A DNA stretch of 64,000 nucleotides, taken from NCBI GenBank assembly GCA_016841205.1, contig JAENZP010000005.1, positions 1-64,000 of the forward strand, given 5' to 3'. A program made the position numbers and the translations under genes. The notes beneath the pieces are model-generated. The model had not been told where the DNA came from. It searched no databases and saw nothing but the letters and a program-made list of their open reading frames with translations. Shown here in pieces: positions 1 to 64,000 of this stretch (position 1 is its first letter; the number at the start of each line of letters is the position of its first letter). The DNA is from Desulfoscipio geothermicus. GTDB taxonomy: Bacteria; Bacillota; Desulfotomaculia; Desulfotomaculales; Desulfallaceae.

Positions 1-72
1 AAACGACTGTCCGGATAATTCCGGTTTAGGTGTCCGGATGTGGCCGAAATATACAGTGCTGTTTTACAAAGC

Positions 73-277
73 TATCCAAACTATAAGAACTGATTGAAAT
101 CCCGCTAGCCCTTAGTAGAAAAGAGCTAGCGGGATTTAGATTTTATGGCGGTTCGCACGGTAAATACATTTATCCAAAGTCGACGCTCCAGGAGATGGAT
201 GAGCTGTTTCACCGGGAGCTTGGCGAGCATTTTCCTGGCGCAAAAGTAGAGTATTTGGTGTAATCAATAGTAGCATG
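73..277 (+). repeat. Dispersed structured repeat, copy A
   Basis: This stretch is clearly related to 8995-9200 (copy B), 48676-48811 (copy D) and, at its 3' end only, to 35350-35393 (copy C). It starts with a conserved TATCCAAACT flank and contains a 12-bp perfect stem (98-109 with 125-136, AATCCCGCTAGC). A 3' half follows that is open as ...TLQEMDELFHRELGEH... and ends with GTA TTT GGT G then TAA in one frame. The stem arms differ from copy B but still pair, so the hairpin is conserved as a structure. The coding-looking tail is frame-broken in copy B, so it may be a relic. I do not recognise the family. Confidence 0.75.
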
Positions 278-345
278 CACAAATAATAACATATAGTGAA
301 AACGTACCCTTAAAAACCCATATAAATACTTTTTTGTAAACAACT

Positions 346-379
346 ATTATGTTCCATTATATGGATAATGGAACATAAT
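346..379. terminator. Perfect 15-bp hairpin
   Basis: ATTATGTTCCATTAT (346-360) and its exact reverse complement (365-379) enclose a four-base loop. It lies downstream of the minus-strand gene at 530-736 and could act as a bidirectional terminator or be the end of a small mobile element. The flanks are AT-rich rather than a clear T-run. Confidence 0.45.
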
Positions 380-529
380 TATAAAAAATTCTAAACCATC
401 ATTAGCGATAGTAAAACGCTGCAACCATGGCGTGGATTTCAGCAAGGATGATGTTGCAAGTGCCTGCGAAATCAAAAAAGTACGGCAACATGGCCCGTCT
501 TTATGAGATAACTCAGGTTAAACTATCAT

Positions 530-736
530 CTATTTTGGGTAAAATTTTTCAATCCTTTGAAGTTGTGTCTCGTGCAGCTCAATTAATCGGTCCAACCTCT
601 TAATAATCTCGTCTTCACGCTGTGCGTTCATTTGAGCCCACTCTTTATATTTTATGAATAATAAATATACATTTAAGCATAAAATGAGGAGAAAAATTAA
701 TAAATTAATACTTTGTGCAATTAATGTACTATTCAA
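530..736 (-). CDS. Small single-span membrane protein with C-terminal coiled coil
   Basis: A 68-residue protein. Residues about 8-28 form one strongly hydrophobic segment (SINLLIFLLILCLNVYLLFI), followed by a charged, heptad-like helix (about 35-62, ...REDEIIKRLDRLIEL...) that should be cytoplasmic. The start is TTG at 734-736, with AGAAGGTG about nine bases upstream; an ATG just before it opens only a three-codon frame. It resembles small holin-like or BhlA/UviB-like proteins in layout, but there is no specific motif and I do not assign a function. It stands alone, with no partner gene on its strand within 150 bp. Confidence 0.6.
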   Translation of the reverse strand: MNSTLIAQSINLLIFLLILCLNVYLLFIKYKEWAQMNAQREDEIIKRLDRLIELHETQLQRIEKFYPK

Positions 737-909
737 TCCATTTTACACCTTCTTATTTTTATTTTCTTAACAATCGGGTGTCATCATATGGATAATTAGA
801 AGCTGAACAGCATATCGAACGTTATACACAATTGGCCTTCAAGGAATGCAACCTCCTTACAATTAGAATAGCTAAAGAAAGTATATTGGCCATTGCAGTT
901 TTCAAAAAT

Positions 910-1761
910 CTAATAACCTGTATCTTTCTTACCTAAAACCACTGCTATAATGTCAGATGTAATATCGTAAGGCGTGCCTCTCACATCCGAATACACTTCC
1001 AAGATTTCCATGCCATTTTCTTCAAATTCATTACTTAATTCGTTAATTGTAAAATACTTAAGCCAATTAAGAATTTCTATATTCCGATCATTTTCAAAAA
1101 TCGTATATTTTTCAAGAGAGACACGGTTTATATCATATTTAAAAGTCGATTTAAATACATAATGCCGTTGAGCTGACCAAAAACCATCCTTTACAATTAA
1201 TTCAAAGGCCGTACCTTCCTCAATATTTTCATACATACGATTCGAACAGACATCCATAAAAATATGTCCGTTATATTTCATGCTGTTCTTCATAATTTTT
1301 AAAAGCGTTTTTCTCTGGTCATCACTTAGAACACAATAATCACAATAAATCATGGTAACAAGGTCAAAAGTTTCTTTTGCTTGATAGTCAAGATAATTTA
1401 GATTAAGGTATTCAATATCCAGTCCATGCCTTGCTGATTCCGTTCTGGCATAATCGATAGAATTAATGGAAAAATCCAGACCTCGAACTTTGCAACCCAA
1501 CTGTGCTAAACGTGTAGTATAAAGCCCAGGCCCACACCCAAAATCAATAACGGATTTTCCTTCCCCCATGTTAAATCTGTTATGAATAAAATTGACTGAT
1601 GCATCTATAAAATCAAATTTTCTAGATGCAAGATCCACTGAAGGATTCAGATGGTTCTTTAGCATTTGTTTGGATATATAAGGATCATTCCAGAGCGCCT
1701 CTGCAGTATAGCAGGAATAGAGATCCGGTTTTTCTGTTATTTTATTTAATTGTTCAAACAT
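910..1761 (-). CDS. Class I SAM-dependent methyltransferase
   Basis: A 283-residue soluble protein with a Rossmann-fold methyltransferase core. Motif I is VIDFGCGPG at residues 71-79, the acidic end of strand 2 is at GLDFS (about 95), and a post-I segment MIYCDYCVLS lies near 135-145. The family (Methyltransf_25/11) moves a methyl group from S-adenosylmethionine to small molecules, quinones or other acceptors; the substrate cannot be read from sequence. The ribosome binding site before the ATG is weak (GAAGG). A 26-codon frame with a much better site (1787-1867) lies directly upstream and could couple translation. No pathway neighbours. Confidence 0.85.
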   Translation of the reverse strand: MFEQLNKITEKPDLYSCYTAEALWNDPYISKQMLKNHLNPSVDLASRKFDFIDASVNFIHNRFNMGEGKSVIDFGCGPGLYTTRLAQLGCKVRGLDFSINSIDYARTESARHGLDIEYLNLNYLDYQAKETFDLVTMIYCDYCVLSDDQRKTLLKIMKNSMKYNGHIFMDVCSNRMYENIEEGTAFELIVKDGFWSAQRHYVFKSTFKYDINRVSLEKYTIFENDRNIEILNWLKYFTINELSNEFEENGMEILEVYSDVRGTPYDITSDIIAVVLGKKDTGY

Positions 1762-1786
1762 TATCTTCTCAAACCTTCTTTAAGAA

Positions 1787-1867
1787 TTATTTAAGTACCA
1801 AGCTGTTCCCAAGCCATCCGATAAACAACGGCATGGCACTGTCAGTAAAAGGTTTATGAATATTCAT
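1787..1867 (-). CDS. 26-codon upstream ORF (leader peptide or gene relic)
   Basis: ATG at 1865-1867 follows a strong GGGAGGAAAC ribosome binding site. The frame reads MNIHKPFTDSAMPLFIG... and stops at 1787, 25 bases before the methyltransferase start. The peptide reads like the N-terminus of a real protein that has been cut short. It may be a leader peptide for the methyltransferase or the only surviving part of a deleted gene. I cannot assign a family. Confidence 0.35.
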   Translation of the reverse strand: MNIHKPFTDSAMPLFIGWLGNSLVLK

Positions 1868-2238
1868 GTTTCCTCCCTGCTTAATTTTATTATCGAATAA
1901 AATTAATAAAAGCTTCTTTTAGTTTCCCATTATTAGCCTAATTAGAACCACTTAGACTTATTATTAGCAGTATTTATGATTAAAAAAAGTAACGTACATA
2001 ATGGTATGCAAGGTTGCCGGTGTAAATTTTCATTATTTCGCTTCACGGTTGAATTACGACAATAATAGGACATTATCCTTTGTAGAGTTTATACCATTAA
2101 ATTATTTCGTTGCTAATAATAAAAATTATCTATTGAATAATGATTTAGTGGATTGGGATTCTTGGATCTATTTAACTTGTTTTGATGCCATTAGTCTCTT
2201 ATTAAATAAATTAGCTTATTATAAAAAATAAAAAATAA
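1868..2238. other. AT-rich intergenic region
   Basis: It holds the upstream region of the methyltransferase transcript. A 76-codon plus-strand frame (2001-2231) has no ribosome binding site and is not supported as a gene. Nothing else was recognised. Confidence 0.5.
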
Positions 2239-2275
2239 TATAAGCCCCACTTCAATTCATTAAGTAAGGCTTATA
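2239..2275 (-). terminator. Terminator of the cytochrome b operon
   Basis: TATAAGCC (2239-2246) pairs with GGCTTATA (2268-2275). On the minus strand this is followed by a T-rich run (TTATTTTTTATTTTTT), a good intrinsic terminator downstream of the gene ending at 2295. Confidence 0.7.
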
Positions 2276-2294
2276 AGCTACTTTTTTATATTTT

Positions 2295-3008
2295 TCAAAT
2301 CTTTATTTTACTTTTTTTAGAATCAATACCCCAACGAGGGTGATGATAATCTACCCACTCCTTTGTAACTTTACCACTTACTAGCACTCTCCAAGTTCCT
2401 GGGTTAGCAACTAAAGATAAATACACATGACCCATAACAAGCACAATAACAAATACAGCAGATATCCCATGAACAGCGAGTACTGATTCATTTACGCTAA
2501 CCTGGGAGATTTTACTTTTCATTAGAATGCTGCCCGTTATGGAAAGTATGCCAGTAAATACCATAGTTAGCCAAAAAAATATCTTTTGCCCTGCATTGAA
2601 TTTACCTGCGGGGTGAGAACCATGTTCTTTTGATAAGTATCCCCCCAGGTACCTTAACCAGTCCCTATCATATTCTGTAAATGTATATTGCTTATACCAT
2701 AATATTAAAATTGTTAAGGACATTGCTAAAAATAAAATGCCATTTATACTGTGAAGCATCCCAATATTTTTGCCACCTTCCCTAAAAATAAGGTAGGTCC
2801 CGGAAGCAGAGACAATGATAAAGGATAACATTCTTATCCAATGCAACACTCTTTCTGCTAAGGAAAAACGCTGTATAACTTGATTATTTGCTCTTAAAGG
2901 TACTTTAGAAGCACCAATAACAATATAATGCAATGTTGTAATTATAATAGTAACTGCTACTGCCAACGTAATAATCATATACGCAAAATTAGAATATACG
3001 TAAACCAT
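2295..3008 (-). CDS. Cytochrome b subunit, formate dehydrogenase gamma (FdnI)-like
   Basis: A 237-residue integral membrane protein with about four to five spans. Histidines at 56 (VLHWIRM), 86 (MLHSING), 180 and 194 (VHGISAV...MGHVYLS) match the haem-b ligand pattern of the FdnI/PhsC/HydC family, including the 14-residue spacing of the last pair. SHPAGKFNAGQK (about 131-142) is the family's cytoplasmic loop motif. Such subunits pass electrons between a periplasmic or cytoplasmic oxidoreductase and quinone. No catalytic or iron-sulfur subunit is encoded nearby, so its partner must lie elsewhere or be unusual. It is last in the MarR/DUF2269/DUF169 gene set; an AGAGGTTAG ribosome binding site precedes the ATG. 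Confidence 0.85.
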   Translation of the reverse strand: MVYVYSNFAYMIITLAVAVTIIITTLHYIVIGASKVPLRANNQVIQRFSLAERVLHWIRMLSFIIVSASGTYLIFREGGKNIGMLHSINGILFLAMSLTILILWYKQYTFTEYDRDWLRYLGGYLSKEHGSHPAGKFNAGQKIFFWLTMVFTGILSITGSILMKSKISQVSVNESVLAVHGISAVFVIVLVMGHVYLSLVANPGTWRVLVSGKVTKEWVDYHHPRWGIDSKKSKIKI

Positions 3009-3038
3009 AATACTAACCTCTTGAAAATAATCATATTC

Positions 3039-3275
3039 TTAAAATAAATCCACCAGGTTTTTAAGCCAAAAAAAATTTTGTCCTAGTGTTTTAGGGCCAC
3101 CCATTTTAACAAACAGAATTTTAACGATTTGCTCCTTCGAGGGATTTATAATATGCTGCTCTCTTATTATTTCATTAATATTTGAACGCAATATTTGGCA
3201 CACTACTTTTTTTGTTTCAGAACAATCTATTTGTGATAAGACAATGCTAATATATTCTTCTACATTGCTGCACAT
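3039..3275 (-). CDS. Conserved small protein of unknown function
   Basis: 78 residues from ATG at 3275, preceded by AAGGTG five bases away; the reading frame also opens at a GTG two codons earlier. The protein is soluble and mixed alpha-helical, with cysteines at the N-terminus (MCSN) and in DCSETKKVVCQIL. No known domain is evident. It lies 30 bp upstream of the cytochrome b gene and 98 bp downstream of the DUF169 gene, all on the same strand, so it is probably co-transcribed. Confidence 0.55.
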   Translation of the reverse strand: MCSNVEEYISIVLSQIDCSETKKVVCQILRSNINEIIREQHIINPSKEQIVKILFVKMGGPKTLGQNFFWLKNLVDLF

Positions 3276-3373
3276 AACCACACCTTAAACTTATTTATTG
3301 GTTAAATACCTTATTTGCGTTCAGCTTTTTGGCAGCATAACAATTTTAGTAATATGATGGAATGAAATTTAAT

Positions 3374-4132
3374 TTACTGACGTTCCTGCAATTTGTGCCA
3401 GACATGCATTTCTAAGAAACTACCTTCTACGTTTCCTTCCATTTCCTGAAACATTTTATATGGTACAGTAAAGGTCAAAGTTTCCCTGTCTACAGCCTTG
3501 CGTTGAGAAATATCAAAAAAGCCAATTACCCCCCTGGGATTATCTTTTTCTGCTTCTGCATATCCAAATATTATTGATTGGCACGCGGCACCAAAAGGAG
3601 CAGTGACGCTTTGATTTGTCCCCCGGTTATAATCAGCCATTACCACTAATGCAGATAACTGGTCTGCGTTTGCAAAAAATATAATTAACTTTGGTTCGTC
3701 CTGTTCCGTTACCTGCCCCCAAGGTTTAAATACAACATATTCTGTTGGAACGTCAGTGAACGGCAATGAATTTACCCACTTTCTGGCTAGTTCAGGATTC
3801 TTATAAAATCTTTCACCCTCTGCCATTTCAGAACCAGCCCGGCCCATTTGAGCAGCCATTTCTTTATTCCCGGTGGACAGAAGACAATCAATAGGAAATC
3901 TCCCGTACCTATCTCCGAATCCCAAGCCTGTTCCGCCTCCCGGACAACCAAACGCCTTCCGGTTAAAGTAGGCTATGCGGTTTGTTTTGCTTGCACCCAC
4001 TAACATTGCAGCCACACACCCGCCCATAGTACCTTCTTTTAAGTGGAGTCCTTCAGCCGGTTTGTCGTTAGTCAGAATGACCGCTACTGGTTGCATCTTT
4101 AATTTTAAAGCTTTAATTAATTTGCTATTCAC
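3374..4132 (-). CDS. DUF169 family protein
   Basis: A 252-residue soluble protein. N-terminal SKLIKALKLKMQPVAVIL is the family's opening, followed by a Cys-containing segment (GTMGGCVAAML, about 35-45) and FGCPGGGTGLGFG (about 61-73). The family is found in anaerobes and archaea and has no established reaction; the conserved cysteines suggest metal or cofactor binding, which is inference. The start is GTG at 4132 with GGAGGTGC upstream. It sits between a DUF2269-like membrane protein and the cytochrome b, suggesting a membrane-linked redox function. Confidence 0.85.
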   Translation of the reverse strand: MNSKLIKALKLKMQPVAVILTNDKPAEGLHLKEGTMGGCVAAMLVGASKTNRIAYFNRKAFGCPGGGTGLGFGDRYGRFPIDCLLSTGNKEMAAQMGRAGSEMAEGERFYKNPELARKWVNSLPFTDVPTEYVVFKPWGQVTEQDEPKLIIFFANADQLSALVVMADYNRGTNQSVTAPFGAACQSIIFGYAEAEKDNPRGVIGFFDISQRKAVDRETLTFTVPYKMFQEMEGNVEGSFLEMHVWHKLQERQ

Positions 4133-4179
4133 TTAAAGCACCTCCGTATTTTTATAAGATAACATGTAAAGATGAAAGA

Positions 4180-4689
4180 CTAAGAGCTTTCCTTTTTTTT
4201 CACCCCCCAGGGTTTAAATACAGAGATAAAAATAACTACAATGAGTAGAAATGCCTGAGCACTACCAAAATAATTGCTCATATCTCTGAAATACAAATAA
4301 TTTTGATTTTGAAGGGACATAGCTCGCTCCATATCTGTAATAGCAGTTGCACCGTTTGTCCATTTACCCAGATAAAAGGTTCCGAATAAAATTTGTGCAA
4401 TTGTTAAAATCCACTTAACTATAATCCATTTAAACTTAAAAAATCCCCAGTTGGTTAACCAGCAAATCAATAACCCCGTAATAAGAGAACCTAATGCAGC
4501 CGGAATGATGATAAAGTCGTCAATAAGCTTTATGGAAGCGTTGAAAGCATATAGCTCATCTCCGTTAGGTGTATGACTCTTCACAAATCCGAGAAGAACA
4601 ATGGAAAGTGCGGTGCCAATCCAGGCACAACAGAAAAAGATATGAAATCCTTTTAACCACGCCCTACCTTTTAAGCCTAGCTTTTTCAC
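4180..4689 (-). CDS. DUF2269-like integral membrane protein
   Basis: 169 residues with about four membrane spans (approx. 13-34, 54-78, 88-108, 140-160). FHIFFCCAWIGTALS near residue 16 resembles the HxxxxxxWxG pattern of predicted haem-binding DUF2269 membrane proteins. Start is GTG at 4689 with GGAGGTG about nine bases upstream; a nearby ATG is out of frame. A MarR-type operator (4815-4830) lies upstream, between this gene and marR. Function unknown; possibly a small cytochrome-like partner of the cytochrome b at 2295-3008. Confidence 0.75.
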   Translation of the reverse strand: MKKLGLKGRAWLKGFHIFFCCAWIGTALSIVLLGFVKSHTPNGDELYAFNASIKLIDDFIIIPAALGSLITGLLICWLTNWGFFKFKWIIVKWILTIAQILFGTFYLGKWTNGATAITDMERAMSLQNQNYLYFRDMSNYFGSAQAFLLIVVIFISVFKPWGVKKKESS

Positions 4690-4814
4690 TGATCATACGA
4701 CACCTCCTAAAATGTCCTGATTTGGTAATGAGAGTAATGCCGAATATATTGTAGGAGTTCTTACCATAACAGCCATTGAAAAAATAAAATAAGGTAATTC
4801 TTAACTACAATTTT

Positions 4815-4830
4815 AATTGTCTTAGCAATT
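4815..4830 (-). promoter_or_regulatory. Second MarR-type operator, upstream of the DUF2269 gene
   Basis: ATTGTCTTAGCAAT shares the ATTG-N6-CAAT pattern with the operator at 5303-5316 in the marR promoter. It lies in the 158-bp gap between marR and the next gene. A weak promoter-like TTGCTA/AATTAAAAT pair overlaps it. Confidence 0.5.
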
Positions 4831-4847
4831 ATCATAGCAAAAAATAA

Positions 4848-5279
4848 TTAAGCTTCTTCTAAGTTTTTATAAATCTGGTTAAGAACATCTTTAGCCACAT
4901 CAATTTTATCTTTATCAATTCCCTTTGTTGCCCTATCTAAAGCTTCAAATGCTAAGGGTATCAGGGTGCTTTTGGATTCTTGACCTTTTATTGTTAGGAA
5001 AATTGAGAAGGATCTATGGTCCTCTGAATTAACTTGCCTTGAAACAAATCCCTTATTTTCTAATTTAGAAATTATTCTTACTGTTGTGGGTTGATCCTTG
5101 AAAGTCAGTTCAGCTAACTCTTTAGGGGAAATACCATCCCGTTCCCATAAACGATTCAAGACTGCCCATTGCTCGGGGGTAATATCATAATCTTTAAATT
5201 TGTGCAGTAAATTATTCTTCATCCTTGTATTAGTCCGATTAAGAATGAAACCAAGACTGTTATCCAGGTTAATTTTCAT
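4848..5279 (-). CDS. MarR family transcriptional regulator
   Basis: 143 residues, the usual length. The N-terminal helix (LGFILNRTNTRMKN) is followed by a winged helix-turn-helix at about 33-100: ITPEQWAVLNRLWERDG, the recognition part FKDQPTTVRIISKLENKG, then the wing RQVNSEDHRSFSIFLT. Helix 5-6 closes the dimer. Such proteins repress their own operon and release DNA on binding phenolic or oxidising ligands. The ATG at 5279 follows a GAGG site. A sigma-A promoter and a perfect inverted repeat directly upstream, plus a matching site before the next gene, point to autoregulation and control of the downstream redox/membrane genes. Confidence 0.92.
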   Translation of the reverse strand: MKINLDNSLGFILNRTNTRMKNNLLHKFKDYDITPEQWAVLNRLWERDGISPKELAELTFKDQPTTVRIISKLENKGFVSRQVNSEDHRSFSIFLTIKGQESKSTLIPLAFEALDRATKGIDKDKIDVAKDVLNQIYKNLEEA

Positions 5280-5302
5280 TTTTTGATTTTCCTCGTCATT
5301 TT

Positions 5303-5343
5303 ATTGTCAAGACAATTATATTATTAAAATAATATTATTTCAA
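5303..5343 (-). promoter_or_regulatory. marR promoter with overlapping operator
   Basis: On the minus strand, -35 TTGAAA (5338-5343) and a consensus -10 TATAAT (5315-5320) are separated by exactly 17 bases. The perfect inverted repeat ATTGTC-AA-GACAAT (5303-5316) overlaps the -10 and the start region, a repressor position. Confidence 0.75.
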
Positions 5344-5530
5344 CCTAATTTTAAGTAGATAAATTATTACATTATTAGCCTTTTATGATTACCTCCACAA
5401 TGCAAAAAAAAATCAACGTGAATAATAACTTACGAACGTTGCCTGTTAGAATCTATCGAAATATTACCTCTATGATTTTATGCCACTTAATTTAGCTACT
5501 GCGACACAAGAAAATACTGTTCACATATTT

Positions 5531-5557
5531 AAAAGCCCGATGGTTTCGGGCTTTTTA
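5531..5557. terminator. Intrinsic terminator-like hairpin
   Basis: AAAAGCCCGATGG and TTTCGGGCTTTTT form a GC-rich stem ending in a T-run on the plus strand. No plus-strand gene ends just before it, so it may be left from a lost gene. The rest of 5344-5690 shows no gene. Confidence 0.55.
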
Positions 5558-5693
5558 TAAGTAGCTACATTATATAAGTTTCCTTCATACCAACTTCCAA
5601 TTATAGACCCCCATGTGGCACCCTGTGCCACACCATCAAATGAAAAATTTGGTTATACTTTTACCACGGCATAAGGTCGGAATGTCTTGGTGC

Positions 5694-5933
5694 TCCCAAT
5701 ACTCTAGAATAGCTGCTAGACGCGGAAAAAATCGTGCTACGGTAGCTGTAGCTCATAGTATTCTTACAACAGTGTACTACATGCTCAAAAACAACTTACC
5801 ATACAAAGAAATGGGACCAGACTTTTTTGAACTACGTCGGAAAAACGAGATTGTTAAAAAATCTGTTAAGCGACTTGGAACACTTGGGTTTAACGTTACT
5901 ATTGAACAGAGCATTGAAGCCAGTACAGCATAG
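5694..5933 (+). pseudogene. IS110-family transposase, C-terminal fragment
   Basis: The frame from about 5694 (QYSRIAARRGKNRATVAVAH...) matches the C-terminal part of IS110/IS116/IS902 transposases, including the HSILTTVYYMLKN helix and a KKSVKRLGTLGFNVTIE ending. The full enzyme is about 400 residues; here only about 80 remain, and the sequence upstream (5613-5690) is unrelated. The DEDD catalytic domain is gone, so the element is dead. It marks an old insertion between the MarR operon and the symporter. Confidence 0.75.
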
Positions 5934-6410
5934 TCTACAAAATTAAGTTTTCTGTTATCATATTAGATTAATTTATGGCACTTGTACAGTACTCTCAGAG
6001 TACCTAAAACAAGGGGTCTAAGAGGTTTTTTGCGTCTTTTAAAGAAAATCCTGTAGTTGTGGTATTATCCGCAAATATTTTTCAGGATAGACATTAACTG
6101 TACCTAAACTTAACAATTCGATATAACCTGGACTCCCTCAATATATATACCTTTTGGATAGTTATTAAAAAATATCTTTCTCGAAAAAAAGAAAAATAGC
6201 CAGCAGTTAACGACATGATCCTAGCCACGTTATGGCGTTCCATCAAGACATTCCTTTTGGCGGCTTGCTTTCTTTATTTATTAGCTTACTCAAATTTAAG
6301 TTAAGCATTTTTAAGCCACCCCCTGTAAAGGCATTGCTTCCCTGGATTGTAAATACTCTAATAGGCAAGTTGAAAGAAACCTGATTCATGCAATGTTAGA
6401 ACCCAATCCT
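5934..6410. other. Intergenic region downstream of the IS110 relic
   Basis: It holds the likely 3' remains of the IS110 element. A 50-codon plus-strand frame at about 6231-6390 has no ribosome binding site. Nothing else was recognised. Confidence 0.4.
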
Positions 6411-7826
6411 CTACTTCATATCCTGCTGAAACTCATTAACAGGCTTTCGTTTCAAAACCATACTTAACAATAAGAGCGTTAAAAAACTCGCTAATAGTCC
6501 CATATAAAGCGGATCAATCCCTTTCGGGTAAAGAAAGTGCCAGATCAAGTCAACTAACGGGCCTACCAAAGCAGCCATAATTCCAGCCACCGGCTTAACA
6601 AATCGAGGGAAGAACGCAGCCCCAAGCAATGGGAAAAATACCGTGCAACCACGCAATCCCATTGATAAAAAGCTCCAGCTCAATATCATTGATTTGAGAC
6701 TGCTGACAACAAATAAAACACCTAAAGCACTTACAACAAAGATTAATATGCGCTGTACCTTTAGAATTCTTAGGTCATCAGCATCGCAGCAAATAAACCG
6801 CTTGTAGATATCCTTGGTAAGCATAGTTGATACACCAAAAGTCAAACCTGCCCACGTGCCAATAACTGCCACCAGCAAAGTGGCCAAAACTACCCCTGCC
6901 AGTAACGGCGGCAGAAAATTCATAACAAAAATGGGCAGCACCTGATCAGACGGGGTGTTGGGGAAATTCGCCCTCATAAACAGACCAATTAGGATGCCGC
7001 CTATGCCCACCGGGGGAATCATAAACGCAGAAACTAATGCCGCCGTACGAGCTGAGGCCAGGTTCTTAGCAGAAAATATCGCCTGGATATATGTCTGGGT
7101 AGAAAGCACTCCTACCAGAAGTGAAAACCCAGCGGCAAAATCAACGTTAAAACCGCGCCCGAACAAAGAAAACCAGGGAAACGGCGGGAAATTAGCCGTC
7201 AACCCCGACCAGCCGCCTACCATTTCATAAGCCATTACCCCACAGAAAATAGTTGTCAGGTAAAGAAGGATCAGTTTTGCCACTCCAACCAGGCCAGTGC
7301 CCCAAACACCACCGGAAAAAACATAAGCCAATACCAGAAAGACACTTATTACTGCAGCCAAAACCGGGCTCATATGAAACATGGAAGTTAGCAGCGCTAC
7401 CGCCGAAAGTCCCTGCGCGATTATGTTTAAAAATATACCGACAGAAGAGAAAACACTTGAGATCGGGCCAATACCATCTCCATATACTTTCACCAGGTAC
7501 TGGGGCATAGTTTCAAGATTACTTTCATATAGCTGCCGGGCCAGACCCAGTCCCAGCACGGCGCATGCAATACCCGCACCCAGCGTAAACCACCATGCAC
7601 AAAGACCAAAATTAAAAGCTAGTTGTGCCGTACCAACCGTGGAGGCGCCCCCCACTAGGGTGCCCATGATGGTACCCGCCACCACTGTCGCTCCGGCCTG
7701 ACGACCTCCCACTGAAAAATCCTTGGCAGATTTGACCTTACTCCCCGCATAAACCCCAATCAGCGTGATAGCTATAAGCGTTATTATTATCCCAACAATG
7801 TGGCTAGTTGTTAATGTATATTCCAA
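6411..7826 (-). CDS. Sodium:solute symporter (SSS family)
   Basis: 471 residues, about 12-13 membrane helices, matching the SSF family (TC 2.A.21), which imports organic solutes with Na+. The N-terminal region carries the family motif SAKDFSVGGRQAGATVVAGT (33-52), and later segments include GGVWGTGLVGVAKLILLY. The substrate (amino acid, carboxylate or other) is not deducible. The start is TTG at 7826, with GGTGA eight bases upstream. That site lies inside the stop region of an IS3 OrfA relic whose frame ends three bases before the symporter, so the native upstream region was replaced by an insertion. No substrate enzyme is adjacent. Confidence 0.88.
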   Translation of the reverse strand: MEYTLTTSHIVGIIITLIAITLIGVYAGSKVKSAKDFSVGGRQAGATVVAGTIMGTLVGGASTVGTAQLAFNFGLCAWWFTLGAGIACAVLGLGLARQLYESNLETMPQYLVKVYGDGIGPISSVFSSVGIFLNIIAQGLSAVALLTSMFHMSPVLAAVISVFLVLAYVFSGGVWGTGLVGVAKLILLYLTTIFCGVMAYEMVGGWSGLTANFPPFPWFSLFGRGFNVDFAAGFSLLVGVLSTQTYIQAIFSAKNLASARTAALVSAFMIPPVGIGGILIGLFMRANFPNTPSDQVLPIFVMNFLPPLLAGVVLATLLVAVIGTWAGLTFGVSTMLTKDIYKRFICCDADDLRILKVQRILIFVVSALGVLFVVSSLKSMILSWSFLSMGLRGCTVFFPLLGAAFFPRFVKPVAGIMAALVGPLVDLIWHFLYPKGIDPLYMGLLASFLTLLLLSMVLKRKPVNEFQQDMK

Positions 7827-7828
7827 TT

Positions 7829-8029
7829 TTATTCACCAATTTTCTTTGCCGGCTCAATTCCTCGCTGGCAGGCATTTTTGTTGAGCTTCGCAGAGCTGCG
7901 GCAAAAACGCCTCATAATTGTCTTTTCTATGGTATTAACAACACTGTTTGTTGACCGGCCTCTTTCGATCACCATTTTGGCAGCGCTAAGTTTGAAATCT
8001 TTATCATACCTTTTCCCAGTTGTTGTCAT
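7829..8029 (-). pseudogene. IS3-family transposase OrfA fragment
   Basis: From ATG at 8029 (preceded by AGGAGGTG) the frame begins MTTTGKRYDKDFKLSAAKMV, the typical helix-turn-helix start of IS3-family OrfA. After about 30 residues the similarity ends and the remaining ~35 residues, up to the stop at 7829, look unrelated. There is no OrfB. The fragment abuts the symporter gene and supplies its ribosome binding region. Confidence 0.75.
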
Positions 8030-8189
8030 AATGGACACCTCCTGCTAAGTTCATTTTACCTCAGTTCTATGTATACATCAAACCGGGTACGGGACACCCA
8101 ACATAGCTCTGAGTTCATTCAATGTAACCTCCATTTCGCCGCTACCGCTGGCGACACAAATAGTAATAAAAAAATGGTACACGGGTTTC

Positions 8190-8318
8190 ACCACTTTGTT
8201 ATTGGCTTTCCGTTCCAATTTAGAACCCCCTCTAACTCTAGCTCCCTGGCTACCCTGTTCGGCCCCTTACCATAAAGATAATCTTTATAAATCCTTCTTG
8301 CTATTCTTAATTTGCTTT
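8190..8318 (-). pseudogene. Serine recombinase fragment (recombinase domain)
   Basis: On the minus strand an open stretch reads RRIYKDYLYGKGPNRVAREL followed by ELEGVLNWNGKPITKW and a stop. This is the conserved recombinase-domain signature of large serine recombinases (helix, GKGxNRIAxEL, then the GVxNWNGKxW turn). Only about 40 residues survive; the N-terminal catalytic serine domain is missing. It adds to the mobile-element debris around the symporter. Confidence 0.6.
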
Positions 8319-8364
8319 CAAAGATGTATAATATAATATTATATTGTGATGGAGGGTTAATGAT

Positions 8365-8793
8365 ATGTGGAAAAAGTTATCTATGATTATGTTAGCGTTA
8401 ACAATTGCCTTTTCGTTTAGTGTCGTAAGTATCGTAGGCGTTGCTGATGCTAAGGCTAGGTCTTTCAAAGCTCCTAGTAAAAGCTTCAATTCTAGCACTA
8501 CAACAGATCAAAACAGCAGTGTAAACAAAGCAGATACAAGTACTGCTACAAAAACTTCGAAAGCTACAACAAATCAGACTACAGCAGCAAAACCGGGCTT
8601 TTTTAGCGGTGGTTTGATGAAGGGCTTACTAATCGGCGGTTTGGCTGGTATGCTGTTTGGCGGCTTATTAGGCAACATGGGAGTACTTGGTAGTATCTTG
8701 GGCCTGCTGATTAATTTATTAGCTATAGTGGTTTTGATCGCGTTTGTCATCAAAATTGTGCAGTATTTCCGTAATAAACCCAAATTTAATTAA
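8365..8793 (+). CDS. Secreted or membrane protein, Tim44-domain N-terminus-like
   Basis: 142 residues. A signal peptide (1-30, ending ...VADAKA) precedes a low-complexity Ser/Thr/Lys linker (31-75), then a Gly-rich hydrophobic segment (GGLMKGLLIGGLAGMLFGGL, about 80-100) and a second hydrophobic helix (108-134), ending in a short basic tail. The order resembles the N-terminal half of bacterial Tim44-like proteins, but their C-terminal Tim44 domain is absent. Start ATG has GGAGGG upstream, and TATAAT at about 8327-8332 is a likely -10. A strong hairpin follows at 8948-8985. Function unknown. Confidence 0.75.
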   Translation: MWKKLSMIMLALTIAFSFSVVSIVGVADAKARSFKAPSKSFNSSTTTDQNSSVNKADTSTATKTSKATTNQTTAAKPGFFSGGLMKGLLIGGLAGMLFGGLLGNMGVLGSILGLLINLLAIVVLIAFVIKIVQYFRNKPKFN

Positions 8794-8947
8794 TAGCCTA
8801 AACGCTATTAATCCCTTTACAACTGCTTCGCTACAGTTGGATATCGCGCCGGCCAGAGACATTACATTGCCCATTTTCGTTGTCTCCAACCGCCACCACT
8901 ATCCCAGCTAACAGGACTGTCGTACCAGGTCCTTAACGCAAAAATAA

Positions 8948-8987
8948 GCCGGTCAAGGTGGTATCATATCACCCCAACCGGCTATTT
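8948..8987 (+). terminator. Terminator-like hairpin
   Basis: AGCCGGTCAAGGTGG pairs with TCACCCCAACCGGCT, followed by ATTTTCC. It probably ends the transcript of the 8365-8793 gene; two smaller hairpins (8791-8811, 8819-8838) precede it. Confidence 0.5.
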
Positions 8988-8994
8988 TCCAAAT

Positions 8995-9200
8995 TATCCA
9001 AACTAAAATAGACCGATTAAAATCCCGCAAGACCTTGGTTTGCAAGGTCTCGCGGGATTTTTGAGTTTATAGCGTTTCGCACGGTAAATACGTTTTTCCA
9101 AATTCGACGCTCCAGGAGATGGAGAAGCTGTTTCGCCGAGAGTTGTATAACACTTCCCCGGCGCAAAAGTGGAGTACCTGGTATAATCAATAGCAGCATG
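8995..9200 (+). repeat. Dispersed structured repeat, copy B
   Basis: It matches copy A along its length: conserved TATCCAAACT and GACCGATTAAAATCCCGC flank, a long hairpin (9019-9061), then the GTTTCGCACGGTAAATACG block and the CGACGCTCCAGGAGATGG block, ending in TAATCAATAG. The stem (AAAATCCCGC, one mismatch, then AGACCTTG) differs from copy A in its inner part on both arms, so pairing is preserved. The coding-looking tail is frame-shifted here. Confidence 0.8.
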
Positions 9201-9248
9201 AACAAGGCCATCACGTTTTCGACGGCATATGTTTAGGACCAGCTATAA

Positions 9249-9641
9249 TTAACGCTGCCAGATGTAGACTGTGCCACTATCCAATACTCGCTGCATGTAG
9301 TGCCGGGCGGCAATCTTTAGCCAGCCTCTGGTAAGTGGTACCAGCAAAGACAATCCGAAAAGGTCTGTTAGTAAGCCCGGGGTGATTAAAAAAGCGCCGC
9401 CTAACAAGATAAAAACCCCATCAATTAGCTTATTACCGGGAAGAATCCCCTGTTGAATGTCCTGCTTCATCCGATTGAGCACGTTTAAACCCTGCGATTT
9501 TGCCAGCAAGACTCCGACAAACCCGGTAGAAGCCACGATTAGAATGGTTGGCAACGTTCCAATCAATCCGCCCAATTTGATTAGAATCCATAATTCCAGC
9601 AGGGGAACCAATGTGAATAGAAAGAATAGTTTAATCAACAT
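9249..9641 (-). CDS. fxsA: FxsA family membrane protein
   Basis: 130 residues from the ATG at 9641, which follows GGGAGA; an upstream ATG (9662) in the same frame has no good site. Layout and motifs fit FxsA: an N-terminal span (LFFLFTLVPLLELWILIKLG), a second segment LPTILIVASTGFVGVLLAKSQG, then GNKLIDGVFILLGGAFLITP with the conserved GGxxLxxPG and DLFGLSLLVP. FxsA is a small inner-membrane protein that in E. coli relieves phage T7 exclusion by the F plasmid; its normal role is unclear. It follows the NTase gene on the same strand. Confidence 0.88.
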   Translation of the reverse strand: MLIKLFFLFTLVPLLELWILIKLGGLIGTLPTILIVASTGFVGVLLAKSQGLNVLNRMKQDIQQGILPGNKLIDGVFILLGGAFLITPGLLTDLFGLSLLVPLTRGWLKIAARHYMQRVLDSGTVYIWQR

Positions 9642-9818
9642 TAATACATCTCCCTTTACCATAGTTATTTGCTGATAAGCGGAAATTAATCTAGTACCGC
9701 TTTAAGTAACCATTACTTTACCTGTTTTTAGTTCCCAATAGCTGGCAGAATAGCTATCTGACAGCCATGACCAACTAGCTAGCGTTCCTCAGCTAGCCCT
9801 TAATTGTTAAAAGCATGG

Positions 9819-10988
9819 CTATAGCTGAATTCTCTTCATCTGCTCAACTTTAGATTTTGTTAAGTAGGAAATGGTACTGAGATTCCGTCTAATGTTGGAC
9901 CGTCTGTACACCACCGTACGAATACCGCGAATTATCCAGCATAAGGGCAGCAGAAAAGGCAGTTTTTGCAGAAATGGAAAAATGATGGTCATATGCCGCT
10001 TATCAGGGAAGAGAATTCTCAATGTGTATTTCACCTTGGCTGCGGTAAAGCTGTCACGGTCCTTCTTTCCTTGGATGAACTTGTTCAACGAAGCATTTTG
10101 GTTTGTACCATAGGTTCCGTTGGCCAGCATAAAATCAGTCATTTCATGATACAATTCATCACTAACTTCCGGATTGAACCAGCTCTCCGCCAAGGCCTTC
10201 ATACTTTGGGCAAAGTTATGTAATCCCGCTTTCTCAAGCTCTGTGTTAATATAATTCCAATTCAGTTGATCTTTATAATGCTGATTATATACCCATACAT
10301 CCATCACCGAACGTATGCCGGTGCCTCCGCCCCGGTAGTGCTTGGCCATGTGGGCCAACAGATAAATATAGAAATCATCATTGGACATTTCATAACTGTA
10401 TCTGCTCCCGGCTTGTAATCTCGCCCGGTCCCAGCTATTATCGAAATAGGTACCTGTTCTTTCGGGAATAAGCGCCCGGTGAAGTTCAATATTCATTACC
10501 GGCTGTTTGTGATATATATCGTGGTGACTGCCCGTATGTTCTGTGATATAGCCGAGCGATAGCATAATATCTCCGGCTTTTTTCATTTGTTTATGATTAA
10601 CTAAAATATCCACATCAGCCATCAATCGCATATCGGGCTGCGGGTAGAGATGCTTTATGATAAATCCCTTGAGTGGCATACACTTTATATGGTGTTCTTC
10701 CAGGGCGGACAGGATCTGCCGGGTCTCAATTTCTTGCCTTGCTTCCCTGGCAAGCGCCTTATGGCGGGCATCCTGAAAAGCCTTCATTTTATCCGGGGCC
10801 GGCAAAGGCTGCAGCCGGCTCAGTCCGTAGCAGGCCATGTTGGCAACGCTGTGCCGGGCAGCCATTTTGTAGAGGAAATCCAGATCAAGATCCGGCAGTA
10901 TTGGCGGCGGGACTTCGCCGTGCAGTACCGCCGCCAGAAGTGCGATTAAATAGCTGCCGGTTATTTGTTTATCCTGTTTTTCATTCAT
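9819..10988 (-). CDS. Nucleotidyltransferase family protein (PF14907-like) of RiPP-like locus
   Basis: 389 residues from ATG at 10988; this ATG overlaps the ABC exporter's stop (ATGAATGA) and has AGAGG upstream, so translation is coupled. A longer frame to 11027 is less likely. The core KCMPLKGFIIKHLYP...DMRLMADVDILV holds the DxD pair (MADVDI, about residue 124) of the uncharacterised nucleotidyltransferase family PF14907. Members often sit in exopolysaccharide and RiPP (including lasso-peptide) clusters and are thought to transfer a nucleotide or phosphate to an unknown acceptor. Being last after HprK-like, PqqD, peptidase and exporter genes suggests a tailoring role. Substrate unknown. Confidence 0.8.
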   Translation of the reverse strand: MNEKQDKQITGSYLIALLAAVLHGEVPPPILPDLDLDFLYKMAARHSVANMACYGLSRLQPLPAPDKMKAFQDARHKALAREARQEIETRQILSALEEHHIKCMPLKGFIIKHLYPQPDMRLMADVDILVNHKQMKKAGDIMLSLGYITEHTGSHHDIYHKQPVMNIELHRALIPERTGTYFDNSWDRARLQAGSRYSYEMSNDDFYIYLLAHMAKHYRGGGTGIRSVMDVWVYNQHYKDQLNWNYINTELEKAGLHNFAQSMKALAESWFNPEVSDELYHEMTDFMLANGTYGTNQNASLNKFIQGKKDRDSFTAAKVKYTLRILFPDKRHMTIIFPFLQKLPFLLPLCWIIRGIRTVVYRRSNIRRNLSTISYLTKSKVEQMKRIQL

Positions 10989-12663
10989 CCTGCTTAACCT
11001 CTCTTGTCCGGATACGCTTATTTTCAATGCATAGTACCTTATTACAGATATTTAAGGGCGCCTGACGATGGGATATAATCAGGCAGGTTTTGCCTTGCAT
11101 GGCACGTAAATTGTGCAGCAGCCTTATTTCGGTGTTTTCATCGAGAGCGGAACTGGCTTCATCCAGGAGAAGGATGGGCGCGCCGCTCAAAACGGCCCTG
11201 GCAATTGCCAGGCGTTGGACCTGCCCCTCAGACAAGCCGTGACCTTTTTCGCCGATCAGGGTATCGAGCCCGTCCGGCAGCTGCTTAATAAAATCATCGG
11301 CACAGCTTATTCGCGCTGCCTCCATGATCTCGCTATCACCGGCCCTTGGTCTGATGAAGGCAATATTTTCACGGATAGAGCCGGATAACAAAAGGTTTCC
11401 CTGCGGCACAAAGGCAAACAGTTTTCGGGTGTATTGATCGGTATTAATCCGGCTGCCATCGTTCATTTGCAAATAGATTTCACCTGCATCCGGTTTAAAC
11501 ACACCCAGCAGCAGTTTTAAAACGGTTGTTTTGCCGGTGCCGGATGGACCCGTGAGCAACACAAATTCCCCCTTGTTTATGTGCAGGACGGCATTCTCCA
11601 AAATCGTATCCCGGTCATAGCGAAAGCTAATATTCTCGAATACTAACGATGTCATTCTAATCCCCAGTTCGCTGCAATTCATCCCCGTACTGTTTACTTC
11701 GGATTCTTCAGGTAGATTCTCCAGTTCCATGATTCTTTCAACTGAAGCCAATAATCCGTAATATTTGGGTAGTAAGCCCGACAATCCTACAAACGGAGTC
11801 TGCACCTGGCCCACCAGTTGCAATACGGCGGTGAGGGTGCCGAAGCTGATGGCATGCAGGTACAGTTTGTAGGCGCTCCATACCAGGGCATACAAATAGC
11901 CCATTTGAAATATAAAACTGAAGCCGCTGTTGGCAAAAATGCTGGTTTTCATACGCTTCATCCTGGCTTGATAATTCAGGTCTTGTAGATTTGTCGCTTG
12001 TTTTGTAACCTTGCTTTCCACACTGAAAATTTTTATAACAAGTAGACTTTCAAGGATCTCCTGCATAAAAGAACGCAGTTTGCCATCTGTTTCCAGTACC
12101 CTTTTATGCATTTGTTTCATAACGCCGCGAAAAGCGCTGATCACAATGAAAAGCGAAATTCCACCCCCGGCAAAAACCATGGCAAAGCTGCCATCCAATG
12201 CTACCAGTACGGTAAAGGCGCAAAGCAACCGGGTCAGCATGGATACCAGGTTGGGTACAATGGTGGTTAGGCTTTCACTGATTATGGTCACATCCCTGGT
12301 GAGGTGGTTGAGCAGTTCGCCGCTGTGATATTTGCCAACGGCAACGTAGTCCTTGCGAAGAAGATTGGCGAAGAGCCGGCTTTTATAGCTTATCTCCAGG
12401 CGGGCTTTGATAATTTCTTCGAGATTGCGGCTGAGCAGACGCAATAACAATTGCAGGAAGATCACCCCGAGCAGCAGGAATGCAAAATAAATGAAAGTCT
12501 GCTTGTCACCCGCTACCGCGCCATCAATCACGTCGCGGGAAATCAGGGCGAATCCAACCCCACACCCGGCAAAAGCGGCGTTGGCGAGCACTAAAAGGGC
12601 TAAGCGGGGTAGCTGGGGCTTGGTATTCTGGTATAGCCATGAATGTATTTGCTTATCTTGCAT
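10981..12663 (-). CDS. ABC exporter, fused permease/ATPase
   Basis: 560 residues. The N-terminal six-helix exporter domain spans about 15-310, and the nucleotide-binding domain about 335-560. Walker A is GPSGTGKT (about 372-379), the signature LSEGQVQRLAIARA (about 474), Walker B ILLLDEASSALD (about 495) and the H-loop LIISHR. It should work as a homodimer exporting a peptide, lipid or drug; there is no N-terminal C39 peptidase, so any leader removal would need the separate S24/S26 peptidase encoded just upstream. Its start overlaps the peptidase gene by 11 bp and its stop overlaps the nucleotidyltransferase start. Confidence 0.92.
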   Translation of the reverse strand: MQDKQIHSWLYQNTKPQLPRLALLVLANAAFAGCGVGFALISRDVIDGAVAGDKQTFIYFAFLLLGVIFLQLLLRLLSRNLEEIIKARLEISYKSRLFANLLRKDYVAVGKYHSGELLNHLTRDVTIISESLTTIVPNLVSMLTRLLCAFTVLVALDGSFAMVFAGGGISLFIVISAFRGVMKQMHKRVLETDGKLRSFMQEILESLLVIKIFSVESKVTKQATNLQDLNYQARMKRMKTSIFANSGFSFIFQMGYLYALVWSAYKLYLHAISFGTLTAVLQLVGQVQTPFVGLSGLLPKYYGLLASVERIMELENLPEESEVNSTGMNCSELGIRMTSLVFENISFRYDRDTILENAVLHINKGEFVLLTGPSGTGKTTVLKLLLGVFKPDAGEIYLQMNDGSRINTDQYTRKLFAFVPQGNLLLSGSIRENIAFIRPRAGDSEIMEAARISCADDFIKQLPDGLDTLIGEKGHGLSEGQVQRLAIARAVLSGAPILLLDEASSALDENTEIRLLHNLRAMQGKTCLIISHRQAPLNICNKVLCIENKRIRTREVKQDE

Positions 12664-13123
12664 AAATCTTATTCCTTGCCCTGCAGACCAGGTTTTGGAG
12701 CCTGAGGAAGAGCTGTCTTGCCGGAAGCAACCTGGTCCAGATCCTGCAATACAACCAATAGGCCCTGCTGGCGCTGCAGTCTATGTATTTACCCCCACGG
12801 TAAAAAGCTTTGACTACGGCTATAATCTGATCGTGCTTGACTCCGTATTCCAATTGTCCTTGATGGTCGCCGCACAGTATATAGCTATCCTTTTTAACAG
12901 CCACAACCCGGTGCAGTACAAATTTTCCGTTTTCTCGCCGGTAAAGAGGGATATCGTATTTTTTTAGTTTCTGAGGGGCCTGCACCAGTATAATCTTATC
13001 CTTCCGGCTGCGCAGCATGGGGAGCATGCTGTTGCCCGCCGGCGCAAAGGCTACTTCGCCGCCGCCCTGCAGGGTCGCCTCCATCAGTGGGTACACATCT
13101 CTCAGGAAGATTCGCTCAGGCAA
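12653..13123 (-). CDS. S24/S26-type serine peptidase
   Basis: 156 residues. The signal-peptidase box GNSMLPML has the candidate nucleophile Ser32. The second box, LYRRENGKFVLHRVV, has His71 where SipW/eukaryotic-type S26B enzymes carry the catalytic His, and ILCGDHQG follows at about 82-89. There is no clear N-terminal membrane anchor, unlike ordinary signal peptidases, so a cytoplasmic or peripherally bound enzyme is likely. In this locus it is a candidate for cutting the precursor's leader, or an inactive relative. It overlaps pqqD by 8 bp and the ABC gene by 11 bp. Confidence 0.82.
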   Translation of the reverse strand: MPERIFLRDVYPLMEATLQGGGEVAFAPAGNSMLPMLRSRKDKIILVQAPQKLKKYDIPLYRRENGKFVLHRVVAVKKDSYILCGDHQGQLEYGVKHDQIIAVVKAFYRGGKYIDCSASRAYWLYCRIWTRLLPARQLFLRLQNLVCRARNKIYAR

Positions 13124-13379
13124 GTAAATCCGCGCCTTTCAACTTTTCAATAAATTCTGCGATATCTGTTTTAGCTGTTGCTTCATTAATTTCATATTCA
13201 CTCAGTATAGCTGTTAGTAATTCTTCTTCAGCGGCTCCTTGAACAAGCATTTTCCAGAGAAAAACGCCTGTACTGTTCAGGGTGATGAGCCCGTTGAAAT
13301 CCAAAGCGGCCTTGCCAACCGCAACTACTATGCTGTTTCCCGCTACTTTCCGAAGCATATATCCATCTTTAATTTTCAC
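13116..13379 (-). CDS. PqqD family protein (RiPP recognition element-like)
   Basis: 87 residues from GTG at 13379, which follows GGAGAGGGTG; the reading frame is open further but overlaps the HprK-like gene without a site. The sequence has the PqqD fold pattern: an N-terminal beta pair (GYMLRKVAGNSIVVAVG), the LITLNSTGVFLWKML segment, then helices ending in ...IAEFIEKLKGADLL. PqqD-type domains bind the leaders of ribosomally made peptides and present them to modifying enzymes. Its position after a YxKP-type small peptide and before a peptidase and exporter supports leader binding here. Confidence 0.88.
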   Translation of the reverse strand: MKIKDGYMLRKVAGNSIVVAVGKAALDFNGLITLNSTGVFLWKMLVQGAAEEELLTAILSEYEINEATAKTDIAEFIEKLKGADLLA

Positions 13380-13413
13380 TTCTTTCACCCTCTCCGGCAA
13401 AAATATGAATTTC

Positions 13414-14121
13414 TCAGCCTGAGGACATCGCCCGGCAGGCCATTTCCACTGCTTCGAAACTGATAGTGCAGCCCATTTTATATACCGGGATCTGCCTGAT
13501 GAGCTTATCAAGTATTATGAGCAGGTTGTCCATCGGCTGTATCTCATAAGGACGTAAAGTTTGGTTAAGAATTAGTTTGAGGACTGCTTGAGTTTCTAAT
13601 TTTTCTATCCAACTATATGCAGATTGTTCCAAAAAGCAAATGGCCTGCAGGGGAACTTTTATATTTAAATTATACTCGCTCTTGCCGCTCCACGGGGTTC
13701 CATATACATAGAAAGAATTGTCTATGCAGCGGAGAGCCGGTTTATCATCATTAATGATGCGGACCTTATCGGTTCCAAAGCGCTGCTGCCATAACCTGGC
13801 GTGGGTGGATTTGCCGGTTCCGCAGGGGGCGGCGAAGAGATAGGCTCGTCCTTTATAAGCCAGGGCCGAGGCATGCAGCATTAAGCCGTCAAAATCCAAT
13901 AATTGTCGGTAGAAATCAGCGCCGGTCCAGATATATTCGCACTCGTCCAGACTCAAATGAGGATTTTCCTGCTGCTTTTGCCGCAGGAAATCCTCACTTA
14001 AGGCGATAGTGAAATCAACCGGACGGGTTGAGTCTGATAAATAGGGTGGACTTTGTTTGGCAAGGATTTTACCGTTGGCCTGCAAGGTCACTGTTAAATC
14101 GGCTATCTTATATGTCTGCAT
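13414..14121 (-). CDS. HPr kinase-like protein
   Basis: 235 residues. The central P-loop is APCGTGKS (98-105), followed by IINDDKPAL (123-131), which matches the Walker B/acidic pair of HprK-like kinases; GTPWSGKSEYN (about 141-151) is the region after it. The regulatory N-terminal domain and HPr-binding features of true HprK are missing. Relatives occur in RiPP loci, including a lasso-peptide kinase that phosphorylates a C-terminal serine (paeninodin), and in the ScmC class. Here it follows a 44-residue precursor-like gene by 30 bp, so a peptide kinase is the main hypothesis. Activity is not proven by sequence. Confidence 0.82.
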   Translation of the reverse strand: MQTYKIADLTVTLQANGKILAKQSPPYLSDSTRPVDFTIALSEDFLRQKQQENPHLSLDECEYIWTGADFYRQLLDFDGLMLHASALAYKGRAYLFAAPCGTGKSTHARLWQQRFGTDKVRIINDDKPALRCIDNSFYVYGTPWSGKSEYNLNIKVPLQAICFLEQSAYSWIEKLETQAVLKLILNQTLRPYEIQPMDNLLIILDKLIRQIPVYKMGCTISFEAVEMACRAMSSG

Positions 14122-14151
14122 TCTTCTCTCCCAGGCCCCCTAAACGGACAA

Positions 14152-14286
14152 TTACTTAACTATTTCGCCCCAGCCGAGTTCATCCCCGGTACCGTCGCCG
14201 CCATTAATCAATCCACTTGAGGTAATGATATCTTCGATTTCAAATATTTCGATTTCGATCACCGGTTTTTCATATATCTTTTTCAT
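14152..14286 (-). CDS. 44-residue RiPP precursor-like peptide
   Basis: ATG at 14286 follows a GGGGGG site about eight bases upstream; the stop is at 14152. The peptide opens MKKIYEKPVIEIEIF, giving the YxxPxI leader motif known to be read by PqqD-type recognition domains in lasso and related peptides. EIEDIITSSG follows, then a Gly/Asp-rich tail with GGDGTGDELGWGE. Residue count is 44. It lies 20 bp after the fibronectin-III gene and 30 bp before the HprK-like gene, both on the same strand. No asparagine-synthetase-like cyclase is present, so a classical lasso peptide is not supported; the final product is unknown. Confidence 0.75.
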   Translation of the reverse strand: MKKIYEKPVIEIEIFEIEDIITSSGLINGGDGTGDELGWGEIVK

Positions 14287-14306
14287 AAACTTCGCCCCCC
14301 TTTTTA

Positions 14307-17300
14307 TTATTTAAGACCATTCACAGTGATGGTCCTAACCGTGGTGTAGGTTGTTTCTGTGCCTTTCGTTACAAAGGCCCGCACATAGAGAGGCGTGTCC
14401 GCCTGACTCGCAGGAATACCCGTTACGGTACAGGCAATGATATAAGTCCCTCCTAATTCCCTAGCCGTAACGGTTAACTCCGCTGCTGTTACAGACTCGT
14501 ACACGGTCGTTGTTGATTTCACCTGCAAAGGAACATTCTCTTTAGTTGGGTTCGGTTCAGATTTTGAGAAAACAAACCCAACTGCATCTGCATCCAGAGT
14601 GTCAATGGTCGCCAGAAAACGGATATCATAGGTGTCTGCATTTGTTCTTAATTGTGCCCCGCGATAGGTCACCAAACAGCATACGACTGGTTCGGAAGCA
14701 TCCGAGGCCGGGCCTGTGCCCTCACTGTTCATCGCCGTTACCGTAAAGGTGTACTCTGTTCCGTTGGTCAGTCCGGTAATAACATGGCTTAAACTTGTGC
14801 TGCCGGCATTACTGTCTGTTCCGTCAGCGGGATTTGAGGTTACCATGTATCCCGTAATCGCACTGCCGCCGTCGGATGCCGGTGCACTAAAGCTTACGGT
14901 GACCTGTTTGTCTCCTCCCGTTACCGTGCTAATGGTAGGCTTTCCGGGAACCCCCACAGGAGTTACTGCTGCAGAAGCATCTGAGGTTGCGCTTGTGCCC
15001 ATACTGTTCGTCGCCGTCACCGTAAAGGTGTAAGCTGTTCCGTTGATCAGTCCGGTTATAACGTGGCTTAAACTTGTGCTCCCGGCATCACTGTCTGTTC
15101 CGTCAGCGGGATATGAGGTTACCGTGTATCCCGTAATCGTACTGCCACCGTCGGATGCCGGTGCGCTAAAGCTTACGGTGGCCTGCCCATCTCCTGCCGT
15201 TGCAGTACCAATGGTTGGCGCTCCGGGAACTGTGGCGGGAGTTACCGCTGCGGAAGCGTCCGAGGCCAGGCCTGTACCCACACTATTCGTCGCCGTCACC
15301 GTAAAGGTGTAAGCTGTTCCGTTAGTCAGTCCGGTAATAACATGGCTTAAACTGGTGCTCCCGGCATTGCTGTCTGTTCCGCCACCGGGATTTGAAGTTA
15401 CCGTGTATCCCGTAATCGCGCTGCCGCCGTCGGATGCCGGCTTGCTAAAGCTTACAGTGGCCTGCGTATTCCCTGCAACTGCTGTTATATCGGTAGGTGC
15501 CGACGGTATTCCCTTTTGTGTCCGTCCACCTTCAGGCCTAAGTGAGGTAGTGATCGAGATAAATATACTATTGCCAATTGTGGTTAATTTGCCAATGTCC
15601 ACTGTAACTGAGGTTTGCCCTGCTTGAACAGTTGCATTGAAAAGTGACACTCCCCCCGTTTGCGCAGCATAAATATTCACAGTATCACCTGCAGTACGTC
15701 CGCTTACTGTTACAATGTCATTTGTATCAACAGGATTCAAATTAAGCGTAATATCACTCGCATAAGGAGCTGGCGTCCGTAGAACCGGATATGCGTTATT
15801 TTCATTAATATACCATACAGTACTGAAATCCCAATTGACACTGTTAAAAGTGGCTTGTTTCTTTAAGTCAGCGTCAGAAGTTGGAGCAGCCCCGCTGTCT
15901 GATGCCGAAGAGCCAATTCCGTTGGTTGCCGCGGTAGAAAGGAAGTAATTATCTGTTATGGTATTTCCCGAATAGCTAAATCCTATAATACCACCTTTAG
16001 TAGCTGCGTCACCCGTAAGGGTTCCTGCGAAATAGCAGGTCTGGGTTGAAGAATTGCTAGAGTATCCAGTAATTCCACCCATTGATGAAGATGATGAATG
16101 CCCTGTAATTGTTGCTGTGCTGTAACAATTTCTTATAGTGCCATTTTGATTTGAACCCAAGATTCCACCCAACGATGAATTTCCAGCACTCTCAATAAAA
16201 CTGCTTCCGACCAAATTACAGCTTTCAATAGTCCCGCTGTTCAATCCGGCTATACCGCCTACCTGACATACGGCAGTATCATTCGTGCATTTTATATTAG
16301 CGTTTGTTAATGTTAAGTATTTAACGGCACCCGGACTTGATACGTCCCCAAAAAGTCCTACGCTTGTTAAATTACTGCTTATGGTCAGATTCGATATATT
16401 TCGTCCGCATCCATCATATGTTCCAGTAAAGCTATCGACAGTACTACCAACCGGAGTTAGCACAACCCCGATCATATCAATATCAGCAATCTGCTTAAAA
16501 TATTTGTCTTTTACAGTGACAATATTGGCAGACATCCATACCAGGTCATATGGACCATCGACAATATAGGGATCTGCCAATGTGCCGGCGCCAGCCGGAG
16601 CTTCCGCTTTAAGCGGCGTAGAACATACTTCATTTGAATAAGAGCTGTCTTCAATTCCGCTGGCTTTAACCACAAAGTAATACGGGGTATTGTTGCTCAG
16701 TCCGGTTACTGTATAGCTTGTGGCAGTCTTGTTTGTACCTGAGTCTACTTCAATGTATCCTGATCCTGTAGCCGTGCTTTTATATACTTTGTAGCCGGTT
16801 GCTCCTATTACGCTATCCCAGCTTAAACTTACCTGACCGTCCCCTGACGTCGCACTCAGATTGGTTGGCGCTGACGGTACTGAAGACATAGCGCTTACTT
16901 CACTTGAATAAGGGCTTTCTCCGCCGCTAGTGGTGACTGTAACTACAAAGTAATACCAGGTACTGTTGCTCAGCCCGGTTACTGTATAACTTGTAGCGGT
17001 CTTGGCCGTACCCGGGTCTACTTCGCTATATCCCGTTCCTGTTGTCGTGCTTTTATATACCTTGTAGCTGGTTGCTCCCGCCACGCTATCCCAGGTTAAA
17101 CTTACCTGACCGTTTCCTTCCGTTGCCGTCAGATTATCAGGGGCCGACGGTACCGTGGATTGCGGTGTGGCGCTTGCTTCATTTGAATAAGCGCTTTCTC
17201 CTGAAGCAGCAGTGATGGCTTTAACCACAAAGTAATAAGTGGTCCCATTATTTAGTCCGGTTACCGTATAGCTTGCAGCGGTCTTCGCCGTACCTGAGTC

Positions 17301-18077
17301 TACTTCGCTATATCCTGATCCTGATGCCGTGCTTATATATACTTTATAGCCGGTCGCTCCTGTTACACTGTTCCAGCTTAAACTTACCTGCCCGCTGCCC
17401 GCCGTTGCCGTAAGATTTGTGGGAGTTGTCGAGTATATGCTGATATCATCAATATACATGCTAAAGCCATAATCAGCATAGGCGAACAAACCCACCTTTA
17501 CATTTTGTCCGCCATAATCAGCTGAAGACAAACTAATTGTATACTTGGTCCAGCCAGTCGTTCCATTAACACGTTTTATTTCCGTACCAGCATTAGACCA
17601 AGTAGTGCCCCCGTCTTGCGAAATCTGGGGTTGAATACTATCTGCTGCACCATCTGAACCATTCATATCCGGATAATGAAACATCCAGAAACTATATTCA
17701 CAGAATCCTGTGGACGGAAAACTAAAGCTATCGGTAGTATACAGCCGGTCACTATCACCTTTCTCGGCAGCGAACACATCTGCTTTCGCCATCCATGTAC
17801 TCTCATGGGGTGAAACTTGTGTAACCAAAGTAGCAAACGTGTCATCAGCGCCCTTCCGCGACCACTGTACACCAGAAGTTGTTGTGGTGCTCCAATTATT
17901 CGGGAGAGCCGCTGATACTCCACTCGTGTTCGCCGTTTCGAAATCCTCCGTTATTGGCAACGTTAGTGCATATGCCTTGCTTGATCCAAAGCACGTGATG
18001 CAAAACATTATCGTTACCAACATAACCAATTTTGCTTTCTCTTTTATAATTTCAAATAAATTAATAACCCCCAACAA
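14307..18077 (-). CDS. Large secreted fibronectin type III/GLUG repeat protein
   Basis: 1256 residues. A signal peptide covers about 1-38. Residues 40-215 form a MAM/choice-of-anchor-like beta domain (LPITEDFETANTSG...MYIDDISIYS). Three fibronectin III modules follow (about 217-490), then a region with GLUG-like repeats (about 496-766, VGGIAGLNSGTIESCN and similar), a linker, three more fibronectin III modules (about 857-1133) and a C-terminal beta domain (1134-1256). The last three modules are encoded by near-identical DNA with a 279-bp period. There is no LPXTG, S-layer-homology or choline-binding anchor, so it is released or held by another factor. Likely adhesion or matrix role. Confidence 0.85.
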   Translation of the reverse strand: MLGVINLFEIIKEKAKLVMLVTIMFCITCFGSSKAYALTLPITEDFETANTSGVSAALPNNWSTTTTSGVQWSRKGADDTFATLVTQVSPHESTWMAKADVFAAEKGDSDRLYTTDSFSFPSTGFCEYSFWMFHYPDMNGSDGAADSIQPQISQDGGTTWSNAGTEIKRVNGTTGWTKYTISLSSADYGGQNVKVGLFAYADYGFSMYIDDISIYSTTPTNLTATAGSGQVSLSWNSVTGATGYKVYISTASGSGYSEVDSGTAKTAASYTVTGLNNGTTYYFVVKAITAASGESAYSNEASATPQSTVPSAPDNLTATEGNGQVSLTWDSVAGATSYKVYKSTTTGTGYSEVDPGTAKTATSYTVTGLSNSTWYYFVVTVTTSGGESPYSSEVSAMSSVPSAPTNLSATSGDGQVSLSWDSVIGATGYKVYKSTATGSGYIEVDSGTNKTATSYTVTGLSNNTPYYFVVKASGIEDSSYSNEVCSTPLKAEAPAGAGTLADPYIVDGPYDLVWMSANIVTVKDKYFKQIADIDMIGVVLTPVGSTVDSFTGTYDGCGRNISNLTISSNLTSVGLFGDVSSPGAVKYLTLTNANIKCTNDTAVCQVGGIAGLNSGTIESCNLVGSSFIESAGNSSLGGILGSNQNGTIRNCYSTATITGHSSSSSMGGITGYSSNSSTQTCYFAGTLTGDAATKGGIIGFSYSGNTITDNYFLSTAATNGIGSSASDSGAAPTSDADLKKQATFNSVNWDFSTVWYINENNAYPVLRTPAPYASDITLNLNPVDTNDIVTVSGRTAGDTVNIYAAQTGGVSLFNATVQAGQTSVTVDIGKLTTIGNSIFISITTSLRPEGGRTQKGIPSAPTDITAVAGNTQATVSFSKPASDGGSAITGYTVTSNPGGGTDSNAGSTSLSHVITGLTNGTAYTFTVTATNSVGTGLASDASAAVTPATVPGAPTIGTATAGDGQATVSFSAPASDGGSTITGYTVTSYPADGTDSDAGSTSLSHVITGLINGTAYTFTVTATNSMGTSATSDASAAVTPVGVPGKPTISTVTGGDKQVTVSFSAPASDGGSAITGYMVTSNPADGTDSNAGSTSLSHVITGLTNGTEYTFTVTAMNSEGTGPASDASEPVVCCLVTYRGAQLRTNADTYDIRFLATIDTLDADAVGFVFSKSEPNPTKENVPLQVKSTTTVYESVTAAELTVTARELGGTYIIACTVTGIPASQADTPLYVRAFVTKGTETTYTTVRTITVNGLK
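14700..15540 (-). repeat. Tandem 279-bp fibronectin III repeats
   Basis: Three near-identical units can be registered on a GTAAAGGTGTA motif at about 14742, 15021 and 15300, giving a period of 279 bp (93 codons). High DNA identity indicates recent duplication or gene conversion. A second, less uniform set with a period near 280 bp covers about 16620-17420. Confidence 0.8.
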
Positions 18078-18191
18078 AGTCCCACCTTTCTTAATTATTT
18101 GCCATTACTATTTGAATTTTATGTACTTGTCTATCGCATATGGAATATAATTACTGTATAGGTTATTTGTGTTAATTAACAAAGATAACTT

Positions 18192-18229
18192 AAAGCCGCA
18201 AATCCAAGTAATCACAAAGACTGCGGCTT
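18192..18229. terminator. Hairpin between the F5/8 and fibronectin genes
   Basis: AAGCCGCA (18193-18200) pairs with TGCGGCTT; the plus-strand side continues with CTTATTTTATA. It may separate the transcripts of the two exoprotein genes, but the T-run on the minus strand is weak. Confidence 0.4.
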
Positions 18230-18267
18230 CTTATTTTATATCGCTGCATTTTTTGCCGTAATTATAT

Positions 18268-19317
18268 TTATTGGGCTGCCCTGGTTATAGTGATTTCGTA
18301 TTTCTTGAAATCTGACCCTATGGCCGCATTGCAGATTACGGTAACCAGATTAGTTCCAACCTGCAGGTCGATAACCTGCGATGGTTGCCCGCTCTGGACT
18401 GCAACACCGTTCACCGTTATGCTTCCTCCATCCTCAGCTGTTGCCTGTATCTGAGCAGTTGTCTTGGTATTGGCCACAGAAGAAGTGTAAGCATAAGTAG
18501 CTCTGTTAAAGGCCGGCGTAAGACCCCCGCCCCTTATCCCGACAATTAACATCCCCGACAGATACGGGCTGCTGGCTCTTGTTACATTAACCGTATAGGT
18601 ATTTTCCTCTCCAATAACCGGATATACTTGCACCGGTATAGGATTATTCACACCAGGATTCAAATTGACCGGCGCCGATGGCTGCCCATTGGCGCAGACA
18701 ACACCGTTAACATTTATGGTTGCATTACTGTCCGCAGCCGTTGGCGTTATTGTGATACTGCTTAGATCATAACCTGCGTTTGAGGTGTACGTTTTTGTGG
18801 TCTGGCTAAATGCCGGATTAAGTACCAGCGAGTCGCTCAATACCAAATTGGAAAGATAAGAATCGGTAGAATCAGCGGCGTATATTTCCAAATCCGCGAT
18901 TGAGGCAAAATTCGTATTGCAACGCAGGCCCTTGGTCACATAAACTCTAACCCATCTGGTCTTTTGCGGGGAAACCGACCGATCAGTTTGATTGGCGGAA
19001 TTATTAACCACCGAATCCAAATCAAACCAGCTGGCATTGTCGAGGCTTCCCTGAAGCTTATAATCAATTAAATTATAATTTGGCGACCAGCCGATCATAC
19101 CCATTTGTTTGACCACCCAGCGGTTAACCCAATAATAAGCGCCTAGATCAACACTCAACCAAACAGGTGCGGGTGGCGACGACGAAGGCGGCAACGGCGA
19201 ACTGCCAAGCCACCGTCCCAGCGGAGATAAAGTACCGTCAACCGCCTTGGCCGGTGAATAAGGATACACGAAGCTGCTCGCATTGGCGAACTTGTTCCGG
19301 GCAATATTATCAGCCAT
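18268..19317 (-). CDS. F5/8 type C (discoidin) domain protein with cadherin-like beta-sandwich domains
   Basis: 349 residues. The N-terminal 1-150 is a discoidin/F5/8C carbohydrate-binding domain: NIARNKFANASSFV, SPAKAVDGTL, VWLSVDLGAYYWVNRWVV and KTRWVRVYVTKGL are the family blocks. Two cadherin-like beta-sandwich domains follow (about 152-245 and 250-349, each with YLSNLVLS- or YLSGMLIV-type starts and ending in TYTVNVTRA or KYEITITRA). No signal peptide is visible, unlike the fibronectin protein, so export would need another route, or it forms part of an assembled particle. It lies 71 bp downstream of two tail-collar genes. Confidence 0.85.
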   Translation of the reverse strand: MADNIARNKFANASSFVYPYSPAKAVDGTLSPLGRWLGSSPLPPSSSPPAPVWLSVDLGAYYWVNRWVVKQMGMIGWSPNYNLIDYKLQGSLDNASWFDLDSVVNNSANQTDRSVSPQKTRWVRVYVTKGLRCNTNFASIADLEIYAADSTDSYLSNLVLSDSLVLNPAFSQTTKTYTSNAGYDLSSITITPTAADSNATINVNGVVCANGQPSAPVNLNPGVNNPIPVQVYPVIGEENTYTVNVTRASSPYLSGMLIVGIRGGGLTPAFNRATYAYTSSVANTKTTAQIQATAEDGGSITVNGVAVQSGQPSQVIDLQVGTNLVTVICNAAIGSDFKKYEITITRAAQ

Positions 19318-19388
19318 TAAAGTTCCATCCTTTCTGAGCCTTTTTCATATCTCTTTATAGATCGTTGGTTTATACCTTTTAGTTCTCC

Positions 19389-19631
19389 TTAATCTCTGGT
19401 TGGATATATACCTGAAACGCAAATATAATACCCAGTGCCAGGCTGCGGTTCAGCGCCTTGTAAATTAGGTACAGCAAAAGTGGTAGTCCCGTTACCGCCG
19501 AATTTATTACCAATTAAGGAAAACAGCGCGGTGTTTTGTTGAACCTGAAGAATTTGGCCGTTGCAAAGCAACCAGCCCATGGGTACAAATGAATACGGAA
19601 AAACAACTATTTGTCCTAAGAAGTAATCCAT
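19389..19631 (-). CDS. Phage tail collar domain protein (microcystin-dependent-protein-like), copy 2
   Basis: 80 residues, a single minimal Collar domain: GQIVVFPYSFVPMGWLLCNG, then LQVQQNTALFSLIGNKFGG, NGTTTFAVPNLQ and a short tail ending YICVSGIYPTRD. The domain occurs in phage tail fibres and in bacterial MdpB-type proteins of unclear function. It is paired with the related gene at 19675-19923 and followed by the F5/8C protein, so the three may form a fibre or surface structure. AGGAGG lies before the ATG. Confidence 0.85.
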   Translation of the reverse strand: MDYFLGQIVVFPYSFVPMGWLLCNGQILQVQQNTALFSLIGNKFGGNGTTTFAVPNLQGAEPQPGTGYYICVSGIYPTRD

Positions 19632-19674
19632 AATTTCATCCTCCTAAAAATGAGTATTATAAATCAAGATAAAA

Positions 19675-19923
19675 TTAGCTCCTGCTGGGGTAAATCCCTT
19701 GAATCGCGATACAGTAGTGCATGCCCATCCCCTTCATCGGCAGCGCGTTTCGCAAATCCGGCAGGCAAAAAGTAGTGGTACCGTTTCCACCAAATTTTGT
19801 GCCTATCAACGTAAATAAGGATTGATTAGTGGCAATACTCAAGGTTTGTCCCTCGCAAGGCATCCAGTAAGACGGCGCAAAATCAAACGCAAACAACTGA
19901 ATATCACCCAGTAATGGATCCAT
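19675..19923 (-). CDS. Phage tail collar domain protein (microcystin-dependent-protein-like), copy 1
   Basis: 82 residues with the same block order as its neighbour: GDIQLFAFDFAPSYWMPCEG, QSLFTLIGTKFGG, NGTTTFCLPDLRNALPMKG, ending YCIAIQGIYPSRS. The two copies are diverged at the DNA level, so the duplication is old. No sheath, tube or baseplate genes are nearby, so this is not a prophage tail. An AGGAGG site precedes the ATG at 19923. Confidence 0.87.
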   Translation of the reverse strand: MDPLLGDIQLFAFDFAPSYWMPCEGQTLSIATNQSLFTLIGTKFGGNGTTTFCLPDLRNALPMKGMGMHYCIAIQGIYPSRS

Positions 19924-20266
19924 AGAGATACCTCCTCGTAAGTTTAGGTTTCACTTTCACTTATTGCCCCATAGCAAAAGCCGCTTTCCATTAGAAGCTT
20001 TATTTTTATGACAATACTTAGCAGTATTTTACCATATTTATCCCGCAAAATTTATTGAAATGTGTAGATTCATTAAATATTTCTAAATAAACATACATGC
20101 ACTAGACCGTTAAATAGACAAACCCCGATAACCAAGTTCACCACAGATTGTTGCTCCTATCTAGAAAGCACGCAGGATAGAATGATCAATGATGGTTATT
20201 TCGGATGATAAAGATGGTGATAAATCACTGATAAGCATCTTGGCATATTATTTCTATTGACCGCAA
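19924..20266. other. Intergenic region between collar genes and the radical SAM gene
   Basis: It contains the promoter region of the collar/F5/8C genes. No reading frame with a ribosome binding site was seen. Confidence 0.4.
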
Positions 20267-20302
20267 ACAACAAGCCAGCACCTTTAGGTGCTGGCTTGTT
20301 GT
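20267..20302 (-). terminator. Strong 16-bp terminator hairpin
   Basis: A perfect 16-base stem (20267-20282 with 20287-20302, core AAGCCAGCACC) and a TTTA loop lie 41 bp downstream of the radical SAM gene. It separates that locus from the collar genes. Confidence 0.75.
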
Positions 20303-20342
20303 TAGTCCGTATAGGGCTAGAGAACTACCCGTTTTACAGGTG

Positions 20343-21788
20343 TTATGATTCTTTATTTAATCTAAGTTGGTTCTGATAAGCATCCCATATCATCCAATCG
20401 AATATTTGTTTTGCCTGATAGCAAATTCGATCATCTATTTTCCATATAGAGCTATGATTTACATAGGCTGCATATGGACAACCTCCTCCGCATATCGAAA
20501 TAGCATAGCAATCAATACAGTCTTTCATGTTTAATGGAAATCTTTGTCTCCATTCATTAAACAATTTGCTTTCATTATAAAGGTAATCTGAATTTAATTC
20601 TTCCAATTTTAAATGCATTTGATCTACTGAATATGGGAAAAACTCATCAACACCTAAAAAAGCCTGACATGGTCCAATTAATCCGGAGGGAGATATGACA
20701 ATTTGTCCTCCAACACCCATACAATCTTTAACATGAAAACCTTTTTCACTAAAAGGTCTTACTCTTCTCATGACACGATCTTCATATATCCCATGTCTAC
20801 GGAGCTTTTCAAATGCTATTATTAATTGTCTTGAAGCAAATGCATGGTCTGGAATCTCAACTGGATTACATGCGTTAATAGTTGGAAGAAGAATATTAAA
20901 ACCCATTCCGCGTGGTGCTAATTTTTCTATGATAAAATCTGTAATTTCTTCAATATGTTCTATATTAAATTTGTTTAATGTGCAAGAAACACCTACGTCA
21001 AGGCCAGCAGATTTTAATTTATTAAAACTATTAAGTACCCGCTCAAATGAACCTTTTCCAGCTATGTCTATACGACATGCATCATGATAAATCTGTGGTC
21101 CATCGATAGATACAGAAACATTACAATCTGTTTCTTTTAAAACCTTTATGGTCTCATCATCTATCAAAAGTCCATTAGTTATTAGTGTCATTTGTACAGG
21201 ACTTGAAAAAACTTTGTCCTTTTCCAATTTCCTTATATATTTCATTGTGGCGTATAATACTTCTTTATTCATTAATGGTTCGCCACCATAAAAAGTAATA
21301 GTAATTGGTTCTGCCTCTTGTGTAAGCTTTGCAAAAACATCAATACCTTTTTGAGCAGTTTCTAACGTCATATTTTCAAATTTTAAATTTCGGTTATCAT
21401 CTTCAACAAAACAATATTTACAACGAAGGTTACAATTGCTGGTAATTAAAAAGTACATATTTTGAATCTTATATTGAGAAATACCTATATTAAATTTTTT
21501 AATATAACTTTTTACATCAGCTTCATCTATATCGATAAGTAAACCTTTATGTATCATCTGGGGAATAATTTGCTTTAATGTCTCTAAATGAAATTCATTT
21601 TCTAGAGACTCAAAAACCATATTTATTGTTTTGTAATCATTGAAAGAGTCATATATTCTTTTCATGATTACATCACCATAAAGCATATTAGTAGTTAAAC
21701 TATGGCAAATGCAATAAACATTATTATTTTCAAAAAGCTTAGAAAATCTAGAGTTTTTATATTTTTTTTCAATATTTGAAATATCCAT
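20343..21788 (-). CDS. Radical SAM/SPASM peptide maturase
   Basis: 481 residues. Residues about 20-95 resemble an N-terminal leader-binding (PqqD/RRE-like) region. The radical SAM core starts at about 110 with CNLRCKYC (C119, C123, C126 bind the SAM cluster); FYGGEPLMNKE is the GGEP motif. The C-terminal SPASM domain has CMGVGGQIVISPSG...GPC and CIDCYAISICGGGCP, ligands for auxiliary Fe-S clusters. Such enzymes install thioether or carbon cross-links on Cys-rich peptides (sactipeptide/ranthipeptide type). It follows the Cys-rich 104-residue gene by 70 bp, with AGGAGGAAG seven bases before the ATG. No exporter or protease is adjacent. Confidence 0.93.
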   Translation of the reverse strand: MDISNIEKKYKNSRFSKLFENNNVYCICHSLTTNMLYGDVIMKRIYDSFNDYKTINMVFESLENEFHLETLKQIIPQMIHKGLLIDIDEADVKSYIKKFNIGISQYKIQNMYFLITSNCNLRCKYCFVEDDNRNLKFENMTLETAQKGIDVFAKLTQEAEPITITFYGGEPLMNKEVLYATMKYIRKLEKDKVFSSPVQMTLITNGLLIDDETIKVLKETDCNVSVSIDGPQIYHDACRIDIAGKGSFERVLNSFNKLKSAGLDVGVSCTLNKFNIEHIEEITDFIIEKLAPRGMGFNILLPTINACNPVEIPDHAFASRQLIIAFEKLRRHGIYEDRVMRRVRPFSEKGFHVKDCMGVGGQIVISPSGLIGPCQAFLGVDEFFPYSVDQMHLKLEELNSDYLYNESKLFNEWRQRFPLNMKDCIDCYAISICGGGCPYAAYVNHSSIWKIDDRICYQAKQIFDWMIWDAYQNQLRLNKES

Positions 21789-21822
21789 AATTATACTTCC
21801 TCCTAAAACTTGCTGTAAAAAA

Positions 21823-22214
21823 TCAAAAGGGCTTTTTTAAAAAAGTTTATAAATATTCTATCTGTTAGTTTTTAATGACTTTACAATTTCCGCCATATCT
21901 CCCAATTGAGTTTGAAGTTTATCTAGAATTTGATTTACATCAGAAGGACTTTCTGTTAAATCTTCAAGACTCGTGCAAGAACAATCACAGTAGCAAGCAC
22001 CGCAAGAATTGCATGAACAATTACATGCACATGCTCCGCAAGCACAGGTACTACAATCACAATAAGTAGCAATTGGACTACTTCCGATTTTACCAACAAT
22101 CTGTTTTAAAGCATTTAACTCTAATTCTCCAACAAAGGTACCCACTTTTTGGGGTATTTTTGAATCGGCCATTATATTTCCCCTTTCATATAGTGATTTT
22201 AAAAGCCCTTTTGA
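21823..22214. repeat. 14-nt inverted repeats flanking the Cys-rich precursor gene
   Basis: TCAAAAGGGCTTTT (21823-21836) and its exact reverse complement (22201-22214) lie in the precursor-maturase gap and in the 5' leader. They could pair in the mRNA around the precursor coding region. Confidence 0.55.
21858..22172 (-). CDS. Cys-rich RiPP precursor, substrate of the adjacent radical SAM enzyme
   Basis: 104 residues. Residues 1-36 are a leader-like region (KVGTFVGELELNALKQIVGK), 38-66 hold 13 cysteines in 29 residues (38,40,43,45,48,50,52,54,57,60,62,64,66) in CxC and CxxC spacing, interspersed with Ala, Ser, Asn, Asp and Gly. Residues 70-104 form a predicted helix (DVNQILDKLQTQLGDMAEIV). The core is therefore in the middle, with a long C-terminal tail, unlike precursors that end with the core. 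GAAAGGGG lies before the ATG. Gene order (precursor then SPASM enzyme) supports ranthipeptide-like maturation; the product and target are unknown. Confidence 0.85.
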   Translation of the reverse strand: MADSKIPQKVGTFVGELELNALKQIVGKIGSSPIATYCDCSTCACGACACNCSCNSCGACYCDCSCTSLEDLTESPSDVNQILDKLQTQLGDMAEIVKSLKTNR

Positions 22215-22597
22215 AATTCGTGAATTTTGTATATTATAATTTCACTTTTTATGAAAAGATTGATTGGTTATAAAATATTTTCATATTAATAAAAAATATA
22301 ACATAATTACTAATATTTATCATTAAGAGATTCTGTTATATCTTGTCAACTTATAGGTTTATCTCTGTTTGTGCTAAATTTCATTTAGACGGGAACAGGC
22401 TTTTTAGCCCGTAGTTTTTTTAATACTGCTTATTAAGTTAAAAACCACATCTCCTTTTATAGTTTAGAAAACACAAAAAGCCTTAGTTTGCCTAAAAAAA
22501 GGCATATTAAGGCTTTGGAGGATTATATGGGTCAATTTTAGTCGATGCTAAGTTATAATGATTCCGCAATCAAATTGGTCTCTTGCATGTAATTAGA
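22215..22597. other. Intergenic region with nested hairpins
   Basis: It contains a likely -10 (TATAAT on the minus strand, about 22245-22250) for the precursor. It also has an ACGGG...CCCGT hairpin followed by TTTTTTT (about 22389-22422) and a nested AAAGCCTTA/TAAGGCTTT hairpin with an inner GCCT/AGGC stem (22478-22516). No gene was seen. Confidence 0.45.
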
Positions 22598-23986
22598 TTA
22601 GAAACTAATAACAGTATCTGGAGTATCTGACAATTTCGCCTGCATTTCTGCTTTAATGCGCTTGAGCAACTGCCATAACAAGAATCCGGCGATTAAGCCG
22701 GACATGGCCACGGCAGCAGGCTGGCTCCAATACACCCCGGTAATGCCCCAACAGGAGGCAAAAAGCATCGCCAGCGGGTAGCGAAAAACCAGTAATCTTG
22801 TGACAGAAGCGATCAAGGGATACCAGGGCCGTTTTAATCCCTGCGCAGTCCCTAACAAAGCCAGCTCAAACGGTGCCATGATATGTGCCAGTGCCGCAAT
22901 ACGTATCGCATGCTTAGCCAGTTCAGCAACCTGCCCGCCCGAACGGAATGGCAGCACCAGCCAAGAGGCTCCTAGAATCAGCACAATCATAATGGGAATC
23001 ACGGTCAGCGTCGTCCCCAACAAAAAGAAACGCACTCCGCTTTGAATTCGGTTCCAATTACCTCTTCCATAATTAAATGCCATAAAGGGTATCAAGGCTC
23101 CGGCCATCCCATAAAGAGGAAGCAGGCCCATCATCTCCAATTTGGCCATTATGTTCCAGGCGCCCACCGCATCCGGCCCAAAAGTTGCAAGTACACCATT
23201 CACTAGAGAGAGTCCCAGGGGGCTGATCAACTGGGACAGGGTAACAAAAACACCCAAACCGGTAATCTTGCGCCAATAAGCCAGCAAGCCTTTGCGCAAA
23301 CATACAGCAGGAAGAGGCAGTCCGAACCGTTTGAGTCTGGCATAAAGAAAGAAGGCTGATACCGTCTGCCCGACCAGGGTTGCGATAGATGCTCCGGCTA
23401 TGCCCCATTCGCAAGCAAACATCAAGATCGGGTCAAGGGTTAAATTAACTGCATTACCCAGCAGCATGGCTTTCATGGGAGTCTTAGTATCACCGTGGCT
23501 CATGGAGATTGCTTCAGCAACCATTACATAAGCCATCATCAGAAAACTTAAAACCAGCCACAAAGTATAGGGATAAACTTCCTGCAAAACGGCTCCCCGA
23601 GCTCCTAATAGATAATAAAATCCTTTGCACATATTGGGAATCAGCAGGAGCAGAAGCGGAGACACGCACAGAAAAAGCAGCGGCAGAGATGCCTCAGTGA
23701 GTGCTGTCACTTCCTCTTTCTTATCCTGGCCGCGTCCCTGGCTCATGAGGGTGGCGGTTCCTACCTGTACCCCTTTCCCCAAAGAAAGCGCCAAATAAAA
23801 AAGAGGCATGGAAAGAGACTGAGCAGCCAGAGGAACTGCCCCCAACCAGGAGATAAACATGGTATCAATAAACTCATAGAGGTTTTGAAAGAACATGGAA
23901 AGCATTGCTGGAATAGCCATGGCCAGAAGAACCTTGAGAACCGGATCGCTACCCATATCCAGTTGCCTTGACGGTGTATTTTTCAT
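22598..23986 (-). CDS. MATE family efflux transporter
   Basis: 462 residues, 12 membrane helices in two six-helix halves. The opening (DMGSDPVLKVLLAMAIPAMLSMFFQNLYEFIDTMF, residues 9-43) is the conserved MATE start and the length is typical. MATE proteins export cationic drugs or metabolites against Na+ or H+. It lies 75 bp downstream of the FAD subunit of a molybdenum hydroxylase on the same strand, so it may export or import that enzyme's substrate or product, which is inference from gene order. Confidence 0.92.
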   Translation of the reverse strand: MKNTPSRQLDMGSDPVLKVLLAMAIPAMLSMFFQNLYEFIDTMFISWLGAVPLAAQSLSMPLFYLALSLGKGVQVGTATLMSQGRGQDKKEEVTALTEASLPLLFLCVSPLLLLLIPNMCKGFYYLLGARGAVLQEVYPYTLWLVLSFLMMAYVMVAEAISMSHGDTKTPMKAMLLGNAVNLTLDPILMFACEWGIAGASIATLVGQTVSAFFLYARLKRFGLPLPAVCLRKGLLAYWRKITGLGVFVTLSQLISPLGLSLVNGVLATFGPDAVGAWNIMAKLEMMGLLPLYGMAGALIPFMAFNYGRGNWNRIQSGVRFFLLGTTLTVIPIMIVLILGASWLVLPFRSGGQVAELAKHAIRIAALAHIMAPFELALLGTAQGLKRPWYPLIASVTRLLVFRYPLAMLFASCWGITGVYWSQPAAVAMSGLIAGFLLWQLLKRIKAEMQAKLSDTPDTVISF

Positions 23987-24061
23987 TGTTTATAAGAAAC
24001 TCCTAAAAAAATAATTCTGAAATGGGACAAAGTACCTGCCCCCTTGTCTCATAGCCATTTT

Positions 24062-24904
24062 TTATAAAGTCTGCAGCATTTTTGATGGCAAATTGCTTAC
24101 AAGCATGCGACGATATTCTGCCGAGCCTCTAATATCAGTGATGGGGGAAACCATGCTTGCAGCTGTTTGTCCAAATTCTCGCAGCTTGTTTAGACTCAAT
24201 TTTTCACCGATAAGGTTTTTTTCCAGTCCCGGAAAGCGCATAATGGTCGGCCCTACACTTCCCCAGGCAAAACGGCAATCCACAATGGTTTGCTCATCTT
24301 CAGCGACCTGCAGCATGGATGCCAAGCTGCAGACAGAGATCGCCAGAGCTTTGCGCTGGCCGACCTTGAAATAAAAGCTTACTGCAGATGGAGACGGAAC
24401 CGGTATTCGGATCTGATAAAGAATTTCGTCCCTGCCAAGCACGTTTTGACCGGGCCCTTTTATTAAATCCTGAATAGGCAGCAGGCGGCTTGCCGTCGGA
24501 GTTCTCAGTTCCGCCACAGCATTCAGCACATAGAGCGACGGCAGGGTGTCTCCAGCCGGCGAAGCCGTACAAATATTTCCGCCAATAGTGCCCATGTGAC
24601 GAATCGGAGGATAGCCCAGGACAGTAACGGCCTGATGCAAACCAGGAAGCTGGGCTTGAATCACAGGACTTTCCAAAAGCTGCTGGTGGGTCACCATCGC
24701 TCCGATCCGAATCTCCCCGTTTTGCATTTCGATTTGTTTCAATTCCCAAAGATTCTCGAGCCCGACAATCGTATGCGGGTGAAGTCCCTTCTCACGCAGA
24801 AACACCAGCAAACCTGTTCCTCCAGCCAGAATGATTGCTTCAGGGTCCTTCTGTTTGACCTCCCATAGATCACCCATTTTATATGGCAAGAATATACTGT
24901 TCAT
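24062..24904 (-). CDS. Molybdenum hydroxylase FAD subunit (CO dehydrogenase/xanthine dehydrogenase type)
   Basis: 280 residues. N-terminal FAD-binding features: ILAGGTGLLVFLRE (about 25-38) and IGGNICTASPAGDTLPSL (about 105-122), followed by the C-terminal CO_deh_flav_C fold. It carries electrons from the 2Fe-2S clusters to NAD or another acceptor. Its start overlaps the 2Fe-2S subunit gene by four bases. Substrate of the complex is not deducible from this subunit. Confidence 0.93.
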   Translation of the reverse strand: MNSIFLPYKMGDLWEVKQKDPEAIILAGGTGLLVFLREKGLHPHTIVGLENLWELKQIEMQNGEIRIGAMVTHQQLLESPVIQAQLPGLHQAVTVLGYPPIRHMGTIGGNICTASPAGDTLPSLYVLNAVAELRTPTASRLLPIQDLIKGPGQNVLGRDEILYQIRIPVPSPSAVSFYFKVGQRKALAISVCSLASMLQVAEDEQTIVDCRFAWGSVGPTIMRFPGLEKNLIGEKLSLNKLREFGQTAASMVSPITDIRGSAEYRRMLVSNLPSKMLQTL

Positions 24905-25371
24905 GCATCATCCCTCATCTCTGCCGCTGCGCTCTCTACCGCGTCAATGATTTTCTGATAGCCTGTACAGCGGCAAAGGTTGCCACTCAGGGCTTCGCGG
25001 ATCTCCTTCCGATCAGGCGAAGGATTCCGCTGTAAAAGATCAGCGGTCGCCATCACCATACCAGGACTGCAAAATCCGCATTGAACAGCACCTTTCTCAA
25101 CAAATGATTTCTGGATAGGATGAAGTTCCTCACCCTTGGACATTCCTTCAATCGTTGTTACAGCATGCCCTTCCAATTGGGCGGCAAGCATCAGGCAAGA
25201 TAATTTGCTGATCCCATCCACCAGAATGGTACAGGCTCCACATTCACCGGAACCGCAGGCTTCCTTGGTTCCCGTATGCCCTAATTCTTCACGCAGAAGA
25301 TCCACAACCCGACAGTCAGGGGCACAATCAAGATTTTTATTTTCTCCATTTAAAGTAAAGTGAATAATCAT
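24901..25371 (-). CDS. Molybdenum hydroxylase 2Fe-2S subunit
   Basis: 156 residues, the usual length. The plant-type cluster ligands are in CGSGECGACTILVDG with a later Cys (SCLML), and the second cluster ligands in QCGFCSPGMV and CRCTGY. It transfers electrons from the molybdopterin site to FAD. It overlaps both neighbours by four bases (ATGA), so the three subunits are translated together. Confidence 0.95.
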   Translation of the reverse strand: MIIHFTLNGENKNLDCAPDCRVVDLLREELGHTGTKEACGSGECGACTILVDGISKLSCLMLAAQLEGHAVTTIEGMSKGEELHPIQKSFVEKGAVQCGFCSPGMVMATADLLQRNPSPDRKEIREALSGNLCRCTGYQKIIDAVESAAAEMRDDA

Positions 25372-27668
25372 TCCGCTTGCCTCTTTTCCATGGTTAATAA
25401 AATTCGCTCTGCAGTGAGAGGGCTTGTAAAAATGTGCCGGCCCAGTGCCCAGGCTACCCCATTGGCAATGGCCGGAAGGGGTAGATTAATCACGATTTCC
25501 CCCAGACCTTTCATCCCAAACGGCCCGGTTTCTTCAACTGTCTCCACCGGAAGACTCAGGATATCCGGCACATCCATGGATGTCGGCAGGATATAGCTTG
25601 CCAAATTGCGGGTTAACACCTCACCATTTTCAACCCTAAAATCCTCCCATAGTGCGTAACCCATTCCCTGTACTGCACCCCCTTGAACCTGCTGTTCATA
25701 AATCTGGGGATTCAGCACTCGTCCGGCATCCGTCACGGCCAGGTAATCACAGACCTCAACTTCGCCTGTCAGTGCGTCAATTTCCACTCGGGCCAAATGA
25801 CAGGCAAAGGCAAAAACACGATGCGGAAATCCAGCCGCACGAATGGCACTGCCCGCGCTGTCAGGATGTTTGGCCACCGGAGCAGTATATGCGTAAGAAG
25901 AAATGCGTTCTTCCGGGCTCATACTCGCAGCGATGTTTGCAAGGGGAATTTCACGCCCGCTGGTAAGATGAAAGACTTTGCCGGAGCTCAGCAGCAGATC
26001 TTCCGCATAGATTCCCAAGCCCATATTACATGCCCGGGTCAGGATACGTTCCTTGAGTATGGTTGCGGCGGTTTTCAATGCATTGCCAAAGGTATAGGTA
26101 GTCCGGCTGGCCGATGAGGAGCCCGACGGCAGGGAACAGGCCGTATCGGGCTGAAGCAATTCAAAGTAGTCTGCTGCCTGACCCAACACTTCACCGGCAA
26201 TCTGCACGTTGGTGGGATTGTTGCCCTGCCCCATATCCGCCACCCCGGAGTAAATCCGGAAGTGCCCATCGGAAAGCAATTCAATTTTAGCATTGGCAAT
26301 ATCAGCCACCATGGGGCCGTAACCAGTTCCCTGCAGTCCTGCTGCAATGCCGACACCTCTTTGCTTAAAAGGTCCGGCCTGGTTTACCCATTCCTCTTGT
26401 TGGACCCAGAATGGATGCTCTTTTACTTTTTCCAGACATGGGATAATGCCTGTCGAATTGCTCATCCATACACCACATCCCGTTTCATCTCCGCGGCTCA
26501 CAACATTTTTAAGCCGAAATTCCAGGCGATCCATTCTAATTTTATCCGCCAGCATATCAATTATCTGCTCCAAACCGGCCAGAACCTGGGGTGCGCCAAA
26601 ACCACGAAAAGCACCGCTAACCGGATTATTAGTATAAACGCAAAAGCCTTCAACCAAGGCATGAGGGATTCGATAAGCCCCGGCAGCATGTTCCATTGCC
26701 AATGCCAGCACCGGGCCGCCCAGAGAAGCATAAGCCCCTGTATCCAGTACGATTCTGCAACTCACCGCATGCAGCGTTCCGTCCTCTTTGCATCCCACGC
26801 GATAGTGCACACGCCCAGGGTGCCGCTTGGTGGAGGCCAGAAAACTCTCCTCCCGGGAGGTCCACATTTTCACCGGACGCCCGTTGCTATGCAATGCAGC
26901 CAGGCCTAGAAGGCCCTGAACAGTAATTCCGTCCTTCCCTCCAAAACCGCCTCCCAGGTAGGGAGCAATCACACGAATGCTATCAACCGGCAGCCCCAGG
27001 GCATAGGCCAGCTCGTTTCGATCCCGCCAGGGCGTCTGGGTAGAGGCAGTTATCTCCAGGACCCCTTCATCATCGACACAGGCGATCCCGGCCTCGGTCT
27101 CAAGATAAGCGTGTTCCTGATAAGGCAGATCAAACTCCGCTTCCACGATTGCATCACACACTTGGAATGCCTCCATCCCATTTCCGTGTTCAATGGCCCC
27201 TCCGATCAGGAGGTTTTTTCCACTGCGGTTTTCATGCAGCACAGGTGCGCCCTCTGCAAGCGCATCTTCAGGATCAAATACCGCCGGCAGCACTTCATAG
27301 TCTATTTCAATCTTATGTAATGCTTCTTGCATGACCGCCTTGTTCTCAGCTAGAACCAGTACAACTGGGTCTCCTTTATAGCAAACTTTCTGATCAGCAA
27401 GCACAGGTTGGTCCATTTCAGGTACCCCAATACGATTTGCGCCTTTTATGTCTTCATGAGTAAGTACAGCAAGAACACCGGGAAGCCCTCTGACATGTGA
27501 AAGGTCTATTCCCTTAATCAGGGCATGGGGATGATCCGAGCGTTTAACATCTGCCCACAGGAAATTGGCTGGATAGTAATCGGCAGCATATTTTTCCAGA
27601 CCGCGTATTTTGGAGGGTCCGTCTGTTCGTTTTAAGCTTGTACCGATAGGCGTTAAAGGACCTGTCAT
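25368..27668 (-). CDS. Molybdenum hydroxylase large subunit, xanthine dehydrogenase family
   Basis: 766 residues. The N-terminal Ald_Xan_dh_C domain starts with GTSLKRTDGPSKIRGLEKYA. The molybdopterin-binding part shows GGGFGGKDG, SGAFRGFGAPQ, VADMGQGNNPTNVQ and the catalytic-Glu region MKGLGEIVINLP near the C-terminus. The family hydroxylates purines, aldehydes, nicotinate or CO; the AFRGFG motif is common in xanthine dehydrogenases but does not settle the substrate. A Mo chaperone and cytidylyltransferase gene precede it. It starts 48 bp after the MocA-like gene. Confidence 0.93.
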   Translation of the reverse strand: MTGPLTPIGTSLKRTDGPSKIRGLEKYAADYYPANFLWADVKRSDHPHALIKGIDLSHVRGLPGVLAVLTHEDIKGANRIGVPEMDQPVLADQKVCYKGDPVVLVLAENKAVMQEALHKIEIDYEVLPAVFDPEDALAEGAPVLHENRSGKNLLIGGAIEHGNGMEAFQVCDAIVEAEFDLPYQEHAYLETEAGIACVDDEGVLEITASTQTPWRDRNELAYALGLPVDSIRVIAPYLGGGFGGKDGITVQGLLGLAALHSNGRPVKMWTSREESFLASTKRHPGRVHYRVGCKEDGTLHAVSCRIVLDTGAYASLGGPVLALAMEHAAGAYRIPHALVEGFCVYTNNPVSGAFRGFGAPQVLAGLEQIIDMLADKIRMDRLEFRLKNVVSRGDETGCGVWMSNSTGIIPCLEKVKEHPFWVQQEEWVNQAGPFKQRGVGIAAGLQGTGYGPMVADIANAKIELLSDGHFRIYSGVADMGQGNNPTNVQIAGEVLGQAADYFELLQPDTACSLPSGSSSASRTTYTFGNALKTAATILKERILTRACNMGLGIYAEDLLLSSGKVFHLTSGREIPLANIAASMSPEERISSYAYTAPVAKHPDSAGSAIRAAGFPHRVFAFACHLARVEIDALTGEVEVCDYLAVTDAGRVLNPQIYEQQVQGGAVQGMGYALWEDFRVENGEVLTRNLASYILPTSMDVPDILSLPVETVEETGPFGMKGLGEIVINLPLPAIANGVAWALGRHIFTSPLTAERILLTMEKRQAE

Positions 27669-27716
27669 CTCACCAACTCACTCCTCTACATCGGGTATTG
27701 TCCGTTTAATTACATT

Positions 27717-28325
27717 TTACACATCGCCGCCGGCCAGTAATTTTAGCAGACTATGATAAGCCTCCGGTGTATCGATATCCAAAAGAATACCGGCATCAGA
27801 CACCGTAATATTTATACTTTTTGTCTCCTGTTCATGCAGCAGGCCTCTTAGTCCTTCCGGGCCTTCCCAGTGCAAAATATGACTCCTAAGCTTAGCGGAT
27901 AAGAGCGGAGGGTGGCCCCGTCTTCCATGATAGCAAGGATAGAGTATCTCCGTCCTGGTTTCTTCATAATAGCTAACCAGTTCCTGTATGGTCGTTACCT
28001 TAACCAGAGGAATATCCACCGGCATGATAAAAAATCCTTCCACCTCCGGCTCCAGGCTGGCTACACCTGCCTGAACAGATGAAAACATGCCTTGCGGATA
28101 GCTGGGGTTATAGATTTCCTGAACCGGCATTTTCTTCAACAGGGGACAGAGGGCTTCTCTCCGGTGCCCGGTAACAATCTTGACATTCTCAATCCCTGAA
28201 TGCACAAAAAGGTTAACCACCCTTTCGAGCACTGTTTCTCTTCCTAAAGAAAGCATGGCTTTCATGCCACCCATGCGCGAAGAATAACCTGCAGCAAGAA
28301 TAATGGCACTTAGTTTAACGGACAT
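27717..28325 (-). CDS. MobA-like NTP transferase, molybdenum cofactor cytidylyltransferase (MocA-like)
   Basis: 202 residues. ILAAGYSSRMGGMKAML (9-25) is the nucleotide-binding signature of MobA/MocA/IspD-type enzymes, with FIIMPVDIPLV (about 99-109) holding the metal-binding Asp. Members add CMP to molybdopterin to give the cofactor used by xanthine dehydrogenase-type enzymes. It overlaps the XdhC-like gene by 11 bp and precedes the structural genes, which supports that role. Confidence 0.88.
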   Translation of the reverse strand: MSVKLSAIILAAGYSSRMGGMKAMLSLGRETVLERVVNLFVHSGIENVKIVTGHRREALCPLLKKMPVQEIYNPSYPQGMFSSVQAGVASLEPEVEGFFIMPVDIPLVKVTTIQELVSYYEETRTEILYPCYHGRRGHPPLLSAKLRSHILHWEGPEGLRGLLHEQETKSINITVSDAGILLDIDTPEAYHSLLKLLAGGDV

Positions 28326-29373
28326 CTTTTTTCTGAAAACGATGCTGGATTATTTGGGCCATAATGCTGACCGCAATTTCCGCCGGGGTATCGGCTCCGA
28401 TATCCAACCCCACCGGGCATGAGACCTTTTGCAGTTCTTCAGCCAAATATCCCTTCTCCAGCAGGGACTGAAACAAAGTATCTCTTTTGCGGCGGCTGCC
28501 CATCATCCCGATGAAACCTGCTGATGTTCTTAAGGCCTGCGCCAGGACCTCCTGATCATGTTGATGACCTCGGGTCATAATCACCAGATAACTGCTCTCA
28601 TCTGTCTGAAGGCTCTGAAAACAATTCTGAAATGTTGGCAACAAAAGCCTCTGTGTGTCTTGAAAGGCTTCCTGGTCCAAATACTCCTGACGATCATCCA
28701 AGACGGATACTTCAAAACCCAGATGAACTGCCAGCGGGGCAAGCTCCCCGGCTACGTGACCCGCGCCAAAGATATTCAGGACCGCCGGGACTGTACAGGG
28801 CAGAACCATAAGTGCCACACCCTGTTCATTTACGACCCCGGCCTGCTGAAGCTGTTGCACCGTTTTCCATAAACCGTCTACTTCAAGTCCCGAACAGCTT
28901 CCATATAATTTACCATCCTCATTCAGGAAAAAACGCTGGCTATTTTTTGTGTGTGTATCTCCCGGAAGCGGCATACACATGTAAATGGCTTTATTTTTTT
29001 TATAGAAGTTTAAAGCATTCTGCCAGAGCTGCAGGTAATAGGGTGCGGCAGGCATATACTCCAAAAGGACGTCCAATGATCCGCCGCACATCATGTCAGG
29101 AGACTTGCCTTGATCAGGTTCACTGTCAAAATGCAGTATCAGGCTTTCCCCTTTTTTCATTGCCTCCCGTGCGGCAAGAACAGCCCTGGCTTCTACCTGC
29201 CCGCCGCCGATGGTACCTGACTGCTTTCCAGCAGATGAAATCAGCATACTTGTTCCGGGTGGGCGGGGAGTAGAACCCTCGCGGCTCAGGATGGTGATGA
29301 GAAGCAGGTCTTCTCCCTGCTGCAGGCAATTGAGAATCGCAGAAATATCGCTGTGATGAATGGGTTTATTCAA
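28315..29373 (-). CDS. XdhC/CoxI family molybdenum cofactor insertion protein
   Basis: 352 residues. An N-terminal XdhC_CoxI segment (GEDLLLITILSREGSTPRPPG...GTIGGGQVE, with MMCGGSLDVLLE later) is joined to a C-terminal Rossmann-like domain (LNIFGAGHVAGELAPLAVHLGF; MMGSRRKRD; CPVGLDIGADTPAEIAVSI). The family sulfurates and inserts the cofactor into xanthine dehydrogenase. It starts 18 bp after the GNAT gene at 29392, so the Mo operon may be transcribed with the upstream genes. Confidence 0.92.
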   Translation of the reverse strand: MNKPIHHSDISAILNCLQQGEDLLLITILSREGSTPRPPGTSMLISSAGKQSGTIGGGQVEARAVLAAREAMKKGESLILHFDSEPDQGKSPDMMCGGSLDVLLEYMPAAPYYLQLWQNALNFYKKNKAIYMCMPLPGDTHTKNSQRFFLNEDGKLYGSCSGLEVDGLWKTVQQLQQAGVVNEQGVALMVLPCTVPAVLNIFGAGHVAGELAPLAVHLGFEVSVLDDRQEYLDQEAFQDTQRLLLPTFQNCFQSLQTDESSYLVIMTRGHQHDQEVLAQALRTSAGFIGMMGSRRKRDTLFQSLLEKGYLAEELQKVSCPVGLDIGADTPAEIAVSIMAQIIQHRFQKKDVR

Positions 29374-29391
29374 TCAGGAGTCCCCTTTCAT

Positions 29392-30387
29392 TTAAATTAT
29401 AGTGCTTCTATCATCAATGATCATATTCAGGATCTTCCGAGCTCGTTCGGAATAGAGCTTGATTCCATCCAGGTATGGCTCATGCAAAAGCTTTTGCATC
29501 AACAGCCCATCGGTTTTAAACCAGCGCGGCAAAACACCGCCCAGAAAATATTGATGATTCCGCAGAATATTGACTGCATGGCCTACTGAGGGGCTGGCCA
29601 GGTTTAGATATGCCTGGAAAACATAGCAGCCCTGGGAAAGGGCTTCTTTTTCCTGTTGAATCAAATAATTCTCCAGATCCTGCCCAGCTTCCAGCAGGGT
29701 ATAACGGGCAATTCCGGCATCAGCGTAGATCTCCTCATACCCCCGGGTTGATTGATCTGGAAGGGAGGCATGGGAGAAGATGAATTGGGGTTTAAAATCA
29801 TAGACCGAATACAAATAGCGAAGAGCGTCCTGATAAAATTCAGGCAGGTATATTATCTGGTTCAAGAGGGGCTTTAAATGAAAAACCGATAGTGTAGTCA
29901 CACGCCCCTGACTGCTCTGTTCCTTGACATAAGAAGACGCCGGCATCAAATCCAGTTCGATGGCAGTTTCAACAAAATTCATTCGAGCACATAATTTTTG
30001 CATATAAATATGATTACAGACCGCTTCCCCCCAGATCTGACTGATATTCAACCGTGGACAAACTTCCTCAAACCCGCAGCTCATACAACGCTCAACAATA
30101 CCTTGATTGCGGTAATCGGGCAGTACAACTCCCTGGCCCATTTCATACAGATCCAAATTGGAAGAGGTAGAGCGATAAACTGCGGTTTGCCCTACAATCC
30201 TGCCTTCATGAAGGGCAATAATACGATACATATCACCCTTTTCCAACTGCTGTACAATGTTTTCAGGATCATAGACAGTTTTGACCGGGTACTCATCTCC
30301 GTAGACCGCTTTATATAAGTCTACAACACCGGGAGCGTCCTGGGGTTGCATTAATCGAACTTCAATACCTTTTTCGTAGAAATTCAT
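29392..30387 (-). CDS. GNAT family acetyltransferase-like protein
   Basis: 331 residues. The N-terminal 1-160 is a GNAT fold: IEVRLMQPQDAPGVVDLYKA at the start and the acetyl-CoA loop VVLPDYRNQGIVERCM (about 87-102, like RxxGxG/A). The remaining 170 residues match no domain I recognise, but the two-domain layout resembles the C-terminal part of the ATPase-GNAT fusion at 31563-32873. AGAGGAG precedes the ATG. It follows the HisC-like gene by 75 bp and precedes the Mo operon by 18 bp. Acceptor unknown. Confidence 0.82.
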   Translation of the reverse strand: MNFYEKGIEVRLMQPQDAPGVVDLYKAVYGDEYPVKTVYDPENIVQQLEKGDMYRIIALHEGRIVGQTAVYRSTSSNLDLYEMGQGVVLPDYRNQGIVERCMSCGFEEVCPRLNISQIWGEAVCNHIYMQKLCARMNFVETAIELDLMPASSYVKEQSSQGRVTTLSVFHLKPLLNQIIYLPEFYQDALRYLYSVYDFKPQFIFSHASLPDQSTRGYEEIYADAGIARYTLLEAGQDLENYLIQQEKEALSQGCYVFQAYLNLASPSVGHAVNILRNHQYFLGGVLPRWFKTDGLLMQKLLHEPYLDGIKLYSERARKILNMIIDDRSTII

Positions 30388-30462
30388 AGAACCAAACTCC
30401 TCTCTTCATTCTCGATCCGGCGGGATATTATCAGCCGGTGGCATTCATACCTGAAGCCGTAA

Positions 30463-31566
30463 TCAGAGTATGGCTTCCAATCCCTGAATGAGTGCCTCCA
30501 TGGCTTCATGAGGTGCAATGGTGATGCGAATATAGTTTGGGTAACGAAATCCGGTCATGGTGCGAACCATCACGCCACGGGACATAAGCTTGCGGTAAGC
30601 AAAGGTATCACTGATGGGAAGCTTGACCATTACAAAGTTCCCTTCATTCATAACAAACGAAAGCCCCAATCGAGTTAACTCCCGATGCAAATAGGCTTTT
30701 TCCTCTTTTACCAGACGGTTGGTTCGTGCGATATGCTCTGGATCATCCAATGCCAGGAGGGCTGCTTCCTGGGCCAGTGTATTCACCGAATAAACCACAC
30801 AGGCCCGGCGAATGATATTGACGACGTCCAAGCTTCCTGCCAGGTAGCCGATGCGCAATCCCGCCAGTCCGTACATTTTAGAAAAGGTGCGAAAAACGAT
30901 CAGGTTGGGATAGCGGTCGATCAAAGAAATGCCATCTGGAAAATCTTCCTTTTCGACAAACTCACAATAGGCTTCGTCTACAACAACGATTTGCCTTCCA
31001 TCAACCTGGTCCAAAAAGTGGCAGAGCTTTTCACGGTTCCAATAGGTTCCGGTTGGATTATTAGGGTTGCAGATAAAGAGAATTTTAGTACGCGCATCGA
31101 TTTGGGTCAGCATGCCATCTTCATCAAAGTAAAAATCCTTCAGAGGAACCAATCGGGCTTCATATCCTGAAAAAATGGCCACCCATTCATAAACGGCAAA
31201 GGTTTTATCAGCCGTTACAATATTGTCCCCAGCTTCACAGAAGGCCTTGATCACAAATGTAATAACTTCATTGGCGCCATTTCCCACCAAGATTTGATCT
31301 GAATGCAGTTGAAACTTTTCCGCTAATTTCTCGCGCAGGTAATACGAGTCTCCGCTAGGGTAAACGGCAGCGCGGTAGGGGGCAAACTGTTTAATAATCT
31401 CCTGCGCGGCCGGAGGAGGACCCAAAGGGTTTTCATTGTTGTTCAAACGATACAGGGTGGAACATCCAAAAAACTGTTTTAGCTCCGGATCCGGCTTGCT
31501 GGGGATATAAGCATCAAAGCTTTTAATGTAGCAAGGAACCAGGCGTTCAAGGCTGTCGGCCGTCAT
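30463..31566 (-). CDS. HisC-like PLP aminotransferase
   Basis: 367 residues, class I/II fold. The PLP lysine lies in FRTFSKMYGLAGLRIGYL (about 228-245); ICNPNNPTGTYW (about 166-177) and VVDEAYCEF (about 197-205) are the other cofactor motifs. The length and motifs fit histidinol-phosphate aminotransferases, but no other histidine genes are nearby, so it may act on another amino acid. Its ATG overlaps the stop of the ATPase-GNAT gene (ATGA), showing coupled translation. Confidence 0.88.
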   Translation of the reverse strand: MTADSLERLVPCYIKSFDAYIPSKPDPELKQFFGCSTLYRLNNNENPLGPPPAAQEIIKQFAPYRAAVYPSGDSYYLREKLAEKFQLHSDQILVGNGANEVITFVIKAFCEAGDNIVTADKTFAVYEWVAIFSGYEARLVPLKDFYFDEDGMLTQIDARTKILFICNPNNPTGTYWNREKLCHFLDQVDGRQIVVVDEAYCEFVEKEDFPDGISLIDRYPNLIVFRTFSKMYGLAGLRIGYLAGSLDVVNIIRRACVVYSVNTLAQEAALLALDDPEHIARTNRLVKEEKAYLHRELTRLGLSFVMNEGNFVMVKLPISDTFAYRKLMSRGVMVRTMTGFRYPNYIRITIAPHEAMEALIQGLEAIL

Positions 31567-32873
31567 CTGACCTCACCTGCCTGGTGCTGAAATAACACCA
31601 CATCTCCTTTGCCGGCATAGGGCATCAAAAGGCAGGGTATGAATTGATTGTTCTGCAAGGCTGGAACCAACTCTGACTGCCAAGATTCACCCAAATCCAG
31701 CTCAAAAAAGATGTTTTTTATTCCTTCATGGGCAAAGAGCCGCAGATGATTGGCAAGGTTGTCTTCAGCATCTCTGCCTCCCAGAAGCGCACGCAGGGTA
31801 ACCTGCGATCGGCTGAAATCAGCCGTGAATACAGAATGCTCTTCGCTCTTTTCCCCCATCCAGGTACTGGCTTGCAGGTTACGGGGCAAATACAGGCGGT
31901 CGTATTCGGTTTTAAGAAAATCCATCAACTGCGGATGAGCCAACACTCTGGTTCCAAGGTCTTCAATAAGTTGACGATAGATGAACGTATGCTGATGCAC
32001 AGACCCATCTGCCTGATAATCTCGCGTACTGCCCAGAATTTCAAAATACTTATCAAATCTCCCCGCGAAGGCCAGACGATTCATAATCCCGGGCGAATCC
32101 GAACGACCGACCTTTTCTAGACAAAACTCCAGCAGCTTTGCCTCACAGTCCAGGATTTCAGCAAATAAAAAAGGGCCGTAAAAATTTGCAGTTTTGCCTT
32201 TTACCTGCTGCCAGACAATGCCCCCCAGGATGTTCTTTTGCTCATCGTAAGCAAGCGCAGCTTCATAATCACGACTATTAACCATGTCCACAAACTTACC
32301 CGGATAAGCAATAAATGCCGGGTAATCATCCAGTGAATAAGCTGACAGCACCCTCTGACAGAACATTTTCAAGTCCTCAGCTGACGGAGTTTCGATCTTT
32401 ACAATTTGTGTATTCGTATTCTGAAGAGGTCCGAGAGCCGTACCCATAGGATAGCTTTTTTCCTTATATAGACAAAGGCACATGTTGCGGCCAGGATTCA
32501 TCACGAATTGAATATGATCAACCAAGCGAGCTGCAATAAGCAATCCAATATCATGAATCCTGGTTTCGTCGTTGGGATCAATGTCAGCAGTAAGGTTAAA
32601 AGCCTGTAAGTTTAACTGGCGGGGGGAAAAGAGGAGATTAACCTGAACATAATAACCTCCGTTCACACATTCAATCCGTACCGGATCATGTGTATCGGAA
32701 ACGGTTGATAAATACGAAAAAACCTCCTCGGCTGCCAGTGTCAAATGCATAGCATACTTCTCATCCATACCGAAAGCCAGAGCTGTTTTCTCTACCATGG
32801 ATAAGAAAACAGGCATCACATCATCAGAAAAATCCGTTTCCAACGCTAGTACTCGTTTTGTCTTGGATTCCAT
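31563..32873 (-). CDS. RsbW-like ATPase domain fused to a GNAT-like domain
   Basis: 436 residues. The first ~140 form a HATPase-type anti-sigma kinase domain: HLTLAAEEVFSYLS (about 44-57) is the N-box helix, and DIGLLIAARLVDHIQFVMNP (about 107-126) the later region. From about 155 (VKIETPSAEDLKMFCQRVL...) the sequence resembles acetyltransferase-type folds, with a long C-terminal part of no known domain. Such a fusion is rare in my knowledge. It lies 203 bp downstream of the STAS and SpoIIE-type phosphatase genes and is coupled to a HisC-like gene, which suggests a partner-switching control module tied to amino-acid or peptide modification. GNAT activity is uncertain. Confidence 0.7.
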   Translation of the reverse strand: MESKTKRVLALETDFSDDVMPVFLSMVEKTALAFGMDEKYAMHLTLAAEEVFSYLSTVSDTHDPVRIECVNGGYYVQVNLLFSPRQLNLQAFNLTADIDPNDETRIHDIGLLIAARLVDHIQFVMNPGRNMCLCLYKEKSYPMGTALGPLQNTNTQIVKIETPSAEDLKMFCQRVLSAYSLDDYPAFIAYPGKFVDMVNSRDYEAALAYDEQKNILGGIVWQQVKGKTANFYGPFLFAEILDCEAKLLEFCLEKVGRSDSPGIMNRLAFAGRFDKYFEILGSTRDYQADGSVHQHTFIYRQLIEDLGTRVLAHPQLMDFLKTEYDRLYLPRNLQASTWMGEKSEEHSVFTADFSRSQVTLRALLGGRDAEDNLANHLRLFAHEGIKNIFFELDLGESWQSELVPALQNNQFIPCLLMPYAGKGDVVLFQHQAGEVR

Positions 32874-33076
32874 GAAACATTCCTTTCTGCAGCTTTCTTA
32901 CTTGAAAAACAAAAGTTAGCTGCACTCTTTAGATAAAAAACCGGTATTTTACTGAGGCTTGCAGATTAATCAGCTATTCATTCACCAATTCATTTAAATA
33001 TTATTTAATATAAGATTATAGAAAAATTTTTGCTTAGATAGCCGGTTAATAAATAACGAAAGCCCGGCCCTTGGTG

Positions 33077-33409
33077 CTAGAAGGCTTGAATGGCCTCCTC
33101 CCGGGAAGCAAAAATAGTGAAAATGCCGGTAAAACCAGCAATGTCAAACACTTCCTTCACATTTGGATTTAACGCGGAAAGAACTATCTTACCCCCAATT
33201 TTCTTGGTTTTTTTCGCAACCATCAACAAAACCCTAAGTCCGGCACTGCTAATATAGTCCATGCCGGTAAAATCTACCACGAAATTATTCTCTCCGTTTT
33301 CCATCATTGCTAAGAACTTTTTCTCCAATACCCCCGAGGTGCTCGAATCCAATCTTCCGTCAATCGTTAGCACCATTGTCTTCTCCATTTTTGTGTCTTT
33401 AATATTCAT
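33077..33409 (-). CDS. STAS domain anti-sigma factor antagonist (SpoIIAA/RsbV-like)
   Basis: 110 residues from ATG at 33409, which follows GGGGAGG. The STAS core holds LTIDGRLDSSTSGVLEK and DYISSAGLRVLL (about 55-66), where a Ser is phosphorylated in this family. The unphosphorylated form binds HATPase-type anti-sigma kinases; a PP2C phosphatase such as the one encoded just upstream reverses phosphorylation. The two genes are adjacent. Confidence 0.92.
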   Translation of the reverse strand: MNIKDTKMEKTMVLTIDGRLDSSTSGVLEKKFLAMMENGENNFVVDFTGMDYISSAGLRVLLMVAKKTKKIGGKIVLSALNPNVKEVFDIAGFTGIFTIFASREEAIQAF

Positions 33410-33427
33410 AAAAAAGTTCCTCCCCAA

Positions 33428-35209
33428 TTATGATAATTCTATTAATTTTTTTAGCACTAAAATATTCTGATTCTCTTCCCGCCTGTACTCTATTTCATCC
33501 ATCAAGTTTCGCACCAAATGTATGCCCAATCCTCCTATTGATCGTTCTTCAATACCCTGGCTGGTATCCGGCTCCGCGTTTTCGAGAGGATTAAAGGCCA
33601 GTCCATCGTCACGAGTTTCAATTACCAGCACTTCCCCCTGAAAAGCTATTCGAACCGATATTACATGTTCACCGCCCTCTGGAAAACCATAACTGATCGT
33701 ATTGGTCAGCAATTCATCTAACGACAGGTTCACCTGGAAAGCTATTCGATCCGGGATATTGTGAGTCTCAGCAAACATTTTAATAGCCTCTGCCAATGTT
33801 TGAATCTCGTCAAGTTCATTTTTCAATCGATACTCCAGTTCCTTTTTGCCAAGATACTGAATAACCAATATCGTAATATCATCTGATTGACCGGCACCGT
33901 TCACAAACTGCCGCGTAGTTTGAAGAATATGGTTGACCTCATCTATGGCATTTCCACCTCCAAAACTCCTTAGCGCATCTTCCAGCCGTTCTTCGCTGAA
34001 AAGTTCTCCGGCTGGATTCATAGCCTCCGTGATGCCATCCGTAAACATCACCAGACTATCTCCCTCTCTAAGCTGAACGCCGGCGCAAACATAAGGGTAA
34101 TCTTCCACAACCCCCAGGGCCATTCCCGGAATTTTCGGCAGGACTTCCAGTTCTCCATTTTTTCTGAGTAAATATGGAATATTATGGCCTCCATTACTGA
34201 AAACAACATTTCCGTTAGAAATAGTTAAGATACCAAGGAAGCCGGTCACAAACATACCCGAGTCATTATCTTCACACAGATCATTATTCACCTGATACAG
34301 AATTTCTTCCGGGCCCAGTTTAATGTCTGCTTTGGCCTTGAGCAAAGTTTTCGTAACAGCCATAAACAAGGAAGCCGGAACCCCTTTGCCTGACACATCT
34401 CCCACTGTAAAACAAAGATGATCGTCATCCAGGAGGAAAAAGTCATAGAGGTCGCCCCCTACCTCCTTGGCGGGTTCCAAAATGGCGAAAAGATCGAATT
34501 CCGGCCGTTCCGGAAAAGCGGGAAATATTTTCGGAACTATGCTCATCTGAATTTCGCGGGCGACTGTCAATTCACCCTCAATTAATTCTTTAGTCTTCTG
34601 CGTTTCCCGCTCCCGCACCAGGTTGTGGATTATATACGCAAATATGCCCATCCCCAATGTATTGGTGAAAATCATGGGCAAATAAACACTCTCAATAATG
34701 GGCAAAACTTCGTTAAAAGGACGAACCATTACCAGATTCAGTCCCATGTGAAAGATTTCCATAAGAGCCATAAACACTACCGATCCGGTAATGCTGACAA
34801 ACTCACCCTTTCGGTACTGATAGATGAGTCCTCCCGCCAGACCTGCAATTACGGTGGAAATGGAACAAGGTATATATGTAAGCCCGCCCAGAGTATACCG
34901 GTGAATTCCACCAATAAGACCCGCTCCGATACCAACTAACGGCCCACCGATAAGCCCTGCAATGGCAGGCCCCAAATCACGAATATTGGCAATCGCACCC
35001 ATGATATTAATTCCGCTCAAGGTGCCATATATAGAAAACAGCCCAAAAGTTATAATCAAACCCAGCCGTTGTTTCAGAGTTATCATTTTCTCATTCATCA
35101 TCGCTGAATAGGCCCGCGTTCTGGTTAAAACATAAGCTAACACGATAACAACCGACATATTTTTGACTAAATTTAAGAATAACTCTATTATGCTATCTAT
35201 GTTCGCCAC
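33428..35209 (-). CDS. 5TMR/SpoIIE-type PP2C phosphatase with RsbW-like ATPase domain
   Basis: About 593 residues from GTG at 35209; the frame is open to 35338 but without a ribosome binding site, so the start is uncertain. The N-terminal ~190 residues form a LytS-type 5TM receptor domain (GGPLVGIGAGLIGGIHRYTLGG). A linker helix leads to a SpoIIE/PP2C domain (AREIQMSIVP; EVGGDLYDFFLL; GDVSGKGVPASLFMA; FTDGITEA; QSDDITILVIQ) and a C-terminal HATPase domain (LSLDELLTNTISYGFPE; IGGLGIHLVRNLMD). It would sense a membrane signal and dephosphorylate the STAS protein encoded next, while its kinase domain could rephosphorylate it: both activities in one protein. Confidence 0.9.
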   Translation of the reverse strand: MANIDSIIELFLNLVKNMSVVIVLAYVLTRTRAYSAMMNEKMITLKQRLGLIITFGLFSIYGTLSGINIMGAIANIRDLGPAIAGLIGGPLVGIGAGLIGGIHRYTLGGLTYIPCSISTVIAGLAGGLIYQYRKGEFVSITGSVVFMALMEIFHMGLNLVMVRPFNEVLPIIESVYLPMIFTNTLGMGIFAYIIHNLVRERETQKTKELIEGELTVAREIQMSIVPKIFPAFPERPEFDLFAILEPAKEVGGDLYDFFLLDDDHLCFTVGDVSGKGVPASLFMAVTKTLLKAKADIKLGPEEILYQVNNDLCEDNDSGMFVTGFLGILTISNGNVVFSNGGHNIPYLLRKNGELEVLPKIPGMALGVVEDYPYVCAGVQLREGDSLVMFTDGITEAMNPAGELFSEERLEDALRSFGGGNAIDEVNHILQTTRQFVNGAGQSDDITILVIQYLGKKELEYRLKNELDEIQTLAEAIKMFAETHNIPDRIAFQVNLSLDELLTNTISYGFPEGGEHVISVRIAFQGEVLVIETRDDGLAFNPLENAEPDTSQGIEERSIGGLGIHLVRNLMDEIEYRREENQNILVLKKLIELS

Positions 35210-35349
35210 CCCATATCTGCCGGTATAGTTACAAGATAAGTTCGGGATAATAATACCTCTTAGTACCTGATAAGCATTTTCTGAGAAAGAATTCCACAAA
35301 GAAAGTAGCAAATTCCTTCTTTCATAGAACAATATCAATAATATTCAGC

Positions 35350-35393
35350 AGTTCCCCAACGCTAAAGTGGAGTACCTGATTTAATCAATAGCT
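35350..35393 (+). repeat. Dispersed structured repeat, copy C (3' end only)
   Basis: AGTTCCCCAACGCTAAAGTG and the following GAGTACCTGATTTAATCAATAG match the last 45 bases of copies A and B. The hairpin part is missing; the copy abuts the upstream side of the phosphatase gene. Confidence 0.65.
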
Positions 35394-36098
35394 AGCTATT
35401 GATTAACCGACCAATTTATTTATAACATACTGACAATTTACTGAAAATCCCTCTGAAAGAAATACAATCATTCCAGTGTTTTATAAAGCATTATTCACCA
35501 ACCTTTTTTCCAGCGTGGGGATGAGGTGTACCTCTGCAAAAAAGAAAAGGATAAAGCTAGACCCGCAGTACTTATGTGTCAAAAGATGCAAGGTCTAGCT
35601 TTTCTCATTGGGTTACTGAATACTTATAGGCGTCGCTTGAATCACAAAAATATTCAGTTCTAGAACAAAACGATTCTTTTCCAACTGTGCAAACCGAATA
35701 TATGATGGTAAAAACTGATTTATTTATGCTGTAGGATAACCTTAAGCAAGCTTTACCAACGCTCACCAAAGCCGCCTCCTACGGCATAAAGAATCCATGA
35801 CTAATGATTATATTGATTTTAATTTATTTGATATTTCCATGTGATCAAATAAAACCAACAAAAATACATTGAAATGCATTAGATGAAATGCTCTTATAAA
35901 TTGCTTCGAAATTAATGCAAAAGTATTTCCAGAAAATAAGAAAATTCGTAAATCCGTTATTGATGGCAGGAAGGATACAAATATACTTGAGCATAATGTA
36001 TTGACCTTACTCGTGATAGCTTTTATACTAAAAAGGTAAAATAACGGGTAATGATTTTCGCCTTTCAAGGTAGAAAGACGAACATTATATTTTTGAAC
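35394..36098. other. Long intergenic region upstream of glnA leader
   Basis: It contains an 11-bp hairpin (AAAGCTAGACC with GGTCTAGCTTT, about 35553-35601). A minus-strand 86-codon frame (35808-36068) has no good ribosome binding site and unlikely composition, so I do not call it. No other gene was seen. Confidence 0.4.
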
Positions 36099-36196
36099 TT
36101 AATTCAGGCAAAGGCGCTCTGGATTTTTATAACTTGATTCGGGCAAAGGCGCTCTGGTTTTTATAATACTAAAAAACCGGAGCGCTTTTTTATATC
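36099..36196 (+). terminator. Duplicated arm plus terminator upstream of glnA
   Basis: A near-identical 34-base direct repeat (GGCAAAGGCGCTCTGG core, at about 36109 and 36144) is followed by AAAAAACCGGAGCGCTTTTTTA. Either copy can pair with the ACCGGAGCGCTTTT arm, giving two alternative terminator hairpins. Confidence 0.6.
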
Positions 36197-36440
36197 TGAA
36201 TATATGGGTATAGCGAATATGGCTTTGAAGGGGTCCGAACCAACCTTGGGTTGGAAAACAATATTTGATTAACCTACACGTCTGATAAGAATTGCGTGTA
36301 GAAAAACGAGAAAAGGGAATAACCTGGCTATCCCAATTCCGCTTTACTCAAGGAGGTGAGCTAAAGCTTTAGCAAAGAGGCAAAACTTAGGGAAAATATC
36401 AAAGGCAAGATTTTAAATTACTTTATTTCAAATTACTTTA
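36197..36440 (+). promoter_or_regulatory. Structured leader of glnA
   Basis: Successive hairpins can be drawn: CCAACC-TTG-GGTTGG (36240-36254), CTACACG...CGTGTAG (36275-36302), GGGAATAACC/GGCTATCCC (36316-36335) and GCTTTACTC/GAGCTAAAGC (36341-36370). It has no T-box AGGGTGG block and fits no riboswitch I recognise. It may be a regulatory RNA, a processed sRNA or simply a folded leader. Confidence 0.4.
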
Positions 36441-36455
36441 AAGGGAGTTTTGTTA

Positions 36456-37862
36456 ATGACACCAGAAGCAATATTGGAAATGATCAAGGAAAAAGGTATC
36501 GAATTTGTTGATGTAAAGTTTAATGACCTGCCGGGCCTGTGGCAGCATTTCACTATTCCCGCCAATCAATTGGACCTGGATACATTTAAAGAAGGTCTGG
36601 GTTTCGATGGTTCAAGTATCAGAGGCTTTCAGGCTATTCAAGAAAGTGATATGATACTTTTCCCCGATCCCAGTTCAGCATTTATTGATCCTGCTTGTAA
36701 AGCACCAACCTTGTCTATGATTTGCGACATATTTGATCCAATCAACAGAATCGCTTATACCAGGGATCCCCGTTATGTTGCGAAAAAAGCTGAAGAGTAC
36801 TTAAAATCAACCGGAATCGCGGACACCAGTTACTGGGGACCGGAAATGGAATTCTTTATTTTTGATGATGTACGCTTTAGCCAGGGTGTAAACCATGGGT
36901 ATTATTATGTAGATTCAGTGGAAGGTGAATGGAATACTGGCCGGGAAGAAAATCCCAACTTGGGGTATAAACCCCGCTACAAAGAAGGTTATTTCCCAGT
37001 ATCTCCCCATGATTCCCAGCAGGATTTAAGGAGTGAAATGGTAAAGGTACTTCAAGATTGCGGAATCACAGTGGAAGTACATCATCACGAAGTAGCCAGC
37101 GGTGGACAGGCTGAAATCGATATGAAGTTTGGTCCACTGGTCAGCATGGCTGACAAGTGCATGACTTATAAATATGTAATTAAGAACGTAGCCAGGAGAA
37201 ACGGAAAAGTAGCCACTTTTATGCCCAAACCTTTGTTCATGGATAATGGCTCGGGTATGCACACCCACCAATCTCTGTGGAAAAATGGCGAGAATCTCTT
37301 CTTTGATCCCAATGGCTATGCTCTGCTTAGCCAGTTGGCCAAATATTATATTGGCGGCTTATTAAAGCATGCTAAAGCTTTGATGGCTTTTTGCGCTCCT
37401 ACCACCAATTCTTACAAGCGTTTAGTACCTGGCTTCGAAGCGCCGGTTAACCTGGTTTATTCAATGCGCAACCGCAGTGCCGCAGTTCGAATTCCGATGT
37501 ATACTGACAATCCCAAGAGCAAACGTATCGAATTTAGACCACCCGACTGCACATGCAACCCCTATCTTTCTTTTTCAGCATTACTGATGGCCGGTTTAGA
37601 CGGCATTGAAAACCAAATTGATCCCGGCAACCCGTTGGATAAGAACATATATGAACTGGAAAGCAACGGTTTAGCTACAGTTCCTGCGTCGCTGGACGAC
37701 GCCATTGCAGCACTGGAAAAAGATCATGAATTCCTGCTCAAAGGCGGTGTATTCACCCAGGACTTGTTGGATGTTTGGATAAAATATAAGAAGGAAAATG
37801 AGATTGACGCGGTTAGATTACGCCCCCATCCTTATGAATATCACCTTTACTTTGATCTATAA
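36456..37862 (+). CDS. glnA: Glutamine synthetase, type I
   Basis: 468 residues from ATG at 36456, with AAGGGAG eight bases upstream; a TTG two codons earlier is too close to that site. Conserved blocks: [10 protein letters not shown] (about 49-58), WGPEMEFF (metal ligands), [28 protein letters not shown], and [23 protein letters not shown] for ATP and glutamate. NKNIYEL...[21 protein letters not shown] resembles the GSI-beta region, though the classical adenylylation tyrosine cannot be certified by eye. It makes glutamine from glutamate, ammonia and ATP. It stands alone behind a long leader; a strong convergent terminator follows. Confidence 0.96.
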
Positions 37863-37918
37863 ACAATATACAACAGGGTTTCCAATAGGCGGACCGAAAT
37901 GGTTGGTAGATACAAGCA

Positions 37919-37956
37919 GGGCAAAGAGTATTACCCACCGGTAATACCCTTTGCCC
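37919..37956. terminator. Convergent terminator of glnA and the MBL-fold gene
   Basis: GGGCAAAGAGTATTACC (37919-37935) pairs with GGTAATACCCTTTGCCC (37940-37956), one mismatch, between two converging genes. Confidence 0.75.
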
Positions 37957-37978
37957 GTATTCATAATGTTACCCCCAG

Positions 37979-38608
37979 TTATTTAATACTCAACAGAACT
38001 GCTTGGGGAGCGGCAGGAAGACTGTCTTTGGAAACTTCCAGCTCTGTTTTCTTCAGGTAACCCGAGTATCCCGATAGAAATTGATCAGGTCCGCTGATGG
38101 GGAAATTAATATAATCGGTTTTATAATGCATAGGTAAAACAAAACTCGGTCCTATCCTGCCCACCACTTTCGCTGCCTGCTCCGAATCAATGGTATAAAA
38201 ACCACCTATAGGGACCATAAGAACGTCAACAGGACCAATTTTTTCAACCAAAACTCCGTCCAATTCATGTCCAAGGTCTCCCAAGTGGCAGACCCGCAGG
38301 CCTTCCGCTTCAATTAAGAATATTAAATTGGGGCCTCTTTGGGCGCCTTTTCTCTCATCATGGTAAGACGGTATCCCGATAATTTTAACCATGCCCAGTT
38401 CATAAATCCCCGCATCATTAACAACCTCCGGGCTACCGGCCACAGCCTTTATGGCGTTATGGTCAGAATGCTGGTGGCTTAGGGTAATAATGTCCGCACA
38501 TGTATTCAGCGACGGGTAACCTAAGTTTTCGTGCGGGTCCGTCAAAATGATCCTTCCATCCGACAATGTAATGGTAAAGCAGGAATGTCCCAGCCATTGT
38601 ATTTTCAA
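37979..38608 (-). CDS. MBL-fold metal-dependent hydrolase (UlaG/UPF0173-like)
   Basis: 209 residues. The first block is IQWLGHSCFTI; the metal-binding HxHxDH is present as SHQHSDHNAI (about 45-54), followed by IPSYHDERKG, HLGDLGHEL and PMHYKTDY. This is the small single-domain lactonase-like branch. The substrate is unknown. It is converging on glnA and sits 131 bp from the cupin gene on the same strand. Confidence 0.9.
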   Translation of the reverse strand: MKIQWLGHSCFTITLSDGRIILTDPHENLGYPSLNTCADIITLSHQHSDHNAIKAVAGSPEVVNDAGIYELGMVKIIGIPSYHDERKGAQRGPNLIFLIEAEGLRVCHLGDLGHELDGVLVEKIGPVDVLMVPIGGFYTIDSEQAAKVVGRIGPSFVLPMHYKTDYINFPISGPDQFLSGYSGYLKKTELEVSKDSLPAAPQAVLLSIK

Positions 38609-38738
38609 AATTATAACCTCCTCCTATTTTTGTTTAGCAACCGGCTTCCGTCACAGGTAGTCGCGCACATTGAGATTGAACTTACGTATACGAATTGCAT
38701 CCATTTCTAAGCTGCATAAATCCTGTGGAAAGCTCAAG

Positions 38739-39062
38739 TTACGGAAGATAATCCTCCCGCACAGGGGCAAAGACTTCTACCGCTACGGAATCTTCAATGA
38801 TTTTCGCGGAATGTTCCGCATCCCCAGGGATAACCCAACTATCCCCTGGATTAACCTCAAATTCCTCACCTGCAATAACGAGAATAATCTTCCCGGAAAC
38901 CAAGTAGCCTGTTTGTTCCTGCGGGTGGCTGTGATTAGGCAAGGTTTTACCGTTTTTCAAAAGAAATTCAGTCATCAAGGTCTTTTCACCATGAACAAGA
39001 GTTTTTCTTTTAATACCGTCAAAAACTGTCATGTATCCTTGGTCACTTTTAACCGTAAACAT
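38739..39062 (-). CDS. Cupin domain protein
   Basis: 107 residues from ATG at 39062; a longer frame would overlap the permease gene. The cupin core has LPNHSHPQEQTGYLVSGKI (His pair and Glu of motif 1) and PGDSWVIPGDAEHSAKI (motif 2 with His). It is a small metal-binding beta-barrel with unknown ligand. It follows the ABC permease gene by 52 bp on the same strand. Confidence 0.87.
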   Translation of the reverse strand: MFTVKSDQGYMTVFDGIKRKTLVHGEKTLMTEFLLKNGKTLPNHSHPQEQTGYLVSGKIILVIAGEEFEVNPGDSWVIPGDAEHSAKIIEDSVAVEVFAPVREDYLP

Positions 39063-39114
39063 AAATATACTAACTCCTTTCTTACTCCGGTACTGTATAA
39101 AATTTTTGGTATGC

Positions 39115-40779
39115 TTATTCGCTGAACTCACGCATTTCCAAGTAGGGGAAAATTTTGTTTGAAAAAAGCAATAACACAATTCCTACAGCTGTATTGGCAG
39201 CAAGCACGGCTATTTCTGCAAACCACTCACTTTTCGTTAACCAAAACGCCAGGCCGCCGGCAATTAGAGCTGGAAAGCCGACAAGCAGAATTTCCACAAG
39301 CAACATCAAGGGGTAAAAAAGTTTTCGGTCTATAGAGGAAGGCAGCAGGACATGAGCTAAAGCAATAATATTGGACTGTTCCAGATAAAGGGATGTAACC
39401 AGCAAGGACAGAAGCACTGTCGGCATGAATATCCCGGTATCCTTTGTATATGAATATACGATTATTGCGTAACTCAGGTTCAGCAAAAACATGTTTAAAC
39501 CAAAACGCAGAGTAGGCAAAGTATTTACTGCTAAAGCTTTTTGAAAAAATGTCCCCGGCAAAGTATATATGAATGGAAGAGCAAGTTCTTCACTCAAGGG
39601 ACCGGAAAAGCTGCGAAAAAACAAGAAATAAGCAAGAATTCCGTTTTGAGCGTAGAGAAGACCATGATCTCCCGCTTGACCATTGTGCAGAGCAATGAAA
39701 CCGGTAACCAATCCTGTTATTACGGATAACGGAGCCAGATATCCCACATATTCATTGATACCGGTGCGCCGGAACTTGACAACTTGATTAAACATGAACG
39801 CCCAACTTCCCAGAAAGCGGCGCTCTACATGGACACGTTTCCTGTACAGAAAACGTGTCCATAAACCGGCTTTGGCGCTGTTGAATTGTGTTGGGATAAG
39901 TACTCCCTGCATTTTACCGCTTCGTTTGGCGGCGTGAATTGTCTCCAACCTCTCGGCAAGCTCAATTACATCCTCATAGTAATCCCTAGCCAGTGCATAG
40001 ACCATAAGATTAGCGGCCAAGGCGGTTACCGCCACGAGGAGAATAGCCGTATAAGTAGCGGGAGCTGCACCGAAAAAAGCCGCCCGAGCAAGTTGCAAAA
40101 TCCAGCCGAACAAAGGAAAGTTAAGAATTCCCGGTGCTTGATAAGCAAAAAGAACATTTAGGCTGAATATATTCCCTTGCGCATATCTCAACCAGCTGAA
40201 GAGTAACCAGACCACGGAGAACAATAAAATGCCCCGAACCCAATGTTCTTTTTGATAGCGAGCTGAAACAAGAAATATCAAAAAAGAAACCGGGGTGAGC
40301 AGTACGCCCAAAGATAATATGGATAGATATGCCAGAAGAATCCCCTTTACATCCAAGCCCATATTAAACATGGTCGGAGTTAGAATGAGGGCTGGTAAAC
40401 AGGTTTTAACCATGTCCAAAGGAATTTTCTTCGCCAGACTCCATAAAAGAATGTGGTTGGGCGTCAACGGGGATGGAAAGAGAAGATTGACATCTCCCAT
40501 TTGAAAAGAATATGTCAATTTTCTTAGAGCAGAGAAAAAAGATGAAAACATAATAAAACCGATGAACAGCGCATATATAGCTAGAATAATTTGCGCTGTG
40601 TCGGCTGTTACATTAAATTGGCGTTGCCCACTATTCTTAATTGCCGGAAACATGATCAGAATAATCCAGGCAATAAATAGAAAATAGCTTACGAGCTTCT
40701 TAGGATTGCGGCGAATTTCTAATATATAATTTTTAAGTTTAAGCAGGTCATAACGTAGAAGAATTGCGTAATCATGCAT
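39115..40779 (-). CDS. ABC exporter permease
   Basis: 554 residues from ATG at 40779, which has GGAGGTC upstream and overlaps the ATPase gene by 8 bp. It has many membrane spans (about 12) and matches the putative ABC-exporter permease family with the opening HDYAILLRYDLLKLKNYILE. It pairs with the ATPase encoded just upstream. Substrate unknown. Confidence 0.88.
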   Translation of the reverse strand: MHDYAILLRYDLLKLKNYILEIRRNPKKLVSYFLFIAWIILIMFPAIKNSGQRQFNVTADTAQIILAIYALFIGFIMFSSFFSALRKLTYSFQMGDVNLLFPSPLTPNHILLWSLAKKIPLDMVKTCLPALILTPTMFNMGLDVKGILLAYLSILSLGVLLTPVSFLIFLVSARYQKEHWVRGILLFSVVWLLFSWLRYAQGNIFSLNVLFAYQAPGILNFPLFGWILQLARAAFFGAAPATYTAILLVAVTALAANLMVYALARDYYEDVIELAERLETIHAAKRSGKMQGVLIPTQFNSAKAGLWTRFLYRKRVHVERRFLGSWAFMFNQVVKFRRTGINEYVGYLAPLSVITGLVTGFIALHNGQAGDHGLLYAQNGILAYFLFFRSFSGPLSEELALPFIYTLPGTFFQKALAVNTLPTLRFGLNMFLLNLSYAIIVYSYTKDTGIFMPTVLLSLLVTSLYLEQSNIIALAHVLLPSSIDRKLFYPLMLLVEILLVGFPALIAGGLAFWLTKSEWFAEIAVLAANTAVGIVLLLFSNKIFPYLEMREFSE

Positions 40780-41500
40780 CAGCGGTGACCTCCAGGAAAA
40801 CTTCTTCCAAAGAGGCTTTTTCTTCTCCCAGACGCGATCTGAGTTCCTCAAGACTTCCGTCGGCTATGATCTTCCCCTTTTTTAAAACGATGATGCGGCT
40901 GCAAATGTTTTCAATGGGGTCCAGCAAGTGCGTGCTGATAAAAAGGGTTCTCCCCTCGTCTTTTAACTCTTGTATTAAATCTTTGAGATTCTTAATAGCT
41001 CTAGGGTCAAGCCCAACCATAGGCTCATCTAAAAACAAAATCTGAGCGTTCGAGATGATCCCGCAGCAAAGGGAGAGTTTTTGCCGCATTCCCTTGGAAA
41101 GCGCTTTGACAAATTCGTCGCGTTGTTCCCAGATTTCAAATAGCTGCAGCAGCTTTTCGGCTTTTTCTTCCCAACGCGCGACTCCATAAGCATCGGTGAT
41201 AAAGCGCAAGTGTTCCCATACCGTTAGCATATTATACAGTTGGGGTACTTCGGGGACATACGCTGAAATCTTTCTGGCTTGCCGGGAGCCCCGCGGATTC
41301 CCTGCTATTAAGATATCCCCGCCGGTAGGCCTGAGTAAGCCGACAATACATTTTATCAGGGTGCTTTTTCCTGCGCCATTGGGGCCGAGGAGCCCTACGG
41401 CTTGTCCTTTTGCGAGGGAAAAATTTAAATCCTCCAACGCTGTTTTCTTACCGAAATTTTTGGTGAGATGTCGAATTTCCAGGATAAATTCATTTCCCAT
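40772..41500 (-). CDS. ABC transporter ATP-binding protein
   Basis: 242 residues. Walker A GPNGAGKST (about 38-46), Q-loop at YVPEVPQ, signature SKGMRQKLSLCCGI (about 131-144), Walker B ILFLDEPMVGLDP and the H-loop FISTHL. It powers the permease encoded next (overlap 8 bp). It starts 174 bp after a 46-codon membrane-protein gene. Confidence 0.95.
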   Translation of the reverse strand: MGNEFILEIRHLTKNFGKKTALEDLNFSLAKGQAVGLLGPNGAGKSTLIKCIVGLLRPTGGDILIAGNPRGSRQARKISAYVPEVPQLYNMLTVWEHLRFITDAYGVARWEEKAEKLLQLFEIWEQRDEFVKALSKGMRQKLSLCCGIISNAQILFLDEPMVGLDPRAIKNLKDLIQELKDEGRTLFISTHLLDPIENICSRIIVLKKGKIIADGSLEELRSRLGEEKASLEEVFLEVTADA

Positions 41501-41534
41501 AAAAAACCTGCTTTCAGGATGCTTGTTTTACTTT

Positions 41535-41675
41535 CTAGACGATGAACTTTGAAAACGCCCAGAACCCAAATGCGATTATAGCCAAAAATCCTGCTAATCG
41601 AATAATACCTGTGACGAATTTAAAAACGAAATATAGGGCCAGACAACCAGCACCAATTAATAATAATGTTTCCAT
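41535..41675 (-). CDS. Small single-span membrane protein
   Basis: 46 residues from ATG at 41675, with a strong GGAGGGGG eight bases upstream; the longer frame to 41732 has no site. Nearly all of it is two hydrophobic segments (METLLLIGAGCLALYFVF and LAGFLAIIAFGFWAFSKF). It lies 34 bp upstream of the ABC ATPase gene on the same strand and may be a transporter accessory peptide. No family recognised. Confidence 0.6.
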   Translation of the reverse strand: METLLLIGAGCLALYFVFKFVTGIIRLAGFLAIIAFGFWAFSKFIV

Positions 41676-41850
41676 GTTAAGAATCCCCCTCCGTATTAAC
41701 CGCATACGATTTATTTTAACCGCATTTTGCATCCTGTTTGATACACTTTCTGCTCCGGATCATGCGCTCACGTTCGTAAAAATAATGTGCCTTGGTGCGC
41801 GGCAAAGATATCGAAACCGAGGGGTATCATTTAACACTGGGAAAAGAAAA

Positions 41851-41982
41851 CTAACTCTTATAAACGGCTATTATAGCGTGGGAAAAAACCCCATCTTTCA
41901 TTTCCATATATCGGTCAATAGCTTCACCTAAGGTCGTGTTAGTTGTATCTCTGGTGATATCTTGATAGTGAATTTTAAACAT
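41851..41982 (-). CDS. 43-residue small protein of unknown function
   Basis: ATG at 41982 follows GGGTGGAG with ideal spacing and overlaps the nucleotidyltransferase stop by 8 bp, indicating coupling. The protein is soluble (MFKIHYQDITRDTTN... GEAIDRYMEMKDG). No family is known to me. It is too short for a standard ORF scan. Confidence 0.6.
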   Translation of the reverse strand: MFKIHYQDITRDTTNTTLGEAIDRYMEMKDGVFSHAIIAVYKS

Positions 41983-42793
41983 TTATATAAGCTCCACCCT
42001 TATATAAACGCTTAGATATATTATCAAAGTAGTCCAAAGCTCTTTTCTCGGCACTTTGCCGGACAATCAGATTTCCACTTAAATAGGGTTCTCTTAAATC
42101 AATATAGAGATCAATTATTGCCCTGAGTGCTTTGATACAGCTTTTAGAATCATGAACTGCCACTGTTTCAAGCAACTTCGGCATGTCGTACGGCGCATCG
42201 GTTTCTATGTTTCGGACACCTCTGGGAAGCTTACCGTTTTTTATAAGTATTAAGGGAGCTATCACTGTTTGCCTCAAAAAGGATATGTGCTCGATGGTTT
42301 CAAAGATTTCCTGCCTTCCTATTTTGCCTGCTCCATAATGCACCCATACCCAAAACCTGTCTTCAATCCATTGCAAATCAGGTGTAGGGAACACGGCAAT
42401 TTCTTTTGAAAAAACCTTCGATAACTCAGTACCTTGTTGATACAAAATAATAGGATCTTCAATCCGTTTTCCGGCATCATTAAGCGATACAAATTTTAGA
42501 TCAACATGAACAAGTGGAGAATCATATAAGCATATAAGCAGACGCGGCTCACCGACATGATCGCCTGTAAATGCGGAAAGCAAATTCCCAAGTTTTTCCG
42601 CAATCATGGTTCTTTCACTCATAATTTGTTCCGTATCCTCTGGATTTATAGCAATGACAAAATCAAGATCAGAGAATTCATCCATATTTCCCGTGATATA
42701 TGAACCACCTAATGCAACGCCTATAATCCTATCATCTTGCTTTAATATGTCAACAGTTCTATCTATAAAGCTTTGGTATTCTGTTGGAATCAT
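41975..42793 (-). CDS. Nucleotidyltransferase, aminoglycoside-type
   Basis: 272 residues. The Pol-beta signature is GGSYITGNMDEFSDLDFVIA (29-48: GGS, then DLDFV), with a later HVDLKFVSLN strand carrying the third Asp (about 95). Relatives include aminoglycoside nucleotidyltransferases and toxin/antitoxin MNT proteins. AAAGGAG precedes the ATG. It lies in an accessory block with a pentapeptide-repeat and a second nucleotidyltransferase, so a resistance or tailoring role is possible but not shown. Confidence 0.78.
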   Translation of the reverse strand: MIPTEYQSFIDRTVDILKQDDRIIGVALGGSYITGNMDEFSDLDFVIAINPEDTEQIMSERTMIAEKLGNLLSAFTGDHVGEPRLLICLYDSPLVHVDLKFVSLNDAGKRIEDPIILYQQGTELSKVFSKEIAVFPTPDLQWIEDRFWVWVHYGAGKIGRQEIFETIEHISFLRQTVIAPLILIKNGKLPRGVRNIETDAPYDMPKLLETVAVHDSKSCIKALRAIIDLYIDLREPYLSGNLIVRQSAEKRALDYFDNISKRLYKGGAYINV

Positions 42794-42864
42794 ATAGTTC
42801 TCCTTTAACTCATTTACTCATTTTATCTAGCTTCTTAATATATGGATGATCGAACATTTCATTA

Positions 42865-43515
42865 CTACTTAACAATAACACCCCAAAGGCCAATCAAATT
42901 TGCTGCTTGAAACATATTGATAATAGCTCCTTTTAGCTCAATGGGAGGAGTGGATACCATTGGTGCAACAAACTCATTATTAGTAAAGTCTACGGTTGCC
43001 AACATTGTTTTGAAAAAGTTATTCTTTACAAATTTTGAATCCATTGCGACAAATCTTTTTAGCTTTGATTCAACCATAGACGATTCAGTAAAATCAATGT
43101 GATCAAATAAGACATCAGTCATTTTCGTTTTATTGAAATATGAATACTGAAAATTTGATTGTTCAAAAGTTGTTTGCTTTACAACCGTATCGCTCATATC
43201 GACGCCAATACATTTACAGGATACAAACCGGCATCGTTCAAAATAGACTCCTGAAAATTTACTGCTTGACAAGTCGCAAGATTGAAATACAACATCAACA
43301 AAACTTGCTTTTTCAAAGTTGCAGTTATGAAAAGCACAGTTCGCGAAAATGCTCTTTCGGATTTCAATTTTAAAAAATCCTGCCTCTTCAATTCGTTCTT
43401 CACAACTTTCAATTTCAAAAATTGGCAATTCTTCCAACAAGGAGTCTTGAGCATAGGAAGAAAAATCATCAATCCGAATGAGTTCTTTTGATATTTGTGG
43501 ACGTTTAATATTCAT
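42865..43515 (-). CDS. Pentapeptide repeat protein
   Basis: 216 residues. From about 60 to 185 the sequence shows A(N/D)LxF-like and F-centred five-residue repeats ([54 protein letters not shown]), giving a right-handed quadrilateral beta-helix. Some family members (Qnr, McbG, MfpA) protect DNA gyrase from drugs or RiPP toxins, but most have unknown roles. AAAGGAA precedes the ATG. Confidence 0.85.
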
Positions 43516-43627
43516 ATTGTTATTTCCTTTTAGATTAATGAGCTAACCTCGCTATACATTCGTCCTGGCATACAATGAGAACACATTGCATTATTTGCAT
43601 ACACCGGACATTAGTTGATAAACCCAA

Positions 43628-44218
43628 TTATGGTTTCCATATAATGATACCATTAGTTTTATTTTGATTTTCATATTTAACAAATTCAGGATATGTTTTA
43701 ACTTTTCCTTCAATAACCGCCATGCAAACTTTTATTCCAGGCACCTTTTTATTTAATTTAAATAATGTGTTTTTTATAATCAAAATTCTTTCTTTGTATT
43801 CAGGAGTTAAAGCATTTAATACTCTATTGGCAACTTCTTCAAACACGCCTACATATGGGGACTCATTTGAAATATGGATCATATCTATTTGCCAAATGTC
43901 ATTTTGTTCATCCTCATAAAAAGCATGCCATTCTAGGCACATATCATCTTCTTTTAACAAGTTAGCGTATTCAATTTTTTTAATTCGAATGTTTTCTGCA
44001 AGTAATGATATTGCCTGAAAACTATCACTAATACTAAATGGTTCAGTATAAATATGAAAGTCTATATCCAGATTATCCATTAATAAACCGGTTTTTAGTG
44101 AACCAACCAGATTGATTTTTGCTCCAATAGATTTCCAAATGCTAATAATGTTTGTACTTTCTATGACTTTCCATGCCCTCTCTTGATTTGTTGCAGCAAT
44201 TTTAAAAACATCAATCAT
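43628..44218 (-). CDS. Nucleotidyltransferase-like protein
   Basis: 196 residues. GSLKTGLLMDNLDIDFHIY (about 39-57) is a GS-x10-DxD Pol-beta motif, and WQIDMIHIS (about 108-116) holds a candidate third Asp. The upstream GGAGATC gives a good start. It belongs to the uncharacterised minimal nucleotidyltransferases. Substrate unknown; it lies on the same strand as the pentapeptide protein. Confidence 0.72.
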   Translation of the reverse strand: MIDVFKIAATNQERAWKVIESTNIISIWKSIGAKINLVGSLKTGLLMDNLDIDFHIYTEPFSISDSFQAISLLAENIRIKKIEYANLLKEDDMCLEWHAFYEDEQNDIWQIDMIHISNESPYVGVFEEVANRVLNALTPEYKERILIIKNTLFKLNKKVPGIKVCMAVIEGKVKTYPEFVKYENQNKTNGIIIWKP

Positions 44219-44299
44219 AATTTATTGATCTCCATTTTCTGGTTTAATCATGTCTTTATCCATACAAAATTCCAATTATAAACGCAACTTATCAGGTTA

Positions 44300-45068
44300 T
44301 GGTCAAGTTGACCTAGACCTCACGGGCTAAGACCCTTATAGATCCTTACGTGCCCAATTTGAGCATATGGCTCCTCGTAATACTTATCCCAATCATATCT
44401 CATAAATACTAACGAATATTTTCGGGCGAATTATTGGATACTGTTAACATGTCGTAAAATCTCTTCCACGCATAGCTTTTCCTTTGGCTTCGTCTGTTTA
44501 ACCAAACGAAAAAGCCCTTTCTACTTTCCGCCGAAATCTATCCATAGCCTTGAAATTATCCGTTATCCCGTAGTACCGGTAATAACCTAACAGCTTTATG
44601 TTCAGCTTTCCTATCAAGTCTTTCTTCCTTAATGTCCTGTTTTCTTTCACCCAGTCAGCAAAGAGTTTCAGTTTCGCCCTGAATTTCTTCTCGCTGGTTT
44701 TCTTTTGACCCGGAAATATTCTTTTCTACTCTTGCTACAGTAGTGTGTAAACCCCAGGAAAATCAAATGTCTCCGGTTTACCTTCACCCCTTCTTTTCCG
44801 GTTCGCTTCAGCAAATCTACCAAACTCTATCAGGCGGCTTTTGCTTTCTTCCAGCTTCAGACCAAACTTGATAAGCCGCTCTTTTAGCATTTCATAGAAC
44901 TGTTCGGCTTCTTTCTTATATTGGAAGCAGCAGACAAAATCATCCACATATACTACTATGTCGCAGTTTCCACTGAACTACGGCTTTACGATCTTGTAAA
45001 ACCACAGCACCAGCACATAGTGCATATATATGTTCGCCAGTATCGGGGAACAACCGACCCAATTTTAT
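44300..45068 (-). pseudogene. Group II intron reverse transcriptase (LtrA-like), broken
   Basis: On the minus strand, SPILANIYMHYVLVLWFYK, the YxDD box VYVDDFVCCFQ and KRLIKFGLKLEESKSR (44735-45060) match the RT domain. The maturase thumb/C-term (KFRAKLKLFADWVKENRTLR...LLGYYRYYGI, about 44500-44700) is in another frame. The N-terminal two thirds, the start and the endonuclease region are missing, and there are at least two frame breaks plus stops. It is dead. No intact intron ribozyme domains were found beside it. Confidence 0.85.
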
Positions 45069-45179
45069 CCGACACTTTTCGTCTAGTACATCGAATACTT
45101 TTAAAGCTAGCAGATCTGAGATTCGCAGGCCGTAGTTAATACCGATTACAAACATAGCATGGTTACGCAAATTATTCAT
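45068..45179 (-). pseudogene. Tyrosine recombinase (integrase) fragment
   Basis: MNNLRNHAMFVIGINYGLRI followed by SDLLALKVFDVLDEK is the start of the catalytic domain of phage-type integrases, including the first catalytic Arg in GLRI. The frame runs directly into group II intron sequence at about 45065, so the gene is broken at this point. Confidence 0.75.
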
Positions 45180-45180
45180 T

Positions 45181-45769
45181 TTACTTTTGAAAACCCATCA
45201 AGTGCTTCACTTTTCGGCAGTTATCAGGTGATGTCAACATTTCCAACAATTTAAAGGCTACATCTAAAGCTGTTGCAGGTGAAGAGGAAGTTATGATGTT
45301 ATTATCAATTACTAGTGACTGATTTACCACATTAACACCGAAAGTAGCTAATTGTTTTTGGCGATAGGCATTTATTAAATGATAGGTTGTTCCTTTGCGT
45401 CCATACAAAACTCCACTTTTCCCTATGGGTAAGGCTCCAACACAAATGGATGCTATGATTTTACTGGATCGGTCAAATTCTTTGATAACAGACAAAAAAT
45501 TATCACTGAAGGCATCTTCATAAAAACCGGCTTCCTCAAAACCGCCTGGAATTGCCAATGCATCAAATGTGTTCATATCTGTGTTTGATATATGCAGCTC
45601 AGGGACAACGGTAAAAATTCCAAGTACTTTTTATCTTATCGTGCATGCCACAAGACACTAATTCAGTTGTACCGTCACCTTCTAGACGGTTCCAACCAAT
45701 TACATCGGTGAAAACGCTTGCCTCGTATGCTTCAAAACCGTTGGCCAATAGTAACAACACTTTTTTCAT
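45181..45769 (-). pseudogene. DJ-1/PfpI family protein, one-base frameshift
   Basis: The N-terminal part starts at ATG 45767-45769 after AAGGTGGTG and reads MKKVLLLLANGFEAYEASVF. The C-terminal part runs in another frame from before 45576 with FDALAIPGGFEEAGF and IIASICVGALPIGKSG, where the Cys is the nucleophile of the family. The two join cleanly into one protein of about 195 residues if one base is removed from the T5 run at 45628-45632 (A5 on the coding strand). This is either a real frameshift or a homopolymer sequencing error. Members are glyoxalases, chaperones or peptidase-like. Confidence 0.8.
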
Positions 45770-45904
45770 ACTAAATCACCACCTTGTATGATAAGATCAT
45801 CAAAGTAATTTGTAATTTGGAGTTAACCCGCTTATCTTTCCATTATATGGTTAATATAAACTAAATCGCGTCAAAAGTAGAAATGCCTAAAATTATTAAA
45901 TATT

Positions 45905-46195
45905 TTATTTTTTAAAACACTTTACCATCATCCTATGTATTACTTTATACAAAAGGATTATAGAACTAATCATAATCAAAACAACTAAAATAGCATTTCC
46001 TCCACTAACGTTTGTGTTTGTTGCAAATATATTTATATTTGGCATTATATGTGGAATTATGCTGGATATTAGCAATAAAAATGGTACCGAAAAATAACTT
46101 AATGAAATCAATAATGTTTCAGGAGATAGAAGTAGAGAACCAAAAACAATTAATAACCAAATAATATAAAAATATTTATAAATTTTATTTATCAG
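45905..46195 (-). CDS. Small membrane protein of unknown function
   Basis: The frame is open from CTG at 46195 (after AGGGGTGATT), giving 96 residues; the standard TTG start at 46111 gives 68. The longer version has a basic N-terminus (INKIYKYFYII) and three hydrophobic segments ending ...HRMMVKCFKK, as expected for an inserted membrane protein. Start codon is uncertain. No family recognised. Confidence 0.45.
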   Translation of the reverse strand: MINKIYKYFYIIWLLIVFGSLLLSPETLLISLSYFSVPFLLLISSIIPHIMPNINIFATNTNVSGGNAILVVLIMISSIILLYKVIHRMMVKCFKK

Positions 46196-46989
46196 TTAGA
46201 ATCACCCCTAATAGTATCTTTAATGACTTAAAACCGCGTCTTTGTCCTTATAATAAAAACTAAACCAGGTTTTCCAGGCTCTTGTTGTCAAAGTGTGCTC
46301 AAATCTTGTGGATAATTGTTATAATCATCACATCGTTCACCTAATGGCCGTTGTACTTTTCATTAAACGACGATGTTTACTTTAAATGAAGTGCCAATAA
46401 TTATCCATATTATAATAGAAACAATATGGGTGCTTATTGCAGATATTCCCATATTTATTCTATTATATTACTTACTTTAATTTTATTATTTATAAATTGT
46501 TTTAGCCACAGTAAAGCGACCAAAGTATAGATTGTCAGTCGGTTCGTTAGGCTCGTTATCGCTATAAGGTATTTAATCGGCATTGTCTCAATTAGAATGT
46601 TATACATCAGCATGGAAGTACAGTGGCCCCTGTGCGGCAAGTCGGTCGTTAATTTACATGCAGAGTAGGTTCGCATTATAGAAAAACAATACTGTTTATC
46701 AAACTTTCCATTATTAGCCAGATTGGTATATAGACTATAGGAAGCTCGGTTCTTTTGCAGTTTACAAAATATATTTGTTGCATTCACCAACAATATACCT
46801 TTGGCACAATCTCATGTTAACATGAATTTAGTTAAAATAAATAATTGATCTATTATCATTATTCATAATACGGTATATTTTAATTTTTATTTCTTTCTCT
46901 GTTAGTCAAATTTCTTCTTCCGTGATCTTCTATTTGTCTCATTTTCTGTAGTCTGCAAAATTGGTTTAGTATATTCAAGTTCTGTTATT
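46196..46989. other. AT-rich region with no convincing gene
   Basis: A 112-codon minus-strand frame (46455-46793) lacks a clear ribosome binding site and has an unusual amino-acid mix. I see no other gene. Confidence 0.35.
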
Positions 46990-47631
46990 CTATTTATTCT
47001 TTATTTCTTGCAAGTCCTCAATTGTAAGCATTAACTCATTTTTTGCATTTACACTTATAGGCTCTTTTTCTACGTTACTATCTGCTATTGCATAATAAGC
47101 ACTTTGAATAGGATTTAATAAACTTGGATAAATGCTTTCATAAGCAGAAAGAAACAATATATATTTTTTGTTCTTAACAAATTTCACGTTTTCCTCCACA
47201 TTTTCTATATATACTTCACCTACATCTTTTATATATACTGTTTCGCCTTCTCCACCTAGCTGTTTAATTTCTATTGTTTCACCGGGTTTAACATTTCCTT
47301 TGTAGGAATCGCTGACTTTAATAGTATACACGGTATAAATAAACACAGGCGAGAATACTTCATCGCCTCCTGGATTCAAAATTTCATCTTTCTCATTTAT
47401 CTTTACCCGAGTATCGATCTCTTCAATTCTTGAATCCAACACCGTTCCTTCTATAATTAAATCTGCTTTTTCAGTTAAAGCATCTAAGTTTGGATAATAC
47501 GGATAATCTACAGATACCTGCACAGTGGATTTTTCTTTTTGTTCCACATTTGCATTTTGGATTGAACACCCAATTAACGTTGTCATTATACTGCAACAAA
47601 CTACTATTGTAAAAAACCTGTTTATTTTCAT
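46990..47631 (-). CDS. Lipoprotein of unknown function
   Basis: 213 residues. A lipoprotein signal peptide (1-22) ends in the lipobox LIGC with Cys22, so the mature protein is membrane-anchored outside the cell. The body (DALTEKADLIIEGTVLDSRI... IKVSDSYKGNVKPGETIEIK ... KYILFLSAYES) is a beta-rich domain of the type seen in cell-surface proteins with unknown function. GAGGGG precedes the ATG. No operon partner. Confidence 0.75.
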   Translation of the reverse strand: MKINRFFTIVVCCSIMTTLIGCSIQNANVEQKEKSTVQVSVDYPYYPNLDALTEKADLIIEGTVLDSRIEEIDTRVKINEKDEILNPGGDEVFSPVFIYTVYTIKVSDSYKGNVKPGETIEIKQLGGEGETVYIKDVGEVYIENVEENVKFVKNKKYILFLSAYESIYPSLLNPIQSAYYAIADSNVEKEPISVNAKNELMLTIEDLQEIKNK

Positions 47632-48040
47632 CTACCCCTCATCTTATTTATGATATGATTCAATCTAAATTTCAAAAATGCTCCTGCTCTTATTTATCAA
47701 CTTCCCGAATAGAAATAATATCTATTAATACAGCATCTAATTATCATTTTATATCGTACTAATCTTGGTACAAATTACATTTGTTTTATTTTTCAAAAAT
47801 AAAACAACAGCATTCTATTGCTGCTGCTTACGTAGTCATTACTATAATTCTACATAATATTTTATAATCCTTCCACCTTTTCCAATTATTTCATAGGCTT
47901 GCAAAGCGAACACCTTGCTTTATTTTGGGCAATTAGTTATTTTTTTAATTTACATTAAGCCTAATGCAATTAAGGTATTAATGTACCTTTGACATAACGT
48001 ATACATGTGTCATAAACTCCAATTGAAAGGAGGTAAAGAA
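47632..48040. other. Divergent promoter region
   Basis: AT-rich gap between the lipoprotein (minus) and the 48041 gene (plus), with a small GCAGCAATAG/CATTCTATTGCTGCTGC hairpin near 47810-47832. No gene was seen. Confidence 0.4.
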
Positions 48041-48349
48041 ATGACCAGACTTAAAATTAAATATAATGATGAAAACGGAACAAGTAGTACGATTGCTTTT
48101 GACGGCACATGGTTACTAAAAGAAGTAAGAGAGGACGTTCAAGGTCGGGATATTGGAACCCTATACTCAGTAGCTCTAACAGCAAAAGGGCAATATTTGG
48201 TTTTAATGGAAACACCTGAACATGGAAGCAGATATGCTGTTTACTCTTCATTCCAGGAGATGATTGACAATGACGCATTACCCCCTGGAATAGCCTGTAT
48301 GGTTAATGAACAGATGGGTTATGTTGAATACCTTGATATTTTAAACTAA
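48041..48349 (+). CDS. Hypothetical protein
   Basis: 102 residues from ATG at 48041, preceded by an ideal AAAGGAGGTAAAGAA. The protein is soluble and acidic, with beta-type segments (IAFDGTWLLKEVREDVQGRD; GTLYSVALTAKGQYLVLMET). No known domain. A large intergenic region follows. Confidence 0.65.
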   Translation: MTRLKIKYNDENGTSSTIAFDGTWLLKEVREDVQGRDIGTLYSVALTAKGQYLVLMETPEHGSRYAVYSSFQEMIDNDALPPGIACMVNEQMGYVEYLDILN

Positions 48350-48675
48350 GGTGCTATGCATAGCAGGTGTCAGGTGTCATTTCCTCTAAGCCCATAAGTT
48401 AAATTAACGGCTAGTGGGGACCCAGGTACTAATAGGGGGGCTAAGGAAACTAGGGGGGTATCCTTAACTTCTCAATAATTAGCCAGCCCACAGAGTATAC
48501 CCGTACTTTTGGGTTGCCGTTTGACCCTGTCTTCTTCATTACGTCTTTATTAATACCATTCCCCAACAAGGCATTGCTTGCCTTAAGGTACTAAAAGGAA
48601 TCGGGTAGTATCTATTGCACCTACAAATCGCTGGCAAACTGGTAGGAACTACACGTTACGATACTCTGAAACCAG
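48350..48675. other. Intergenic sequence without a gene
   Basis: It shows several G-rich runs (GGGGACCCAGGTACTAATAG and AGGGGGGTATCC). No ribosome binding site with a frame was seen. Confidence 0.35.
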
Positions 48676-48811
48676 ATTCCAAACTTTGAAAGACCGATTA
48701 AACCCTGCGATTCCTTTACTTAAAAGGCATCGTGGGGTTTTTTAATTCTAGAGTGATTGGCTCGGAAAATACGTTTATCGAAAGGAGACGCTTTCGGAGA
48801 TGATAGACATT
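48676..48811 (+). repeat. Dispersed structured repeat, copy D
   Basis: The flank ATTCCAAACTTTGAAAGACC and GATTAAACCCTGCG, a hairpin at 48700-48740 (AAACCCTGCGATTCCTTT with AAAGGCATCGTGGGGTTT), and GGAAAATACGTTTATCGAAA after it match copies A and B. Stem bases differ from both other copies but pair, many as G-U. The 3' part is more diverged. Confidence 0.7.
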
Positions 48812-48896
48812 ACCTCTGGTTAAATATTATGAAATTTTATGCTGTATTAAAAGGAAATTAAAACATTGGATGATTGTAATTATAAGACATTGGTTG

Positions 48897-48943
48897 TTGA
48901 TTGGTAGTAAATATGCAAATATAATAAAATTGGATTAATCCAA
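48897..48943 (+). promoter_or_regulatory. MocR-type gene promoter with palindromic operator
   Basis: TTGATT (48897-48902) and TATAAT (48920-48925) are 17 bases apart. The perfect palindrome TTGGATTAATCCAA (48930-48943) follows the -10 directly, a classic site for repression by the regulator encoded next. Confidence 0.65.
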
Positions 48944-48957
48944 TAGGGTGGTTTGGT

Positions 48958-50472
48958 ATGTGGGTTATTATTGACAGGGAATCTAATACACCGGTTTATA
49001 TTCAGATTTTTGAACAAATACGCCGTCAAATCTTATCCGGGGAGCTTATACCCGGCTTTCGCCTGCCCGCTGAAAGAAAACTGGCGGATAGTCTTGGCGT
49101 TAATAGGACAACAGTATTAAGCGCTTACCGCGAACTGAAGGCTGAGGGCTTGATAGGCTCCCGCGTTGGAGATGGCACTATTGTTCTTTCGTATCCAGAT
49201 GAAGAATTAAGCGTTTACAACTCTTCACGGCAGCCTGAATGGAATCAGATTTTTAGCCGGTATTCGAACAGATTTGATTCCTACCTGGTCAAGGACCTGT
49301 TGAAACTTGCAAGCAGAACCGATGTTATTTCATTTGCTATCGGTATCGCTTCCCCTGAAACCGGTCCCCTGCAGGCGCTTGAGGGAATTGAGCGTGAATT
49401 GGTTGCCAACAGAAGCTACAGGGCTTTAATTCATACTCCTACGGAAGGTTTTCTATCCCTACGTAGGACTGTTTGCAAACTTATGCAAAAAAGAGGCGTC
49501 TATTGTCAACCCGATGAAGTTATGATGCTTTCCGGCTCACAGCAGGGCATCGATTTGGCTGCAAGAATAATACTCGATCCGGGAGATATAGTTGTCGTTG
49601 AGGAACCTACATATTTCCCGGCCATTCAGGTTTTTCGAACAGCCGGAGCAAGAGTAATCGGTGTTCCTATTGATGACAAAGGCATGAAGGTCGACGCGCT
49701 CGAACAGCTATTGCATAGATACAGGCCAAAACTCATTTATACTATACCAACTTTTCAAAACCCTTCCGGAGCCGAGCTGGAACTGGAAAGAAGGAAGCGT
49801 ATTCTTGAACTGGCCTCTAAATATAATGTCATTATCCTTGAGGACGATGCCTATGGCGATCTATGTTATGAAGGCCACCTGCTACCGGTAATAAAATCTA
49901 TGGATACCGATGGTTATGCTATTTATTTAAGTACTTTTTCAAAAAACATTTACTCCGGCCTTAGACTGGGGTGGATGGTAGCTCACAAAAAGATTATTAA
50001 AGAATTTGCGTCGGCTAAACAGCTAATCGATTTGCATTCAAACAGTCTATCCCAATGGATTGTTGAAAGATTTATTGAAAACGGCTCTCTTGAAGCACAT
50101 TTAGTTAAAGCTTGCAATGAGTACAGGACAAGAAGAGATATCATGTATGAGGCTTTATCAAAATATGCTCCCAAGGATTTGATTTGGAACAAACCCAAAG
50201 GTGGCTATTATATATGGTGCAAACTCCCGGATGGAGTATCATCATCAAAGCTTGTATCAAAAGCAGCCGAATACAAGGTATCTTTTGTTCCGGGTTCTCC
50301 CTTCTTTGCTTCGGGGCATGGAGATGAATATATCAGACTTAATTTTACCTATGCACCTATCAAGGATATTGATGAAGGGATAAGAAGATTATGCGCGGCA
50401 ATGAAAGAGCTGGTTATTGAAAAGGATAAAGAAGATAATTATTCGATAACAGAAATCAACCCAATTGTATAA
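48958..50472 (+). CDS. MocR/PdxR-type transcriptional regulator (GntR wHTH + aminotransferase fold)
   Basis: 504 residues. N-terminal 10-80 is a GntR winged helix (QIRRQILSGELIPGFRLPAE; RKLADSLGVNRTTVLSAYRE), a linker follows, and 110-490 is a class I aminotransferase domain with the PLP lysine in STFSKNIYSGLRLGW (about 322-336). MocR proteins use PLP or amino-compound binding to regulate vitamin B6, GABA or other amino-compound genes. The next two genes are an aminotransferase and a GNAT acetyltransferase, the likely regulon. Confidence 0.93.
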   Translation: MWVIIDRESNTPVYIQIFEQIRRQILSGELIPGFRLPAERKLADSLGVNRTTVLSAYRELKAEGLIGSRVGDGTIVLSYPDEELSVYNSSRQPEWNQIFSRYSNRFDSYLVKDLLKLASRTDVISFAIGIASPETGPLQALEGIERELVANRSYRALIHTPTEGFLSLRRTVCKLMQKRGVYCQPDEVMMLSGSQQGIDLAARIILDPGDIVVVEEPTYFPAIQVFRTAGARVIGVPIDDKGMKVDALEQLLHRYRPKLIYTIPTFQNPSGAELELERRKRILELASKYNVIILEDDAYGDLCYEGHLLPVIKSMDTDGYAIYLSTFSKNIYSGLRLGWMVAHKKIIKEFASAKQLIDLHSNSLSQWIVERFIENGSLEAHLVKACNEYRTRRDIMYEALSKYAPKDLIWNKPKGGYYIWCKLPDGVSSSKLVSKAAEYKVSFVPGSPFFASGHGDEYIRLNFTYAPIKDIDEGIRRLCAAMKELVIEKDKEDNYSITEINPIV

Positions 50473-50477
50473 GTAGG

Positions 50478-50511
50478 TTCAAAACAAACAACGTCATTGT
50501 TATAATGACGT
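50478..50511 (+). promoter_or_regulatory. Second promoter with inverted repeat
   Basis: TTCAAA (50478-50483) and TATAAT (50501-50506) are 17 bases apart. ACGTCATT and AATGACGT (50491-50498, 50504-50511) form an inverted repeat around the -10, an operator candidate in front of the aminotransferase gene. Confidence 0.5.
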
Positions 50512-50529
50512 AAAATTTGAGGGATCAAA

Positions 50530-51744
50530 ATGGAGTTTAAATTTGCATACAGAATGTCATATTTAAAAGCTTCGGAAATAAGGGAGATTCTTAAGGTAAC
50601 TGAAAGACCTGATTTTATCTCATTTGCAGGCGGCCTGCCTGCCCCCGAGCTTTTCCCGGTAGATGAAATAATTGAGGTTAGCAGACGTGTGTTGGCAGAA
50701 GATGGCGCATCGGCGCTGCAGTATACCACCACTGAAGGGTATGCGCCGCTCAGGGAGTGGATAGCAAACAGAATGAATTTTACGAGGGGAACTGATTTTG
50801 ACGCAGACAATATCCTGATAACCCATGGATCACAGCAAGCGCTTGATTTGTCGGGCAAGGTGTTTCTTGATGAAGGCGATACCGTACTTTGCGAAAGTCC
50901 TACATACCTTGCTGCAATCAGCGCGTTCAAAGCCTATGGCTGTAGGTTTAAAGAAGTACCAACCGATGATTACGGAATGGTTCCTGAAGAACTTGAGCAC
51001 ATACTCAATACTACTGAAAGAATAAAAATCATATACGTAATTTCTGATTTTCAGAACCCTACCGGAAGGTCTTGGAGCCTTGAGAGAAGAAAGCAGCTAG
51101 CTAATCTTGCCGCAAAGCATCAGGTTGTTGTCATTGAAGATAATCCGTATGGTGAACTGAGATTTGAAGGCGAAGCTTTGCCATCTGTGAAGGCGTTTGA
51201 TAAGACTGGATGCGTGTTTTGTCTTGGAACTTTCTCCAAAATATTCTGTCCAGGCTACAGAATTGGATGGGTAGCAGGTGACAAAAGGGCAATTGACAAC
51301 TATATACTTGTAAAACAAGGCGCTGATCTGCAGTGCAATACGATTGCACAGAGGGAGATAAGTAAATATCTTGAATTGTACGATATCGACAAACATATTG
51401 AAAAAATACGAGAAATATACAAAAGGCGAAGAGATATCGCCGTTAAAACCATGGAGGCTGAATTTCCAAAAGGAGTAACGTTTACAAGGCCACAGGGCGG
51501 TTTATTCGCATGGGTCGAACTCCCCTCTGATATCAACGCTAGGGATGTTCTTGACAAATGTCTTGAGAAAAATGTCGCGTTCGTTCCCGGCGGCTCCTTC
51601 TTCCCCAATGGTAGGAAAGAGAATACTTTCAGAATCAACTTTTCATATATGCCGGTAGACAAGATTGTCGAAGGCCTGCAGTGCATAGCGGGAATTCTTA
51701 AGGAATTTATGAAAAATAACACGAGAGAGAGAAACCGACAATGA
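50530..51744 (+). CDS. PLP-dependent aminotransferase, 2-aminoadipate/branched-chain type
   Basis: 404 residues, class I fold typical of the LysN/MocR-like aminotransferase family. FAGGLPAPELFP (about 34-45), LQYTTTEGYAPLREWIA (about 66-82), GSQQALDLSGK and the PLP lysine in GTFSKIFCPGYRIGW (about 235-249) are visible. It exchanges amino groups between amino acids and 2-oxo acids. ATGA overlap with the GNAT gene; regulator encoded upstream is the same fold type. Confidence 0.92.
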   Translation: MEFKFAYRMSYLKASEIREILKVTERPDFISFAGGLPAPELFPVDEIIEVSRRVLAEDGASALQYTTTEGYAPLREWIANRMNFTRGTDFDADNILITHGSQQALDLSGKVFLDEGDTVLCESPTYLAAISAFKAYGCRFKEVPTDDYGMVPEELEHILNTTERIKIIYVISDFQNPTGRSWSLERRKQLANLAAKHQVVVIEDNPYGELRFEGEALPSVKAFDKTGCVFCLGTFSKIFCPGYRIGWVAGDKRAIDNYILVKQGADLQCNTIAQREISKYLELYDIDKHIEKIREIYKRRRDIAVKTMEAEFPKGVTFTRPQGGLFAWVELPSDINARDVLDKCLEKNVAFVPGGSFFPNGRKENTFRINFSYMPVDKIVEGLQCIAGILKEFMKNNTRERNRQ

Positions 51745-52235
51745 AATTAGTTTTTGAACCAATTACACAAGAGTACAAAAATGAAGTTATGGACATCTTC
51801 AATTATTATGCTGAGAATAGTTTTGCGGCATATCCGGAGACAAAACTGCCTTATGATTATTTTAATATGTTCTTGGAAATTGCAAAGAAATATCCCGTTT
51901 ATGTAATTAAAATCGAAGGATCATACAAGGTCATAGGCTTCTGTCTCTTGCGTTCATATAATCCTATTCTTTCATTTAAGGAAACAGCAGAAATAAGCTA
52001 CTTTATTGATAAAGATTATGTAGGGCAAGGGATAGGCAAAAAAGCTCTATGCATACTGGAGAAGGATGCGAAAAATCTAGGTATCAGAACAATACTTGCC
52101 AGCATTTCTTCTCAAAATGCTGCAAGCATCGCGTTTCATCAAAAAAACGGATTTGTTGAATGCGGAAGAATGATAGAAATAGGAAAGAAATTTGGGAAAT
52201 ACTTTGATATTATATGGATGCAAAAAAATATTTAA
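51741..52235 (+). CDS. GNAT acetyltransferase (PAT/Bar-like)
   Basis: 164 residues. The layout YKNEVMDIFNYYAENSFAAYPETKLPY (12-38), SYFIDKDYVGQGIGKKAL with the acetyl-CoA loop GQGIGK (about 94-99), and NAASIAFHQKNGFVECGRM matches the phosphinothricin N-acetyltransferase-like branch, which acetylates amino acids and similar amines. Its start overlaps the aminotransferase stop by four bases. Confidence 0.9.
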   Translation: MKLVFEPITQEYKNEVMDIFNYYAENSFAAYPETKLPYDYFNMFLEIAKKYPVYVIKIEGSYKVIGFCLLRSYNPILSFKETAEISYFIDKDYVGQGIGKKALCILEKDAKNLGIRTILASISSQNAASIAFHQKNGFVECGRMIEIGKKFGKYFDIIWMQKNI

Positions 52236-52517
52236 ATGATTGATAAACTTTAGTGCAATCACTGGTGGAGATGAGGAATAACCCCTGACCTTCTGCATAC
52301 GAATCAGGCGTGCTCCAGAGTGGTAAGTTTTATGCCCGGCGGTAAAAAATCGTCGGGTATAATGCTTGATAGAGGGGCAAGATCGCCGGGAACAGATATT
52401 AAACCTTACTGATGAGAGGGTTAAGAAATTAAATGTGTATATACACACATTTCAATAAAACAAATCTAATTTGTACCATGGTTATGTGCGAGAGACTGGG
52501 GGTGAAAATCCCCCGGT
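52236..52517. other. Intergenic region with structured RNA-like hairpin
   Basis: AGACTGGGGG (52491-52500) and CCCCCGGTCT (about 52509-52518) form a 10-bp stem with TGCGAGAG before it. The pattern GTGCGAGAGACTGGGGGTGA resembles segments of group II intron RNA, so it may be an intron relic; an intron ORF is not beside it. The hairpin also sits at the 3' end of the MaoC gene. Confidence 0.3.
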
Positions 52518-52955
52518 CTACCCGACCCTTCTAGCTATGATTGCTTCTGTAATAGTATCCATCACCATTACACCATCTTGATTAAAAATGGTTATTTTGA
52601 TCTCAACAATACCATTATATGGATTCCTTGCGGTTAATTTGTTAATCGTTGCTATGCCTTGTAGGACATCACCAGCAAATACGGGCGAAAACCAATCAAC
52701 TCTAAAGCTCTGGGCAGCAATAAATTGATCACTAATAATATTACTTTCAACAAATTTAGCCCAAACGGACATAAAAGTCATTATTCCCGGAGCTAAAAGC
52801 ACCTCAAATTTCGATTTTTGGGCAAACTCTTCATCCAAATGAATTGGTTGCGGATCATACTCCTGAGCGAATTTCATCATTTTTTCTTTATTAATTGTAA
52901 CACTTTCCACCTTAAATTCTTGTCCTATTGTAAAATCATCAAAATACATGTACAT
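52518..52955 (-). CDS. MaoC-like dehydratase (hotdog fold)
   Basis: 145 residues. The hotdog pattern is visible: FDDFTIGQEFKVESVTI, then FAQEYDPQPIHLDEEFAQ with the family's catalytic Asp/His pair in DPQPIHLD, and PGIMTFMSVWAKF. The family hydrates enoyl-CoA or similar acyl thioesters. No beta-oxidation partners are adjacent. Confidence 0.9.
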   Translation of the reverse strand: MYMYFDDFTIGQEFKVESVTINKEKMMKFAQEYDPQPIHLDEEFAQKSKFEVLLAPGIMTFMSVWAKFVESNIISDQFIAAQSFRVDWFSPVFAGDVLQGIATINKLTARNPYNGIVEIKITIFNQDGVMVMDTITEAIIARRVG

Positions 52956-53304
52956 CTTCCTCTAATTTTATAAATTCTAATAAATAAAATAAGATCTTAT
53001 GAAGCAGCAACCGTACTATATAATAAAGCAGGTTCCGATATCAAGCAAGCTACGATTTAGCAGCAATGATTTAGCACCTAAAAAACATAATAGTACACGT
53101 CTATTTAATTATCAATAAAAATATATATTTAAAATTCAACTACATTCGTCAAAATCCTTTAAAAAAATGTAAAATCAAATATACGCTGGCTAATTGTAAA
53201 AGTCATTATAAATTAAAATGAACTTTACTAAATAATGCGTATTATCAACAATACCGCAGATGCAGGAAAAGCCTGTCTTAAAAATATCACGTTTTTTTGC
53301 TTAT
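52956..53304. other. AT-rich intergenic region
   Basis: Between the MaoC gene (minus) and the FadR-type gene (plus). No gene with a ribosome binding site was seen. Confidence 0.4.
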
Positions 53305-53351
53305 AGACATCTGACGTCTTACTTGAAAAAAGATGTCTGATACAGTATTAT
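53305..53351 (+). promoter_or_regulatory. FadR-type gene promoter with inverted repeat
   Basis: TTGAAA (53323-53328) and TATTAT (53346-53351) are 17 bases apart. AGACATCT (53305-53312) and AGATGTCT (53331-53338) form an inverted repeat that straddles the -35, with one arm in the spacer, as expected for autorepression. Confidence 0.6.
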
Positions 53352-53384
53352 TATATTAAAAATTTTAATGGGGAGGATCGCTCT

Positions 53385-54071
53385 ATGGCAACAGTAGGAA
53401 GAAGTCTGGCTGAAAACGTAGCGGAAGATATTCTTGCAATGATTACCATAGATAAAAAGTTCGCAATTGGAGATAAGCTCCCTAATGAAAACGAACTATC
53501 TGCAAATTTACATGTCAGCCGTACTACATTACGCGAAGCGATTCGTATTTTAGTGGCTCATAATGTCTTAGAAATTCAACGCGGAAAAGGAACTTATATT
53601 AAAAACAACCAAGAGTTAAACGAGGAATTTGGCTTAAAAGAGCTCTCAACATTCAAAGTTGACGTTAAAGATTTATATGAAATGCGTCTGATATTTGAGC
53701 CGCAAGCAGCCTTCTATGCTACCAAACGAGCTACAGATAAAGAAATAGAGCGAATTCTGTACTATGGTAGGCTAGAAGAAGAACTGATTTTAAAAAAGGA
53801 AGATCGAACTGAAGTTGAACAGGCATTTCATAAATCAATCGCAAAGGCAACCCATAACGAGTTTATGAACCGGCTCATTCCTATCCTTTATCAAGCCATT
53901 GACAAGGGAGTCCCTTTATCTAACACAAATGAAGAAATGGTTCAGAATACCTTGAGTGACCATCGAATGATCATGGAGTTTTTATTAAGACGAGATGCCG
54001 AAGGGGCAAAAACTGCTATGAAACTGCATATTATACATGCAATGAGAGGCTTTGGAATTATGGAAGAATAA
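53385..54071 (+). CDS. FadR-subfamily GntR transcriptional regulator
   Basis: 228 residues. The N-terminal wHTH (LAENVAEDILAMIT; KLPNENELSANLHVSRTTLREAIRIL; EIQRGKGTYI) occupies about 5-75. The C-terminal all-helical FCD ligand domain has the metal-binding pattern DLYEMRLIFEPQAAF, FHKSIAKATHN and DHRMIMEFLL ... HIIHAM. Such proteins sense organic acids. It precedes ilvD by 134 bp; that gene has its own promoter, so it may be a target. Confidence 0.92.
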   Translation: MATVGRSLAENVAEDILAMITIDKKFAIGDKLPNENELSANLHVSRTTLREAIRILVAHNVLEIQRGKGTYIKNNQELNEEFGLKELSTFKVDVKDLYEMRLIFEPQAAFYATKRATDKEIERILYYGRLEEELILKKEDRTEVEQAFHKSIAKATHNEFMNRLIPILYQAIDKGVPLSNTNEEMVQNTLSDHRMIMEFLLRRDAEGAKTAMKLHIIHAMRGFGIMEE

Positions 54072-54082
54072 ATACTTACTTC

Positions 54083-54108
54083 AAGCTGTTTTTATAAACA
54101 GCTTTTTT
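54083..54108 (+). terminator. Terminator of the FadR-type gene
   Basis: AAGCTGTTT-TTAT-AAACAGCTT followed by TTTTTTTC: a textbook intrinsic terminator. Confidence 0.85.
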
Positions 54109-54138
54109 TCTTTTTTTATTGTTGTATAACCAATTCTA

Positions 54139-54167
54139 TTGTTATATGACATCATGCAATATATAAT
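54139..54167 (+). promoter_or_regulatory. ilvD promoter
   Basis: TTGTTA (54139-54144) and TATAAT (54162-54167) are 17 bases apart, 39 bp upstream of the ilvD start. Confidence 0.6.
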
Positions 54168-54205
54168 ATAGTAATACAACTATATTTCAGTGAGGTGTTC
54201 GAGTA

Positions 54206-55900
54206 ATGAATAGCGACGCAGTAACCAAAAGTACACCGCAGCGCGCATTGTTTCATGCGCTGGGTTTGACAGATGAGGAAATGGAAAGGCCATTAATCGG
54301 CATTGTCAGCTCACAAAACGATATCGTTCCGGGGCATATGAATCTGGATAAAATCGTTGAAGCGGTAAAGCTGGGTGTAGCCATGGCTGGAGGAACTCCG
54401 CTTGTCTTCCCCGCAATTGCTGTATGTGACGGCCTTGCAATGGGACATCAGGGCATGAAGTATTCACTTGTTACAAGGGAATTGATTGCCGACTCTACCG
54501 AGGCTATGGTATTGGCTCATGCTTTTGACGCTCTGGTCATGGTTCCGAATTGTGATAAAAACGTCCCCGGGTTATTAATGGCTGCAGCGCGATTAAATAT
54601 TCCAAGCATATTTGTCAGCGGAGGACCGATGCTTGCAGGTAAAGTGGATGGACAGAAAACTAGTTTTTCCAGTGTTTCTGAAGCAGTTGGTGCATTTAAT
54701 GCTGGAAAGATTACTAAGGAAAAATTACTTGAATTTGAAAACAAAGCCTGCCCAACCTGTGGTTCCTGTTCAGGCATGTATACAGCTAATAGCATGAACT
54801 GCCTGACGGAGGTATTGGGAATGGCGCTGCAAGGTAATGGTACGATTCCGGCGGTTTATTCGGAACGGATTCAGTTAGCAAAGCATACAGGTATGAAGAT
54901 TATGGAGCTGTTCAAAAAAGATATCCAACCGAGGGATATTTTGACCGAGGAAGCCTTTAAAAATGCCTTGACCATAGATATGGCACTAGGTTGCAGTACC
55001 AACAGCATGCTGCATCTTCCAGCGATTGCTCATGAATGTGGTATTAAATTAAATCTTGATCTGGTAAATGAAATAAGTGACCGGACACCAAATCTCTGCC
55101 ATCTCGCACCCACCGGCCATACCTATATAGAAGATTTTAATGAAGCCGGTGGTATCTATACGGTAATGAACGAAATCAATAAATTAGGCTTGCTCAAAAC
55201 CAATTTGATGACCTGCACAGGTAAACTTGTTGCGCAAAACATTGAAGGCTGTATCAATAAAAATACGGAGGTAATTAGACCTGTCGATAACCCTTACAGC
55301 AAAACAGGCGGAATTGCTGTATTAAAAGGTAATCTGGCATTCGATTCCTGTGTTGTCAAGCAATCCGCCGTTGCACCCGAAATGCTCAAACATGAAGGCC
55401 CTGCAAAAGTATTTGACTGCGAAGAAGATGCCTCGCAGGCAATTAATTCCGGCAAAATCGTAGCAGGAGATGTTGTTGTGATCCGGTATGAAGGCCCAAA
55501 GGGCGGGCCCGGCATGAGGGAAATGTTAAACCCCACATCCGCCATTATAGGACGCGGACTGGGAGAAAGCGTCGCACTAATTACCGATGGGCGATTTAGT
55601 GGCGCAACCAGAGGGGCAGCAATCGGCCATGTTTCTCCCGAAGCGGCAGTAGGAGGTAATATCGCTTTAATAGAGAACGACGACATCATTCAAATTGATA
55701 TTACGGCAAAAAAGATTAACTTCGTTATAGATGATACCGTCCTGAAAAAGCGCAGAGAAAAGTGGATGCCAAGAGAGCCCAAAATTACAACGGGATACCT
55801 CTCAAGATATGCAGCCCTGGTTACATCGGCGAACAGAGGCGCAATTTTAGAGTTAACAAGCAATAGCACAAAACCAACCGCGATATTGACAGAATTTTAG
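54206..55900 (+). CDS. ilvD: Dihydroxy-acid dehydratase
   Basis: 564 residues, the normal length. Fe-S and metal blocks are present: [17 protein letters not shown] (72-88), [20 protein letters not shown] (113-132, Cys116) and [18 protein letters not shown] (182-199). It converts 2,3-dihydroxy-3-methylbutanoate and -pentanoate to the 2-oxo acids of valine, leucine and isoleucine. It is alone, not with ilvBHC; a FadR-type regulator precedes it. GAGGTG precedes the ATG. Confidence 0.95.
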
Positions 55901-55997
55901 GCAAGGCTTATATTTATTATAATAATTGAATATTAGTCGAGAATGAGCGTAGTTGAGTTAGAGATTAGCTTAGTGGAGCCTTGTTATACTGCATAGA

Positions 55998-56026
55998 CCA
56001 GGGTCGCATAAGCTCTGGTTTTTTAT
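55998..56026 (+). terminator. Terminator after ilvD
   Basis: AGACCAGGGT and AGCTCTGGT pair around TCGCATA, followed by TTTTTTATTTT. Confidence 0.6.
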
Positions 56027-56110
56027 TTTATTAATTAATTAGAATCAAGTAGGCTTCATTGGCAAACATAAACTCTGCATTTTACAATTATCTATTAAGG
56101 AGCTGAGAAA

Positions 56111-57142
56111 TTGATACAGGACGTTTTAAAGAAATTAACTGCAAAGGAAGATTTAACAGCTGATGAAGCCTACAGCGTGATTGTGGCTATCAAAAATGAC
56201 GAGCTAAGTGACGTGCAAATCGCAGGTTTTCAGGTTGCCCTTTTAATGAAGGGGCCGACAATCACTGAAATCACTGCCATTGCCCAGGCTATGCGTGATA
56301 ATTGTAACGGCATCTTTCCGCAGGTTAGTGAGGAGCTCATGGATACTTGCGGCACCGGCGGAGGTTTGAGCACTTTTAACATTTCCACTGCAGTAGCCTT
56401 GGTTGCCGCTGCTGCGGGTATTCCGGTGGCTAAACACGGCAGCCGGTCCATATCAAGCCTTTCCGGCAGCGCAGACGTTTTGGAAGCTCTGGGTGTTGAA
56501 ATAAATCTTTCTGCCAAAGGCGTAGAAAAACTCATTGAAGAAATTGGTATTGCTTTTATTTACGCGCCGTTATTTCACCCTGTCATGCACAAAGTACTGC
56601 CACCGGAACAAGCTCTGGGTATAAAGACAATTTTTTATACTATTATCGGCCCGCTGATCAACCCTGCCAGAGCCACGCGGCATATTTTAGGCGTATATAA
56701 GCTCGAACTGCTGGACGTAGTCTCCCAAATTGCATTATCTTTAGGTTATACGCGCGGGCTGTTTGTTCACGGCCTGGACGGTCTGGATGAAATTTCTCTA
56801 ATGGGTAAAACAAGGATTAATGAAATACAAAACGGATTAATCACAACTTATGAAATTTCCCCTGAAGATTATGGTTTTACTTGCTGCACCCTCAAAGATA
56901 TTGCTACGGGAACCCCTGAAATAAATGCCGGCGTAATCCAGGATGTGTTCTCCGGGCGAAACAAGGGCCCCCGGCGCCAGGCAGTAGTTATAAATGCTGC
57001 AGGGGCTTTGTTGATAGGGGGTAAAGCAAATTCCTTCGCTGAAGGGGTTCAGTTGGCCGGTGAAATTATTGATAGTGGAGCAGCCCGGGAAAAACTGGAG
57101 CAGCTTATCACCGCCTCTCAAGATTACAGATCGGTGACTTAA
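56111..57142 (+). CDS. trpD: Anthranilate phosphoribosyltransferase
   Basis: 343 residues from TTG at 56111, with AAGGAG nine bases upstream. The glycine-rich PRPP motif is DTCGTGGGLSTFNIST (about 78-93), followed by KHGSRSISSLSGSADVLEALG (about 107-127) and the KTIFYTIIGPLINPA segment. It joins anthranilate to PRPP. The trpC gene starts 1 bp after its stop. No trpE or trpG precedes it. Confidence 0.94.
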   Translation: MIQDVLKKLTAKEDLTADEAYSVIVAIKNDELSDVQIAGFQVALLMKGPTITEITAIAQAMRDNCNGIFPQVSEELMDTCGTGGGLSTFNISTAVALVAAAAGIPVAKHGSRSISSLSGSADVLEALGVEINLSAKGVEKLIEEIGIAFIYAPLFHPVMHKVLPPEQALGIKTIFYTIIGPLINPARATRHILGVYKLELLDVVSQIALSLGYTRGLFVHGLDGLDEISLMGKTRINEIQNGLITTYEISPEDYGFTCCTLKDIATGTPEINAGVIQDVFSGRNKGPRRQAVVINAAGALLIGGKANSFAEGVQLAGEIIDSGAAREKLEQLITASQDYRSVT

Positions 57143-57143
57143 G

Positions 57144-57884
57144 ATGTACCATAAAAGAGTGGAAGACATAAATTCTCCAGGCTTAAAATTTTCCGCGGCA
57201 CTCCGGAATCAACACCGCTCCGGTAAAATACCGGTCATACCCGACATTAAATGCATGTCACCTCAAGAAGGTGACCTACTCCTGGGACGAGACCCAATTA
57301 AATTTGCCAAAGCCTTGACAGCAGCAGGCGCACCGGCAATTTCGGTGGTTACCGAACCGAAATATTTCGGGGGCTCACCGGAATTGCTCCTGTTGGTTGC
57401 TCAAGCTACTGCGCTGCCGGTTTTACGCAAGGATTTTATTAATACCCGAGCACAATTGCAAGAGAGTGTGGAGTTAGGGGCCAGCGCAGTACTGCTGATT
57501 GCGTCAATGCTGGAGAAGGAGCAGCTCTTTAGGCTTTTTGAGGATGCTTTGGCGCTGGGTTTGGAACCCCTAGTGGAAACCCATAATGAATCGGAAATTT
57601 ATTCCGCTAACGAATTAAATATGACGCTAATTGGTATTAACAATCGTAATATTATGGAATTGGAGATGGATGACGGAAGCGTGAGCACCACTGAGAAGCT
57701 GGCAGGCTTAGTGCGACCGAATGTTTTAGTGGTTAGTGAAAGTTCTATTACTGGCCCTGCAGATGTACTGCAGGCTATAGCAGCAGGTGCCCACGCGGTT
57801 CTGGTGGGCACCGCCATCCTACGTGCTAAAGATCCTGTGGAAATGTACCATAATCTTAGTGAACCGGGGGTACAAAGCCAGTGA
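57144..57884 (+). CDS. trpC: Indole-3-glycerol phosphate synthase, divergent
   Basis: 246 residues of (beta/alpha)8 fold. VIPDIKCMSPQEGDL (about 31-45) aligns with the usual VIAEIKRxSPSxG, so the expected Glu is Asp (DIK). RKDFI, VETHNESEI, INNRN and VSESSI hold the catalytic Lys, Glu, Asn and Glu of the later strands. It closes CdRP to indole-3-glycerol phosphate. GTG of trpF overlaps its stop. Confidence 0.9.
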   Translation: MYHKRVEDINSPGLKFSAALRNQHRSGKIPVIPDIKCMSPQEGDLLLGRDPIKFAKALTAAGAPAISVVTEPKYFGGSPELLLLVAQATALPVLRKDFINTRAQLQESVELGASAVLLIASMLEKEQLFRLFEDALALGLEPLVETHNESEIYSANELNMTLIGINNRNIMELEMDDGSVSTTEKLAGLVRPNVLVVSESSITGPADVLQAIAAGAHAVLVGTAILRAKDPVEMYHNLSEPGVQSQ

Positions 57885-58573
57885 CCCGGGTTAAAATTTG
57901 CGGTTTAACGAATGAAGATGATGTGGCCCTGTGTGTGAAAGCCGGAGTGCATACCGTAGGGTTTGTTGTAGATTTCCCCGTACCGGTACCATGGAACCTA
58001 ACCAAAGCAGAAGCCGGGTCACTAATTGACAAAGTGCCGCCTTTTGTAAGCTCCTGTGTAGTAACCGGGGGACCGGTGGAGCAAACGTTGGCTGTTGCTA
58101 AAGTCACCCGTCCTGACATCGTACAGCTGCATTTTCAAGAAACATTGGTAGAAGTTAAAGAGCTTGCCCACCTGCTAGGCCTGCTGGGAATTAAAACTAT
58201 CAAGGCTTTGCGTATAAACAGCGACGGTAAGTGTGCCTTTGAGATCCCTGATCCTGCTATTGCAGCATGGGCTCTGGCCGAGACTGAAATTTCTGCTGTA
58301 GTGGTAGATTCCTATACCACCACCCGGCCGGGCGGTACAGGAGTTACCGTTGACCTATCAACATTTAAAACCATCCAACAAGGGATCGATTTGCCGGTGA
58401 TCCTGGCCGGAGGTTTAAATTCGGAAAATGTCCTTCAAATTATTCACGAGACTAACCCCTATGCAGTTGATGTATTGACTGGTGTAGAAAAGGGACCTGG
58501 CCGGAAAGATCCGGCAAAGGTTTACCGGTTCATGCAAGTTATTAAAGCATCGGATGTTGGCGAAAAGGTTTAA
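57881..58573 (+). CDS. trpF: Phosphoribosylanthranilate isomerase, divergent
   Basis: 230 residues from GTG at 57881, overlapping trpC by four bases. RVKICGLTNEDDVALC holds the catalytic Cys, and VVDSYTTTRPGGTG the catalytic Asp and phosphate loop. The usual GFxFxxxSPR block is replaced by FVVDFPVPVPWNL, QLHG by QLHFQE, and SSGVE by LTGVEKGPG, so this belongs to a divergent branch. It performs the Amadori step from PRA to CdRP. Confidence 0.88.
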   Translation: MTRVKICGLTNEDDVALCVKAGVHTVGFVVDFPVPVPWNLTKAEAGSLIDKVPPFVSSCVVTGGPVEQTLAVAKVTRPDIVQLHFQETLVEVKELAHLLGLLGIKTIKALRINSDGKCAFEIPDPAIAAWALAETEISAVVVDSYTTTRPGGTGVTVDLSTFKTIQQGIDLPVILAGGLNSENVLQIIHETNPYAVDVLTGVEKGPGRKDPAKVYRFMQVIKASDVGEKV

Positions 58574-58793
58574 TCTACAGATGGTTTCTTAAATTAGCAG
58601 GTTCCAGTTCTAGAAATGTGCATTAACATTACCTAACCAAAGGCGAATCTTAAAATCTACATTTACTATCTTTATTTTTTTTTTGCACGCAGGAATCTTT
58701 AATAAAAATTTACGCACAGGATGTGATTATAAGGATTAATTACGTAAATGAGTACAAGTTGGTGTTATGCTAAAAAGAAAAAGGTGATCATAC

Positions 58794-59171
58794 ATGGAAA
58801 AAGATGCATTAGCAAAGTACCTAGGGATTAAACTGGTTGAAGTAAAACCTGGTTATGCCAAAGCTACCGTTAAAATTAATAAACAATTATTGAATGGAGC
58901 CGGTGTTACTCATGGTGGGACAATATTTAGCTTAGCAGACTTTGCATTTGGTGCAGCCAGTAATTCTTATGGTCCGCTTGCATTAGCGTTAAACGTAAGC
59001 ATTCATTTTCTAAAAACCACAGGGGAAGGGGCAATTCTAACTGCAACCGCAACTGAGGAAAATATAACTAAGAAAACAGGTCTTTATCGAATGGAAGTTA
59101 AGGACGAGAAGGACACACTAATCGCAGTAGCGGAAGGTCAAGTATATCGTATGGATAATTCAAGGTCATAA
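58794..59171 (+). CDS. PaaI-type hotdog thioesterase
   Basis: 125 residues. KYLGIKLVEVKPGYAKATVK (8-27) and LNGAGVTHGGTIFSLADFAF (about 35-54: HGG then the catalytic acidic residue in the following helix) define the PaaI/YdiI branch, which hydrolyses aryl- or acyl-CoA thioesters. AAAGGTG precedes the ATG. Substrate unknown; not part of an operon. Confidence 0.9.
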   Translation: MEKDALAKYLGIKLVEVKPGYAKATVKINKQLLNGAGVTHGGTIFSLADFAFGAASNSYGPLALALNVSIHFLKTTGEGAILTATATEENITKKTGLYRMEVKDEKDTLIAVAEGQVYRMDNSRS

Positions 59172-59214
59172 TGATTGATGAAAGCTAAACATTATTTTCC
59201 AAGATTCCCTCGAT

Positions 59215-59276
59215 AAGTAAGCATAAATAATCCCCACCTTAGTTACAAAGAGGGATAATTTATGCTTACTTTAGAG
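59215..59276. terminator. Long inverted repeat hairpin
   Basis: AAGTAAGCATAAAT with ATTTATGCTTACTT and inner CCC/GGG arms form a strong stem downstream of the thioesterase gene. The mmdA gene converges from the right, so it may end both transcripts. Confidence 0.6.
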
Positions 59277-59439
59277 CGCAACAGAGGCTGCATTAAAGGA
59301 AATTGGTAATTAAAAAAATGCCCGGCTTGTGGAAAACCAGGGTTATTAAAAAGTTTACAATATTAACGGATTTAACTTGAAAGAAATTTATGTTTGGCCT
59401 GCTGTCTGGCAAATAAAGTTAAATTTCTCTCCAGCGCGG

Positions 59440-60963
59440 TTAAACAGGAATGTTTCCGTGCTTTTTGTGTAGGTGAACTACCTGTTTATTATTTAATAGC
59501 TTAAAAGCGTCAATAATTTTTTGTCTTGTTTCCCTGGGGTCAATTACGTCATCAACATAGCCACGGGAACTGGCTACATAAGGATTAGCAAACTTATCTT
59601 GATATTCTTCAACCAAACGCTTTATTCTTTCAACCGAATCCCCCGCATTTTCTATTTCATGACGATGAGTTATGTGAACCGCGCCCTCCGGTCCCATTAC
59701 GGCAATTTCTGCGGTAGGCCAGGCATACACTATATCAGATCGCAGTGCACTGCTGCACATGGCAATATAAGCACCGCCATAAGCTTTACGCAGTATAATA
59801 GTTACCTTGGGTACTGTAGCTTCCGCATAGGCAAACAGTATTTTTGCTCCATGCCTGATTATCCCGCCGAATTCCTGGGTAGTACCAGGCAAAAAGCCCG
59901 GCACATCCATAAAAGTAATTAACGGAATATTGAACGCATCGCAAAACCTAACAAAGCGACTAATCTTAATGGAGGCGTTAATATCCAGGCATCCTGCCAA
60001 ATAATCAGGCTGGTTGGCCACAATACCTACGGACTGCCCATTAATACGCCCGAAACCAATAACCGCGTTTTTTGCGTAATGCGGGTATACTTCAAAAAAT
60101 TCACTGCCATCAATGATAGCATTGATAATTTTTTTTACATCATACGTCATAAAAGATTGGTCGGGGATAATGTTAAACAGGTCTTCCTTATTAACAGATG
60201 GCTCTTTAGCTGGATGAACCGGCGGTCTTTCAAGGTTATTGGCAGGCAAGTAGCTAAGCAGCTGCTTTACCATATCTAAACAATTTTCCTCATTTTCACC
60301 CATAAAGTGAGCTACACCACTGATCTCGCTATGCGTCATAGCCCCACCCAGCTTTTCCATGCTGACATCCTCACCGGTTACCACTTGAATTACCTGCGGC
60401 CCGGTAATAAACATTTGTCCTGTGCCTTGAACCATAAAGATAAAATCCATTAAAGCAGGCGAATAGACTGCTCCCCCGGCACACGGACCCATAATCACGC
60501 ATAATTGTGGAATCACGCCGGAAGCCATGGTATTACGATATAATATTTCCCCAAAGCCGTTTAAAGCATCTACGCCTTCCTGAATCCTTGCCCCACCCGA
60601 ATCATTTAAGCCAATAATTGGAGCGCCGGTACGCATGGCCAAATCCAAAACTTTACATGTTTTTTGGGAGTGCACTCGACCTAATGAACCGCCGGACACC
60701 GTAAAATCTTGGGCATATACGTATACTTCTCTACCATTAATCAATCCGTATCCGGTAACTACTCCCTCCCCTGGATTTGTATCCGGGTCACCGGCAAATG
60801 CACCTATCTCTTTAAATGTACCGGGATCAAAAAGATAATCAATTCTCTCCCTGGCTGTCTTTTTGCCGGCCTTGTGTTGTTTATCAATTTTATTTTCACC
60901 ACCGCCAGCGGTAACTTTTGATCTGAGCTTATTTAGTTTAACCATCTTAGCCTGCATAGTCAC
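59440..60963 (-). CDS. mmdA: Methylmalonyl-CoA decarboxylase/propionyl-CoA carboxylase carboxyltransferase subunit
   Basis: 507 residues with the crotonase-like carboxyltransferase double domain. KKTARERIDYLFDPGTFKEI, FTVSGGSLGRVHSQKTCKVL, GLNDSGGARIQEGVDAL, MGPCAGGAVYSPAL and KAYGGAYIAMCS are the family blocks. It moves CO2 between biotin and (methyl)malonyl-/propionyl-CoA. The biotin-carrier and membrane decarboxylase subunits are not beside it, so decarboxylase and carboxylase roles cannot be told apart. GAGGAGGA precedes the GTG start. Confidence 0.92.
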   Translation of the reverse strand: MTMQAKMVKLNKLRSKVTAGGGENKIDKQHKAGKKTARERIDYLFDPGTFKEIGAFAGDPDTNPGEGVVTGYGLINGREVYVYAQDFTVSGGSLGRVHSQKTCKVLDLAMRTGAPIIGLNDSGGARIQEGVDALNGFGEILYRNTMASGVIPQLCVIMGPCAGGAVYSPALMDFIFMVQGTGQMFITGPQVIQVVTGEDVSMEKLGGAMTHSEISGVAHFMGENEENCLDMVKQLLSYLPANNLERPPVHPAKEPSVNKEDLFNIIPDQSFMTYDVKKIINAIIDGSEFFEVYPHYAKNAVIGFGRINGQSVGIVANQPDYLAGCLDINASIKISRFVRFCDAFNIPLITFMDVPGFLPGTTQEFGGIIRHGAKILFAYAEATVPKVTIILRKAYGGAYIAMCSSALRSDIVYAWPTAEIAVMGPEGAVHITHRHEIENAGDSVERIKRLVEEYQDKFANPYVASSRGYVDDVIDPRETRQKIIDAFKLLNNKQVVHLHKKHGNIPV

Positions 60964-61102
60964 TATTGTAAAAAATCCTCCTCAAGATTTAGCAACAGTT
61001 TACATTTTTATTATGCCCAAGCTAAACTTTATTCAGAAAAAGCCTAAAAACATAAAAATAAATTACTCACCATAATTATGTCACTCCTTTCTAAAAATAA
61101 AA

Positions 61103-61133
61103 CCTTTCGTTTAGGATGATCCAAAACGAAAGG
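61103..61133 (-). terminator. Terminator of the YmaF-like gene
   Basis: CCTTTCGTTT (61103-61112) pairs with AAACGAAAGG (61124-61133); the minus-strand transcript continues with TTTTATTTTT. Confidence 0.75.
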
Positions 61134-61202
61134 CTTTGCTTTCACGATTCTCCGAAAAATTAGTTCGGCATATTATGAAAAATTGTGTTTGAAAGAATAT
61201 AT

Positions 61203-61571
61203 TTAAAAAGTCTGCTCGTATGGTTTTGGATGGTGATCTTCAGGGGTTGCTTCGACATAACCTTCAATCATGTGATCATGGCCAAAATTGCAACTAGTTC
61301 TAAATGAAACATAGTGGGTATGTTGGCCATTCGGTAACATTATAGCCAGACCAGTATAAGCATTATAAACATGGTAGTAGCCATGGTTAAAAGTTGTTTG
61401 ACCTATTATTTGGTGACAATGGCTGGCCCCATTTGGAATAGGCGGACCGGATACTCCAGGATGAATGTGACAATGGCCTTGGTTGCAGCTAGTTATGCCG
61501 GTATGATCATGTACATGAAGACATGCCATTTCATCTGTGAATTGATATGATTGAGTTTTATTTTCTGACAA
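61203..61571 (-). CDS. YmaF family His-rich protein
   Basis: 122 residues. Repeated His-rich blocks, ACLHVHDHTGITSCNQGHCH, ISHCHQIIGQTTFNHGYYHVY and LPNGQHTHYVSFRTSCNFGHDH, match the YmaF family, found in spore formers and having no proven role. The many His and Cys suggest metal binding. It has its own terminator. Start ATG at 61571. Confidence 0.88.
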   Translation of the reverse strand: MSENKTQSYQFTDEMACLHVHDHTGITSCNQGHCHIHPGVSGPPIPNGASHCHQIIGQTTFNHGYYHVYNAYTGLAIMLPNGQHTHYVSFRTSCNFGHDHMIEGYVEATPEDHHPKPYEQTF

Positions 61572-61706
61572 AAGGATTTCCTCCCTTCTTGAATAGTTAA
61601 TCTTATAATATGATATTTTTTAAGAAGTTGCTCCCATTTATAGATAATAAAACCAATAATTTATTCTCTTCCCAATTACCCTTAACTCACTTAATGCAAA
61701 AAAAAA

Positions 61707-61721
61707 CGCCGGTAAGCGGCG
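61707..61721 (-). terminator. Terminator of the 78-codon gene
   Basis: CGCCG-GTAAG-CGGCG followed on the minus strand by TTTTTTTTT: a short, strong intrinsic terminator. Confidence 0.8.
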
Positions 61722-61749
61722 ATATTTTATATTAAAATCTGATAAAATA

Positions 61750-61986
61750 CTAATGAACGACTGGACCTTCATAATCAATTTCACCAAAATCGATAAAGTT
61801 TTTCTCCTTACGATCCATTTCGGACAAACGGTCGTCCAAACGTTTGCGCTTTTTGGGAGCCGGTTGTCCCGGCGCTATCTCTCCCGGCCGACCGTACTTT
61901 CTTTGTAGTTCCTCCAGTTCATGCGACGAAAGGTAGTAGTTGGTGGCATTAAATTGTTTTTGTCTTTTGAGCTTTGTGTAATCCAT
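61750..61986 (-). CDS. Hypothetical protein, charged
   Basis: 78 residues. It is soluble and strongly charged, with a basic middle (APKKRKRLDDRLSEMDRKEK) and an acidic end (FIDFGEIDYEGPVV). No domain recognised. It has a proper terminator. Confidence 0.65.
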   Translation of the reverse strand: MDYTKLKRQKQFNATNYYLSSHELEELQRKYGRPGEIAPGQPAPKKRKRLDDRLSEMDRKEKNFIDFGEIDYEGPVVH

Positions 61987-62194
61987 TCTTGTGTCACCTC
62001 AGCTGAGATTTCTTATTATTTGGAACTTGCAGACCACATTTTTCAAGCTTCCGCTCAATTTACAAACAGTGAATCACCTTTTTAGTTTAAATAGTTTTAT
62101 AAGATGTAAACGTGTTAATTAACATCTCACGTGGAATGTAAAGCATAAAGTGGTTAATGCTTGTTTTTTGATAATCACATGTTATAGTATTGCA

Positions 62195-62836
62195 TCAGCT
62201 TTTTAAATCAAGCTTTTCCAGGACGTCGGCAAAACCGGCCACGGGTATGGCGGGGATCCCCTCGGACCGGCAATAATCAAGCAGCCGACCCTTGGCGAAT
62301 ACAAGATCACTGTGGCCGGCGGGGCAAATATCGGAGATGCCATCCCCAACATAAACCACTTGACTGCCCGGTTGAGTTAAACGCTCCAATAAAGAACGTT
62401 TACAGGTACCACATAAACCACAGTCCTGGTTATAGTAGGTACAGCTGATACGAAATCCCTTTTCATACAATAGGTGATTGGCATAATAAGGTATTTTAAA
62501 ACCATGTTTGTTTAAAATATATTCAATGCAAAAGTCGTAGCCATCGCTAAGTATATAAACCGGATAGCATTCTTTCTTGCAAAAATTTAGGAAATCCCCA
62601 AAATTCTCATCAATCTTTATACCATCCAGCAACCTGCGCAGGTCATCCAAAGTAGCGTGGAAAAGCCGAAAAGTCCTGTTGGCGCATTCCTCAGTGGGCA
62701 TTTCCCTTTTCTCCCACAATTCATTAATTTGCTGCCAGCCCTCACCGGCAAAAGCCTCTACCATGGCTACACAGGTATCCCTTTGGGTAATGGTTCCGTC
62801 AAAGTCTATGAAAAACACTTTTTTTATCATCTGCAT
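62195..62836 (-). CDS. HAD-IB phosphatase (MtnX/SerB-like)
   Basis: 213 residues. The HAD nucleophile motif is FFIDFDGTITQRDTC (8-22, DFDGT). The cap is of the C1 type; motif II is ILSDGYDF, and motif III/IV is VVYVGDGISDICPAG (about 161-175). It fits the MtnX-like group, which removes phosphate from methionine-salvage intermediates; but it is next to thiE/thiD with a 6-bp gap, so a role in thiamine phosphate metabolism is possible. That role is inference. Confidence 0.85.
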   Translation of the reverse strand: MQMIKKVFFIDFDGTITQRDTCVAMVEAFAGEGWQQINELWEKREMPTEECANRTFRLFHATLDDLRRLLDGIKIDENFGDFLNFCKKECYPVYILSDGYDFCIEYILNKHGFKIPYYANHLLYEKGFRISCTYYNQDCGLCGTCKRSLLERLTQPGSQVVYVGDGISDICPAGHSDLVFAKGRLLDYCRSEGIPAIPVAGFADVLEKLDLKS

Positions 62837-62842
62837 CCTTTC

Positions 62843-63481
62843 CTAACCTTTCTTCTGCCAGGCATCACAAAGCTCTCTGGAAGTACGGGCCGGGTCAAAG
62901 CTCCCCAGGATACCTGAGATTATGGATATCCCATCTGCGCCGGACTTCTTGACTTCCCTCACATTGTTCAGGTTAATGCCGCCGATACCCACAACGGGAA
63001 TAGACACTGAATCCTTGATATTGCGCAACCCTTCTACTCCCAAGGGTTCGATAGTGACTGCCTTGGTTGTCGTAGTATAAACAGGACCCGCTCCCAGGTA
63101 ATCAGCCCCGTTCCTTTCACCGTAAACGGCTTCATCAATATTTGAAACAGAATAACCTATTATTTTTTGGGGCCCCAGGAGATTCCGAACCACCTGAAGA
63201 GGTAGATCCTCTTGGCCGATATGGATACCGTCGGCATCAACAGCCAAAGCGATATCCAGCCGGTCATTGATCAGTAAAGGCACCTTATATCTGACGGCAA
63301 GGCTCTTAAGAGCGAGAGCAATTTGGTAAAAATCCCTGCTGGAGATTTGTTTCTCTCTAAGCTGCACCAGGGTAACCCCCCCGCGCAAAGCGGATTCTAC
63401 CGTTTGGTACAAGTCCCGGCCTCCTAGAATAGCCCGGTCGGTAACCAGGTATAAACTATAATCACATTTCATGGTTTTCAC
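62843..63481 (-). CDS. thiE: Thiamine phosphate synthase
   Basis: 212 residues. LVTDRAIL, VTLVQLREKQISSRDFY (35-51), LLINDRLDIALAVDADGIHI (about 70-89), GADYLGAGPVYTTTTKAV and PVVGIGGINLNNV are the ThiE blocks. It couples HMP-pyrophosphate and thiazole phosphate to thiamine phosphate. Its start overlaps the thiD stop by four bases. Confidence 0.95.
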   Translation of the reverse strand: MKTMKCDYSLYLVTDRAILGGRDLYQTVESALRGGVTLVQLREKQISSRDFYQIALALKSLAVRYKVPLLINDRLDIALAVDADGIHIGQEDLPLQVVRNLLGPQKIIGYSVSNIDEAVYGERNGADYLGAGPVYTTTTKAVTIEPLGVEGLRNIKDSVSIPVVGIGGINLNNVREVKKSGADGISIISGILGSFDPARTSRELCDAWQKKG

Positions 63482-64000
63482 CCCGCTCCGTTCATCTTCT
63501 CATCACTATGCTTAAAAAATTGATAAAAGTGGTGGGTCGGCCCCACCCCTTGTCCTAGAGGAAAGGCATGGGCAATAGCACCACTAATGTATTCCTTGGC
63601 CCCAGCCACCGCCTCCCCCACCGGGAAGCCCTTGGCCAGGAAGGCGGCGATAGCTGAGGAAAAGGTGCAGCCTGTTCCATGAGTGTGAAGGGTGGATATT
63701 CTGCCACTCTCAAAGTAACGGAAAGCCTTTCCGTCATACAGAACATCAGTTGCATCACCCTCCAGGTGCCCACCCTTGACCACTACATTCTTTGCCCCCA
63801 ACAGGTTAATTTTCACGGCGGCCTTTTCCATTGCGGGCAAAGTTAATATTTTTTCCCCGGTGATAGTCTCCGCCTCCAAAATATTGGGGGTGACCACCTC
63901 CGCCAAGGGCAGCAGTTCGTTTAGCAATGACTCCCTTGCCTGGGGTTGTAAAAGAGCGCAGCCGCTTTTGGAAACCATTACCGGATCCAAAACGATATTT
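63478..64000 (-). CDS. thiD: Hydroxymethylpyrimidine/phosphomethylpyrimidine kinase, 5' end outside window
   Basis: At least 174 residues; the frame runs off the right edge (64000), so the N-terminus is missing. IVLDPVMVSKSGCALL, VVTPNILEAETITGEKI, NVVVKGGHLEGDATDVLYDG and HTHGTGCTFSSAIAAFLAKG match ThiD, with the ATP-binding GTGCTF motif and catalytic Cys. It phosphorylates HMP and HMP-P for thiamine synthesis. Followed by thiE with a four-base overlap. A TPP riboswitch, if present, would lie beyond the window. Confidence 0.93.
   Translation of the reverse strand, partial: NIVLDPVMVSKSGCALLQPQARESLLNELLPLAEVVTPNILEAETITGEKILTLPAMEKAAVKINLLGAKNVVVKGGHLEGDATDVLYDGKAFRYFESGRISTLHTHGTGCTFSSAIAAFLAKGFPVGEAVAGAKEYISGAIAHAFPLGQGVGPTHHFYQFFKHSDEKMNGAG

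Follow-up and report, generated by a model that had tools for sequence, protein, structure and literature searches.

A leader-bearing peptide gene paired with a surface-protein gene at a PqqD, HprK-like kinase and S26-like peptidase locus of Desulfoscipio geothermicus

Organization of the locus

The window analysed here is a 64,000-nucleotide stretch of Desulfoscipio geothermicus DNA (contig JAENZP010000005.1, positions 1 to 64,000), and the genes of interest all lie on its minus strand (Table 1). An earlier note on this DNA had described five genes preceded by the gene of a 44-aa peptide. These genes are real, and the overlaps of 8-11 bp that it reported are found at the PqqD/S26 (8 bp), S26/ABC (11 bp) and ABC/NTase (8 bp) junctions, with 30 bp separating the peptide and HprK-like genes. 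The HprK-like and PqqD genes, however, do not overlap but are separated by a 34 bp gap; the PqqD start at 13511 in the list of open reading frames (ORFs) was judged too long from its relatives. The gene set is also larger than first described, as the gene of a fn3-containing surface protein ends 20 bp ahead of the peptide gene. A promoter and terminator scan returned numbers close to those obtained with shuffled sequences (22 versus 20.3 and 13 versus 11.6).

Table 1. Features of the locus and their positions in the window.
Feature	Positions	Strand	Remarks
Large secreted fn3/GLUG surface protein	14307-18077	-	1256 aa; TTG start; 6 fn3 stretches (Pfam); signal peptide by reading
C-terminal domain of the surface protein	14310-14684	-	Subtype ...IIACTVTGIP...LYVRAFVTKG...
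YxKP peptide	14152-14286	-	44 aa; ATG start; AAAAAGGGGGGCGAAGTTT ahead of start
Peptide leader and tail	14152-14286	-	Leader MKKIYEKPVIEIEIFEIEDIITSS (residues 1-24, putative boundary); variable tail GLINGGDGTGDELGWGEIVK
HprK/PEPCK-fold kinase-like protein	13414-14121	-	235 aa; P-loop APCGTGKST; NDDKP motif
PqqD-type RiPP recognition element (RRE)	13116-13379	-	87 aa; GTG start
S26/S24-like peptidase	12653-13123	-	156 aa; TTG start
ABC exporter	10981-12663	-	Membrane and ATPase domains
PF14907 nucleotidyltransferase-like protein (NTase)	9819-10988	-	389 aa; ATG start

A peptide family with a conserved leader

The 44-aa peptide has no significant match in NCBIfam or Pfam, which would suit a chance ORF or a bystander. 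That explanation is nevertheless vanishingly improbable, being refuted, as far as computation allows, by conservation of the leader and by the presence of the kinase gene in 24/24 peptide-positive genomes (see below). After removal of second starts of the same ORF, peptides shorter than 25 residues, those lacking a Y/F-P motif and those with identical tails, 96 called peptides were reduced to a family of 85 distinct members, which share the leader MKKxYxxPxIEIxxFxxEDIITxS and end in a variable tail. Within the leader, K3 is conserved in 78/80 peptides, Y5 in 81/84, P8 in 84/85, E18 in 65/80 and D19 in 64/80. The earlier note had made its RiPP idea depend on conservation of the peptide, and this expectation is borne out over all 85 members; judged from their sequences, the peptides are predicted RiPP precursors with a conserved leader and a variable core. 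Small residues occupy both positions 22 and 24 in 58/78 peptides, as compared to 17% for the same small-x-small pattern in the tails (7/85 peptides that did not fit the pattern were left out of these counts). Tails free of Ser and Thr are found in 10/78 peptides. None of the 85 members ends in the C-terminal Ser that marks substrates of PadeK-type lasso kinases and is, to our knowledge, the sole site proven for lasso kinases.

Peptide genes follow surface-protein genes

Surface protein and YxxP peptide are specified by paired genes. In 77/83 cases the peptide gene is preceded by an ORF on the same strand, 150 aa or longer, that ends between -60 and 400 bp from it (median gap, 20 bp), whereas the other 6/83 have no such ORF; two of the 85 peptides were excluded from this count, as they had less than 600 bp of upstream sequence. 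The upstream ORF ends at -10 to 60 bp in 66/83 cases, and when the loci that supplied query rows are set aside, the corresponding numbers are 64/68 for any upstream ORF and 54 for those at -10 to 60 bp. One query row of alignment A11 (L092, a single residue) was entered in error and has no bearing on the results. By a crude hydrophobicity rule, which misses the window's own surface protein, 20/32 complete upstream ORFs look secreted versus 49/242 other ORFs (P 2e-6); 46 upstream ORFs cut by the ends of the fetched stretches were left out. Neighbouring genes can also be linked for expression only.

The C-terminal domain of the partner was followed separately. For 4/14 peptides of the class, no recognised C-domain protein lies in front, and a search of 113 class genomes yielded 11 matches, 10 of them directly ahead of a peptide. 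All 10 are loci that gave query rows, so the search is informative only as to the one further copy (genome G006), which lies 6 kb from a peptide. A single homologous C-domain across all partners was not borne out, as profile comparison fails to align its two subtypes (hhalign probability 0.5%); alignment A3 mixes both. For a model (pLDDT 88) of the L030 subtype, which is not that of the window, the only structural resemblance is to widespread Ig/fn3 folds (VIA, Z up to 9.0 with rmsd 2.2 over 85 residues; Foldseek, E 6e-3 at best), and a special function of the domain is therefore not readable from it.

At six loci an SLH protein is encoded between the peptide and the kinase and ends in a tail, e.g. 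DSADIVDY, that is like the peptide tails. The real likeness score is reached by 0/2000 shuffles, and pairing within the same locus scores weakly better than swapped pairing (27/720 permutations reach it), so that the resemblance of these anchor tails to peptide tails is suggestive only.

Predicted activities of the enzymes

The HprK-like protein has no significant Pfam match, and its nearest named profile is ScmC (NCBIfam, E 3e-9); all NCBIfam matches shown for the proteins of the locus are under their cut-offs. Its AlphaFold model (pLDDT 95) adopts the HprK/PEPCK fold, matching HprK/P by Foldseek (E 1e-5) and PEPCK by VIA (Z 13.6, rmsd 3.5 over 212 residues), and G101, G103, K104 and D126 are invariant in 35 sequences. 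By its modelled fold and its P-loop, the protein is an HprK/PEPCK-fold kinase-like protein. By profile match, the PqqD protein contains an RRE domain (PF05402, E 2e-14; lasso RRE TbiB1, E 1.1e-5). The NTase is matched by PF14907 (E 2e-59), and K107, G108, R121, D125 and D127 are invariant among its relatives. The S26-like protein is matched only weakly by profiles, with E 1e-4 for TIGR02228 and E 0.04 for Pfam S24. S32 and H71, its predicted catalytic Ser and general base, are invariant in 18 sequences; no obvious membrane segment is apparent by reading. The ABC exporter matches its family at E 6e-27, and no C39 peptidase appears among the best 25 of its 34 Pfam matches. Sequence searches of the PDB with the kinase, the NTase and the C-domain gave nothing useful.

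The peptide tracks the kinase across genomes

Among 291 sampled genomes, apparently Clostridia, the peptide was detected in 24 (E 1e-4) and the kinase in 85 (E 1e-10), the kinase being present in 24/24 peptide-positive genomes (P 1e-14; P 1e-13 once the centre genome and the genome giving a query row are excluded). Counted by genus, the kinase accompanies the peptide in 18/18 cases, with the kinase in 58/180 genera overall (P 2e-10). Judged from coordinates, no listed peptide lies less than 2 kb from a kinase match in 16/24 peptide-positive genomes, and the co-occurrence is therefore not created by linkage. The earlier note had expected the peptide at homologous loci; in Candidatus Formimonas, the source of the closest HprK relative (78% identity), it lies ~0.3 Mb away. 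Contrary to a further expectation of that note, HprK-like genes also occur without a detectable peptide, as in 61/85 kinase-positive genomes at the cut-offs used. Conversely, genome G108 encodes a peptide without a kinase, beside remnants of the NTase. In some genomes the peptides are many, with 14 peptides and 2 kinase matches in G746, 9 and 2 in G559, and 7 and 1 in G589.

The five-enzyme set for which the earlier note proposed a survey is not universal in its complete form. Of 89 relatives, 80 were kept, and among these 80 loci from genome contigs, some cut by contig ends, PqqD is nearby in 67, S26 in 31 and the NTase in 11; 48 of the 80 entered one survey. An S26 relative occurs in 30/33 peptide genomes and lies within ~4 kb of the kinase in 26/30 of them by coordinates, a count made in peptide genomes only, without a control group. 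The ABC gene is missing from loci L016, L019 and L025, and no match to any of the five enzyme profiles adjoins the peptide in 20 stretches (L192-L211) taken around peptides from multi-copy genomes.

A possible maturation system for companion peptides

In our estimate there is an even chance that the locus exemplifies a RiPP-like system that matures peptides accompanying surface proteins. In such a system, the stand-alone PqqD element would bind the leader, as its association with a YxxP motif suggests, and the HprK/PEPCK-fold enzyme would phosphorylate a hydroxyl of the bound peptide, by analogy with the lasso enzymes PadeK and PsmK. The PF14907 protein, where present, may add a sugar or nucleotide, as the lasso enzyme PsmN suggests. 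The S26-like Ser-His peptidase would then cut after [T/A/C]-x-S, the small-x-small signature, to release a tail of 5-44 residues that may exit via the ABC exporter or another route. The weakest step is the last, in which the tail might act at the surface jointly with its partner, whose C-terminal domain is one possible target. From the gene counts, one enzyme set could serve many pairs per genome.

A more specific proposal, which we advance tentatively and regard as on the unlikely side, is an undescribed surface-assembly system in which each client has a dedicated C-terminal Ig-like domain and its own peptide. Here a shared PqqD-kinase-S26 machine would phosphorylate or glyco-phosphorylate and cut the peptide, and the tail would be attached to, or inserted into, either the C-domain or an anchor protein (SLH, dockerin-like or lipoprotein). 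This would be a sortase- or exosortase-like role in which a separate modified peptide provides the link.

The earlier note had instead proposed a compact cluster making one exported peptide. Its RiPP idea is supported in part, by the leader peptide, RRE-type PqqD partner, kinase and peptidase, but a single freely secreted product is weakened, as that view misses the secreted surface-protein gene ahead of the peptide, repeated many times over in some genomes. A secreted bacteriocin or signal, whose tail is modified, cut and exported while the surface gene is a co-expressed neighbour, is an unlikely account: RiPP export usually has such parts as a leader, RRE, kinase, peptidase and exporter, and the leader is conserved while the tail varies, but it must face the surface-protein linkage of 77/83 peptides, the stretches in which no enzyme profile matches beside the peptide, and the three loci that lack the ABC gene. 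Similarly improbable is an unsecreted intracellular cofactor whose binding and phosphorylation would regulate how the surface protein is exported, folded or expressed. The tight placement behind the surface gene and the S26-like protein's lack of an obvious membrane segment are consistent with this role, as is the fact that the classical HprK substrate is a regulatory phosphoprotein; variable tails after a signal-peptidase-like site, together with an exporter gene in many loci, rather suggest a released product.

RiPP enzymes are commonly associated with diffusible natural products. Under the companion-peptide reading, a RiPP toolkit (RRE, kinase and nucleotidyltransferase) is tied to surface proteins, in up to 14 copies per genome, in anaerobes including Ruminococcus and other Clostridia, and the recurrent pairing in many anaerobic bacteria points to an undescribed processing of small peptides that accompany surface proteins. 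If correct, it would assign a function to a great number of unannotated ORFs of 29-70 residues and a role to orphan HprK-PqqD pairs, and would offer a testable route to how such bacteria build their surface.

Relation to known systems

YxxP leaders occur in lasso peptides, and PsmN is presumably a PF14907 protein. The locus resembles the phosphorylated or phosphoglycosylated lasso peptides of Firmicutes (paeninodin with PadeK, pseudomycoidin with PsmK/PsmN) in its YxxP leader, stand-alone PqqD-type RRE (B1), HprK-like kinase, nucleotidyltransferase-like protein and ABC exporter. It differs in having no lasso cyclase and no B2 peptidase, with an S26-like peptidase instead, as well as in lacking the C-terminal Ser and in having a surface-protein partner gene and, in some genomes, many peptides. 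A decayed or split lasso cluster, with cyclase and B2 peptidase elsewhere or lost, would account for a PqqD nearest to lasso RREs and for a kinase and NTase known as lasso tailoring enzymes, and, by reading, a ring between the N-terminus of the tail GGxGTGDExGWG and Asp/Glu is conceivable. Most other tails, however, are unlikely lasso cores. The B2 peptidase PF13471 scores over cut-off in only 1/33 peptide genomes, elsewhere in that genome, and has 0 such matches in the window's own genome, where PF00733 matches one 614-aa frame, whose length is AsnB-like, and gives one further partial match, neither being at the locus. PF00733 likewise has no match at peptide loci in the 10 of 33 peptide genomes searched. 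The lasso reading, by our assessment highly improbable, was rejected after these searches. For tailoring, the precedent is the kinase PsmK and nucleotidyltransferase PsmN of pseudomycoidin (PMC8498205, PMC9266682).

In exosortase/PEP-CTERM and sortase systems, too, one central enzyme set acts on numerous surface proteins that have a feature in common. Here that feature is a predicted Ig/fn3-like domain together with a peptide encoded by its own gene, and no LPXTG or C-terminal membrane helix is found by reading. MAM of Faecalibacterium is comparable in that a leader-bearing product, exported by a PCAT, is kept at the cell envelope, but it differs in its double-glycine leader and C39 exporter, and PqqD has 0 occurrences in the text (PMC12184118). 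In the open-licence PMC literature, covered partly through listed matches only and with subscription journals outside its scope, no paper describing this gene set was found.

The SynChlorMet cassette (NCBIfam ScmA-F) is similar in its ScmC kinase profile and, weakly, in PqqD-like ScmD (E 0.008), but the matches are far under curated cut-offs and a radical SAM enzyme is absent from the set. As the earlier note had stated, neither a lasso cyclase nor a radical SAM enzyme, ScmE and ScmF included, is encoded among the proteins of 9819-18077. A radical SAM enzyme does lie at 20343, where the best match is a FibroRumin profile, and relative locus L021 carries an ScmE-like radical SAM enzyme.

The peptide locus and its surface-protein gene

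All genes of the locus are on the minus strand (9819-18077), in a transcription order that begins with a surface protein and ends with a nucleotidyltransferase (NTase). The earlier note had correctly listed the peptide and five enzyme and exporter genes, but overlooked the surface-protein gene at their head. Intervals of 20, 30 and 34 bp separate the surface protein from the peptide, the peptide from the kinase-like gene and the latter from PqqD, respectively, and from PqqD onward each gene overlaps the next, by 8, 11 and 8 bp.

Coordinates of the locus genes, of other genes in the window and of the radical SAM gene in relative locus L021
Feature	Positions	Strand	Order	Remark
fn3/GLUG surface protein	14307-18077	-	first	secreted, 1256 aa
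Peptide	14152-14286	-	second	44 aa
HprK-like protein	13414-14121	-	third	
PqqD domain protein	13116-13379	-	fourth	
S26-like peptidase	12653-13123	-	fifth	
ABC exporter	10981-12663	-	sixth	
PF14907 NTase	9819-10988	-	seventh	
Cys-rich precursor-like protein	21858-22172	-		104 aa
Radical SAM/SPASM maturase	20343-21788	-		
Two small tail-collar-like ORFs	~19390-19923	-		by reading
Discoidin-like protein	18268-19317	-		349 aa; by reading
Radical SAM enzyme (L021)	10315-11807	-		in relative G013

A same-strand open reading frame of at least 150 residues precedes 77 of the 83 peptides that have at least 600 bp of upstream sequence, to which this count was limited, and its distance is -10 to 60 bp in 66 of these; the other six have no such frame. 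With the loci behind the rows of A1, a profile built from 15 YxKP peptides, removed, the counts are 64 of 68 and 54, respectively. One genome (G746) encodes 14 peptides; among its 12 fetched loci, 11 have the peptide directly behind such a frame and the 12th is cut by a contig end. By a crude rule, 20 of 32 complete upstream frames look secreted, as compared to 49 of 242 other frames (P 2e-6).

In the window's class, many partner proteins have in common a C-terminal domain reaching to within a few residues of the stop codon, and 4 of the 14 class peptides lack it in front. A search of 113 genomes with this domain returned 11 matches; ten stand immediately before a peptide and are the query's own loci, and just one match is additional, at a distance of 6 kb from a peptide. 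The domain has two subtypes, between which homology could not be shown. The window's subtype occurs together with the tail GxGDExGWGxI in the window and in loci L016, L019 and L122, and with another tail in Formimonas (L141). Between peptide and kinase, reading of the sequences places an SLH protein in L015, L023, L028, L030, L120 and G808, a dockerin-like protein in L145, L148 and L149, and a lipoprotein in L124. SLH proteins adjoining the peptide (L015, L023, L028, L030, L120, L214) have a common end such as SADIVDY, similar to peptide tails.

Occurrence and composition of the peptide

A1 detected 14 peptides in 9 of the 113 class genomes. The eight class genomes with both kinase and peptides hold 14 kinase loci, and a YxKP peptide is upstream of the kinase in 13; the 14th (L032, G104:C72) begins at a contig edge. 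The only genome with a peptide and no kinase (G108) has it adjoining NTase remnants. Formimonas, which is the nearest relative with a kinase 78% identical to the window's, has the peptide ~0.3 Mb from the kinase. A third copy in G006 (L022) looks degenerate, with a kinase split over two frames and a C-domain fragment further downstream. In the phylum sample, 2 of 398 genomes were positive with A1, the window's own and G374, where the kinase adjoins the peptide; among the 48 genomes behind the HprK loci from genome_contigs, 22 carried it at E 1e-3.

Co-occurrence was counted in 291 genomes of G374's class, presumably Clostridia because some members match genomes titled as such (G622 matches L026 and G581 matches L102, for instance), at cut-offs of E 1e-4 for the peptide and E 1e-10 for the kinase. 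All 24 peptide genomes are among the 85 with a kinase (P 1e-14). This holds without the centre G374 and the query-row genome G622 (22 of 22 within 83 of 289, P 1e-13) and when counted by genus (18 of 18 within 58 of 180, P 2e-10). Judged by the coordinates listed, 8 of the 24 genomes have the peptide less than 2 kb from a kinase match; in the remaining 16, no listed place is so close. The converse does not hold, as 61 of the 85 kinase genomes lack a peptide at the cut-off, through lost sensitivity, other substrates, or both.

The 85 distinct peptides (29-70 residues) carry the leader consensus MKKxYxxPx[IV]E[IV]xxFxxED[IV][IL][TAC]xS. Small residues occupy both positions 22 and 24 in 58 of 78 peptides, as compared to 17% of equivalent pairs in tails; judged from sequence, this pattern resembles a signal-peptidase site and would be consistent with the S26-like enzyme. 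Tails range from 5 to 44 residues in length, with an abundance of Gly, Asp, Glu, Ser, Thr and Asn; Cys occurs past residue 26 in two of the 85 peptides, and Ser is C-terminal in none. The window's tail type recurs in L016, L019, L022 and L122. The window peptide matched nothing in NCBIfam and Pfam, and 15 family members gave chance-level NCBIfam matches only.

Enzymes and proposed scheme

The PqqD assignment is clear (PF05402, E 2e-14), and its nearest solved relative is the lasso RRE TbiB1 (E 1.1e-5). For the kinase-like protein, no Pfam family reached E 0.01 and the NCBIfam match, to ScmC, was weak; the AlphaFold model of this protein (pLDDT 95) has an HprK/PEPCK fold (Foldseek to HprK/P, E 1e-5; VIA Z 13.6 to PEPCK, rmsd 3.5 over 212 residues). 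Its P-loop glycines, K104 and D126 are invariant in 35 sequences, as are S32 and H71 of the S26-like protein in 18, the Ser-His pair known from SipW-type enzymes; the NTase retains D125 and D127 in 12. We infer that these enzymes are active. The S26 match of G639 C33 falls in a 521-aa open frame and that of G804 C105 in one of 530 aa, pointing to a fusion with a further domain.

Gene pairing, co-occurrence, leader conservation, kinase fold and conserved motifs form the established part of the following scheme. The YxxP leader would dock on PqqD, and the docked peptide would then be modified, by analogy with the lasso kinase and PsmN. Reviews (PMC8498205, PMC9266682) describe lasso kinases of this type as phosphorylating the precursor at a C-terminal Ser, and PsmN as adding hexose to phosphorylated pseudomycoidin, with the true reaction left in doubt. 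Cleavage might follow T-x-S, and the freed tail may act together with the surface protein. We give the whole scheme an even chance. A product that is freely secreted appears improbable, and we would be equally surprised by an intracellular cofactor. Should the tail turn out to link surface proteins structurally, the system would belong to a new category.

A lasso peptide system was rejected on the cyclase (10 genomes examined) and on the B2 peptidase (33 genomes examined). G039 has three PF13471 (lasso B2) places (C1 1671538, 2508796 and 3472390), two adjoining PF00733 matches; they lie apart from its three YxKP loci and probably mark genuine lasso clusters that this genome has in addition. 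Next to the peptide of L193 and of L160, the opposite strand has a gene that reads as asparagine-synthase-like from its N-terminus (MCGI). Among the papers listed by searches of the open-licence PMC literature, none describes this gene set, and we call the system one of RiPP kind, as a variant not previously described.

Other genes in the window and in a relative

The discoidin-like protein, encoded after the tail-collar-like ORFs (of phage type), had no NCBIfam match. Neither did the Cys-rich protein (CDCSTCACGACACNCSCNSCGACYCDCSC), which forms a second RiPP-like pair with the maturase directly downstream (FibroRumin profile, E 2e-72, under the cut-off). In L021, PqqD is separated from a Cys-containing YxKP peptide by a radical SAM enzyme (ScmE profile, E 4e-31, under the cut-off); this locus is a variant with different chemistry.
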